Positions 1-40,255 of a stretch of 40,255 bases of DNA are shown one piece after another. This DNA comes from Desulfovibrionales bacterium. Its GTDB lineage: Bacteria > Desulfobacterota > Desulfovibrionia > Desulfovibrionales > Desulfovibrionaceae. The notes below the pieces were generated by a model, which was not told where the DNA came from, searched no databases, and saw nothing but the letters and a program-made list of their open reading frames with translations. Both the position numbers and the translations under genes were made by a program. Numbering within the stretch: position 1 is the stretch's first letter; every line of letters starts with the position of its first letter. Location of the stretch: the NCBI GenBank assembly GCA_030156255.1, contig JASGMV010000038.1, positions 1 to 40,255 on the forward strand. Direction: 5' to 3'.

Positions 1-20
1 AAAAGTTTCTCCCCCGAACC

Positions 21-102
21 CCCTCTTCAAAAACTTTTATTTTCGGTCCGGTTCAAGGCGGCCACGCCTTGAACCGGACTGAAATAATGAAAGTTTTGAG
101 GA
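21..102. repeat. Very long imperfect inverted repeat (giant hairpin)
   Basis: Positions 38-60 pair with 65-87 as a 23-bp stem with one G-T pair and a 4-base loop (GCCA). The core 46-60/65-79 is a perfect 15-bp inverted repeat. The arms extend outward with small bulges towards 25 and 101. No gene overlaps it convincingly. It could be a bidirectional terminator for a gene to the left of the window and the DUF456 gene, or a folded RNA. The left flank of the window is unknown. Confidence 0.6.
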
Positions 103-121
103 AAGGAGATGGGGGGCTGGA

Positions 122-165
122 GGAAAGGGGAAAACCGCTTTTTCAAAAACGGTTTTCCCCTTTCC
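122..165 (-). terminator. Hairpin downstream of the DUF456 gene, terminator candidate
   Basis: A 16-bp perfect inverted repeat (122-137 with 150-165, 12-base loop) lies 28 bases past the stop codon of the minus-strand DUF456 gene. It has no clean U-run, so termination is inferred from its position and strength. Confidence 0.4.
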
Positions 166-192
166 CCCAGCTCTTATCAATTCGAAATTGCC

Positions 193-696
193 CTACGGCC
201 AGATGCGGGGGATGGACAGGCCGATCATGGCGGCGCCGAGGGCGGCCTTGGCGGTCATGCCGAACATTTTGCCCCAGAAGGCTCCCCAGGAGGCGCGCCA
301 AGCTTCGTCGGTCTTGCGTCCGGCCATCTTTTCGAAGACGAAGCATCCGAGGAAGGCGCCGGCCAGGGCGCCGAGGAGGGCGCCGATCCCCAGCAGGAAG
401 GGAGCTCCCGCAATGGCGCCGACGATGGCGCCGATGATTCCACCCAGGTTGCCGCGTTTGGAGGCTCCGTATTTTTGGGCTCCTTTGGCCTGGGCGAGGA
501 ACTCCAGGATTTCTCCGACCATCGCCAGGCCCAGCAACACCAGGACGAACAGCCAAGTCACGCCGCCCTGCGCATGGGTCAGCTTCCAGACGGCCAAAAG
601 CGCCAGGATGATCCAGTTGGCGGGCATCTGGAAAATGTTGATCAGCAACACGCCGAACAGCAGAAGAATGAAAAGGAGAGCCCAGACGATATCCAT
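193..696 (-). CDS. DUF456 domain membrane protein
   Basis: A 167-residue protein that is almost entirely hydrophobic, with about four membrane segments: residues 1-40, 45-70, 83-120 (Gly/Ala-rich) and 140-165. The pattern of a first helix pair followed by the Gly/Ala-rich GGIIGAIVGAIAG and LGALAGAFLGCFVFE segments matches the DUF456 family of inner-membrane proteins, whose function is unknown. The start is the ATG at 696, preceded by AAGG seven bases upstream. It stands alone between two hairpin-rich spacers. The long plus-strand frames here are shadows. Family assignment is from memory of the pattern; no function is claimed. Confidence 0.8.
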   Translation of the reverse strand: MDIVWALLFILLLFGVLLINIFQMPANWIILALLAVWKLTHAQGGVTWLFVLVLLGLAMVGEILEFLAQAKGAQKYGASKRGNLGGIIGAIVGAIAGAPFLLGIGALLGALAGAFLGCFVFEKMAGRKTDEAWRASWGAFWGKMFGMTAKAALGAAMIGLSIPRIWP

Positions 697-789
697 GTAA
701 CAACCTTATTTTTGACGGGCCTTGAGCAATCGACTCCGGCGCCAACGAAGCCGTCCTGGCCCTGCAAGTGAAAGTCTTGGGAAGGGGGT

Positions 790-825
790 CCGGGGGCAAC
801 CTTTTTACCGAAAGGTTCCCCCCGG
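790..825 (-). terminator. Hairpin after the paaK-like gene, terminator candidate
   Basis: A G/C-rich inverted repeat (CCGGGGG-C-AACCTT with AAGGTT-CCCCC(C)GG, 8-base loop) sits 8 bases beyond the paaK stop on the minus strand. It resembles the other spacer hairpin at 122-165 in style. There is no U-run, so this is a tentative terminator or mRNA 3'-end stabiliser. Confidence 0.4.
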
Positions 826-832
826 CCGGCCT

Positions 833-2131
833 CTAAAGATCCTTTTCCCGCAAGTCCCGAACTCTCTCGGCTTTGCCGGCGCTTTGGGGCAGGGATTTGT
901 GCTGGGCCAGCTCCACGCGCGGGGTGATGAGAATTTCGTCCCGCAGCCGCGAGGCGATGCGTTTTTGCAGGGCGGTGAGGGCGCGCATGTCTTCGACGAA
1001 AAATTCGTTTTTGATTTCGACCTTGACGCGCAGTTGATCCATGTAGCCTTCGCGGAACAGTTCGATGACGTAGTTCTGGGCCACTTCGGGCATGCTCAGC
1101 AAGGCCTGCTCGATCTGCATGGGGTAGATGTTGACGCCTTTGATGATGAGCATGTCGTCGGCGCGGCCTTTGATGCGGTCGATGCGGCGATGGGTGCGGC
1201 CGCACGGACAGTCGCCCGGGATGATGCGGGTCAGGTCCCGCGTGCGGTACCGGATGAGCGGCATTCCCTGGCGGGCAAAGGAGGTCAGGACGAGTTCGCC
1301 GACTTCGCCGTCCGGCGCGGGCTCATGGTTGTCCGGCGTCAGAATCTCCACAAGGTAGGCGTCCTCCCAGACATGCATGCCGCATTGGTGCGCGCACTCG
1401 AAGGCCACGCCGGGGCCGTTCATCTCCGAAAGGCCGTAGGAATTGTAGGCCTTGAGCTGCAGCAACTCCTGGATGCGCTGGCGGGCCTCTTCGGTGTGTG
1501 GTTCGGCGCCGATCAGGGCGATGCGCCAGGGCAATTCGGCCGGGTCGAGGCCGTGGTCCACCAGCCAAGCCCCCAGATACAGGGCGTAGGACGGTATGAT
1601 GTGGATGGCGGTGACCTGGAAGTCGCGGATCAGCTTGATCTGCCGCGCCGTGTTGCCGGCGCCGGCCGGGATGGTCAGGCAGCCCAGCCGCTCGGCGCCG
1701 TAGTGGATGCCGAGCCCGCCGGTGAACAGGCCGTACCCGGCGATGTTTTGAAAAACGTCCTCAGGCCGCACGCCTACGCCGTAAAAGGAGCGGGCGCAGA
1801 GATCGGCCCAGGATTCGAGGTCCTCTCGGGTGTAGAAAATGGCGGTCGGCGAGCCGGTGGTGCCGCTGGAGGCGTGCAGCCGCACCATTTCGGCTTTGGG
1901 CTTGGCGAGAAATCCATAGGGGTAGTGGTTGCGCAAATCGGCTTTGGTGGTGAGCGGGAGTTTGCGCACGTCTTCCAGGCTTCGGATGCTGTCCGGGGTT
2001 ACGCCGGTTTGCTGGAACGCCTTGCGGTAAAAGGGGCTGGCGGCGGCGCGGGCGACGACGTCCTTGAGGCGGGCCAGCTGGAGCTGCTCCAACTGAGGGC
2101 GTGGAAGGGATTCAACATCGTCGTAGAACAT
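833..2131 (-). CDS. paaK: Phenylacetate-CoA ligase-like AMP-forming enzyme
   Basis: 432 residues, normal for PaaK-type adenylate-forming ligases, which activate an aryl acid with ATP and join it to CoA. The phosphate-binding loop HASSGTTGSP is at residues 86-95. The acyl-AMP motif YGLSEMNGPG, the RYRTRDL segment and the C-terminal hinge RADDMLIIKGVNIYP are all present and intact. The start is the ATG at 2131 because AAGGAG (2137-2142) precedes it by five bases; an upstream in-frame start would overlap dnaB. It lies 13 bases after dnaB and is probably the last gene of the rpsF operon. In anaerobes such enzymes often serve aromatic amino acid breakdown with indolepyruvate oxidoreductases, but no such partner is in view, so the substrate is inferred. 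Confidence 0.88.
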   Translation of the reverse strand: MFYDDVESLPRPQLEQLQLARLKDVVARAAASPFYRKAFQQTGVTPDSIRSLEDVRKLPLTTKADLRNHYPYGFLAKPKAEMVRLHASSGTTGSPTAIFYTREDLESWADLCARSFYGVGVRPEDVFQNIAGYGLFTGGLGIHYGAERLGCLTIPAGAGNTARQIKLIRDFQVTAIHIIPSYALYLGAWLVDHGLDPAELPWRIALIGAEPHTEEARQRIQELLQLKAYNSYGLSEMNGPGVAFECAHQCGMHVWEDAYLVEILTPDNHEPAPDGEVGELVLTSFARQGMPLIRYRTRDLTRIIPGDCPCGRTHRRIDRIKGRADDMLIIKGVNIYPMQIEQALLSMPEVAQNYVIELFREGYMDQLRVKVEIKNEFFVEDMRALTALQKRIASRLRDEILITPRVELAQHKSLPQSAGKAERVRDLREKDL

Positions 2132-2144
2132 GCGTACTCCTTGG

Positions 2145-3584
2145 CTACGCGTCTTGTTCGGAAGGCGCCGGCGTTTCGGCCAGATTCTCAAACGCGGTGA
2201 ACGTGTTGAGGAAGGCCAGTTCGAAGCTGCCCACGGGGCCGTTGCGCTGCTTGCCGATGATGATCTCGGCCACGCCCCGTTTCGGGTTATCCTCTTTCTT
2301 GTTGTAGACTTCGTCGCGGTAAATGAAGCAAATGACGTCCGCGTCCTGCTCGATGGCCCCTGATTCGCGCAAATCCGAGAGCATGGGCCGTTTGTTGGTC
2401 CGCTCCTCCACTTTGCGGTTGAGCTGGGAAAGGGCGACGACCGGGACGTTCAGCTCTTTGGCGATGGCCTTGAGGGTGCGGGAAATGTCGGAGATTTCCT
2501 GCTCGCGGGAGTCGATGTTGCGACTTGCGCGCATGAGCTGGAGATAGTCCACGATGACGAGCTGGATTCCCTGGTCGGCCTTGAGGCGCCGGCACCGGGC
2601 CCGCAGCTCCAGAGTGCTCAGGGCCGGCGTGTCGTCGATGAAGATCGGCGCGTTGGACAGGTATTGCGCTGCATCGTAGAGCTTGGTCCAATCCTCGTCG
2701 TCCAGGAAGCCCCGGCGCATGTTGGCCAGATTGACCTTGCCGAAGGTGCACAGCATGCGCTGGATGAGCTGTTCGGTGGACATCTCCAGGGAAAACACGG
2801 CCGTGCGCGTGCCGAAGTGAACGGCCGAACGCAGGGCGATGTTCAGAATAAAGGCGGTTTTGCCCATGCTGGGTCTGGCCGCGATGATGATGAGGTCGGA
2901 CGGCTGCAGTCCTGCGGTGTACTCGTCGAAGCGCTCGTAGGTGGTGGGAACGCCGGTGACGACGCTGCGGTTCTCCGCGCGTTTCGTCAAGTCTTCGAAG
3001 ACCCGTTTTACGGCGTCGGCGCTGGTGCAGAAAGTGGACCGGGATTTGGAGTCGGATATTTCGAAAATGTCTTTCTCGGCCGAATCCAGCAATTCGTCCA
3101 CGTCCGCCGTGTCGTAGCAGTTCGTGATGATTTTGCCGGCCGTGTCGATGAGCTGGCGCAGGGTGGATTTGTCGCGGACGATGCCTGCGTGGAAAACGGC
3201 GTTGGCCGAGGTGACCACGGAGCCGCCCAGCTCGACGAGGTAGGCGGGGCCGCCCACGGCCTCAAGCTCCCCATGGGACGCCAAGTAGTCGTGGACCGTG
3301 ACCGGGTCGATGGGCACGGAGCTATTGTAGAGCTCGATGAATGCGTTGAAAATTTTCTGGTGGGCCGGGGAGTAGAAGTCCTCGGCGCCGATCAAGTCGA
3401 CGATGGTGTGAAAAGACTTGGGGTGCTGGAAAACCCCCCCCAGAACGGCCTGCTCGGCCTCGAGATTCTGGGGGGGAAGTTTACGCAGCAGGTCAGCGGA
3501 GGCCCGGGAGAGGTGATTCTCCGGAGCGGACCGACCGCCGGGGTTATTCCTCGGTGGATTCGACGCTGTCGGTTTCGACGGCAT
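2145..3584 (-). CDS. dnaB: Replicative DNA helicase DnaB
   Basis: About 479 residues. The DnaB N-terminal domain (about residues 35-140) is followed by the RecA-like helicase domain with Walker A ARPSMGKT (236-243), Walker B LVIVDYLQLM (342-351) and the C-terminal loop with LRESGAIEQDADV. It unwinds DNA at the replication fork as a hexamer. The start is uncertain: ATGs at 3596 and 3584 both lie inside the 3' end of rplI and neither has a clear ribosome-binding site, so translational coupling to rplI is likely. An extension to 3683 gives a low-complexity basic leader unlike the family. The N-terminal 30 residues (Pro/Asn/Ser-rich) are not conserved, so a later non-ATG start is also possible. 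Confidence 0.93.
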   Translation of the reverse strand: MPSKPTASNPPRNNPGGRSAPENHLSRASADLLRKLPPQNLEAEQAVLGGVFQHPKSFHTIVDLIGAEDFYSPAHQKIFNAFIELYNSSVPIDPVTVHDYLASHGELEAVGGPAYLVELGGSVVTSANAVFHAGIVRDKSTLRQLIDTAGKIITNCYDTADVDELLDSAEKDIFEISDSKSRSTFCTSADAVKRVFEDLTKRAENRSVVTGVPTTYERFDEYTAGLQPSDLIIIAARPSMGKTAFILNIALRSAVHFGTRTAVFSLEMSTEQLIQRMLCTFGKVNLANMRRGFLDDEDWTKLYDAAQYLSNAPIFIDDTPALSTLELRARCRRLKADQGIQLVIVDYLQLMRASRNIDSREQEISDISRTLKAIAKELNVPVVALSQLNRKVEERTNKRPMLSDLRESGAIEQDADVICFIYRDEVYNKKEDNPKRGVAEIIIGKQRNGPVGSFELAFLNTFTAFENLAETPAPSEQDA

Positions 3585-4116
3585 CGTGGGCGCCATCTTC
3601 GGCTGCGGCTGCCTGTTCCGCCTCTTCGGCGGCGGCTTCGGCGGCAAGGTCTTCAAGAGTCTGACCGTGCTTCGCCACCACAACCTTGAGTTGGCCGCGA
3701 ACGTCCGGGTGGAGCTTGACCTCGAGGTCGAACTCGCCCAGGCTGCGGATGGAATCGTCCAGGACGATCTTTTTGCGGTCGATGTCCACGCCCTGTTCGC
3801 TCAAAGCGTCCGCGATGTTGGACGTGGTCACGGAGCCGTACATCTTGTCGTTCTCGCCGACGTTGACGTTGAGCAGCAGGGTGATCTGCGCCAGCTTGTC
3901 GGCGATGGCCTGGGCGCCGGCCTTCATGGCGTTGACCTTCGCCTCGAGCTTCCTGCGCTCCAGTTCGAACTGTTTCAGGCTGCCCTTGGTGGCGGGCTGG
4001 GCCAACCCGGTGGGAATCAGGTAGTTCCGGCCGTAACCGGCCTTGACCGTGACGATGTCCCCCAACCGGCCCAGGGGCTCCACGTCGTCGCGCAGAATAA
4101 TTTTCATGGTCGCCAT
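3544..4116 (-). CDS. rplI: 50S ribosomal protein L9
   Basis: 190 residues against about 150 for the usual protein. The N-terminal L9 signature (KIILRDDVEPLGRLGDIVTVKAGYGRNYLIP) is split over residues 4-34, followed by the connecting helix and the C-terminal rRNA-binding domain to about residue 150. The extra 35-40 residues are Ala/Glu-rich and acidic, ending in VESTEE. The start is the ATG at 4116, with AGGAGG five bases upstream; a second ATG three codons later lacks this spacing. It binds 23S rRNA near the L1 stalk. The acidic tail coding region overlaps the presumed start of dnaB by 41 bases, so tail and overlap may have arisen together. Confidence 0.96.
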   Translation of the reverse strand: MATMKIILRDDVEPLGRLGDIVTVKAGYGRNYLIPTGLAQPATKGSLKQFELERRKLEAKVNAMKAGAQAIADKLAQITLLLNVNVGENDKMYGSVTTSNIADALSEQGVDIDRKKIVLDDSIRSLGEFDLEVKLHPDVRGQLKVVVAKHGQTLEDLAAEAAAEEAEQAAAAEDGAHDAVETDSVESTEE

Positions 4117-4125
4117 GGTCCCCTC

Positions 4126-4386
4126 CTAGCTGATCTTCTTGCGCACCTCGGTGGCGTGCACCGTGGTGTAGTAGAGCAGGGCCATCTGGCGGGCCCGTTT
4201 GATTTCCGTGGTCAGGCGCCGTTGGTGTTTGGCGCAGGTGCCCGTGATGCGGCGGGCGATGATCTTGCCGCGCTCGGTGACGAAGTCGCGCAGGATATCG
4301 GGACGCTTGTAGTCGAGGGGCAGTTCCTTATTGGCGCAGAAACGACAGAACTTCTTGCGCGGGGTGAAACGCTTTTTGAAAGCCAT
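4126..4386 (-). CDS. rpsR: 30S ribosomal protein S18 (zinc-binding type)
   Basis: 86 residues, a typical length. It contains the conserved core [18 protein letters not shown] and the basic C-terminus. Cys14, Cys17, Cys51 and His54 form a CxxC...CxxH set, so this is the zinc-ribbon (C+) form of S18 rather than the cysteine-free form that some bacteria use under zinc limitation. It sits 9 bases upstream of rplI and 2 bases after rpsF, the standard order, and pairs with S6 on the 30S platform. Confidence 0.97.
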
Positions 4387-4388
4387 GG

Positions 4389-4697
4389 TTACGCCTCCTG
4401 GGGCTGAACTTTTTCTTCAAGTTTCACGGTGACGAACTTGAATATGCCGTCCGTGATGCGGATGATCCGCTCCAATTCGGCGACCAGCTCGCCGGGAGAG
4501 ACGTGCACCAATCGCACGTACCGGCCGCGGGTCATTTTCCGAACCGGGTAGGCGAGTTCCCGCATGCCCCAGTCGTCCACCTCCGCCACAGCGCCCGAGC
4601 CTTTTTGGATCACGCCGTCGAGGGTTTCGAGAATCCCCGCGCGCTCCTCTTCGCTGAGCTCAGGGCTGAGCAGCAGCAGTGTTTCATACTTGTTCAC
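4389..4697 (-). CDS. rpsF: 30S ribosomal protein S6
   Basis: 102 residues beginning [17 protein letters not shown] after the initiator, as expected for S6, with the conserved [12 protein letters not shown] at about residues 44-55. The start is taken as the GTG at 4697 because AAGGAG lies eight bases upstream; the longer in-frame reading from 4745 adds residues absent from the family. S6 binds 16S rRNA together with S18. It is the first gene of the rpsF-rpsR-rplI-dnaB-paaK operon, below the promoter at 4759-4787. Confidence 0.96.
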
Positions 4698-4758
4698 GAT
4701 TCTTACTCCTTGTGGTCTTTGGCCTCCCCTGAGCCGGGAAAGCAAGGTGAAGAGGAGT

Positions 4759-4787
4759 TGTTATGCGCTTTTTTTTGGGGTGTCAAG
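4759..4787 (-). promoter_or_regulatory. Sigma-70 promoter for the rpsF operon
   Basis: On the minus strand a perfect -35 TTGACA (4782-4787) is followed by a 17-base spacer and TAACAA (4759-4764) as a weak -10. It lies about 60 bases upstream of the rpsF GTG. The spacer contains an A8 run. Confidence 0.6.
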
Positions 4788-4841
4788 GACTCGCCGGTGG
4801 TCTTTTCTCCGAAGAGGAACAGAACTCCTCCCCGGCCGACG

Positions 4842-5273
4842 CTACCCGTCCTCGTTCACGCGCCGCATGGCGACTTGGGCGACCTGTTGCAGCAGACGGT
4901 TGATGCGCGCCTTGTCCTCTTCGGAAAAATCCTCCGTCAGGCTCGACGCCCACGAATTTTCGATTTCGCGGATTTTTCCGTAGAGGCGCTTCGCTTTCGG
5001 CGTCGGATAGAGCCGTGATGTCCTTTTGTCATCCTGGTTTTGTTTTTTTATGATGAAGCCGTTCTTCTCCAAAGACGAAAGAGCCCGTGTGACGTTGCTT
5101 TTGTTGATGTGAACGGTTTTGGCCAGCATGTCCTGAGAGATTCCCTCCTCCTGGCAGATATGGAGGATGAACATGTGCTGGCTGCTGTTGAGCCCGAGCG
5201 GCTTGAAGCGCTTATCAAGGTAAATTTTCGAAAAACGGTCTGCTATGGATATCCATTTGTACAGCCTGTTCAT
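4842..5273 (-). CDS. MarR-family transcriptional regulator
   Basis: About 143 residues with the MarR winged-helix fold: helix-turn-helix around ISQDMLAKTVHINKSNVTRAL, then the wing KKQNQDDKRTSRLYPTPKA with the conserved D-x-R. Start at 5273 is preferred over 5279 because AGGG ends directly against the upstream ATG but is six bases from this one. It is divergent from the MFS exporter gene at 5500, the usual arrangement for a MarR repressor that controls its neighbour and itself. The palindrome at 5370-5383 is a candidate binding site. The ligand is unknown. Confidence 0.9.
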   Translation of the reverse strand: MNRLYKWISIADRFSKIYLDKRFKPLGLNSSQHMFILHICQEEGISQDMLAKTVHINKSNVTRALSSLEKNGFIIKKQNQDDKRTSRLYPTPKAKRLYGKIREIENSWASSLTEDFSEEDKARINRLLQQVAQVAMRRVNEDG

Positions 5274-5293
5274 ATGCATCCCTGTTTTGTCCG

Positions 5294-5320
5294 ATTCTAC
5301 GCGCCATGGCTTGGCGTCAA
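5294..5320 (-). promoter_or_regulatory. Possible promoter for the marR gene
   Basis: Minus-strand TTGACG (5315-5320), a short 15-base spacer and TAGAAT (5294-5299, five of six matches to TATAAT), about 20 bases upstream of the start codon. The short spacer lowers confidence. Confidence 0.35.
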
Positions 5321-5340
5321 GTTGGCGCCTTCCGTTGCGC

Positions 5341-5369
5341 TTGACAAGCTCGGCGTGAATCCCTATTTG
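5341..5369 (+). promoter_or_regulatory. Sigma-70 promoter for the MFS exporter gene
   Basis: A perfect -35 TTGACA (5341-5346), a 17-base spacer and TATTTG (5364-5369) as a weak -10. Transcription would start in or just after the palindrome at 5370-5383, leaving a leader of about 125 bases before the ATG at 5500. Confidence 0.5.
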
Positions 5370-5383
5370 GTTGCGAGCGCAAC
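5370..5383. promoter_or_regulatory. Palindrome, candidate MarR operator
   Basis: GTTGCG-AG-CGCAAC is a perfect 6-bp inverted repeat with a two-base centre, directly adjoining the -10 of the exporter promoter, so a bound dimer would block transcription initiation. Assignment to the adjacent MarR is inferred from position only. Confidence 0.45.
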
Positions 5384-5499
5384 GATTGAGGCGCGCCTGA
5401 AGGCTCCGATGGGGCGTTTTCGGGGAAACCGCCGCCGGGACAAAACGGCGGGGAGTGCGGGCATTGCCGTTGCGTTGTAAAAAACGTGTTCAGGAACGA

Positions 5500-6885
5500 A
5501 TGATGAAAACGTATCGCGCCTCTTCTTCTTTGTTGGTTTTGATTTCCGTGAGCATCGCCCAGTTCATGGCGCCGCTGATGCTTTCCTCCGTCGGCGTGGC
5601 GCTGCCGAGCCTCGGCCGCGACCTGCACGCCACGGCGATGCAGCTTGGACTGGTCGAGCAGCTGTACGTGGTCTCCCTGGCCATGGGCATGCTGGCTTTC
5701 GGCCGCTATGGCGACATCGTGGGCCAGATCAAGGTGTTCGTCCCGGGGCTGGCGGTCTTCACGGTTTTTTCCTGCTCGCTCGGGCTGGCCCAATCAGTGG
5801 AGATGATTATGGTGCAGCGCTTTTGCCAGGGGATCGGCGCCTGCATGATGTTGTCCGGGAGTTTCGCTCTGGTGGCCATGGCGTTTCCCCAGGAAGTCCG
5901 GGGCCGCATGATCGGGATCGTTTCCGCGTTCACCTACGCCGGGCTTTCGTCCGGGCCGGTTATCGGCGGTTATATCACCGACCATTTCGGCTGGCGCCAC
6001 GTCTTTTTGTTGAGCGCGCCTCTCGGCCTTTTGGCGATTGTCTGCGGCCTTGCGGGAGCGCGCGGCGCCAAACCGGCGGCCGCCCAGGACAAAATGGACT
6101 GGCGGGGCGCTGCGTTTTACGCCGTGAGCGTAGCGTTGGTCATGCTGGGGGCGGCCCACGCCAAACAACTGCTTGTCGGCCCGCCCATGATCCTCGTCGG
6201 AGTCGCGGGACTGGCGCTGTTCCTCAAACTCCAGGGCAAGACCGAGTTCCCGCTGCTCGACGTCCGTTTGTTGAAGAACAACAAATACTTCACCTTCAGC
6301 AGCCTGGCCGCCATGGGCAACTACGCCGCGACCTTCGGCGTGACCTTTCTGATGAGCCTGTACTTGCAGTACGTGAAGGGTATGTCGCCGCACGAGGCCG
6401 GAATGCTTCTGATCGTGCAGCCGGCCATGCAGATTATCGTAGCGCCCATCAGCGGCAGGCTCGCGGATAAATTCCGCCCGGGGATTCTGGCGACGGCGGG
6501 CATGCTCGCCAGCTTCGTCGGGCTGATGGCGGCCGCCTTGACCGTCGGCGCGGATACGCCGCTGGCCCTGCTGGTTTCCGAACTGGCGGTCATCGGCGTG
6601 GGCTTCGGCGTTTTCATTTCGCCGAACTCCACGGCGATCATGGGCAGCGTGTCCCGGCAGCAGTTCGGTTTGGCTTCCGGCATGATCGCAACCATGCGCA
6701 CCCTGGGCATGGCCGTGAGCATGACCACCATCACGCTGATCATCTCGTTCATGATGGGCGAGGCGACGGTCACGGCGCGAACGTTGCCCTTTTTCCTGCA
6801 CAGCATGCGGCTGGCCTTGGCGGTCTCGGCCGTGTTTTCCTGCGTGGGCGTCTTGCTCTCCTTGAGGCGCGGCAAGGGCGTTTGA
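5500..6885 (+). CDS. MFS drug:proton antiporter, DHA2 (14-TMS) type
   Basis: 461 residues with about 14 hydrophobic segments over the full length. The motif-A-like loop GRYGDIVGQIKVF follows helix 2, the motif-C-like antiporter segment GPVIGGYITDHFGWRHVF is around residues 154-171, and LADKF occurs at the matching loop of the second half. These are features of DHA2 exporters of the EmrB/QacA kind, which expel toxic compounds using the proton gradient. The start is ATG 5500 (or 5503), after AGGA at 5492-5495; the longer frame to 5455 has no ribosome-binding site. It is divergent from marR, suggesting repression relieved by a toxic ligand. No membrane-fusion partner (EmrA) is adjacent. Substrate unknown. 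Confidence 0.88.
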   Translation: MMKTYRASSSLLVLISVSIAQFMAPLMLSSVGVALPSLGRDLHATAMQLGLVEQLYVVSLAMGMLAFGRYGDIVGQIKVFVPGLAVFTVFSCSLGLAQSVEMIMVQRFCQGIGACMMLSGSFALVAMAFPQEVRGRMIGIVSAFTYAGLSSGPVIGGYITDHFGWRHVFLLSAPLGLLAIVCGLAGARGAKPAAAQDKMDWRGAAFYAVSVALVMLGAAHAKQLLVGPPMILVGVAGLALFLKLQGKTEFPLLDVRLLKNNKYFTFSSLAAMGNYAATFGVTFLMSLYLQYVKGMSPHEAGMLLIVQPAMQIIVAPISGRLADKFRPGILATAGMLASFVGLMAAALTVGADTPLALLVSELAVIGVGFGVFISPNSTAIMGSVSRQQFGLASGMIATMRTLGMAVSMTTITLIISFMMGEATVTARTLPFFLHSMRLALAVSAVFSCVGVLLSLRRGKGV

Positions 6886-7182
6886 ACGGCGTCCGGCCGG
6901 TGACGAACGGCGCCGGGGGAACGCTCTTGCGCCGTCTTCCTTCCGTTATTTTGGGATCGCTCCTTGCGGCCGGCCGTCGGCGTTACTATCGTCGGGTGCG
7001 CCGTACTCCTGAAAGCCCGGCCTTCAATCACGAGGCCTCCGTTCGCCAATCGGCCGCGGCCGAACGATTCGCCAAAGGCCGGCGCGGACCTTCCGGCGTT
7101 TCGGAGCCGGCGATCGCTTGCCGCCAGGCGCAGGGGGCGTCCCGTTCACCTGCGCCGTGCACATCGAACAAGGAGCGGAGTC
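6886..7182. other. Spacer, no gene seen
   Basis: 297 bases between the exporter and dehydrogenase genes. The open frames that cross it are GC-rich shadows without ribosome-binding sites. It should hold the promoter for the dehydrogenase/reductase pair, but no strong consensus was recognised. Confidence 0.5.
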
Positions 7183-8058
7183 ATGCATGTAGGTTTTCTC
7201 GGTATGGGCCGCATGGGCGCCGGCATGGCGGCGAATCTGTTGGCCGCCGGGCATGAGGTCGTTGTTTACAACCGGACTCCGGCCAAGGCCGAAGCTCTGG
7301 CCGTCAAGGGCGCTACAGTCGCCGCGAACGTCGCCGAGGCCTGCCGGGCCGGCGTGGTTTTCACCATGCTCTCCGACGACGAGGCCGCACGAAGCGTGGT
7401 TTACGGCGAAGGCGGCGTGCTTGCGAGTCTGCCCCAAGGCGGGTTGCACGTTTCGTCGAGCACCATCAGCGTGGAGCTGTCCAGGCGCCTGGCTTCGGAC
7501 CACGCCGCCGCCGGCCAGCGGTACGCCGCGGCGCCCGTGTTCGGAAGGCCCGACGCGGCGGCCGCGGGCAAATTGTTCGTCATCGCCGCTGGCGCCAAAG
7601 ACGCCCTGGACGCGGCGTCCCCGGCCTTCGAGGCCGTGGGACAGCGCACCTTCAGGGTGTCGGAAACTCCGGAGGCGGCCAATTTGATCAAACTCAGCGG
7701 CAACTTTTTGATCATGTCGGTCATCGAGAGTCTGGGAGAAGTCATGGCGTTGGTGGGCAAAGGCGGCGTCGACCGCCGGCAGTACCTGGACATCCTGACC
7801 TCGACCTTGTTCAGCGCCCCGGTCTACAAGACGTACGGCGAACTGATCGTCGAAGAGAAGTTCGAACCGGCCGGCTTCGCCGCGCCCTTGGGGCAAAAGG
7901 ACATCCGGCTCGCTTTGGCCGCGGCCGAGGAGTTGAACGTTCCGTTGCCCGTAGCCAGTCTGATTCGAGACCGCTTCCTGCGGTTGATGGCCCACGGCGG
8001 GCAGTCGCTCGACTGGTCGGCTATCGCTGGATTGTCCCGCAAGGACTCCGGCGAATAG
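7183..8058 (+). CDS. NAD(P)-dependent beta-hydroxyacid dehydrogenase family protein
   Basis: 291 residues, normal for the 3-hydroxyisobutyrate/tartronate semialdehyde dehydrogenase family. The N-terminal Rossmann fold has GxGxxG as GMGRMG (7-12). The C-terminal helical domain begins at about residue 165 with NLIKLSGNF, which supplies the family's catalytic Lys (170) and Asn (174). The usual substrate-binding DAPVSGG is replaced by AAPVFGRPD (117-124 region), as in the glyoxylate-reductase/GLYR-like subgroup, so the substrate is probably not 3-hydroxyisobutyrate. The start is ATG 7183, with AAGGAG seven bases upstream; the longer frame to 6964 is rejected. It probably forms an operon with the aldo/keto reductase 50 bases downstream. 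Confidence 0.85.
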   Translation: MHVGFLGMGRMGAGMAANLLAAGHEVVVYNRTPAKAEALAVKGATVAANVAEACRAGVVFTMLSDDEAARSVVYGEGGVLASLPQGGLHVSSSTISVELSRRLASDHAAAGQRYAAAPVFGRPDAAAAGKLFVIAAGAKDALDAASPAFEAVGQRTFRVSETPEAANLIKLSGNFLIMSVIESLGEVMALVGKGGVDRRQYLDILTSTLFSAPVYKTYGELIVEEKFEPAGFAAPLGQKDIRLALAAAEELNVPLPVASLIRDRFLRLMAHGGQSLDWSAIAGLSRKDSGE

Positions 8059-8108
8059 TTCGGATCAGGAAAAGTTCAACCAGCTGTTTCGAAAAGGAGT
8101 TTTGTTTC

Positions 8109-9104
8109 ATGGAACAGACAACCATAGGATCATCCGGCGTCAAGACGTCCCGTATCGGTCTGGGAACCTGGGCCATCGGCGGCTGGATGTGGGGCGGAAC
8201 CGACGAAGCCCAGTCCATCGCCGCGATTCAGGCCGCCGTGGAGCGCGGCGTCACGCTCATCGATACGGCTCCGGTGTATGGTTTCGGCCGCTCCGAGGAG
8301 ATCGTGGGCAAGGCCTTGGACCAGGCCGGGCTGCGCCGCAAGGTGCAGATCGCCACCAAATGCGGCCTGAACTGGAAAGACGGGCAGGTGTTCCGTGATT
8401 CCCGGCCGGACCGGCTCCGGCGGGAGGTCGAGGAGTCTCTGCGCCGGCTACGCACGGATTACATCGATCTCTATCAGGTCCACTGGCCCGACCTGGAAAC
8501 GCCGTTTGAGGAGACGGCCGAAACCCTGGAGGCGTTGCGCAGGGAAGGCAAGGTCAAGGCCCTCGGCGTCAGCAATTATTCGCCCGCCCAGATGGACGCG
8601 TTCCGGTCCGCGGCGCAGTTGGACTCCGTGCAGCCGCCCTACAATCTGTTCGAGCGGGAGATCGACGCCGACGTGCTGCCCTACGCCAAGAGCAATGGCC
8701 TTTCGGTTCTGTGCTACGGTTCTTTGTGCCGCGGCCTGCTCTCGGGCGGGATGACGGCGGACAGGGTTTTTGAAGGCGACGACCTGCGCCGGTACGACCC
8801 GAAATTCCAGCAACCCCGTTTCGAGCAATACCTGGCGGCCGCGGCCGAACTGGAGGACCTGGCCAAGGACCGGTTCGGCAAATCGCTTTTGGCGCTGGCC
8901 GTGCGCTGGGTGCTGGACCAGGGACCGACCATCGCCCTGTGGGGCGCGCGCCGGCCGGATCAGCTCGATCCGGCGGCCGACGTGGACGGCTGGAGCATCG
9001 ACGAGGCGTCCAAAAAGGACATCGACGCCATCCTGGCGCGCTGCGTCACGGACCCCGTTTCCCCTGCGTTCATGGCGCCGCCCGAAAAACGCCCTGCGCT
9101 CTGA
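8109..9104 (+). CDS. Aldo/keto reductase
   Basis: 331 residues forming the (beta/alpha)8 barrel of the family. The catalytic tetrad is visible as Asp52, Tyr57, Lys84 and His125 (in LIDTAPVYG, ATKCG and YQVHWPD). Cofactor-binding segments LGVSNYSP and GARRPDQL match NADPH-using members of the AKR11/AKR12-like type. AAGGAG lies nine bases upstream of the ATG. It reduces aldehydes or ketones; the true substrate cannot be read from sequence. Together with the upstream dehydrogenase it may handle reactive carbonyl or small hydroxyacid compounds (inference). It ends just before a strong bidirectional terminator. Confidence 0.88.
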   Translation: MEQTTIGSSGVKTSRIGLGTWAIGGWMWGGTDEAQSIAAIQAAVERGVTLIDTAPVYGFGRSEEIVGKALDQAGLRRKVQIATKCGLNWKDGQVFRDSRPDRLRREVEESLRRLRTDYIDLYQVHWPDLETPFEETAETLEALRREGKVKALGVSNYSPAQMDAFRSAAQLDSVQPPYNLFEREIDADVLPYAKSNGLSVLCYGSLCRGLLSGGMTADRVFEGDDLRRYDPKFQQPRFEQYLAAAAELEDLAKDRFGKSLLALAVRWVLDQGPTIALWGARRPDQLDPAADVDGWSIDEASKKDIDAILARCVTDPVSPAFMAPPEKRPAL

Positions 9105-9137
9105 TTCGCTCGCCGGGCCGCTGGGCTTGGAGCGCCG

Positions 9138-9174
9138 AAAAAAAACGGGAAGCCTTTGGGCCTCCCGTTTTTTT
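9138..9174. terminator. Bidirectional intrinsic terminator
   Basis: A8-CGGGA and TCCCG-T7 flank a GC-rich stem (internal A/C mismatch, TTTG loop). The A-run and T-run on either side give a U-tract whichever strand is transcribed. It serves the convergent ends of the aldo/keto reductase gene (plus) and the pnp operon (minus). Confidence 0.85.
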
Positions 9175-9183
9175 AGTCTATCA

Positions 9184-9224
9184 GGCGAATCGCCTTTAGA
9201 GCATATTACGCTTGAAATGCTCTA
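9184..9224 (-). repeat. Two small palindromes at the 3' end of pnp
   Basis: TAGAGCAT (9197-9204) and ATGCTCTA (9217-9224) form a perfect 8-bp inverted repeat with a 12-base loop; the pnp stop codon lies inside its right arm. Next to it is GGCGA-A-TCGCC (9184-9194). With the terminator they make three stacked hairpins after pnp, a likely 3'-end stability structure. Confidence 0.6.
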
Positions 9225-11447
9225 GCGGCGATCCCGCCGTCCGCCGCGGTCTCCGCCGCGGTCACGGCGATCCCGCCGATCTCCGCCGTCCCTGCGGGGC
9301 GCCGGCCGGGCGAAGTCCTTGAGGTCGATCTCTTGTCCCGCCTGCTCCATGAGCCAAGCCTTGCGGGACAGGCGGATGCGGCCGTTCGGCTCCAGCTCGA
9401 TGACCTTCACCGTCACTTCCTGGCCGAGCTGCAGCAGGTCCGTGACATTCTCCACGCGCTCGACGTCGAGCTGGGAGACGTGCAGCATGCCTTCGCAGCC
9501 GGGCAGGATTTCCACCAGCGCGCCCACTTCGAGGATTTTGCGGACCACGCCCACGTAGTTCTTTCCGGGCTGCGGCGTCTGGTCGTAGTAGAGGATCATC
9601 TCCTTGGTGCGCTCCAGCGACGCCATGGTCGGAGCGAAGATGCTGATGCGCCCGGAGTCCTCGATATCCACGTCGGCCTCGGTCTCGGCCGTGATGGCCT
9701 TGATGTTCTTGCCGCCGGGTCCGATGACCGAGCGGATTTTGTCCGGGTTGATGTGGAGCACGGCCATCTGGGGCGCCAGGTCCGAAACCTCGGAGCGGGG
9801 CGCCTCCAGCACCTGCTTCATGTCGGTGAGGATGGACACCCGGGCCTCGCGGGCCTGGGCCAGCGCGCGGCGCAGAACGTCAGCGGGGATGCCGCTGATC
9901 TTGATGTCCATCTGGATGGCCGTGACGCCGCGTTCGGAGCCGGCCACCTTGAAGTCCATGTCGCCCAGGGCGTCCTCGTCGCCGAGGATGTCGGTGAGCA
10001 CCACGTAGTCGTCGTCCACCTTCATCAGGCCCATGGCGATGCCGGCCACGGGTTCGGCGATGGGTACGCCGGCGTCCATCAGAGCCAGACTGCCGCCGCA
10101 GACCGTGGCCATGCTGGACGAGCCGTTGGACTCCATGATCTCGGAGACCACGCGCAGGGTGAAGGGGAACTTTTCGGGATCGGGCAGCACCGGGGTCAGA
10201 GCCCGTTCGGCCAGGGCGCCGTGCCCGATCTCCCGGCGGGAGGGCCCGCGCAGCATGCGGCATTCGCCCACGCAGTAGGGCGGGAAGTTGTAGTGCAGCA
10301 TGAAGCGTTTGGTGGTCTCGCCGATGAGGGTCTCGATGCGCTGTTCGTCGCGGGTGCTGCCCAGGGTGGCGACGGACAGCGAGGCGGTCTCGCCGCGCCG
10401 GAAAAGGGCCGAGCCGTGGGTCTGGGGCAGCAGGCCCACTTCGATGGACAGCGGCCGGACCGTGGTCAGGTCGCGTCCGTCCAGGCGGGTCTTGGTTTCG
10501 TAGACGCGCCGGCGCACGACGGCCTTCTTGATGTCCGCGAAGACTCCGGGGGCGAGGCGGACGCGGTCGGCGTCGTCCGGGAACTTTTCGGCCACGGCGG
10601 CCAGGACTTCGCTTTCGAGCAGGGCCAGATTCTGGCGCCGTTCCATTTTTTCAGGGGTGAAGGCGGCCTCGGCGAGCCTGTCCTTGAGGAAGTCGTTCAT
10701 GAAGGCTTCCAGCTCTTCGTCGTGGGCCGGGGGCGCGACCACGATCTTGGGCTTGCCCGTCTGCTCGCGCAGCTTCTCCTGGGCGTCGATCAGGGGCATG
10801 ACGGCCTCGTGTCCCCACTCCAGCGCCTCGGCGATGCGGTCTTCCGCCATGAAGTTGGCGGCGCCTTCGACCATGACCACGGCGTCGCGGGTGGCCGCGA
10901 AGACCAGGTTCAGGTCCGAGTTCTCGTCAATGCCGGCGTAGGTGGGATAGAGCACGAAGTCGCCGTTGATGACGCCTACGCGGGCGCCCACGATGGGGCC
11001 GTCAAAGGGAATGTCCGAGATGGTCAGCGCGGCCGAGGCGCCGGTGATGGCCAGCACGTCCGGGTTGGTGTTCTTGCCGGCCGAGAGCACCGTGGCCATG
11101 ATTTGGACTTCATCCCGGAATCCTTTGGGAAACATGGGGCGGATGGGCCGGTCGATGAGCCGGGAGACCAGGGTTTCCCGTTCCGAGGGCCGTCCCACTT
11201 CGCGGCGGAAGTAGCTGCCCGGAATGCGGCCGGCCGCGTAGGACATCTCCTGGTAGTTGACGGTGAGGGGGAAGAATCCCCGGTCCTCGGGCAAGGGCTG
11301 GGTCACGGCCGTGACCAGAACGATGGTTCCGCCGGACTGGACCAAGACCGCGCCATTGGCTTGGCGGGCCATGCGGCCTGCTTCGATGGTGATGGAGACG
11401 CCGCCGAGTTGGGTTGTCAGGCTTGTTTTATCGAATGGCGTTAACAT
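9222..11447 (-). CDS. pnp: Polyribonucleotide nucleotidyltransferase (PNPase)
   Basis: 741 residues. Two RNase PH domains (about residues 10-140 and 320-460), with the helical linker between them, are followed by a KH domain (about 550-615, SVIGPGGKNIKAI) and an S1 domain (about 620-690). The phosphorolytic site residues around GDEDALGDMDFKVAG are present. It degrades RNA 3' to 5' and works in the degradosome. The start is ATG 11447 with GAGG five bases upstream; a GTG two codons earlier is less likely. The last 20-25 residues are an Arg/Asp/Gly-rich tail, probably an extra RNA-binding element. It is the last gene of the rimP-nusA-infB operon; a hairpin lies in its leader. Confidence 0.97.
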   Translation of the reverse strand: MLTPFDKTSLTTQLGGVSITIEAGRMARQANGAVLVQSGGTIVLVTAVTQPLPEDRGFFPLTVNYQEMSYAAGRIPGSYFRREVGRPSERETLVSRLIDRPIRPMFPKGFRDEVQIMATVLSAGKNTNPDVLAITGASAALTISDIPFDGPIVGARVGVINGDFVLYPTYAGIDENSDLNLVFAATRDAVVMVEGAANFMAEDRIAEALEWGHEAVMPLIDAQEKLREQTGKPKIVVAPPAHDEELEAFMNDFLKDRLAEAAFTPEKMERRQNLALLESEVLAAVAEKFPDDADRVRLAPGVFADIKKAVVRRRVYETKTRLDGRDLTTVRPLSIEVGLLPQTHGSALFRRGETASLSVATLGSTRDEQRIETLIGETTKRFMLHYNFPPYCVGECRMLRGPSRREIGHGALAERALTPVLPDPEKFPFTLRVVSEIMESNGSSSMATVCGGSLALMDAGVPIAEPVAGIAMGLMKVDDDYVVLTDILGDEDALGDMDFKVAGSERGVTAIQMDIKISGIPADVLRRALAQAREARVSILTDMKQVLEAPRSEVSDLAPQMAVLHINPDKIRSVIGPGGKNIKAITAETEADVDIEDSGRISIFAPTMASLERTKEMILYYDQTPQPGKNYVGVVRKILEVGALVEILPGCEGMLHVSQLDVERVENVTDLLQLGQEVTVKVIELEPNGRIRLSRKAWLMEQAGQEIDLKDFARPAPRRDGGDRRDRRDRGGDRGGRRDRR

Positions 11448-11564
11448 AAGCACCTCAAGGGTTCTGTGTTGCTCCGCGGCTGTGGGAAAGCTGGCCAGGG
11501 GAAGAGTCCATGGGCTTGGGCGCTTGCCCCAGCCAACTTTGTCCCGTGGCGGCCGCGGTGGAAA

Positions 11565-11592
11565 GGCGGCCGGCGGCTATCCGCCGACCGCC
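11565..11592 (-). promoter_or_regulatory. rpsO-pnp intercistronic hairpin
   Basis: A 12-bp stem (11565-11576 with 11581-11592, one G-U pair in RNA, loop of four bases) lies between rpsO and pnp, with a smaller hairpin nearby at about 11518-11530. There is no U-run, so it is not a standard terminator. In E. coli the same gap carries an RNase III-cut hairpin used for PNPase autoregulation; a similar role here is inference. Confidence 0.5.
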
Positions 11593-11632
11593 CCTGTTGT
11601 CGCGTCAATTCCGCATCATGGAAAACGCGGAA

Positions 11633-11902
11633 CTATTTGCGCAGCCCCAGTTTGGCGATCAGGGCGCGGTAACGGGTGATGTCGGTGTTCTTCAAGTAGT
11701 TCAGAAGCTTCCGGCGTTGTCCGACCAGCTTGAGCAGCCCGGCGCGGGAGTGGAAGTCCTTCTTATGCACCTTGAAGTGCTCCGTGAGCTGGTTGATCCG
11801 CTCAGTCAACAAGGCCACCTGCACCTCGGGAGAGCCGGTGTCCCCGTTCTTGAGCTTGTGCTCGTCAATGATCTCAGCCTTTTTCTCGGGGGTGAGAACC
11901 AC
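11633..11902 (-). CDS. rpsO: 30S ribosomal protein S15
   Basis: 89 residues, exactly the usual length, with the S15 signature from [16 protein letters not shown] to [20 protein letters not shown]. It is a primary 16S rRNA binder that organises the platform. It lies just 4 bases after truB and upstream of pnp, the conserved order. Its coding sequence starts with ATG at 11902 after GGAGG in the truB 3' end. Confidence 0.97.
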
Positions 11903-11906
11903 AGCG

Positions 11907-12908
11907 CTATCCTCCTTGATGTTCCGTTGCTTTCGTTGGTTGGAGCGTCGATGCGGCCGGGGAGCGCTTTGCTTCCGGCTGGTCCGGGGCGAACAACCCG
12001 CGCAAGATGGACCACTCGATCCCGCTTGGGCCGGGTTTCGCTTCGGCCAGGGCCAAAGGCGAGCCGGCTTCGTCCGTGAACATGGCCTTGGCGCCCGGTT
12101 CGGGCGCAGAGCCTTGGACTTCGGACGCCTGCAGGCGCACGCCGTTTTTGACCAGCCCGGCCTGGGCCGCCGTCAAGGGCAGCTTGGGCCAGTGGGGCAG
12201 GGCCCTCGGCAGGGGGATGATCCGTTCGGCCGCAGTTTCCGGCGACCGAAGCAGTTCCTCCAGCTCCACGGCCTGGTCCAGACCGAAAGGTTCGCACGCC
12301 TCCCGCCGCAGCTCCGTGAGCACCGCTCCGCAACCCAGTCGCGTCCCCAAGCTGTGGACCAGGGATCGAACGTAGGTTCCGGGGGAGCAGCGCACGCGAA
12401 ACCGGGCGTGCGGCGCATCGATCTCCAATGCCTCTACCTCAAATATCGAAATTTGTCGTATCTTGACTGGCGTTTTTTCGCCAGCCCTGGCCAGGGCGTA
12501 CAGCGGCTTGCCCTGATGCTTGGCCGCGGAAACCGGCGGCGTCTCCTGCTCCGTGAGGGCGGCCCAGTCCAGGATGGCGCGCCGCAGGGCCTCGTTGTCC
12601 ACCCCGTCGGCGCCGGGTTCGGAGGTTATTTTCCCCTGGATGTCGTAGGTGTCCGTGGTCAGGCCGAGCTTGAGCGCGCCCTGGTAGACTTTCGGGCCTT
12701 CGGTCAGATACGGCGCGATCTTGGTGCCCTGGCCCACCAGGGCCAGCAGCACGCCCGTGGCCAGCGGGTCCAGGGTTCCGGCGTGGCCGAGCTTGATCTT
12801 TCCCAGCGTCCGCTTGATGCGGTTCAGGCACTGGGTGGAGGTCGGCCCATGGGGCTTGTCCAGGACGATGACGCCGTCGGGCAGGTCGGTGCGGGCCGTC
12901 TTGGCCAT
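11907..12908 (-). CDS. truB: tRNA pseudouridine-55 synthase TruB
   Basis: 333 residues. The catalytic Asp47 lies in [12 protein letters not shown], and the family segments KPHGPTS (18-24), [18 protein letters not shown] and [10 protein letters not shown] are intact. It makes pseudouridine 55 in the T-loop of tRNAs. The C-terminal 80 residues include a PUA-like region followed by a Pro/Ala-rich tail. Its ATG abuts the stop codon of nrnA with no gap, indicating translational coupling. Confidence 0.96.
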
Positions 12909-13877
12909 TCAGATGAACCCCATTTGCTCGCCCACCGTGTGGACAAGCTGTTCCTTGGCCTGTTCGAGGTCCGCCCAAATGGTTCCGCCCGAAGCGTTTT
13001 TGTGCCCGCCTCCGCCGAAGAGGGCCGCAATGTCGCGCACGTTGTCCGCCCCTTGGGAGCGCAGGCTGAATTTGATTTTTTCGGGCTCGTCCTCGCGGAG
13101 GAGCGCGGCGATGCGCACGCCCCGGATGCGGCGCAGGAAGCTGACCAAATCGTCGCTATCCAGGCTGGACGTGCCGGTCTCGCGGTACAATTCCTGCGGA
13201 ATGGCCGCCATGGCGACGCGGCCGCCGAAGTCCAGCCGCAGGTTTTGCATGATCCGGGTCCAGAGGGTGATGCGGTTCAGGGACCATTGGTTGCGTATTT
13301 TGCCGTTGACCTCGCCGAGCTCCAGGCCGTTCTCCACCATTTCGGCGGCCAGGCGCAAGGTGCGGGGCGTGGCGCTGGCGTAGGTGAAAAAGTGGGTGTC
13401 CGTGGCGATGGCCAGATACACGGCTTCGGCCAGATCTCCTTGCAGCGGAGCGCCGAGCTCCCGGGCCAACTGGGAGATCATTTCGCCCACCGCGCTGAAG
13501 GAGCTGTCCACCCAGTTCAGATCGCCGAACGCGGGGTTGCCGATGTGGTGGTCGACGTTGACCACTTGGCAAGCGTCCAGGGCGGGAAGGAGCTCTTCGC
13601 CCACCCGGTCCAGAGCCCCGCAATCCAGGATGAAGCAGACTCTGGGCTTCCAGGATGGCAGCGACGTGTGGACGGGGGCCGGCGGATTGAGCCAGTCGCA
13701 GGCGGCGGTCATGCCGGTGTAATTGTAGAGGTGGAAGCGCTTCGACTGAAATCGGAGGAGATGCCCCAGGGCCACGGTGGAGCCCAGCGCATCGCCGTCC
13801 GGGTTGGCGTGGGCCGCAACCAGAAAATCGTCTTCAGTCCTGATCAGTTCCGCTATCGTGGAAGCCGGGCTGTCCAT
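12909..13877 (-). CDS. nrnA: DHH/DHHA1 phosphoesterase, NrnA-type oligoribonuclease/pAp phosphatase
   Basis: 322 residues. Manganese-binding DHH motifs are AHANPDGDALGS (22-33), the DCG motif, and VDHHIGN that names the family. The DHHA1 substrate-binding domain carries GGGGHKNASGG near the C-terminus. Proteins of this type degrade very short RNAs (nanoRNA) and dephosphorylate 3'-phosphoadenosine 5'-phosphate. The latter matters in a sulfate-metabolising cell only if PAPS is used, which is not shown here. The gene overlaps rbfA by 44 bases and abuts truB, the gene order seen in many bacteria. Exact activity within the bifunctional family is inferred. Confidence 0.88.
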   Translation of the reverse strand: MDSPASTIAELIRTEDDFLVAAHANPDGDALGSTVALGHLLRFQSKRFHLYNYTGMTAACDWLNPPAPVHTSLPSWKPRVCFILDCGALDRVGEELLPALDACQVVNVDHHIGNPAFGDLNWVDSSFSAVGEMISQLARELGAPLQGDLAEAVYLAIATDTHFFTYASATPRTLRLAAEMVENGLELGEVNGKIRNQWSLNRITLWTRIMQNLRLDFGGRVAMAAIPQELYRETGTSSLDSDDLVSFLRRIRGVRIAALLREDEPEKIKFSLRSQGADNVRDIAALFGGGGHKNASGGTIWADLEQAKEQLVHTVGEQMGFI

Positions 13878-14193
13878 AAATCATTTCCTCAAGATAGTCG
13901 TCGAACCGGAAGCGCAGTTCCGGAAGGGCTTTCATTCGGAGTCTGCGGCCCAACGCCGAGCGGAGATATCCCTTGGCCGCCTCCAGCCCCGCCTTTGCTT
14001 CGCTCTGGCGCTGCTGGTCCCCGGACATGGTGTAGAATATCTCCGCGATTTTGAGATCGCTGTTGAGCCGCGCTCCGCTGAGGGTGACCCAGGCCAGCCG
14101 GGGATCCTGGATTTCGTTCTCCAGCACCTCCGCCAGCTCCCGTCGGATTTCCTCGGCCAGACGCACGCAACGCCGTGATTCGCTTCGTTTCAC
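13834..14193 (-). CDS. rbfA: Ribosome-binding factor A
   Basis: 119 residues. The KH-like RbfA fold is recognisable in the run from IRRELAEVLENEIQDPR through VTLSGARLNSDLKIAEIFYT to LRSALGRRLRMKALPELRF. It assists maturation of the 16S rRNA 5' end in 30S assembly, especially in the cold. The start is a GTG at 14193 with AAGGAG six bases upstream. The 3' end overlaps the nrnA start by 44 bases, so the two are probably translationally coupled. Confidence 0.94.
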   Translation of the reverse strand: MKRSESRRCVRLAEEIRRELAEVLENEIQDPRLAWVTLSGARLNSDLKIAEIFYTMSGDQQRQSEAKAGLEAAKGYLRSALGRRLRMKALPELRFRFDDYLEEMIYGQPGFHDSGTDQD

Positions 14194-14218
14194 CTGTCGC
14201 TCCTTGGGCCGTGCGGCG

Positions 14219-14527
14219 TCACCACGGCGCAGCCTCCTCGGTGTCCGAGAAGACTTCCGTGGAGACGTGGACCACCTCCGCGGGCGAGATGGCCTCGATC
14301 ATGGCCTGCACCTTCGACAGTCGGCTGTCCACCTTGCTGGTCTGGTTGGCGACGGTGACGATTCCCAGCACCAACCGTTCCTTGTTGTCCATCGCCTCCA
14401 CCTCCGCGACGGCCACGTTGAATTTGTTGGCCACCTTCTGCTTGAGGCTGGAGCAGACTTTGCGCTTCCCCTTGAGGGAGTCGTTGCCGTGGAGCCGAAA
14501 CTCCACGCGCAGCAATCCGATGATCAT
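14219..14527 (-). CDS. DUF503 (YlxP-like) protein
   Basis: 102 residues, a typical length. The sequence begins MIIGLLRVEFRLHGNDSLKGKR, with the HGNDSLKGKRK segment and the later F-N-V-A-V-A-E strand conserved in DUF503. Members sit between infB and rbfA in many bacteria, as here, which suggests a role in translation or ribosome assembly, but the function is not settled. It is 25 bases from rbfA and 38 from infB. Confidence 0.9.
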   Translation of the reverse strand: MIIGLLRVEFRLHGNDSLKGKRKVCSSLKQKVANKFNVAVAEVEAMDNKERLVLGIVTVANQTSKVDSRLSKVQAMIEAISPAEVVHVSTEVFSDTEEAAPW

Positions 14528-14565
14528 AATCGCGCCCTGCGGGGATAATGTTAACGAGCGGACGC

Positions 14566-17490
14566 CTAGTCAAGGGTCTGGGCGACCTCCTTGTGCTCGA
14601 AGGCTTCGATGACGTCTCCCGTCTTGATGTCGTTGAAGTTCTGCAGGCCCACGCCGCACTCGTATCCCTTGACCACTTCCTTGGCGTCGTCCTTGAAACG
14701 CTTGAGGGAGTCGATGGCGCCGGTGTACAGCACCACGCCGTCGCGCAGCAGGCGCACGGGCGCGTTGCGGGTCAATTTGCCGTCGGTCACGAAACAGCCG
14801 GCCACGGTGCCGACCTTGGGCACGCTGAAGGTGTCGCGGACTTCCGCCTGGCCCAGGTAGACCTCCTCGATGAGCGGGGAGAGCATGCCGGACATGGCGT
14901 CCTTGATCTCGCTGACCAGCTTGTAGATGACGTCGTAGAAGCGGACTTCCACGTTTTCTTCGTCGGCCAGTTCCTTGACCTTGAGGGTCGGGCGCACGTT
15001 GAAGCCGATGATGATGGCTTCCGAGGCCGAGGCCAGCAGGATGTCGGACTCGGTGATGGCGCCGGCCCCGCCGTGGATGATCTCCACCCGGACGGCGTCG
15101 GTGCTGAGTTTGACCAGCGCTTCCTGGATGGCCTCAAGCGAGCCCTGCACGTCGGCCTTCAGCACCAGGTTGAGGACCTTGGCCTCTTCCTCGGGCTTGG
15201 AGGCCAGGAAGGACTCCAGGGTGACCTTGGACTTGCCGGCCAGATCTTTTTCGCGCTGCTTGAGGCGGCGGGTCTCGGCGATGCGGCGGGCGACCTTGTC
15301 GTCCTCGACCACCACGAACTCGTCGCCGGCCTCGGGGATGCCGTCGAAGCCCTGGACCTCCACCGGAATGGAGGGGCCGGCCTTCTCGATCTTGGCGCCC
15401 TGGTCGTCGAACATGGAGCGGACCCGGCCGTGGTACAGGCCGCAGACAAAGGACTGTCCCACCTCCAAGGAGCCTTCCTGGATGAGCACCGTGCCCACGG
15501 GGCCGCGGCCCTTGTCCAGTTTGGCCTCCACGATGTGGCCTCTGGCCAGCTTGTTGGGGTTGGCCTTGAGCTCCAGCACTTCGGCCTGCAGCAGGATGAG
15601 TTCGAGCAGTTCGTCGATGCCCTGGCGCTGCTTGGCCGAGACGTAGGCGAAGATGGTTTCGCCGCCCCAGTCTTCGGGCGTCAGGCCGCGTTCGGCCAGC
15701 TCGCGTTTGACCCGGTCGGGGTTGGCGTCTTCCTTGTCGATCTTGTTCACGGCCACCAGCAGGGGCACATTGGCGGCGCGGGCGTGGTTGATGGCTTCCT
15801 TGGTCTGCTCCATGACGCCGTCGTCCGCCGCCACCACCAGAACCACCAGGTCCGTGACCTGGGCGCCGCGGGCGCGCATGGTGGTGAAGGCCTCGTGGCC
15901 CGGCGTGTCCAGGAAGACGATTTCCCCCCGTGCGGTCTGGACGTGGTAGGCGCCGATGTGCTGGGTGATGCCGCCCGCTTCGCCGGCCGTGATGTTGGTC
16001 GAGCGGATGGCGTCCAGCAGAGAGGTCTTGCCGTGGTCGACGTGGCCCATGATGGTCACCACGGGCGGACGGGGCAAGAGCTGGTCCGGGCTGTCCTCTT
16101 CCTTGGGCAGCAGGAAATTCTCTTCGGTGAAGGCCACGTTTTCGACTTCGTAGCCGAACTCCGAGGAAACCAGGGTGGCGGTGTCCAGATCCAGCGACTG
16201 GTTGATCGTGGCCATGACGCCCATGGAGAACAGGGTCTTGATGATTTCCTGCGCTTTGACGCCCATCTGGTGGGCCAAGTCCGAGAGCCGCACCGTGTCT
16301 TCGATGCGGATTTTCCGCTTGGCGGCCTTGATGGGCTGCGTGGTCGCCTGGGCGACCTCCTGCTCATCCTGGTAGCCGCCGCGGCCTTTTTTGCGCTTGC
16401 CGCCGCGGCTGCGCATGGGCCGTTCCTGCGGTTCGGACTTGCGTTTACCGCGACGATCCGCCTGGTCCTGCTGCTCGTTGCGAGGAAATTCCACGACGCG
16501 GCGATCTTTTCTGCGCTTCTTGCCGCGCCCGTCGTCGTCGGCGGGCGCCGGTCCCCCGTTGTTCTCTGCGGCGGGGGCGTGCAGGCGAAGCTGGCGGCCA
16601 GGCCGGCGGGCCTCGGAAGGAGCCGGTCGGCGGGCTTCGGGCGCGCTTGGCTGGCGAGGCTCGGACGGCGCCGGCGCTTCCGGCTTGTGGATGACCCGGA
16701 CCTGCGGCTGGCTGTCGTGCTCGGGCCGTTTGCGCTTCTTCTTTTTGGGGCGCTCTTCGGCGTCCGCGGCCGGAGCGGCCGCTTTTTCTGGCTCGGCTGC
16801 AGGCGCCGCTTCTTCGGTCTTCGCAACAGGCGGCTCTTTGTCCGGAGATTTCGCGTCGGCTGAATCTTCGGGCGGGCGGACGGGCTCAGCGGCTTCCGGC
16901 TCAGCCATAACTTTTTTCTCCACAGCGGGCTCTGGGGGTGTTGCTTGCGGTTGCTCGGAGACGGAGGGCTCGGATTCGGCCTGCGCTTCGGGCGCGGACG
17001 CCTCCACAGCGGGCTCCTCCGGGGCTTCCGGCGCCTCGGCTTGCGTTTCGGCGTCGGGCTCAGGCTCCTGGCTCGGGGTGCTGATGATGCGCGCGGCGCG
17101 TTCCTCTTTCGCGGGGGGCTCGGGGGATTTGGGGGCCTCTTCCGGCGACTGCTCGGGTTCGGGGGCCGCAGCTTCCTCCGGCTCCTCGACGGACGCTTCC
17201 GGTTCCTGGAGCGTCTCCTGAGCCTCCTCGGCCTCTTCGGCTTTGCGCTCCTTTCTGCGCCTTGAACCGCGGCGTCGGACAATGACTCCCGGCTGGACTT
17301 CCTTGCGGACCACGTCCGTTTGGGACTGGGCCTGGGACTGGGCCTCGCGCACCTGCTGGGCTTCCTCTTCCGAGAGGCCGCTCATGTGGCTTTTGACCTG
17401 AATGCCGAGCTCTCGACAGGACTGGATGATGTCCTTGTTCGTGAGCCCCAACTCGGCGGCCAGGTCTCTAACCCGAAGATTTGCGCTCAT
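14566..17490 (-). CDS. infB: Translation initiation factor IF-2
   Basis: 974 residues, long for the family. There is an IF2 N-terminal domain at about residues 1-52 and a low-complexity Pro/Glu/Ala-rich linker at about 60-380. A second IF2_N domain (about 395-445) precedes the GTPase domain with G1 GHVDHGKT at about 481, then DTPGHEAF and NKIDK, followed by the EF-Tu-like and C-terminal fMet-tRNA-binding domains. It brings initiator tRNA to the 30S subunit. The first codons overlap ylxR by 23 bases. The size excess lies wholly in the acidic then basic linker, which is expected to be disordered. Alternative internal starts giving shorter forms, as in E. coli, cannot be judged here. Confidence 0.97.
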
Positions 17491-17731
17491 GCACTCTCCC
17501 CCTGCTTGTTTTCCGAAAAGCCTTGTAACCCGCCATCCGCTCTCTGCAGTCCGGTCGACTGCAGCAGTACCAGCCCCGCCCGGCGGCGGTTTGGCGAGGA
17601 TCCGGCGTCAACGTCCAGGCGTCGGCCTCGGCGTCCAGCCGGCGTACGTGCCGTAATAATTCTTTCTTGGGCAACCGGCGGCGGCAGATGACGCACGTGC
17701 GCACCGGCCCCGGCGCTTCCGCATCGGCCAT
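17468..17731 (-). CDS. ylxR: YlxR (DUF448) nucleic-acid-binding protein
   Basis: 87 residues. It begins with the family signature RTCVICRRRLPKKELLRHVR and has GRGWYCCSRPDCRERM in the second half; the cysteines may bind a metal or hold the fold. YlxR proteins sit between nusA and infB in many bacteria and are reported to bind RNA or act as regulators. It starts 3 bases after nusA and overlaps the infB start by 23 bases, so all three are coupled. Confidence 0.9.
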   Translation of the reverse strand: MADAEAPGPVRTCVICRRRLPKKELLRHVRRLDAEADAWTLTPDPRQTAAGRGWYCCSRPDCRERMAGYKAFRKTSRGRVHERKSSG

Positions 17732-17734
17732 GAA

Positions 17735-19144
17735 TCATGCGTCTCCCTCTGAGGGCTCTTGTTCCGCCGTCTCGTCCGTGGATTGCTCCGCCGCATCCGT
17801 CTGCGGTTCGGCCTCGGCCGACGCTTCCCGTTCGGACGTCTCTTCGCCGGCGCTCGCCGTCTCGTCTCCTGCTCCCTCGTCGCTCTCGGCGGGCCGCTCC
17901 TCGGCGGCGGGCCGGCTCGGGGTCAGCAGGTTGATGGCGGCGCGCAGGTCGGAAATCTTGGACGGCGTCATGCCCGTAACATGCATCAGTTCCTCGGGCG
18001 AGGCCTGGTTCAGGTCGTCCAGGCTCTCGAAGCCGGCGGCCAGGAAGGCGCTCATGGAGAGCTCCGCCACGCTGGCCACTTGCTCCAGCCCCTGGCGGGA
18101 AGCGTTCGCTTCGCCGTAGCGCGACTCCGTGAGGACGTCGACTTTCCAACCCAGCAGCTTGGAGGCCAATTTGACGTTTTGGCCCTTGCGGCCGATGGCC
18201 GGCGTGAGCTGGTCGTCCGGAACCACCACTTCCAGGGTGTTTTCGTCGTCGTCCACGGTGATGCGGTTGATGCGGGCGGGAGACAGGGCGTTCTGGGCGT
18301 AGACCGCGATGTCCGGCGACCAGACCACGATGTCGATGCGCTCGCCGCGCAGCTCCTGGACGATGTTCTGGATGCGCGAGCCGCGGATGCCCACGCAGGC
18401 GCCCACGGGGTCCACTTCCCGATCCTTGGAGTAGACCGCGACCTTGGCCCGCAGGCCGGGATCGCGCGCCACGCCCATGATGGCCACCGTGCCGTCGGAA
18501 ACCTCGGGCACCTCCCGCTTGAACAGCGAGACCATGTAGTCGGGGTGGGACCGGGAGACCACCACCTGCGGGCCGCGGGATTCCTTGTGCACGCCGATGA
18601 TGTACGCCTGAATGCGGTCTCCGCGTTTGTAGCGCTCGCGGGGAATCTGCTCTTCCTTGGGCAGCACGGCTTCGGTGCGGCCGAGGTTGATGATCCACCC
18701 CGAGCGGTCCCGGCGCTGGATGATGCCCGAAACGATTTCGCCCACGCGGTCCTTGTATTCCTCGTAAATGATTTCCTGCTCCGCGTCGCGCATGCGCTGG
18801 ATGATGACCTGCTTGGCCGACTGGGCCGCGATGCGCCCCAAGTCCTCGATGTCGATGCGGAAGCCCATTTCGTCGTCGAGCTGGACGCTGGGGTCGTGCT
18901 TGCGAGCCTCCTCCAGGGTGATCTCGCTGACCGTGTCCTCCACGTCTTCGACCACGATCTTGAACTGGTAGACCTCGATGTCGCCGGTTTCCTCGTTGAA
19001 ATTGATTTCGACGTCCATCTCGTCGCCGTACTTGCGATGGACGGAGGAACGCACCGCCTCTTCCAGGGTGTCGATGAGCAGATCCCGGTCGATGCCCTTG
19101 TCCTTGCTGATCTGATCGATGGCCTTTTTCAGCTCCGCGCCCAT
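17735..19144 (-). CDS. nusA: Transcription termination/antitermination factor NusA
   Basis: 469 residues. The N-terminal RNA polymerase-binding domain (1-125) is followed by S1 (about 132-200) and two KH domains (about 205-345, with VGACVGIRGSRIQNIVQEL and PAIGRKGQNVKLASKL). A helix-hairpin-helix-like segment (about 365-415) precedes an acidic Ala/Glu/Ser tail of about 50 residues. NusA controls pausing, termination and antitermination. In E. coli it regulates its own operon, and the terminator at 19695-19726 upstream of rimP is a possible target. It lies 55 bases after rimP. Confidence 0.97.
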   Translation of the reverse strand: MGAELKKAIDQISKDKGIDRDLLIDTLEEAVRSSVHRKYGDEMDVEINFNEETGDIEVYQFKIVVEDVEDTVSEITLEEARKHDPSVQLDDEMGFRIDIEDLGRIAAQSAKQVIIQRMRDAEQEIIYEEYKDRVGEIVSGIIQRRDRSGWIINLGRTEAVLPKEEQIPRERYKRGDRIQAYIIGVHKESRGPQVVVSRSHPDYMVSLFKREVPEVSDGTVAIMGVARDPGLRAKVAVYSKDREVDPVGACVGIRGSRIQNIVQELRGERIDIVVWSPDIAVYAQNALSPARINRITVDDDENTLEVVVPDDQLTPAIGRKGQNVKLASKLLGWKVDVLTESRYGEANASRQGLEQVASVAELSMSAFLAAGFESLDDLNQASPEELMHVTGMTPSKISDLRAAINLLTPSRPAAEERPAESDEGAGDETASAGEETSEREASAEAEPQTDAAEQSTDETAEQEPSEGDA

Positions 19145-19199
19145 GGTGCTCTGCCTTGTTTACGCCGGTCCGACAGGCTCGTTCCGGCTGGTTTGGTCA

Positions 19200-19661
19200 T
19201 CAAGCTTTCTGCTCGAAATCGTGGACGAGCCGGGCCCGTTTCACATCGCGCCAGTGAAGCTCGACGGCTTCTTCGTCCACAAGAAGGGTGAAGCGGTCGT
19301 CCGCAACGACCGAGAGTTCGCCTTTGAAATTTTTTCGGCCCTCGAGGGGCTCCTCCAACTGGACCCGGACGTCGCGGCCTACGTAGGGCTGCATTTGCTC
19401 CAGGTGAAAAAAGCGCCGTTCGAATCCCGGGGAGGATACTTCCAATATATAAGAGCCCGGAACCGCGTCCTCGACCTCCAGGGCCAATCCGGCGTGCCGG
19501 CTGGCCTTGGCGCACTCCCCGACGCTCACTCCGCCGGGTTTCTCCACGTACAGGCGCAGCACCTTTCGACGGCCGGGATTTTCGATTTCAAGCCCCCAGA
19601 CGCTCAGGCCCAAAGCTTCCACGGCGGGCCGCAGCACATCCAGGATCAGTTGTTCGTTCAC
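19200..19661 (-). CDS. rimP: Ribosome maturation factor RimP
   Basis: 153 residues from a GTG at 19661, matching the usual 150-160. The family pattern LRPAVEALGLSVWGLEIEN, then VEKPGGVSVGEC and LEVSSPGFERRFFHLEQ, is clear. It is required for 30S assembly. An open frame continues upstream through the terminator and the tRNA-Gly gene to 19886, but that part cannot be protein. The ribosome-binding site is modest (GAGG about nine bases upstream). It is the first protein gene of the nusA-infB operon. Confidence 0.92.
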   Translation of the reverse strand: MNEQLILDVLRPAVEALGLSVWGLEIENPGRRKVLRLYVEKPGGVSVGECAKASRHAGLALEVEDAVPGSYILEVSSPGFERRFFHLEQMQPYVGRDVRVQLEEPLEGRKNFKGELSVVADDRFTLLVDEEAVELHWRDVKRARLVHDFEQKA

Positions 19662-19694
19662 GCCGGGCGCCCTCTTGGATCGTTGCACGGTCCA

Positions 19695-19726
19695 TAAACA
19701 AAAAGGTGGACCACAGACGGTCCACC
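19695..19726 (-). terminator. Intrinsic terminator between tRNA-Gly and rimP
   Basis: On the minus strand, an 8-bp perfect stem (GGTGGACC and GGTCCACC, 6-base loop, 19705-19726) is followed by TTTTTGTTT. It lies 43 bases after the tRNA 3' end and 34 bases before the rimP start. It should end the tRNA transcript; the rimP operon must then be read by partial readthrough, antitermination or a promoter in the very short gap. Confidence 0.85.
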
Positions 19727-19768
19727 CCACGCTGCATTCGCCGCGCCGAGCCGTGGCTCGTTGAGGCT

Positions 19769-19844
19769 TGGAGCGGGTGACGGGGGTCGAACCCGCGACA
19801 CCGAGCTTGGGAAGCTCGTACTCTACCAACTGAGCTACACCCGC
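19769..19844 (-). tRNA. tRNA-Gly (anticodon CCC)
   Basis: A 76-base cloverleaf on the minus strand including an encoded CCA (19769-19771). The acceptor stem GCGGGTG pairs with CACCCGC. The D-arm has AGCTCAGTTGGTAGAGT, and the anticodon stem CGAGC/GCTCG encloses the loop TTCCCAA, so the anticodon is CCC (complement at 19809-19811), reading GGG codons. The T-arm has GGTTCGA. It lies upstream of rimP, where E. coli has the metY tRNA gene. Confidence 0.97.
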
Positions 19845-19857
19845 CCGCAAGAAGAAT

Positions 19858-19886
19858 CCCATAGCCGTGGCGAAAGGGGATGTCAA
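19858..19886 (-). promoter_or_regulatory. Sigma-70 promoter for tRNA-Gly (and rimP operon)
   Basis: Minus-strand TTGACA (19881-19886), a 17-base spacer and TATGGG (19858-19863) end 13 bases upstream of the mature tRNA 5' base. Confidence 0.65.
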
Positions 19887-19980
19887 GGATTCCTTTCTCC
19901 GACCGAGGCCTTCGCAAGCGTTTCTCCCGTCGCCCCGCTCGGCGACGCAACCGGCCGCGGGGAAGTGCGCTTTTAAAAAA

Positions 19981-19992
19981 GAAGGCGCCTTC
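19981..19992. promoter_or_regulatory. GAAGGCGCCTTC palindrome, candidate operator (upstream copy)
   Basis: A perfect 12-bp palindrome six bases upstream of the -35 at 19998. Its first nine to ten bases recur at 20038, past the -10. Its placement on both sides of one promoter suggests binding by the MarR encoded downstream (inference). Confidence 0.5.
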
Positions 19993-19997
19993 CTATC

Positions 19998-20025
19998 TTG
20001 ACATCGTACGGGGAGGTTTTATCGT
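19998..20025 (+). promoter_or_regulatory. Sigma-70 promoter for the Cys/RG-rich gene and marR
   Basis: A perfect -35 TTGACA (19998-20003), a 16-base spacer and TATCGT (20020-20025, four of six). Transcription would start near 20032, about 50 bases before the ATG at 20082. An A/T-rich stretch (CTTTTAAAAAA) precedes the upstream palindrome. Confidence 0.6.
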
Positions 20026-20037
20026 CTACCAAGAATC

Positions 20038-20049
20038 GAAGGCGCCTAG
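20038..20049. promoter_or_regulatory. GAAGGCGCCTAG, candidate operator (downstream copy)
   Basis: It repeats the GAAGGCGCCT of 19981-19990, 57 bases apart, with an 8-bp palindromic core AGGCGCCT. It lies just after the expected transcription start. Confidence 0.45.
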
Positions 20050-20081
20050 CTATTTGAACGTTTAACGCAAAGGAGTTTGAA

Positions 20082-20414
20082 ATGTTTGGATGCATGAGAA
20101 GAGAACATCGTGAGGGCGGCCGGTGCGGCCGAAACAACCGCCGCGACCGCTCCCATGGCCGAGGTCATGGCCGCGGCTTGCGGGAAGGCGTTGGCGCGAG
20201 GGGCCGCAGCGGGCGGCGAAGCGCCAGGGAAGGTCGGGGCGAAGTCCGTCCCCTTTTCGGGCGTCTCGGGGGCGAACCTGATTCGCCGTCGGCCGCGGCG
20301 CCGGAGGCGCTTGTCTGCCCGTTGTGCGACAACCACTGTCCGCTGGGCGAGCCGAGCTGCCCCAAAGGCGAGGCCTACGCCCAGTCCATGAACGCCGGCA
20401 GGGGAGGCGAGTGA
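20082..20414 (+). CDS. Small Arg/Gly-rich protein with C-terminal cysteine cluster
   Basis: 110 residues, function unknown. The first 65 residues are rich in Arg, Gly and His with repeated GR steps and little order. The C-terminal part carries CPLCDNHCPLGEPSC, a CxxCx3Cx6C arrangement suited to binding zinc or another metal, followed by a short polar end. The gene is credible: AAAGGAG lies at good distance before the ATG, a promoter with flanking dyads lies upstream, and its stop overlaps the marR start as TGATG. The MarR has a matching Arg/Gly-rich tail, so the two products may work together, for instance sensing metal or redox state. This is inference; no named family is claimed. Confidence 0.75.
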   Translation: MFGCMRREHREGGRCGRNNRRDRSHGRGHGRGLREGVGARGRSGRRSAREGRGEVRPLFGRLGGEPDSPSAAAPEALVCPLCDNHCPLGEPSCPKGEAYAQSMNAGRGGE

Positions 20415-20992
20415 TGACCGGCGAGAAGCGCTTGCAAACGGCGAGCGACGAAGAACTGGCGACGCTGCTTCATCAGGCCGCGAGGTTGATGGGCCGCGGC
20501 GGGCGCAGGCGCGGCCGAGGCCGCCGCACGCAGCGCCGTTTGTTGTCGATCATCGTGGAGCGAGGCCCCATCCTGCAAAGCGAACTGTTGGAGCTGCTGG
20601 ACGTTCGTTCGTCTTCCTTGAGCGAAGTTCTCGGCAAGCTGGAGCGCAACGGATGGATCGTCCGGGAGCGCAACGAAAACGATAAACGGGGCTTCGTCGT
20701 CTCGGCCACGGAGCAGGGGAAATCCCTTTGCTCCGACCCGGAGGAGGCCCGCGAAAGCGCGGACGGCCTGTTCGCCTGTCTCGACGACGAGGAGCGCGGG
20801 CGGCTCGCCGAGGCTTTGGAGAAGCTCGTTTCCTCCTTGAAGGACGACCCGGTGCGCGAGGGGGGCTTCTTCGGGCGGCGCGAACACGGTCGGATGCGCC
20901 GCGACAATGGTCCGGACCGGGAGGACGAGCGCCGGTCCGAAGGTTTCGGGCGCGGCCGTCGCGGCCGGGACCGCCATGGCCGAGGTGAATAA
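20414..20992 (+). CDS. MarR-family regulator with Arg/Gly-rich tail
   Basis: 192 residues. After a basic stretch (GRGGRRRGRGRRTQRRLL) comes a MarR-type winged helix: helix-turn-helix in LQSELLELLDVRSSSLSEVLGKL, then the wing RERNENDKRGFVVSATEQGK. A dimerisation helix region follows, then about 40 low-complexity Arg/Gly/Asp residues at the C-terminus. The start is ATG 20414, overlapping the preceding stop and with GGGGAGG six bases upstream; the longer frame from 20324 is rejected. It probably regulates its own two-gene operon through the GGCGCC dyads. The basic N- and C-terminal stretches are not part of ordinary MarR proteins and may bind nucleic acid. Confidence 0.88.
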   Translation: MTGEKRLQTASDEELATLLHQAARLMGRGGRRRGRGRRTQRRLLSIIVERGPILQSELLELLDVRSSSLSEVLGKLERNGWIVRERNENDKRGFVVSATEQGKSLCSDPEEARESADGLFACLDDEERGRLAEALEKLVSSLKDDPVREGGFFGRREHGRMRRDNGPDREDERRSEGFGRGRRGRDRHGRGE

Positions 20993-21220
20993 GCGCGCCC
21001 CCCGGCGCAGCAGATTTTTCCTTCCTCCTCCGTTGTCCGCGGACGTTCGCGCCGCGGACGCCGTCCAAAGGGCGGGATTTCGGAGCGCAAAACCGGCTGC
21101 TTTCCGCTGCGGAGCGCTCCGATTCCTCGTTTCGCGGGCGAGTCTCCGCCTCCCGACAACGAGTTGACGGACTCATCCCTTTCCCCTTCGAAAGTTTTCG
21201 TTCTCCAAGGCTGACGGCGA

Positions 21221-21238
21221 TTGGCCCATCGATTGCAT
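21221..21238 (+). promoter_or_regulatory. Sigma-54 promoter of the flgF operon
   Basis: TTGGCCCATCGATTGCAT has GG (21223-21224) and GC (21235-21236) exactly ten bases apart, with TTGCA at -12, close to the TGGCAC-N5-TTGCW consensus. Transcription would start near 21248, just before the flgF ribosome-binding site at 21251. Sigma-54 control of rod/ring/hook genes is common in polar flagellates. Confidence 0.75.
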
Positions 21239-21264
21239 ATCGTTTGACCAGAAGGAGAGCAAAC

Positions 21265-22038
21265 ATGCAAGACGCCATGTACAGCGCTATGTTCGGCGCC
21301 ATGTCCAACGAAATCAGGGTCGATCTCATCGCCAACAATATGGCGAACGTGAACACCACCGGTTATAAAAAGGATCAGGTGACGTTTCACGACACCTTCC
21401 TCAGATTCGCCCATGATTCCGTGGTGGACACCAAGACCTATCTGCGCGGGGAGAATGTGTTTCCCCGGCCGGACATCCTGGCCAAGCCCCGATTGTCCGG
21501 CCAGTATGTGGACATGTCGCAGGGAAGCCTCGCTCCCACGGGGAATCCCCTGGACCTTGCCATCTCCGGAGAGGGCTTTTTCCAGGTTCGGACGCCGGAC
21601 GGCGATTATCTGACGCGCAATGGAAGTTTCGTGGTCTCTTCGGACGGAACGCTGGTCACAGAGCAGGGATATCCGGTCCTCGGCGAGGGCGGCCCCATCG
21701 TGATTCCGCAGGGCGCCCAGGTCCAGATCGACCACGACGGCGTCATCCGCCAGGGAGGGGCCGAGGTCGGCCAGATCGGCGTCTACACGGTGGACGATCC
21801 GACCCAGTTGGAGAAGATCGGCTCCAACCTGTTCGGAGTCGGGGGGGCCGCCTTGGCGCCCGTTCCGGCTGAAAATGCGGTGGTCCAGCAGGGGTTTTTG
21901 GAGAAGTCCAACGTGGAGGTGGTTTCCGAAATGGTCTCTCTGATCGAAAGCCAGCGAGGCTACGAGGCCTACTCCAAGGTCATCAAAGGCAGCAGCGAAC
22001 TCAGCGAGCAACTGCTCCAGAAGGTTGGCAGGGTCTAG
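21265..22038 (+). CDS. flgF: Flagellar proximal rod protein FlgF
   Basis: 257 residues. It has the N-terminal flagellar rod/hook signature ANNMANVNTTGYKKD and the C-terminal SNVEVVSEMVSLIESQRGYEAYSKVI helix that pack together in the axial structure. First position before flgG and its length identify it as FlgF rather than a second FlgG. The start is ATG 21265 with GAAGGAG seven bases upstream; an earlier in-frame codon at 21244 would precede the predicted transcription start. It is the first gene behind the sigma-54 promoter. Exported by the flagellar type III system, so no signal peptide. Confidence 0.93.
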   Translation: MQDAMYSAMFGAMSNEIRVDLIANNMANVNTTGYKKDQVTFHDTFLRFAHDSVVDTKTYLRGENVFPRPDILAKPRLSGQYVDMSQGSLAPTGNPLDLAISGEGFFQVRTPDGDYLTRNGSFVVSSDGTLVTEQGYPVLGEGGPIVIPQGAQVQIDHDGVIRQGGAEVGQIGVYTVDDPTQLEKIGSNLFGVGGAALAPVPAENAVVQQGFLEKSNVEVVSEMVSLIESQRGYEAYSKVIKGSSELSEQLLQKVGRV

Positions 22039-22056
22039 CGAAGGAGGAATACCGAT

Positions 22057-22839
22057 ATGATGCGTTCGTTATGGACTGCGGCCACGGGCATGGTGGCCCA
22101 GCAGATGAACATCGACGTGAGGGCCAACAACCTCGCCAACGTCAACACCTACGGATTCAAGAAGAGCCGCGCCGAGTTCGAGGACCTCATGTACGAGACC
22201 ATGCGCATCGCCGGCACCGTGACCGCAGGCGGCAATCAGCTGCCCACGGGCATGCAGGTCGGCATGGGCGTCAAACCGGTGACGGTCCACAAGTTCTTCA
22301 CGCAGGGCGATTTCGAGAACACCGGCAACACCCTGGACATCGCCATCGAGGGCGACGGCTTTTTCCAGGTGGATATGAACGGCACGGACGCCTACACCCG
22401 CGCCGGCGCCTTCAGCCTGGACTCCGACGGCCGCATCGTCAACGCCAACGGTTATGCGCTGCAGCCGGAGTTCCTCGTCCCTCCCGAGGCCGTGAACGTG
22501 GTCATCGCGGAAGACGGGACCATTTCCGCCGTGGACAGTGAAGGGAACGAACTGGCCGCCGGGAACATCACGACCTACACGTTCATCAACCCGGCCGGCC
22601 TCAACGCCGTGGGCCGCAACGTCTACGTCCAGACCGACGCCTCGGGCGATCCCGTCGAGGGCACGCCCGGCGAGGACAATTTCGGCACGCTGTCCCAGGG
22701 GTTTCTGGAGAGCTCCAACGTCGAGCTCGTGGACGAAATGGTCGGGCTCATCACCGGACAGCGGGCCTACGAAATGAACTCCAAGGCCATCTCCACTTCG
22801 GACAGCATGTTGCAGACGGCCATCAACCTCAAGCGTTAA
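22057..22839 (+). CDS. flgG: Flagellar distal rod protein FlgG
   Basis: 260 residues, the canonical size. It begins MMRSLWTAATGMVAQQMN, with RANNLANVNTYGFKKSRAEF, and ends with SNVELVDEMVGLITGQRAYEMNSKAI and a short LKR terminus, all diagnostic of FlgG. It forms the distal rod that crosses the periplasm. AAGGAGG lies nine bases upstream; 18 bases separate it from flgF. Confidence 0.96.
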   Translation: MMRSLWTAATGMVAQQMNIDVRANNLANVNTYGFKKSRAEFEDLMYETMRIAGTVTAGGNQLPTGMQVGMGVKPVTVHKFFTQGDFENTGNTLDIAIEGDGFFQVDMNGTDAYTRAGAFSLDSDGRIVNANGYALQPEFLVPPEAVNVVIAEDGTISAVDSEGNELAAGNITTYTFINPAGLNAVGRNVYVQTDASGDPVEGTPGEDNFGTLSQGFLESSNVELVDEMVGLITGQRAYEMNSKAISTSDSMLQTAINLKR

Positions 22840-22855
22840 CACCAGGGAGAGCGCC

Positions 22856-23857
22856 ATGTCTTTGAGAACCTCCGCCCGGAAAGCACTGGTTGGGTTCGCA
22901 GCCTGCCTGATTCTTCTTGCGGGTGCGGTCGGGACCGCCACGGGCCTCTGGAATCCGGAATGGAGGCTCGTTGTGCGCAGCGCCGCTTGCGTCAAGGGCG
23001 ACGTGGTTCGGCTCGGCGACGTGGCCGTGGTCCACGGAGAGATGGACCCGGACGAGTGGAGCAAGCTGTCCGAAGCGGTCCTGTGGCAGGCGCCAGGGCG
23101 CGGAGAAAAGCCCCAGGTGGTGGACCGGAACAACCTCAAGCGGTTGTTCATCCGCATCCTGGGCGATGTGGGTTATTTTTGCGTGTATCCGGACCGGCTG
23201 ACCATTCAGCGCGGGGGCGACGTCGTGGACCAGATCGGCCTGCGCAAGCTCATTGTCGATTATCTGACGCCGCGGATTCAGGCGTTGCAGGAGTTCCGGG
23301 GCGACGTGGAGCTGACCGAGTTCAGCATGCCGGAGTACGTGTTTCTCGACGACCGGTTCGACAAGGTGGAGATCGATACGGCGGGCCGCATCAAGCCCGG
23401 CCGGGTGCCTTTGCGCATCAACGTGGTCAATCCGAACGGGGACAAGCTCCGGCAGGTGACGGCCAGCGTTTTCGTCAACGTCTACAGGCCGACGCCGGTG
23501 GCCGTGCGCCCCCTGAACCGCGGGGACCAGCTGACGCCGGACCTCGTGACCTACAAGCGCAAGAACCTGGCCTATCTGGCCGACTCCGTGTGGGACGGCA
23601 AAGGCGGGCCGTGGCGTCTGACCCGGTCGATCGGGACGTCGCAAGTGATCTATGCGTCGAGCATCGAGTCCAAGCCGAAGATCTCGTCCGGCGACAAGAT
23701 CCTTTTGAAGTACCTTGGCAAGCATATTCAGTTGAGCGTACCGGCCAAAGCGCTGGCCGACGGGCGCATCGGGGACGTCATTTCCGTGCAGAACCTGCAA
23801 AGCAACCGGGAGGTTCTGGCGCGTGTCCAGGACTCCGAGACCGTGGTCACCCCGTAG
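22856..23857 (+). CDS. flgA: Flagellar P-ring assembly chaperone FlgA
   Basis: 333 residues, longer than the roughly 220 of enterobacterial FlgA. An N-terminal hydrophobic segment (residues 9-29, AALVGFAACL-type) acts as signal or anchor for the periplasm. The C-terminal two-thirds hold the SAF domain (about 210-270, VRPLNRGDQLTPDLV) and the ChapFlgA end, KHIQLSVPAKALADGRIGDVISVQNLQSNR. It helps FlgI assemble into the P ring. The extra N-terminal domain (about 35-130) is of the kind found in longer FlgA proteins. It lies 16 bases after flgG. Confidence 0.9.
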   Translation: MSLRTSARKALVGFAACLILLAGAVGTATGLWNPEWRLVVRSAACVKGDVVRLGDVAVVHGEMDPDEWSKLSEAVLWQAPGRGEKPQVVDRNNLKRLFIRILGDVGYFCVYPDRLTIQRGGDVVDQIGLRKLIVDYLTPRIQALQEFRGDVELTEFSMPEYVFLDDRFDKVEIDTAGRIKPGRVPLRINVVNPNGDKLRQVTASVFVNVYRPTPVAVRPLNRGDQLTPDLVTYKRKNLAYLADSVWDGKGGPWRLTRSIGTSQVIYASSIESKPKISSGDKILLKYLGKHIQLSVPAKALADGRIGDVISVQNLQSNREVLARVQDSETVVTP

Positions 23858-23879
23858 GGCCTGAAGCAAGGAGAGCGTC

Positions 23880-24584
23880 ATGAGAACCTTAACAATCATT
23901 TTTCTGGCCCTGGTTTCCGCGTTGGCCGCGACGTGCTGCATGCCACCGTCCCAGGCCCAGACGCCCACCCCCATCATGTCGCCGCCGCCTCCCACGGCGC
24001 CGGACCCCATGGAGAATCCCGGCTCCTTGTACAGCCCCGCCCAGGCCGACTACCTGTATGCGGACAACCGGGCCCGCCGGGTGGGCGACATCGTGCTGGT
24101 CAACGTTTCCGAGGTCACGAACGGCGAGCATAAGGCCAACACCAAGGCCGAACGCAATACGGAGACCAACTTCGGAGTGAACGCTTATGGGGTCAACGGG
24201 GTGCTTGGCGGCGTGTTCAACTCTTTCGGCCTGAATAAGCTGGCCGGCACGTCCATCGACTCCGGCGCCAAGAACAACTTCAAGAGCACGGCTGAGACCA
24301 AGCGCGAGTCCACCTTGACCGCCGCGGTGGCCGTGCGCATCGTCAAGGTGCTGCCGGGCGACGTCTTCCAGGTGGAGGGCGCCCGGGAAGTGCGCATCAA
24401 CGATGAAACGGAAATTCTGGTGGTGCGCGGGCTGCTTCGCAAGCGCGACATCGGGCCGGACAACACCGTGGACTCCGGCTATCTGGCCAACGCGCGCATC
24501 GAAGTCTACGGGCAGGGCATTCTGGCCGACAAGCAGAAGCCCGGCTGGCTGTCCCGCATCCTGGACAATATGTGGCCTTTCTAA
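23880..24584 (+). CDS. flgH: Flagellar L-ring protein FlgH
   Basis: 234 residues. It has a signal peptide (about 1-19, TIIFLALVSALAA), then a Pro-rich stretch and the FlgH core: GSLYSPAQADYLYADNRARRVGDIVLVNV and the closing NARIEVYGQGILADKQKPGWLSRILD. It forms the outer-membrane ring around the rod. FlgH is normally a lipoprotein; here Cys19 and Cys20 follow LAAT, a poor lipobox because Thr or Cys is at the -1 site, so lipidation is uncertain. It lies 22 bases after flgA. Confidence 0.94.
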   Translation: MRTLTIIFLALVSALAATCCMPPSQAQTPTPIMSPPPPTAPDPMENPGSLYSPAQADYLYADNRARRVGDIVLVNVSEVTNGEHKANTKAERNTETNFGVNAYGVNGVLGGVFNSFGLNKLAGTSIDSGAKNNFKSTAETKRESTLTAAVAVRIVKVLPGDVFQVEGAREVRINDETEILVVRGLLRKRDIGPDNTVDSGYLANARIEVYGQGILADKQKPGWLSRILDNMWPF

Positions 24585-24648
24585 ACCTGATGGGAGCCTG
24601 GCGGCCCGCAAAGCTTGATCGCATGAGAACACCACGGAGTTGAACGCC

Positions 24649-25794
24649 ATGACCGCAACCGTAAACAACACACGGACCAGCTTGAGGAGGCTTGCAGGCC
24701 TTTTCGCCGCGCTGGCGCTGATCCTGCCTTTGCAGCTCGCCGCGCCGGACGGCGCCTCGGCCGCCCGCCTCAAGGACATCGCCTCCTTCAGCGGACTGCG
24801 CACCAACGGACTGGTGGGCTATGGACTGGTGGTCGGCCTGTCCGGGACCGGGGACAAGACGAACCCGGTCTACACCACCCAGGCCATGGAAAACATGCTG
24901 GAGAACATGGGCGTTCGCGTGGACAAGAGCGAACTCAAGCCCAAGAACGTGGCCGCGGTCATGGTCACGGCCAAGATGCCGGTGACCAGCCGTCCCGGCT
25001 CCAGGCTGGACGTGACGGTTTCAAGCATCGGCGACGCAACGAGTCTGCTTGGCGGCGTGTTGCTGCTCACTCCCATGAAGGGCGTGGACGGCTCCGTGTA
25101 CGCCCTGGCGCAGGGCTCCCTGACCGTGGGCGGTTTTTCCGAGGGCGGGCAGGCGGCCACCGTATCCAAGAACGTCGTCACCGTGGGCATCGTCCCCAAC
25201 GGCGCCTCGGTGGAGCGGGCGGTGCCCTTCCAGTACAACCAGCAGGATAGGCTTTTGGTCAATATGGACATGGCCGACTTCGGAACGGCCATGCAGGTCG
25301 TGAACCGTCTGAACTCGGTCATCGGCGGCTCGTACGCCAAGGCCTTGGACGCCTCCACCATCGAAATCGACGTGCCGGACCGGTTCATGGGCAATCTGGT
25401 GCCGCTCATGGCCTCCCTGGAGAACGTCGAGATCGATCCGGACGCGCCCGCCAAGGTGGTGGTGGACGAGAAGACCGGCACCGTGGTGGTCGGCCAGAAC
25501 GTGCGGCTGTCCAAGGTGGCCGTGGCCCACGGCAACCTCCAGGTGGTCGTCGCCGAAACCGCCGACGTCAGCCAGCCGGCGCCCTTCGCCCAGGTGGGCG
25601 AGACCGTGGCCACGCCGCAGACCGACATCAACGTCCTCGAGGAGAACCGCCGCCTGATGCTCATGGAGGGCGCGACCCTGCAGGAGCTGGTTGACGGACT
25701 CAACTCCATCGGCGCCACGCCGCGCGACCTCATCTCCATTCTGAGAACCCTCAAGGCCGCAGGCGCTTTGCACGCGGAACTGGAGGTCATCTAA
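24649..25794 (+). CDS. flgI: Flagellar P-ring protein FlgI
   Basis: 381 residues. A Sec signal peptide (about 15-40, ending ASA) leads to the mature N-terminus [26 protein letters not shown], the conserved FlgI beginning. It ends in the typical [40 protein letters not shown] region (given here in part from 25670 on). The ATG at 24649 is chosen over an upstream TTG at 24640; CGGAG is nine bases away. It forms the P ring in the periplasm. Confidence 0.96.
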
Positions 25795-26430
25795 ATGTTG
25801 GAAACGGGATTAGACGCACAGGTCGCGGCCCAGTCCGCCCAGCAGGACGATCTGATTCGATTCAAGATGCAGATGGACGGCCTCAAGCATCGCTTGGGCG
25901 TCGGCCGGAACAAGGAAAAAGAGCTGAAGGACGCCTGCGTCAAGTTCGAAGCGGTGTTCATCAACCAATTGTGGAGCGAGATGCGCAAGACCGTTCCCAA
26001 GGAAGGGTTTCTTCACAGCAAGATGGAGGACCAGTACCTGTCCATGTTCGACCAGCAGTTCTCGGAGCATCTGGCCGAGAACGGGGGGATCGGCTTGGCG
26101 GACATCTTGATGGATCAGTTGAAGAACCAGGTGGAGAACGCCGCCAACAGGACGCTTGGCGCGGACGATGAGAACCAGGCCGACGCGCAGCAAAGCGAAT
26201 TGAAGGAGTTGGCCCGGAATCAGTCCGGCGACGCCGCCGAGGTCTGGGAGCGGACGCGGGAGGAGGCGGACCCGGAAAAGGCCGACGCTGAAATCATGCA
26301 GCAGGTCGAGGAACTGGCCGAGCGCATCGTGCGCGAGGGAACGACCTCTGCTGCATCCTCGCGCCGCCAGGCCGTCCAAGGCTACACCCGGACCGAAGAG
26401 CTTGGCCGGCAAATTGCAAGAAACCGGTAG
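25795..26430 (+). CDS. flgJ: Rod-binding protein, FlgJ N-terminal type (no muramidase domain)
   Basis: 211 residues. The rod-binding domain is at about 42-110: LKDACVKFEAVFINQLWSEMRKTVP and the later DQQFSEHLAENGGIGLADILMDQL. The rest is a Glu/Gln-rich, probably coiled or disordered tail. The C-terminal glucosaminidase half of enterobacterial FlgJ is absent, so another enzyme must open peptidoglycan for the rod. The ATG follows the flgI stop with no gap; GGAGGT inside flgI serves as its ribosome-binding site, meaning tight coupling. Confidence 0.88.
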   Translation: MLETGLDAQVAAQSAQQDDLIRFKMQMDGLKHRLGVGRNKEKELKDACVKFEAVFINQLWSEMRKTVPKEGFLHSKMEDQYLSMFDQQFSEHLAENGGIGLADILMDQLKNQVENAANRTLGADDENQADAQQSELKELARNQSGDAAEVWERTREEADPEKADAEIMQQVEELAERIVREGTTSAASSRRQAVQGYTRTEELGRQIARNR

Positions 26431-26459
26431 AAAACCTCGGATTGGAGAGAGGAAAATTA

Positions 26460-26483
26460 ATGGAGTTACGTGTTACTCGTTGA
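26460..26483 (+). other. Seven-codon mini-ORF upstream of flgN
   Basis: ATG GAG TTA CGT GTT ACT CGT TGA follows GGAGAGAGGAAAATTA, a better ribosome-binding site than that of flgN itself. Its stop is one base before an in-frame flgN ATG (26485). It may be a leader peptide that feeds ribosomes to flgN, or a remnant of an older start. Confidence 0.35.
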
Positions 26484-26529
26484 AATGGCGGATAAAAAGC
26501 TTCAAGCCTCCTCAAAGAGGGCGACAACC

Positions 26530-27006
26530 ATGATACGCTTTATCAAGGAAAATCTTGCCAGGCAGGTGAAGGGATTCAAGCTTCTGCAGCTTTTGCTGGA
26601 AGAAGAATTTTCCCGGCTCACCCAACGCGATCCGCAGGGCGTGTCCCGCATCGAGATGCCCATTCAGGAATTGCTGCGGCAGATCGGCGCCGAGCGAATT
26701 TCGCTCAAAAGCCTGCTCGCCGGCGCTTACCCCGAGACCCGGCTTCGGGATTTCCCCGCAGCTCTGGGCGGAGACGAGGGGCTGGCCGCCGGCGAAACGC
26801 TGCAAGCCATTAAGAAGGCGGAGCAGCAGTGCGCCCGCCAGGCCGCCAAGAATCAGCGCCTGGCCGCGGCTCTGTCCAAGCAAAGCCAGAGCTTGCTCGA
26901 ATTTCTGCACAACAGCGTGCGGCCCAAGAATAACGACGCCTACTCGGCGAAGGGCTGCTACGCAAAGGCTCCATCCCGTCCCTCGCTGTTGAGCGGGAGG
27001 CTGTAA
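26530..27006 (+). CDS. flgN: Flagellar export chaperone FlgN
   Basis: 158 residues, mainly helical, beginning MIRFIKENLARQVKGFKLLQLLLEEEFS and continuing through IEMPIQELLRQIGAERISLK, the FlgN-type helical bundle. It keeps FlgK and FlgL soluble for export, and the placement just before flgK supports this. The start at 26530 has GAGGG eight bases upstream; 26485 (15 codons earlier) is an alternative coupled to the mini-ORF. Its TAA overlaps the flgK ATG (TAATG), so FlgK synthesis is coupled to its chaperone. Confidence 0.85.
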   Translation: MIRFIKENLARQVKGFKLLQLLLEEEFSRLTQRDPQGVSRIEMPIQELLRQIGAERISLKSLLAGAYPETRLRDFPAALGGDEGLAAGETLQAIKKAEQQCARQAAKNQRLAAALSKQSQSLLEFLHNSVRPKNNDAYSAKGCYAKAPSRPSLLSGRL

Positions 27007-29114
27007 TGTCCGGGCTGTACAACATCTTGAACATTGGCAAGAACGCCGCCTCGGTCTACCAGACGGCGCTCGAGGTGACCAGTAACAACATCGCCAATGT
27101 CAATACCGAGGGGTACAGCCGCCAAACTCTGGTCATCGACGAGTCGCTCACCGTCAATACCGCGTCGGGAACCCTCGGCACCGGCGTCACCGCTACGAAC
27201 GTCCTGCGATACTTCGATAAATTTATCGAATCAAGCTATGTGAGCTCCGCCAGCCTGAGCCAGCGCTGGGAAACCTTTCACGACAACCTGAGCACGGTGG
27301 AGGCCATGTTCAACGAGTCCAACGGGGCCGGCATTTCCTCCTCCATCAGCGACTTCTTTTCGGCTTGGCAGATCCTTTCGCAGCAGGCCGAGGACTATCC
27401 TTCGCGGATCAGCCTGCTTTCCGACTCCGAGACGCTGGTCAACTCCATCCAGCAGTTGTACGACGACCTCGAAGACATGCAGGCGCAGATGAACGACTAC
27501 ATCGGCCAGGATGTGGATCAGGCGAACCTGCTGATGGAGCAGATCTCGGAGCTTAACAAGCGGATCGACTCCGCGGAAAGCTCGGGCAACACCCCGAACA
27601 CGTTGTACGACGACCGCACCCAGCTTGTGCGCGAGTTGGCGGATATTATCGACATCAACATCATCGACAACGGCGGGGGCGACTACATTCTCACCACGAC
27701 CTCCGGCTACACCCTGGTCGAGGGTTCCGAGTCCTACAAACTGGCCTTTGAATCGGCCCAGAGCTTCAACAACCTCACCAGGGCGTCGACCTTCGAGGGG
27801 GCCGTCTATTTCGAGGGATCGGCCGATTACGAGTACACCCTTGAAATCACGCAGCCCGGCAGCGCGAGCAACGGCTCCGCCAAGTTCAAGGTTTCCCTGG
27901 ACGGCGGGCAGACTTGGCTGAAGGACGAGGACGGCAACGTCCTCGAGTACGAGTGCAATTCCGGCGGGGGCAAGGTCCAGGTCGGCGACCTGAACATTTG
28001 GTTCGGGTCCGAAGACTCCTTCGACGAGGGCTCCTCCGGGAACTTGGTTAAAGGCGACAAATTCACCATCGTCCCGAAAAGCGGGCTTTACTGGTACTCC
28101 ACGACGTCCAGCAAGGTGAACATTACACCCCAGACTTACGTGGACGGCTCGGACAACACCAGGCGCGCCACGGGCGGAACTTTGGCCGCCTATTTCGGCG
28201 TGCGCGACGACGCCATCGGGTCCTACAAGGAGAAGCTGGACGCCTTCGCGAATGAACTGGTCTGGCAGATCAACCTCCTGCACAGCCAGGGGGCGGGAGA
28301 AGCCGCTCACACGTATACCTTGGGAACTTACAGCGTGGCCAGCATCTCGACGGCGTTGAGCGATCCTTCTTCCGGTTTGAGCTACGGAAGCCAGCTCAGC
28401 TCCGGCAGCTCCATCCTCTACGTGTACGATGCCGACACCGGGGAGCTTGTGTCGGGGGCGGCGTTGAACTTCGCGAGCACGGGGTTTTCCGGCTTCAATC
28501 CTGCGACCGATTCCCTCGAAGACGTGGCCGCGGCCATCAACAACACTTTTTCGGGAATGTTGACCGCCTCCATCGTCAACAAGCAACTGCAGATCACGGC
28601 CGAGGACGGCTACGAGTTCCAGTACGGGGCGGACACCGCGGGACTTTTCGCGGCCTTGGGCCTCAATACGTTTTTCATGGGGGATTCCGCCTCCAACATC
28701 GACCTCAACTCCACGGTGACGGTGAATTCCGATTTCATTTGCGCCGGGCAAGTGGACGCTTCCGGCGACAGCGGCTCCGGCGACAACAACACGGCCCTCG
28801 CCATCGCCGACCTCGCGGACTACGAGGTGACGATCACCACGGGCCGCGGCGGAACGTCGACCCATACGCTGGCCGAGTACTACAACAGCATCGTTACCGA
28901 CGTCGGCTCGGACGTCTCCACGGCCGAATACAACTATCAGTACCAGGAAACGCTGGCCGCCGCCCTTGAAGAGCAACAATCGGAATTGACCGGCGTCAAC
29001 CTTGACGAAGAGCTGACCAACCTCATCAAGTTCCAGCATTCGTACACGGCGGCGGCGAAGTTGATCGCTGTGGCCGACGAACTGTTCGACACGGTGATAG
29101 GTCTGGTGCGCTAA
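27006..29114 (+). CDS. flgK: Flagellar hook-associated protein 1 FlgK
   Basis: 702 residues against about 550 in E. coli. The conserved D0/D1 ends are present: NIGKNAASVYQTALEVTSNNIANVNTEGYSRQ at the start and LTNLIKFQHSYTAAAKLIAVADELFDTVIGLVR (last part) at the end. The excess is in the central surface domains, including a Gly/Ser/Asp-rich beta module at about residues 262-360 with SLDGGQTW, which resembles two modules in FlgL next door. It joins hook to filament. Translation overlaps flgN. Confidence 0.95.
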   Translation: MSGLYNILNIGKNAASVYQTALEVTSNNIANVNTEGYSRQTLVIDESLTVNTASGTLGTGVTATNVLRYFDKFIESSYVSSASLSQRWETFHDNLSTVEAMFNESNGAGISSSISDFFSAWQILSQQAEDYPSRISLLSDSETLVNSIQQLYDDLEDMQAQMNDYIGQDVDQANLLMEQISELNKRIDSAESSGNTPNTLYDDRTQLVRELADIIDINIIDNGGGDYILTTTSGYTLVEGSESYKLAFESAQSFNNLTRASTFEGAVYFEGSADYEYTLEITQPGSASNGSAKFKVSLDGGQTWLKDEDGNVLEYECNSGGGKVQVGDLNIWFGSEDSFDEGSSGNLVKGDKFTIVPKSGLYWYSTTSSKVNITPQTYVDGSDNTRRATGGTLAAYFGVRDDAIGSYKEKLDAFANELVWQINLLHSQGAGEAAHTYTLGTYSVASISTALSDPSSGLSYGSQLSSGSSILYVYDADTGELVSGAALNFASTGFSGFNPATDSLEDVAAAINNTFSGMLTASIVNKQLQITAEDGYEFQYGADTAGLFAALGLNTFFMGDSASNIDLNSTVTVNSDFICAGQVDASGDSGSGDNNTALAIADLADYEVTITTGRGGTSTHTLAEYYNSIVTDVGSDVSTAEYNYQYQETLAAALEEQQSELTGVNLDEELTNLIKFQHSYTAAAKLIAVADELFDTVIGLVR

Positions 29115-29127
29115 AGAGAGGGTCGTC

Positions 29128-30702
29128 ATGCGCGTTACGTTCCAACAGATGTACTCCAGCTTCTATTCGAACATGAATAGCGCGTTGTCGGATCTCGTGA
29201 ATCTGAACCTCCAGGCTCAGACCCAGAAGAAGATCAATAATCCGTCCGACGACCCGGTGGGGATGGCGCACATTCTTTCCTATCGGGACGAACTCGGCGC
29301 CATTGACCAGTACCAGGACAACATTTCCACGGCCACCGCTTGGCTGGGTCTGTCGGACGACACGTTGGGCTCCGTCTCGGACCTGATCTCCAGCATCAAG
29401 GAGCTGGCCAATCAGGCCGCCACGGGCACGCTCGATGCCGACAACCGCGCGGAGATCGCCTCGCAGGTCCGGGAGCTTTATGCGGAGCTGATCGCGCTGT
29501 CCAACACGGAGTACGACGGCAAGTCCATCTACGCGGGCCAGCAGACCGACGGCAACGCCTATGAGGAAACCCTCTGGTTGACCACCAACGACGAGGATTT
29601 GGCCTCGGATTGGAGCTTCTCCATCAACGGGGATTCGGACTCCACCATTCTGATTCAGTTTCTCTCCAACGGCGGGGCCACCACCGGGACGTTCGGTACG
29701 GACGAGATCCGGTACCGCTACAGCACGGACGGCGGCGAAACCTTCAAGGAAGGCGTGACGCCCGCCGGTTCGACCACCATCAGTCTCGACGGCGTGGAGG
29801 TCGAGATGTCCGCTGGCTCCACGGTTACGGCCACCGCCGAGGACGACACGAACGACTCCAGCGGCACCTGGGTATGGGTGCGGCCCACGGTCAAGTACCT
29901 GGGGGATTACGACGGGTACAACGAGGTGGCGGCCATCGGCCAGACGGCTCAGGCGCTCGACGCCAACGCCCTCGGCTCGTTCGACAGCAACGTTTACGTA
30001 CGCATCGACAACACCACCTCCACCGCGGGGGCGGTGGAGTATTCTTATAGCGTGGACGGCGGCCTCACCTGGGTTTCGGGCAACGTGTCGTCCAACGCCA
30101 ACGCCTCCAACGTCGGCCTCAGCATTCCGGGCGGCATGCTTTACCTGTCCAACGCAGGGGCTCCCGGCGCCATCTCCTCAGGCGACCAGTTTATCGTCCA
30201 ACCCGCAGACTCGGACATCAAGCTGCAAATTTCCGACGAATCCCTTATAACCATCAATGATATCGGGCTGGACATCTTCGGTGGAGTATACACGGACGCG
30301 CAGACCGGCGAGACGACGGTGGCGTTCGGTTCGAGCAGCGAACTGTGCACCAGCGAATCCAGCATCGCCTCGGAGAACCTGTTCGAAGCCGTAGGCAATC
30401 TGATCGCCTTTCTGGAAACGAACAATGAGGACGGTATTGGGCAGTGCATTGACGCGCTGGACGATGCTCAAAACCAGATGCTGGGCGTTGCGGCCAGCGT
30501 GGGAGGGCGCGAGAACCGCCTGACGATTACCGGTTCGGTGCTGGAGACGGTGAGCCTTGACGTGGACGCGCGATTGTCCGACGTCGAGGACGTGGACGTG
30601 GCAGAACTCATGACGGACCTGACCCAGCAGCAACTCGTGTACCAGGCCGTGCTCAAGTCCTCCTCGCTCATCATGAACCTTAGCCTGCTGTCGTACGTGT
30701 AG
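29128..30702 (+). CDS. flgL: Flagellar hook-associated protein 3 FlgL
   Basis: 524 residues against about 317 in E. coli. The flagellin-like N-terminus (INNPSDDPVGMAHILSYRDEL, then DNISTATAWLGLSDDTLGSVSDLI) and C-terminus (DVDVAELMTDLTQQQLVYQAVLKSS) are intact. About 300 residues between them form beta-rich, Thr/Ser/Gly-rich insertions with two similar modules: one with YSTDGGETF (about 165-255) and one with YSVDGGLTW (about 289-362). It caps the hook-filament junction together with FlgK. AGAGAGGG lies upstream of the ATG, 13 bases after flgK. Confidence 0.94.
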   Translation: MRVTFQQMYSSFYSNMNSALSDLVNLNLQAQTQKKINNPSDDPVGMAHILSYRDELGAIDQYQDNISTATAWLGLSDDTLGSVSDLISSIKELANQAATGTLDADNRAEIASQVRELYAELIALSNTEYDGKSIYAGQQTDGNAYEETLWLTTNDEDLASDWSFSINGDSDSTILIQFLSNGGATTGTFGTDEIRYRYSTDGGETFKEGVTPAGSTTISLDGVEVEMSAGSTVTATAEDDTNDSSGTWVWVRPTVKYLGDYDGYNEVAAIGQTAQALDANALGSFDSNVYVRIDNTTSTAGAVEYSYSVDGGLTWVSGNVSSNANASNVGLSIPGGMLYLSNAGAPGAISSGDQFIVQPADSDIKLQISDESLITINDIGLDIFGGVYTDAQTGETTVAFGSSSELCTSESSIASENLFEAVGNLIAFLETNNEDGIGQCIDALDDAQNQMLGVAASVGGRENRLTITGSVLETVSLDVDARLSDVEDVDVAELMTDLTQQQLVYQAVLKSSSLIMNLSLLSYV

Positions 30703-30737
30703 CAGGCCGCCCCAAAACGGCGGTCTGCTTCGTCAGC

Positions 30738-30793
30738 GAAAAAATCCAGACCGCTTCCGTATGCGCCATACACTGCGCGCCCTGGATTTTTTC
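30738..30793 (+). terminator. Inverted repeat after flgL, terminator candidate
   Basis: GAAAAAATCCAG (30738-30749) and CTGGATTTTTTC (30782-30793) are perfect 12-bp complements. The 32-base loop contains a second small stem (GTATG-CGC-CATAC). The T6 in the right arm could act as U-tract. It is 36 bases past the flgL stop, after a short CCGCC/GGCGG stem. Confidence 0.5.
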
Positions 30794-30815
30794 ATTTCCT
30801 CGTAGCGCATCATTT

Positions 30816-30834
30816 TTGAACGGCCTGCGTTCAA
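30816..30834. repeat. Short perfect inverted repeat
   Basis: TTGAACG-GCCTG-CGTTCAA, 7-bp arms with a 5-base centre, between the flgL terminator candidate and csrA. It could be a protein-binding site; nothing links it to a regulator. Confidence 0.4.
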
Positions 30835-31040
30835 TACGCTTCCTCTCCACGAAAAGGCGGCCGGGCGTGGCAATCCGGCGAAGGCTCTTCGGCGTTTTAT
30901 TGCCGGAAAGCTTGAACCGTCTCCCGCATTGAGGCGACGCCCGCGCAGGAGCCGGAGCGCGGATCCTTCGTTGCCATGGACTCGGTTCTCGGGTAGAGCT
31001 GTCCTGGCGGCGCATGCGTATTTTCGGCGACGCCAACCAC

Positions 31041-31055
31041 GGAGACGACTTCGGA
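31041..31055 (+). promoter_or_regulatory. Two GGA motifs in the csrA leader, possible CsrA self-binding site
   Basis: GGA at 31041-31043 and 31053-31055, the second seven bases before the csrA ATG where the ribosome-binding site should be. CsrA binds GGA pairs to block translation, so autoregulation is plausible. No other strong ribosome-binding site is present. Confidence 0.35.
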
Positions 31056-31062
31056 TGCGAGT

Positions 31063-31302
31063 ATGCTCATACTGACCAGACGGCCGGGAGAAAGCCTCTA
31101 CGTGGGGGAGGACATCAAGATCAAAGTCCTCTCCGTGCAGGGCAAGCAGATCAAGCTTGGCTTGGAGGTGCCCGAGGATATGACGGTGTACCGCGAAGAG
31201 GTGTACCTGAAGATCAAGGAGCAGAACCAGCAGGCCGCCGAGCTTTCGAGTCAGGACGTGCTTGCGGTGAGCGAACTATGGCGAAGAAAAGAAGACAGTT
31301 GA
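31063..31302 (+). CDS. csrA: Carbon storage/translational regulator CsrA
   Basis: 79 residues beginning [20 protein letters not shown], with the conserved [22 protein letters not shown]. The C-terminal helix and tail are extended, as in the flagellar-type CsrA of FliW-containing bacteria, where the extension contacts FliW. It represses translation by binding GGA motifs; in such bacteria the main target is flagellin mRNA, outside this window. Its 3' end overlaps fliW by 25 bases. Confidence 0.96.
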
Positions 31303-31727
31303 TCCAGACGAGGCTCGGGGAGCGCGAGATCGATCTTGATTCCGTGGTGTTTTTCCCCCGCGGCCTCATCGGCTTCGATCACTTCCGGCGATTCGTTCTG
31401 CTGCCGGTGCGCGAGGACTCCCCGATGCTGGTGCTCCAGAGCCTGGAGGACCCCAAGGTCGGCCTGGTGGTGGCCGACCCTTATGCGTACATGAAGGAGT
31501 ACGAGATCAAGCTCGGACAGGCCGAGAAAAAGCTTTTGCGCATCGCCAACATCCGGCAACTGGCCGTCCTGGTCACCGTGTCCATCCCTCCGGGCCGTCC
31601 GCAGGATATGCAGCTCAACCTGGCCGGGCCCATCGTCATCAACAAGGACGAGCGTCTGGGCCTGCAGGTTCCCCAGATCGACGGCGATTTTCCCCCCCGT
31701 TTCCGGCCTGCGGCCAAGCAATCCTGA
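31278..31727 (+). CDS. fliW: Flagellar assembly factor FliW (CsrA antagonist)
   Basis: 149 residues with the FliW pattern: [18 protein letters not shown], then [24 protein letters not shown] and [18 protein letters not shown]. It binds either CsrA or free flagellin, so flagellin build-up releases CsrA to shut off flagellin translation. The start is the ATG at 31278 inside csrA; the ribosome-binding site (GGTGAG) is weak, so production is probably coupled to csrA, which keeps the two in proportion. Confidence 0.94.
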
Positions 31728-32163
31728 TTTTCTCCGGCCGCGCCATTCCCGGATCATTTCCGGCGCGAAGCGCCTTTGCATTGCATGGCGCGCTCGCGTC
31801 GTCGCCTTGCCTGGAGCGGGCCAACGGACTCTGGGCGCTCAGTGCGGTTTTTTCGGGAGGTGCGACTCCCCGGCGGTCGCCAGGGTTTGCGGCAGGGCGG
31901 AGGCAATTTTCTACATTATATTTTTTGATTGGCCGCAGGAGGGCGGGAAGAGGCGGCTTGGCCGGGGCGGAGTTTTCGGCGGATGCAACACGCCGGCGCG
32001 CGAGGGCTCGCCGCCTTGTCCGGGAGGCGGCGTAACGGCGAGTGCGTCGTTTTCGCCAACAGAAAAATCCCACCGTCCGTCACGGACTTCCATGACGGAC
32101 AGCAGGTCGTAAGTTCCTGGCGGTGCGCGTCGCCGCGCGGGCGCAGCTCGTTTCGGCGGCCGG
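31728..32163. other. Spacer between convergent fliW and flgM
   Basis: 436 bases with no supported gene; open frames here lack start signals and family resemblance. It includes the inverted repeat 32075-32100 and an A/T-rich patch near 31905-31928 that contains TATAAT on the minus strand without a matching -35. Confidence 0.5.
32075..32100 (-). terminator. Inverted repeat past flgM, weak terminator candidate
   Basis: GTCCGTCA (32075-32082) and TGACGGAC (32093-32100), perfect 8-bp arms. On the minus strand the stem is followed by GGTGGGATTTTTC, a T-run seven bases away. It lies 63 bases beyond the flgM stop. Confidence 0.35.
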
Positions 32164-32472
32164 TTAAGTGATCAACTCCAGATCGTCTCTCACCAGATTC
32201 TCGGCGGTCTTGCGGTCGTTGATAACGTAGGTCCCGTTGCGGACCTGTTCGCGCAACGCGGCGACCTTGTCCTCGCGCACGTCCGCGGCGTTGGCCGCTT
32301 CGCTGTACGCGGAGGCCCGAAGCTTGGCTTCGGACGACAGGTTCACCTTGTCCGAGGACTGGCTGGACCCGGCCTTCTTGGAGCCTCCCCCACTTTCGGA
32401 CTGGCCGGTCCCCTGGACCTTCTTGTTCAGCCCGTAGGGGTTCAACCCCTCAATGAGGTTCTTGATTTGCAT
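32164..32472 (-). CDS. flgM: Anti-sigma-28 factor FlgM
   Basis: 102 residues. The N-terminal half is Gly/Ser/Lys-rich and likely unfolded, as in other FlgM proteins. The C-terminal half (DKVNLSSEAKLRASAYSEAANAADVREDKVAALREQVRNGTY onward, split over residues 41-82) has the FlgM sigma-28-binding helices ending NLVRDDLELIT. It holds sigma-28 (FliA) inactive until the hook is finished, then is exported. GGAGG is five bases before the ATG. It follows the DVU0524-type gene by 23 bases and shares its FliA promoter. Confidence 0.9.
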   Translation of the reverse strand: MQIKNLIEGLNPYGLNKKVQGTGQSESGGGSKKAGSSQSSDKVNLSSEAKLRASAYSEAANAADVREDKVAALREQVRNGTYVINDRKTAENLVRDDLELIT

Positions 32473-32495
32473 AGCTCCCTCCCATGGGTCCTATC

Positions 32496-32912
32496 TCACA
32501 ACATCGTCTCATCAACTTTTTCCCGGGTGATCTCCCACAGTCTCTTGAGCACCATCCGTTTTTCTTGGGGGTCAAGTTCGTCGGGAGCCCCCGCGGTTTC
32601 GCGCAGCACGACCACATCGTCGCCGTCCAGGGGATATTCTAACATGAAGCGTTCCTGGAACTCCAGCTCCAACTGCTCCATGATTTCCGTCACCATGGGG
32701 TTCTGGGAGCCGGCGATGATGAGGTTCTCCATGATCTCGTTGGTCACCTTGTCCACGAGTTCACGGCGCTTGGCCTCCTTGGAGATGGTGACGGCGTCTT
32801 CGACTCCCGCTATTCGCAAGGCCCGGCGAAAGCGCGCCAAGCGCTTCGCGCTGGTGAGCTGCTTCCCGTATGTCCGAAGCATGTTGCGAACCTGTTGCGG
32901 AGTTGCCGTCAC
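32496..32912 (-). CDS. DVU0524-type FlgM-associated protein
   Basis: 138 residues, helical and charged, with no recognised catalytic motif. The sequence (TATPQQVRNMLRTYGKQL start, SQNPMVTEIMEQLELEFQERF in the middle, then DELDPQEKRMVLKRLWEI) matches my recollection of the protein encoded beside flgM in Desulfovibrio (DVU0524). The start is a GTG at 32912 with AAGGAG eight bases upstream. It is first in the flgM operon behind a near-perfect FliA promoter, so a role in flagellar timing or FlgM handling is likely, but no activity is known to me. Confidence 0.8.
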   Translation of the reverse strand: MTATPQQVRNMLRTYGKQLTSAKRLARFRRALRIAGVEDAVTISKEAKRRELVDKVTNEIMENLIIAGSQNPMVTEIMEQLELEFQERFMLEYPLDGDDVVVLRETAGAPDELDPQEKRMVLKRLWEITREKVDETML

Positions 32913-32937
32913 TTGTGATGCTCCTTGTCACTGTCTC

Positions 32938-32964
32938 TTATCGGCGGTTGTACGCCTATCTTTA
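32938..32964 (-). promoter_or_regulatory. Sigma-28 (FliA) promoter of the flgM operon
   Basis: Minus strand TAAA (32961-32964), exactly 15 bases, GCCGATAA (32938-32945): a full match to the FliA consensus TAAA-N15-GCCGATAA. An A7T7 tract (32974-32987) just upstream could act as an UP element. Confidence 0.88.
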
Positions 32965-33053
32965 GGAGGGAATAAAAAAATTTTTTTCACATGCGCTACG
33001 GCCAGTCTGAACCATTGAATATTTTTTCGGATTTGTCTAGGACTGAAAAACCT

Positions 33054-33914
33054 ATGGCGAATGCAATAACTTCCGTGCTGATCGTCCTCAAGACGAATCA
33101 CGAACTTGCCGAAGGACTGGGGGCCGAAATCGAAACATGGCTGTGCAGCCGGGGGATCAATGTCTGTATGGACAGGGAGCTCGCCGGCCGCGCCCAGGCT
33201 GCGGACGTGGACTATGACTGCGAATTCGACCTGATTCTGGTCTTGGGCGGCGACGGCACGTATATCAATGTGGCCCGCGCTCTACTTCATACCGGCGTTC
33301 CTCTGCTGGGGGTCAACCTGGGCAAGGTCGGTTTTTTGGCCGACATCCCTGTGGACCGGTGGCGGGAGCGGCTGGAGGCGATCCTGGAGCAGGGCGTCTC
33401 CACGGAAAGGCGGCTGGTCATGTCGTTCGAGGTGCGCCGCGAGGGACAAACCGTCCGCCGCGGCCTGGCCGTCAACGATCTGGTGGTGAGCCGGGGCCAG
33501 ATGGCCAGACTGGTGCAGCTCGCCGTAAGCTGCGAAGGCGCGCACGTCTCCAACCTGCGCGCGGACGGCGTCATCATCGCCACGCCCATCGGCTCCACGG
33601 CCTACACCGTATCGGCCGGAGGGCCCATCACCCACCCCAGCCTGCGGGCCTTCACCCTGACGCCGATCTGTCCTTTTTTGAACGATCTGCGTCCGCTGGT
33701 GCTTCCCGGCGACTGCGAGTTCACGGTGCGGGTCACCCAAGCCGTCGGAGGGGTCTTCCTGACGGAGGACGGCCAAAGCGGCATGGACCTCTTCTGTGGA
33801 GACGAGATCGTCATCCGGCCTTCGGGAACGGACCTCATCGTCGCCTCCGTGGGATTCGAGGAGTACTTCCACAAGCTCAGGAGCAAGGGATTCATCATTG
33901 AAGGGGGGGGATGA
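33054..33914 (+). CDS. nadK: NAD kinase
   Basis: 286 residues. The catalytic GGDG is at residues 65-68 (Asp67), and LGVNLGKVGFLAD, VNDLVVSRG and the ADGVIIATPIGSTAYTVSAGG region are all conserved. It phosphorylates NAD to NADP with ATP or polyphosphate. The start at 33054 is chosen by family length; its ribosome-binding site is weak (AGGA about 12 bases away), and an upstream ATG at 32991 would add 21 unrelated residues. It heads a six-gene co-oriented cluster and overlaps the next gene by 4 bases. Confidence 0.94.
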   Translation: MANAITSVLIVLKTNHELAEGLGAEIETWLCSRGINVCMDRELAGRAQAADVDYDCEFDLILVLGGDGTYINVARALLHTGVPLLGVNLGKVGFLADIPVDRWRERLEAILEQGVSTERRLVMSFEVRREGQTVRRGLAVNDLVVSRGQMARLVQLAVSCEGAHVSNLRADGVIIATPIGSTAYTVSAGGPITHPSLRAFTLTPICPFLNDLRPLVLPGDCEFTVRVTQAVGGVFLTEDGQSGMDLFCGDEIVIRPSGTDLIVASVGFEEYFHKLRSKGFIIEGGG

Positions 33915-35686
33915 TGGACATTCCCCGATTCGGCTCCGTCGACAACATCCGCTACGGACTTTCGCCGACGCTGGACGCCTGGCTGGCCCACTTCATGACC
34001 GAGAACCGGATCGAACACCTGATGGATCCGGGCCTCAACGCCTCGCCCGAGCAGCTTCGTTTCATGGTCGCCCTGGACAAGGAGGGGGTCTACATTCCCT
34101 GCTCCGACGGCACGTTGTCCCTGCTGCTGGCCCCGGAGATGTCCCGCGCGCTGCTGAACCAATACCTGCACCGCTGGCGGCTCATGGTCGAGTTGGTCCG
34201 CCTGCAGGCGCCGGACCGCTATCTTTTTCGGCGCATCCTGAATCTGTGTCGGCACAAATTTCGCTTGTACATGCACTCCCACGTGCTCATCCCGTCGCGA
34301 CTCATGAAGCGGCTGAACACGATCATCATGACCCAGAGCGGGCTGGACGACCTGTGTCGCGACCGCAAGCGGCTTCTCAACCGGCGGGCTCGCGACCTTA
34401 TCCAGGACCGCGCGTTCCAGGCCGCGATCAACGCGCGACCGGGTCGGGTGATCGAGTCCATGTCCATTCCGGACGCCCGGTTTGAACTGTCCTGGCTGGA
34501 GTTGTCCCGCCTGCTGGTGCTTTCGACGCTGCCGGACGCCTGGCGTACGGACGAGGCTGTGAACGCCTCCGCGGACAAGGTTGTCCTGAACGGCCTGGAC
34601 CGGGAGACGTCGGCTCAGGCGGAGGTCATGGCGCCGCTGCGCAAGCGGCTGGCCGAGGCGCCGGCCGGGGGGCTGACGATCCTCATCCTGCCCAGCCGAA
34701 GCGGGGGACTGCTTTTCGATCTGCTGGCCGCCAAAGCCCTGATCCGCATGGGGCATCGCGTGGTGGTCGCCCTCAAGGCCGGGTTTTATTTTTATTCGCC
34801 GGCCATCTGGGACATGGAGGACGATCCGCTGATTGCCGCGGCTCTGGCCGACGCCAGGGTGCTGTCGTCCCCGTCGGCGACCAAGAACGAATTGCTGAAG
34901 GACCTGAAGGAGAATCCTTTTCTGGTCATCAGCGACGGGACGCGCGAGCGGCTGAATCTGCACCGGACCTCGGTGAGTTTCGCCCGGGCCTGGAAGGAGG
35001 CGGATATCGTCATCGCCAAGGGGGAGCCCAACGCCAACCGGCTGGTGCGCACCAGCTACAGCTTTACCCGGGACGTGGTCTGCCTGTATAGGGACGCATC
35101 GGGCGCGTTTCGGCTTCATTTCCGGCCCAAGCCCGAATGGGTCCGGAAGTTCAGCGAAAAAGACCTGACGGCCAAGGCGCTGGATATCATCCAGGACATG
35201 CGCGGCGCCAAGGCCCAGCGCCGGAAAGTCATGTTTTATTCGGCCATCATCGGCTCCGTTCCGGGCCAGGTCGACACGGCGATCAAGGTCGTCAACACCT
35301 TTGTCAAATACTTGCGGTCACGGATGGAGGATGTGTACATCATCAATCCGGCCGAACATTTCGAAAAGGGAATGGACGCCGACGACTTGATGTACATGTG
35401 GGAGCGCGTCCAGCGCAGCGGGCTCATCGACGTGTGGCGCTTCCAAAGCGTGGAGGACATCGAGAAGAGCTTCGAGCTGATGCTGAAAAAAGTGCCGCCC
35501 GCGTGGGCCGGCAAGGACGCGACCTATTCCACCGGATGCACCAAGGAAATGAACACGGCCTTGGACATGCAGAGAAGGCAGCCCGAACTGCAAATCATCG
35601 GGCCGGACCCGGAGCGTTTTTTCCGGCGCCGGGAGTACGGAGTGGGGAAATATTGCGATGTGGCGTTTGAGGAGTGCCCGAACTAG
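33911..35686 (+). CDS. ARMT1/DUF89-like protein of unknown function
   Basis: 591 residues, soluble, no signal peptide. Residues about 250-390 look like a DUF89/ARMT1 metal-dependent fold: ILILPSRSGGLLFDLLAAKAL, then a DG step (ISDGTRER) and AWKEADIVIAKGEPNANRL, similar to the family's AWKEADLVIxKGQxN. The Asp-Asn pair that usually binds metal in the first motif is replaced by Pro-Ser-Arg-Ser, so activity may differ. The N-terminal 200 residues are helical; the C-terminal 170 (from KVMFYSAIIGSVPGQ, with YSTGCTKEMN) form another conserved-looking domain I do not recognise. It overlaps nadK by 4 bases and mltA by 29. Function unknown. Confidence 0.6.
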   Translation: MMDIPRFGSVDNIRYGLSPTLDAWLAHFMTENRIEHLMDPGLNASPEQLRFMVALDKEGVYIPCSDGTLSLLLAPEMSRALLNQYLHRWRLMVELVRLQAPDRYLFRRILNLCRHKFRLYMHSHVLIPSRLMKRLNTIIMTQSGLDDLCRDRKRLLNRRARDLIQDRAFQAAINARPGRVIESMSIPDARFELSWLELSRLLVLSTLPDAWRTDEAVNASADKVVLNGLDRETSAQAEVMAPLRKRLAEAPAGGLTILILPSRSGGLLFDLLAAKALIRMGHRVVVALKAGFYFYSPAIWDMEDDPLIAAALADARVLSSPSATKNELLKDLKENPFLVISDGTRERLNLHRTSVSFARAWKEADIVIAKGEPNANRLVRTSYSFTRDVVCLYRDASGAFRLHFRPKPEWVRKFSEKDLTAKALDIIQDMRGAKAQRRKVMFYSAIIGSVPGQVDTAIKVVNTFVKYLRSRMEDVYIINPAEHFEKGMDADDLMYMWERVQRSGLIDVWRFQSVEDIEKSFELMLKKVPPAWAGKDATYSTGCTKEMNTALDMQRRQPELQIIGPDPERFFRRREYGVGKYCDVAFEECPN

Positions 35687-36995
35687 GGGCGGCGCAGGCC
35701 TGTACGCGCTCGCCGTATTGGCGGGTCTGGCGCTTGTCTGGGCGGGGTGCGTCCATCGCGGCCCGGTCCGGCCCTCGGATGCGGCGGGAACGGCCTTCGA
35801 GAGCCTGAAGCTGCAGGCCCCCAGCCTGCCCGGCGAAACGGCGGATTCCGAAGAGCGCGCCTTGCGGTTGTTCGAAGCGCCGGCCATGGGCGACGGTCAG
35901 GGCTGGGTGGAGGTTCCGGCGGAGTCGGCGGAGCTGGTGCTCGGCCAGATATCTCCCTCCACGCAGGGACTCCGGTCCTGGATGGACCTTGCCGGGCCTC
36001 TGTCCAAAAGCCTTGATTACGTGCAGTTCCAAGACCCTGCGGGCAAGGTGCTGGAGTTGGGCGGCGCTCCGTTGACCTACGGCCAGATGGAGCTGACCCT
36101 GCGGCAGTTGTTGTGGCTTTTGCCGCGCCTCGACGCCCACCAGGACATTCTGCATCGCTACTTTCGGGTCTTCGCCCTGCGCCCTGCGCCGGTTGTCACC
36201 GGCTATTTTACGCCGGAGATCGAAGTCAGCCGTGAGGCCCGGCCCGGCTACGAGCATCCGCTGTACCGCAAGCCGCCGGATTTGAAACAGATTACGCGCG
36301 GCCGCAAGACCGTAGTGGGCCGGATTGAAAAAGGCCGCTTTCTTCCCTATTATGACCGCAAAACCATTGAGGAAGGCCAGGTGCTCTCGGGCAAAGGCCT
36401 GGAGATCGCTTGGGCCAAAGACCCCGTGGACGTCTGCTGTTTGCACATGCAGGGCGCCGGGTCCCTGAAGTTCCCGGACGGCGCCCGGATGTTCGCCGAG
36501 TACGACGGCTCCAACGGTTTGGCCTTCACCGGACTTGGCGCCACGCTGCTCGCCGGCGGCCATTTGCCGCCGGGCCGGCTGACGTGGCGCTTCATGCGCG
36601 ACTATTTCAAGGAAAATCCCGAAAAAAGGGCGCTGTTGAACAGAAACCGGCGCTACATCTTTTTTCAGTTGGAGAAGGAAGGCCCCAAGGGCTCCATGAA
36701 CAGCGCTTTGACGCCGCAAGTTTCCCTGGCCGTGGACCCGTCGGTCATTCCCCTCGGGGCGGTGTTGGCCTTTGGGCTGCGTACGGTCTCCACGGATCTC
36801 GGCGCCGACGGGGCCGCCGGAGGCTTCAAACTGGTGCGGGGCCTGGGTCTGGCCCAGGACCTCGGCGCGGTGATCAAAGGCCATCGCATGGACTTTTACG
36901 CGGGCGCGGGCGATGACGCCCAGTACGTGGCCGGTAGGCTCAAGACGCCGGCCGCAGCCTATCTACTTGTGTCCCGAGACGCATTGAGGCGATAG
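35658..36995 (+). CDS. mltA: Membrane-bound lytic murein transglycosylase A
   Basis: 445 residues. A lipoprotein-like signal (residues 14-31) ends LVWAGC with Cys31, giving an outer-membrane anchor, although Trp at -3 is unusual. The MltA barrel region includes VVTGYFTPEIEVSREARPGYEHPLYRKPPDL (in part) and MQGAGSLKFPDG. The C-terminal 3D domain ends AVIKGHRMDFYAGAGDDA, which carries the conserved Asp of the active site. It cuts peptidoglycan strands, forming anhydromuramic ends. It overlaps the ARMT1-like gene by 29 bases, so its translation is probably coupled. It may be one of the enzymes that compensate for the missing FlgJ muramidase half, but nothing here proves it. Confidence 0.93.
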   Translation: MWRLRSARTRGGAGLYALAVLAGLALVWAGCVHRGPVRPSDAAGTAFESLKLQAPSLPGETADSEERALRLFEAPAMGDGQGWVEVPAESAELVLGQISPSTQGLRSWMDLAGPLSKSLDYVQFQDPAGKVLELGGAPLTYGQMELTLRQLLWLLPRLDAHQDILHRYFRVFALRPAPVVTGYFTPEIEVSREARPGYEHPLYRKPPDLKQITRGRKTVVGRIEKGRFLPYYDRKTIEEGQVLSGKGLEIAWAKDPVDVCCLHMQGAGSLKFPDGARMFAEYDGSNGLAFTGLGATLLAGGHLPPGRLTWRFMRDYFKENPEKRALLNRNRRYIFFQLEKEGPKGSMNSALTPQVSLAVDPSVIPLGAVLAFGLRTVSTDLGADGAAGGFKLVRGLGLAQDLGAVIKGHRMDFYAGAGDDAQYVAGRLKTPAAAYLLVSRDALRR

Positions 36996-36998
36996 CAT

Positions 36999-37643
36999 AT
37001 GGATTTTCAAGACATCAAACGCATCGTGAGCGATTGCCGCCAGGAGCAGGCCGAGGCCGTGGCCCGCTGGCACGACCAGGAGCCGGAGTTTCAGGACCCG
37101 GGGCCGGCCGAAGCCGATGGCGTCGGGTTCCTGCGCATCGCCCTGGCGCAGCATTTGACCAATTTTCAGCTCTGGCACGTGGAGGATCGGGCCCGGCGCA
37201 AGGACGTCGGCCCGGACGTCATCGCGGACTGCAAGTACAGGATCGATGGGCTCAACCAGCGCCGCAACGACCTGATCGAACGCCTGGACGCCTGTCTGGC
37301 CCTTATGATCGAGCCGCTGCTGCCCCAAGGCGCGCAGCAGCGCTACAACACCGAAACCATCGGTTCGGCCCTGGACCGGTTGTCCATTCTGGCCCTCAAG
37401 GTCTACCACATGCGCGAGCAGACCGAGCGCAAGGACGCGAGTCCCCAGCTCCGCAACGAGTGCCTGGGCAAGCTTGAGGTGCTCAAGGAGCAACGCGCGG
37501 CCTTGCTGCAAAGCGTGTTGGACCTTTTGGACGAGTACGAGCAGGGTTTGAAAAGGCCGCGGGGGTTTCGCCAGTTCAAGATGTACAACGATCCTCGCCT
37601 CAATCCGGAACTTTACGCCCCCAAAGACGGGACGGCGGCCTGA
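36999..37643 (+). CDS. DUF4254 family protein
   Basis: 214 residues, strongly helical and charged. Family-like segments are [39 protein letters not shown] and [20 protein letters not shown], and it ends [14 protein letters not shown]. These match DUF4254, whose members often lie near lipopolysaccharide or envelope genes and have no settled function. It starts three bases after mltA, so both are probably translated together. Confidence 0.78.
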
Positions 37644-37657
37644 ACAAGGAGGCCCCT

Positions 37658-39088
37658 ATGCCTGACTACGAACCGGTCATCGGGCTGGAGGTGCACGCCC
37701 AGCTCAAGACGAAAACCAAGATATTCTGTTCGTGCTCGACCAACTTCGGCGACGAGCCCAACACCAACGTCTGCCCGGTTTGCGCCGGCATGCCGGGCGT
37801 GTTGCCTGTGCTCAACAAGAAGGTGTTGGAGTTCTCCGTGAAGACGGGGCTGGCCGTGAATTGCAAGATCAACATGAAATCGCTGTTCGCGCGCAAGAAC
37901 TATTTTTATCCCGACCTCCCCAAGGACTACCAGATTTCCATGTACGAGGAGCCCATTTGCGGGCCCGGTCGCATCGACATTGAGACGTCCGCCGGCCCCA
38001 AGCGCATCGGGGTCACGCGCATCCACCTGGAGGAGGACGCGGGCAAGTCCATCCATTCGCCGGTGGAGAACGTGAGCTTCGTGGACCTCAACCGCACGGG
38101 CGTTCCGCTCATGGAAATCGTGTCCGAGCCGGACATGCGCAGCCCCGAGGAGGCGGTGGCCTATCTCAAGGCCCTGCGCGCGATCCTGGTGTACCTGGAC
38201 GTGTGCGACGGCAACATGGAGGAGGGCAGTTTCCGCTGCGACGCCAACGTTTCGGTGCGGCCCCGCGGCCAAAAGGAGTTCGGAATCCGCACCGAACTCA
38301 AGAACATGAACTCGTTCCGCCACGTCCAAAGGGCGCTGGAGTACGAGATCGGCCGGCAGTGCGACCTGCTGGACGACGGCGAGAAGGTCGTCCAGGAAAC
38401 CCGGCTGTTCGATACGGCCAAGAGCGTGACCGTGGCCATGCGCACCAAGGAAGAGGCCAACGACTACCGCTATTTCCCGGACCCGGATCTGCCGCCCGTG
38501 GTCCTGCGTCAGGAGTGGATCGACCGCTGGGCCTCGGAGCTGCCAGAGCTGCCCGCGCCCCGGCGCGCGCGGTTTCTGGAGCAGTACGGCCTGCCGGCCG
38601 ACGCCGCCGACCTGTTGACCTCCGAGCGCGCTCTGGCCGACTACTTCGAAGCCGCGGCCGCGGCCTACAACGAGCCGAAAAAGATCGCCAACTGGATCAT
38701 GACCGACCTGCTGCGCGAATTGAACCAGGCCCATCTCTCCGTCTCGGACTGCAAGCTCGCCCCGGAGGGGCTGGCCGCGCTGGTGCGCTTGGTGGACGAA
38801 GGCGTCATCAGCGGCAAGAGCGGCAAGGACGTTTTCACCGAAGTCTTCGCCTCGGGCGAAGACCCTGAAGCCGTGGTCAAGGCCAAAGGGCTGGTCCAAA
38901 TCTCGGACGCTTCCGCTCTTGAAGAAATTGTGGACAAGGTCCTGGCCGCCAACCCCGCCGAAGTGGAGTCGTACAAGGGCGGCAAGAAAAAGCTCATGGG
39001 CTTCTTCGTGGGCCAGATCATGCGGGAGACCAAGGGCCAGGCCAATCCCGGACTGGTCAATCAGATCATTCAAAAGAAACTCGGCTGA
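37658..39088 (+). CDS. gatB: Asp/Glu-tRNA(Asn/Gln) amidotransferase subunit B
   Basis: 476 residues, typical. It begins with [22 protein letters not shown] zinc-type cysteine set is at Cys24, Cys26, Cys39 and Cys42, followed by [30 protein letters not shown] and [11 protein letters not shown], and the C-terminal YqeY-like helical domain to the end. GatB binds misacylated tRNA and, with GatA and GatC (not in this window), makes Gln-tRNA or Asn-tRNA. AAGGAGG is six bases before the ATG. It lies 14 bases after the DUF4254 gene. Confidence 0.97.
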
Positions 39089-39131
39089 AGACGCCGCCAA
39101 GCGTGATGTTTCATCCTCCCAAGGAGTCCTT

Positions 39132-40169
39132 GTGACCGAGCATATCCAGTTTTCGGACGACCAGTACGCGCTTTTGCTTCTGGACCAGCGCATCCTGCCC
39201 ACGCGGGAGGAGACCTTCGTCTGCAGGACCACGGACGACACCGTCTACGCCCTGCAGACCATGGTGGTGCGCGGCGCTCCGGCCATCGGCGTCACGGCGG
39301 CCTACGGCTGCTGCCTGGCCCTGCGCGAGGCCCGGTCGCAGGATGATTGGCGATCCGCCCTGGCCGCCAATCTGGACAAGCTGGAGCGCGCCCGTCCCAC
39401 GGCCGTGAACCTTTCCTGGGCCGTGCGCCTCATGCGCGCGCTGCATGAAGAACTCGGCGACGTGCGCGCGGAGGACTTGGCCAAAGCCTGGCTCACCCGC
39501 GCCAAACAATTGCACGCCGAGGACATCGAGACCAACCGCAGGATGGGGAGCTTCGGCGCGGAGCTCATCGAGGACGGCGACACGGTCATGACCCACTGCA
39601 ACGCCGGCGCCCTGGCTACGGCCGGACACGGCACGGCCTTGGGCGTCATTTACTCGGCCGTGGAGCAGGGCAAAAAGATCAAGGTCATCGCCAACGAGAC
39701 GCGACCGTTTCTTCAAGGCGCCAGGCTCACGGCCTACGAGCTTCACAAGGCTGGCGTCCCGGTCACCGTGGCCTGCGACAACGCCTGCGCCCTGCTCATG
39801 AAACGGGGCATGGTCCAGAAGGTCGTGGTCGGCGCGGACCGCATCGCGGCCAACGGCGACGCCGTGAACAAGATCGGCACCTTCGGCGTGGCCCTGCTGG
39901 CCAAGCATTTCGGGATTCCGTTCTACGTGGCCGCCCCCCTGTCCACCATCGACCGCGACACCCCCACGGGAGACGACATCCCCATCGAGGACCGCACCCC
40001 GCGGGAAGTCACCCACGTGGGCGATACGCAGATTACGCCCGACGGCGTCCCGGTCTACAACTTCGCCTTCGACCCGACCCCGGCCGAACTCATCCACGGC
40101 ATCGTCACCGAAAAAGGCGTTCTGAGAGCGCCCTATGAGGCGTCAATAAAGAAGGCTTTTGAAGGGTAG
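39132..40169 (+). CDS. mtnA: Methylthioribose-1-phosphate isomerase
   Basis: 345 residues. MtnA features are RGAPAIG (47-53), the catalytic Cys156 in [10 protein letters not shown], the [15 protein letters not shown] segment and catalytic Asp236 in [10 protein letters not shown]. It converts methylthioribose-1-phosphate to methylthioribulose-1-phosphate in methionine salvage. The start is a GTG at 39132 with AAGGAG five bases upstream; the frame continues upstream into gatB but without a start. No other salvage gene is in view. In anaerobes the enzyme can serve other uses, such as handling of 5-deoxyribose phosphates. Confidence 0.93.
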
Positions 40170-40174
40170 CGAGG

Positions 40175-40255
<81 letters not shown>

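Follow-up and report, generated by a model that had tools for sequence, protein, structure and literature searches.

A candidate autoregulated module made of a MarR-family regulator and a small four-cysteine protein

The pairing of the small cysteine protein P0001 with the MarR-family regulator P0002 is not a matter of chance. Comparison across genomes supports the joint occurrence of the two genes, their head-to-tail coupling and a single predicted promoter lying between two palindromes. In our preferred reading, held tentatively and at somewhat less than even chances, they would form an autoregulated two-gene module, at times with a third gene, whose Cys4 protein would act as an SmtA-like ligand-binding output.

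The gene pair and its relatives

The window, i.e., the whole stretch of DNA analyzed (40,255 nucleotides), is the entire contig G000:C59 of a 3.8 Mb draft genome. To the left of the pair lie infB, ylxR, nusA and rimP on the minus strand, together with tRNA-Gly, and to the right two FlgE/F/G-type rod genes, a flgA-type gene and flgH; P0001 and P0002, both on the plus strand, are thus located between the infB-side genes and the flagellar genes. P0001 (20082..20414, plus strand), delimited as an ORF and by alignment, is a protein of 110 amino acids consisting of a basic Gly/Arg-rich arm and a CPLCDNHCPLGEPSCPKGEAY motif, in which the cysteines C79-x2-C82-x3-C86-x6-C93 fall in conserved alignment columns (20316..20360, plus strand). 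P0002 (20414..20992, plus strand) is a MarR-family regulator of 192 amino acids, assigned through Pfam PF01047, alignment and a low-confidence fold, with an Arg/Gly-rich segment and an R/G-rich C-terminal tail covering approximately residues 147-192 (20852..20989, plus strand), which was delimited from sequence, composition and the low-confidence model. The two ORFs have one base in common, within GAGTGATGACC (TGATG). This overlap, the Cx2Cx3Cx6C cluster and the R/G-rich arms of both proteins had been described in a sequence-only reading of the same DNA; all are present, and their coordinates are exact. A second MarR-type sequence is encoded in the window at 4845-5168 (minus strand), with 28% identity to P0002 (E 6.5e-7).

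Gly, Arg and His account for 60% of residues 1-60 of P0001. This composition alone proves nothing, because 60-residue stretches equally rich in the three residues occur in 5 of the 163 mechanical ORFs of the GC-rich window, P0001 counted. P0001 matched no family of Pfam or NCBIfam at E<=1, and the curated metallothionein families of the two collections gave no match at the same threshold. The Cys motif matched no solved structure either (best E 0.41), and for this reason its chemistry is a guess.

The cysteines of the motif are nevertheless conserved, a point named by the sequence-only reading as one that would support it: counting from the first to the fourth, they are kept in 21, 21, 20 and 21 of 21 aligned small proteins, an alignment that excludes genome G150, where the frame shifts before the fourth Cys. 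The surrounding residues stay near C-P-x-C-x2-[HR]-C-P-[LI]-x2-P-x-C-x-K-G. The arm ahead of the motif is variable in sequence and ranges from 44 to 285 residues; it carries a net positive charge in each of the 23 members listed, and 14 of 21 small proteins start with MFG. Two members deserve separate mention. In G072 (L066:4886-5098) a Tyr takes the place of the third motif Cys, the sole loss of a motif Cys among the 21 aligned members. In G150 (L122, minus strand 5698-6546) the small frame shifts past the third Cys and continues into marR; the apparent fusion protein, of 282 amino acids, may reflect a frameshift, an error or a true fusion.

P0002 matches PF01047 with E 2.1e-13 and 50.4 bits (cut-off 24.6) over residues 38-92. 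Its first Arg/Gly stretch, GRGGRRRGRGRRTQ at residues 27-40, lies ahead of and extends into the Pfam-matched part, and the second is the tail starting around residue 147. Outside the MarR domain neither protein matched a Pfam family. Against NCBIfam P0002 stayed below every listed cut-off. Assignment to the AdcR/ZitR-type zinc MarRs (NF038251) was rejected at 14 bits vs. a cut-off of 175, as was assignment to the redox-responsive OhrR type, which has a conserved reactive cysteine: P0002 reaches 23.5 bits vs. a cut-off of 200 (NF052638), and no Cys is conserved among the paired MarRs, the best column holding it in 10 of 23 aligned sequences. The nearest PDB profile matches are general MarR proteins, namely MgrA, HosA, MarR and MepR. 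A single-chain, single-sequence model of P0002 shows a MarR-like order of helices and wing at low confidence (pLDDT 56), with no helix or strand listed past residue 143. In the aligned family, the last 45 residues of the MarR are net positive in 19 of 23 members, and two His on the N-terminal side of the winged helix are conserved, one in 20 and the other in 21 of the 23, with Arg at both places in P0002. His-based metal binding as a common family function is weakened by these Arg residues at the conserved His positions, and by the nearly His-free arms of several members.

A MarR-core profile was run against 247 genomes of the order and reached at least 127 bits in 22 of them, the next group beginning from 93. 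With the same settings, a profile built on the C-terminal Cys motif gave 21 matches, all inside these 22 MarR-subfamily genomes, which corresponds to 21 of 22 vs. none of the other 225 (Fisher p about 1.5e-29, kinship ignored). Of the 21 genomes that have the motif, 20 carry the two genes side by side and in the same order, and the remaining one, G079, has them on separate contigs. Neither of the two outcomes that would have refuted the sequence-only reading, an absence of small-protein homologues beside related marR genes or a lack of conservation of the cysteines, was thus obtained. Over 22 linked pairs, G150 excluded, the intergenic gap is -11 to +19 nt, some of the start codons having been chosen by hand. 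G162 (1.41 Mb; L123:5561-6200) has kept both operators described below, lacks the small gene and carries a TAG within the MarR frame; between operator and MarR lies just a 15-codon frame, perhaps a remnant of the small gene. Six loci were opened among the weaker matches of an earlier search, and a pair, with a partly divergent motif, was found only in G072.

The 23 paired-type MarRs group in a single clade (99/96) when 61 MarR cores are placed in a tree. Their sister group, with weaker support (91/77), consists of five His/Gly-tailed MarRs of genus g50. In total, pair, motif, gap and operator recur in at least ten genera and three families, in fetched regions of 43 to 68% GC. Outside the order, G294 holds the whole unit, with a spacing of 59 nt between its two AAGGCGCCTT sites, and G491 a divergent one (CSLC..HCSL) with AAGGTACCTT sites 57 nt apart and a MarR outside the clade. 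A related MarR occurs in 4 of the 41 genomes of the latter order: beside G491 itself, G639 has the full unit, G638 (absent from the tree) has the sites and a Cys motif out of frame with the likely start, and G661 has neither sites nor motif. In the order of G294, 7 of 194 genomes scored above threshold and only G294 exceeded 72 bits; five of the seven other matches were opened and contained neither sites nor motif. Such a patchy spread fits transfer or repeated loss.

Genome searches for the small motif were run within the phylum. Twelve of 17 phylum-wide profile matches were weak (E 3e-4 to 0.009), and pattern scanning of six of these 12 loci found no motif gene beside a MarR. A contig search with the window MarR alone as query gave one distant MarR. 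Carriage by phages and plasmids was considered and set aside: 27 stretches of viral contigs fit the pattern and none was confirmed by profile, a viral contig with a looser DNA-pattern match had no such gene among its ORFs from 3300 on, and two opened loci of distant plasmid MarRs (58 records) had no ORF with the four-Cys spacing. The plasmid search with the small motif itself returned one weak match (E 3).

Promoter, paired palindromes and neighboring genes

Upstream of P0001 lies a sigma-70-like promoter, TTGACA-16-TATCGT (19998..20025, plus strand), found by a consensus scan that gave one match vs. 0.2 expected. Candidate operator 1, GAAGGCGCCTTCCTAT with the palindrome GAAGGCGCCTTC (19981..19996, plus strand), is located just 5′ of the -35 element, and candidate operator 2, GAAGGCGCCTAGCTAT with the palindrome GAAGGCGCCTAG (20038..20053, plus strand), is located 3′ of the -10 element and 57 nt from operator 1. 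Both came from a repeat search, the first being backed by its conserved aligned position and the second by its conserved spacing. These paired palindromes around the promoter (19981-20053) are absent from the sequence-only reading.

The paired layout was sought in 25 promoters, mostly with AAGGTACCTT. In 22 of the 25 promoters, 19 or all 20 letters of the best pair of sites agreed with the 10-mer, the maximum over 2500 base shuffles being 18; the P0001 promoter reaches 19 of 20 for both palindromes summed, and weak pairs were seen in G238 (15), G254 (16) and G152 (16). Spacing varies between 50 and 60 nt and is exactly 57 in 15 of 25 promoters, in a search that allowed start distances of 45-65 nt and resolved ties towards 57. 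A hexamer with 5 or 6 of the 6 TTGACA letters follows soon past site 1 in 24 of 25. The separated genes of G079 retain sites as well: both are found at the small gene, and the promoter of marR shows one exact AAGGCGCCTT together with what looks by eye like a decayed partner.

The presence of the operator words at these promoters is unsurprising, because the words were taken from them, and the informative part is their rarity elsewhere. The strict paired pattern matched 21 of the 247 genomes, 17 of them MarR-subfamily genomes with the match at the pair promoter (G162 included) and 4 others; it misses 5 of the 22 MarR genomes, and gives one extra match in the window genome (G000:C58:32121-32183). 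The single-site pattern AAGGYRCCTTNNTA was matched 31 times, in 17 of 23 genomes, and 28 of the 31 matches fall at pair promoters, some being one site matched on both strands; an off-promoter match in the window genome lies at G000:C74:454-467. It is possible that these two extra places in the window genome are further targets or chance matches. Exact AAGGTACCTT was found at 20 positions in 12 genomes, 14 of them at the pair promoter, vs. 138 occurrences of a reversed control word, which is a different word and a rough yardstick; AAGGTACCTT may be avoided outside the pair promoter. Three of the six off-target AAGGTACCTT places were opened, and they lie inside a 637-aa ORF, inside doubtful overlapping ORFs and between ORFs. 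At the level of strong, not degenerate, sites the MarR thus appears to control little beyond its own operon.

Neighboring genes were compared over 1289 ORFs of at least 80 amino acids from 28 loci, taking 1.5 to 8 kb per side (14000-27000 in the window). Only one gene occupies a constant position in two or more genera, namely a Fur-family gene (PF01475) directly 3′ of marR. It is present in G150 (L122:4316-5679, minus strand, including the gene that follows; gap 18 nt), G226 (L120 from 5280, minus strand; gap 19 nt), G158 (L138:6599-7048, plus strand; gap 117 nt) and, as detected by tblastn, G639 (L223:2104-2568, plus strand; gap 6 nt). In G150 a cation-diffusion-facilitator gene (cation-efflux, PF01545) overlaps the end of fur, and tblastn over 34 sequences detected this efflux gene in G150 alone. 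A tblastn search with two of the Fur proteins over 34 sequences found the Fur gene in these four only, with none beside the window pair. The Fur proteins stay below every equivalog cut-off of NCBIfam, so that iron, zinc, manganese and peroxide cannot be told apart. The remaining ORF clusters shared between genera either sit at differing positions, 1.4 to 7 kb away, or correspond to the pair or to frames overlapping it. Eight of nine neighbors given to Pfam found a match: two ABC transporter parts, a methyltransferase, YceG, serine-dehydratase alpha, Fe-ADH, MFS and an esterase-like protein. Among the 28 loci, there is no transporter or enzyme gene that different genera have in a matching position beside the pair.

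Judged from these gene neighborhoods, the metal context is real in a minority of loci and, as far as seen, absent from the others. The earlier proposal of a metal- or redox-responsive unit therefore stands in part: it gains some contextual support from the four loci in which marR is followed by a Fur gene and from the one with a cation-efflux gene, and it is weakened by a MarR with no conserved Cys and by arms with hardly any His in either protein of several members.

Matching arms, mechanism and alternatives

The matching Arg/Gly composition of the two proteins, which the sequence-only reading had singled out, turned out to be a modest trend across species that holds for Gly and His and is weaker for Arg. 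Over 21 pairs, the small-protein arm and the MarR tail correlate in Gly (rho 0.76) and His (0.68), kinship being uncorrected, and the partial rho on local GC is 0.68 and 0.61, respectively (n=21). When four near copies were taken out and two distant pairs brought in (n=19), both Gly and His gave 0.53 (p ~0.02 each). The Arg correlation is 0.36 (p 0.11, n=21) or 0.46 (p 0.049, n=19). Arg-rich and His-rich versions interchange in both proteins, in such a way that Gly richness is kept and metal ligands are not. Together with the adjacency in 20 of 21 genomes and the conserved cysteines, the covariation of the arms supports the earlier notion of a two-protein unit, and a putative two-protein sensor unit is plausible.

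In our preferred reading of an autoregulated module, a MarR dimer would sit on each palindrome and occlude the promoter, keeping the repressor and the small protein low. An inducing ligand or stress would free the MarR, upon which the small protein would rise. As the sole non-regulator gene in every complete pair, the small protein would be the output, and its Cys4 motif may bind that same ligand, which could be a transition metal ion or a thiol-reactive oxidant. The Gly/Arg/His-rich arms would perhaps help both proteins to meet each other or the same partner. Once the ligand is bound by the small protein, repression would return. Because the strong sites of the MarR are nearly confined to its own operon, the small protein is expected to be the main output and an effector, not only a co-sensor; because Cys is conserved in the small protein and not in the MarR, the small protein is favored as the chemically sensitive partner. 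The Fur and efflux neighbors favor metal or peroxide as the signal, and the module perhaps serves metal or oxidant handling. The preferred reading is weakened by the operator matches away from the pair promoter, by the five MarR genomes that escape the strict pattern, by the mixed character of the other neighbors and by the similar layout that G491 and G638 show with a MarR from a different branch.

The same cysteine contrast and the covarying arms can also be read as the marks of a protein that would serve the MarR as antirepressor or sensing subunit, in the manner of ArmR with MexR: its Cys motif would sense metal or oxidant, and it would dock by the matching arms and release or strengthen DNA binding. 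Tight gene coupling would suit an equimolar complex, and there is a precedent in ArmR, which binds MexR, a MarR-family repressor (PMC3290565). ArmR acts on a repressor of other genes, whereas the pair considered here would be a sensor without output if the MarR has hardly any target besides its own operon, unless the Fur gene of four loci is the output; the two genes are moreover unlinked in G079. On balance we regard this antirepressor role as possible and rather unlikely. The buffering role of the SmtB/SmtA kind and the MarR-binding role of the ArmR kind may, by analogy, also be held by the small protein both at once.

A further extension of the autoregulated module, which we find doubtful, is a closed loop in which the main target of the MarR would be its own operon, the two proteins would recognize each other via co-evolving arms, the small protein would be sensor and neutralizing cargo together, and Fur would be wired in in some species.

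Just as doubtful is that the MarR would be a repressor of the usual kind, responsive to drugs, phenols or oxidants, with more targets reached via degenerate operators, the small protein being one member of its regulon. Its family membership and the general MarR proteins among the nearest PDB profiles agree with such a role, as do the few extra sites, one of the three opened sitting between ORFs. The exact sites are concentrated at one promoter, though, and what recurs beside the pair is a regulator, Fur, in place of any transporter or enzyme gene.

We give still less credit to the idea that the arms would bind nucleic acid or another polyanion, or co-condense in an RGG-like manner, so that the small protein would concentrate the repressor at its operator. 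The net positive charge of all 23 small-protein arms and of 19 of 23 MarR tails speaks for it, as does the swap of His-rich and Arg-rich versions that spares Gly richness at the expense of metal ligands; the idea leaves the conserved Cys motif unexplained, and it finds no family match outside the MarR domain in either protein to lean on. Finally, that pairing and composition are a chance product of GC-rich DNA has next to nothing in its favor: a few other reading frames of the window are as R/G/H-rich, but the pairing is above chance because it is conserved in other genomes, and the co-occurrence of pair, motif, gap and operator over the genera, families and GC range given above refutes it.

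Relation to known systems

At the level of sequence, the regulator shares with MarR, MexR, OhrR and MgrA the winged helix (PF01047), the palindromes around its own promoter and an apparent autoregulation; it differs from the MarR family in its low-complexity Gly/Arg/His arms, in the tandem small Cys protein and in strong sites that are nearly confined to its own promoter. The five MarRs of genus g50 (G160, G159, G061, G174 and G167; L139-L143) have a comparable operator geometry around their own promoter, of the GGCACCTAA type, and they likewise carry long His/Gly-rich tails; these proteins are 291-320 amino acids in length, and their very long tails contain some Cys. In contrast to the paired MarRs, they form a separate clade (100/100), have RVQPPSLSELL where the paired MarRs have RSSSLSELL, and occur in genomes with no match to the small protein.

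Two described systems offer partial parallels. SmtB, an ArsR-type repressor, has a site at the promoter of the metallothionein SmtA (PMC8790569). As in that system, a repressor goes together with a small Cys-bearing protein, and a repressor site, here a candidate one, lies at the promoter of the small protein. The differences are the ArsR fold vs. the MarR fold and a divergon vs. a co-directional operon; the pair described here, likened to SmtB/SmtA from sequence alone, has four motif Cys and no metallothionein family match. In the second system the DNA binding of MexR is weakened when ArmR binds to it, and armR is located in another operon under NalC (PMC3290565). The small protein and the MarR-family repressor are the common elements, their interaction being a putative one in our case, and the differences are a single operon under its own MarR, the Cys motif and the matched arms. 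Among the matches listed from open-licence papers, we found no description of this pair. The regulator is thus known as a MarR and the small protein is without a family model, and together they would represent a module of autoregulated repressor and cargo with unusual arms.

MarR regulators are best known as controllers of pumps or detoxifying enzymes. The strong sites described here lead instead to one small protein without a known family, so that the inducing signal and the function of the protein can be sought together. The swapping of Arg-rich for His-rich arms, seen in both proteins, would offer a natural experiment on recognition by disordered arms, and the pair as a whole gives a testable role to a protein that has no Pfam or NCBIfam model.
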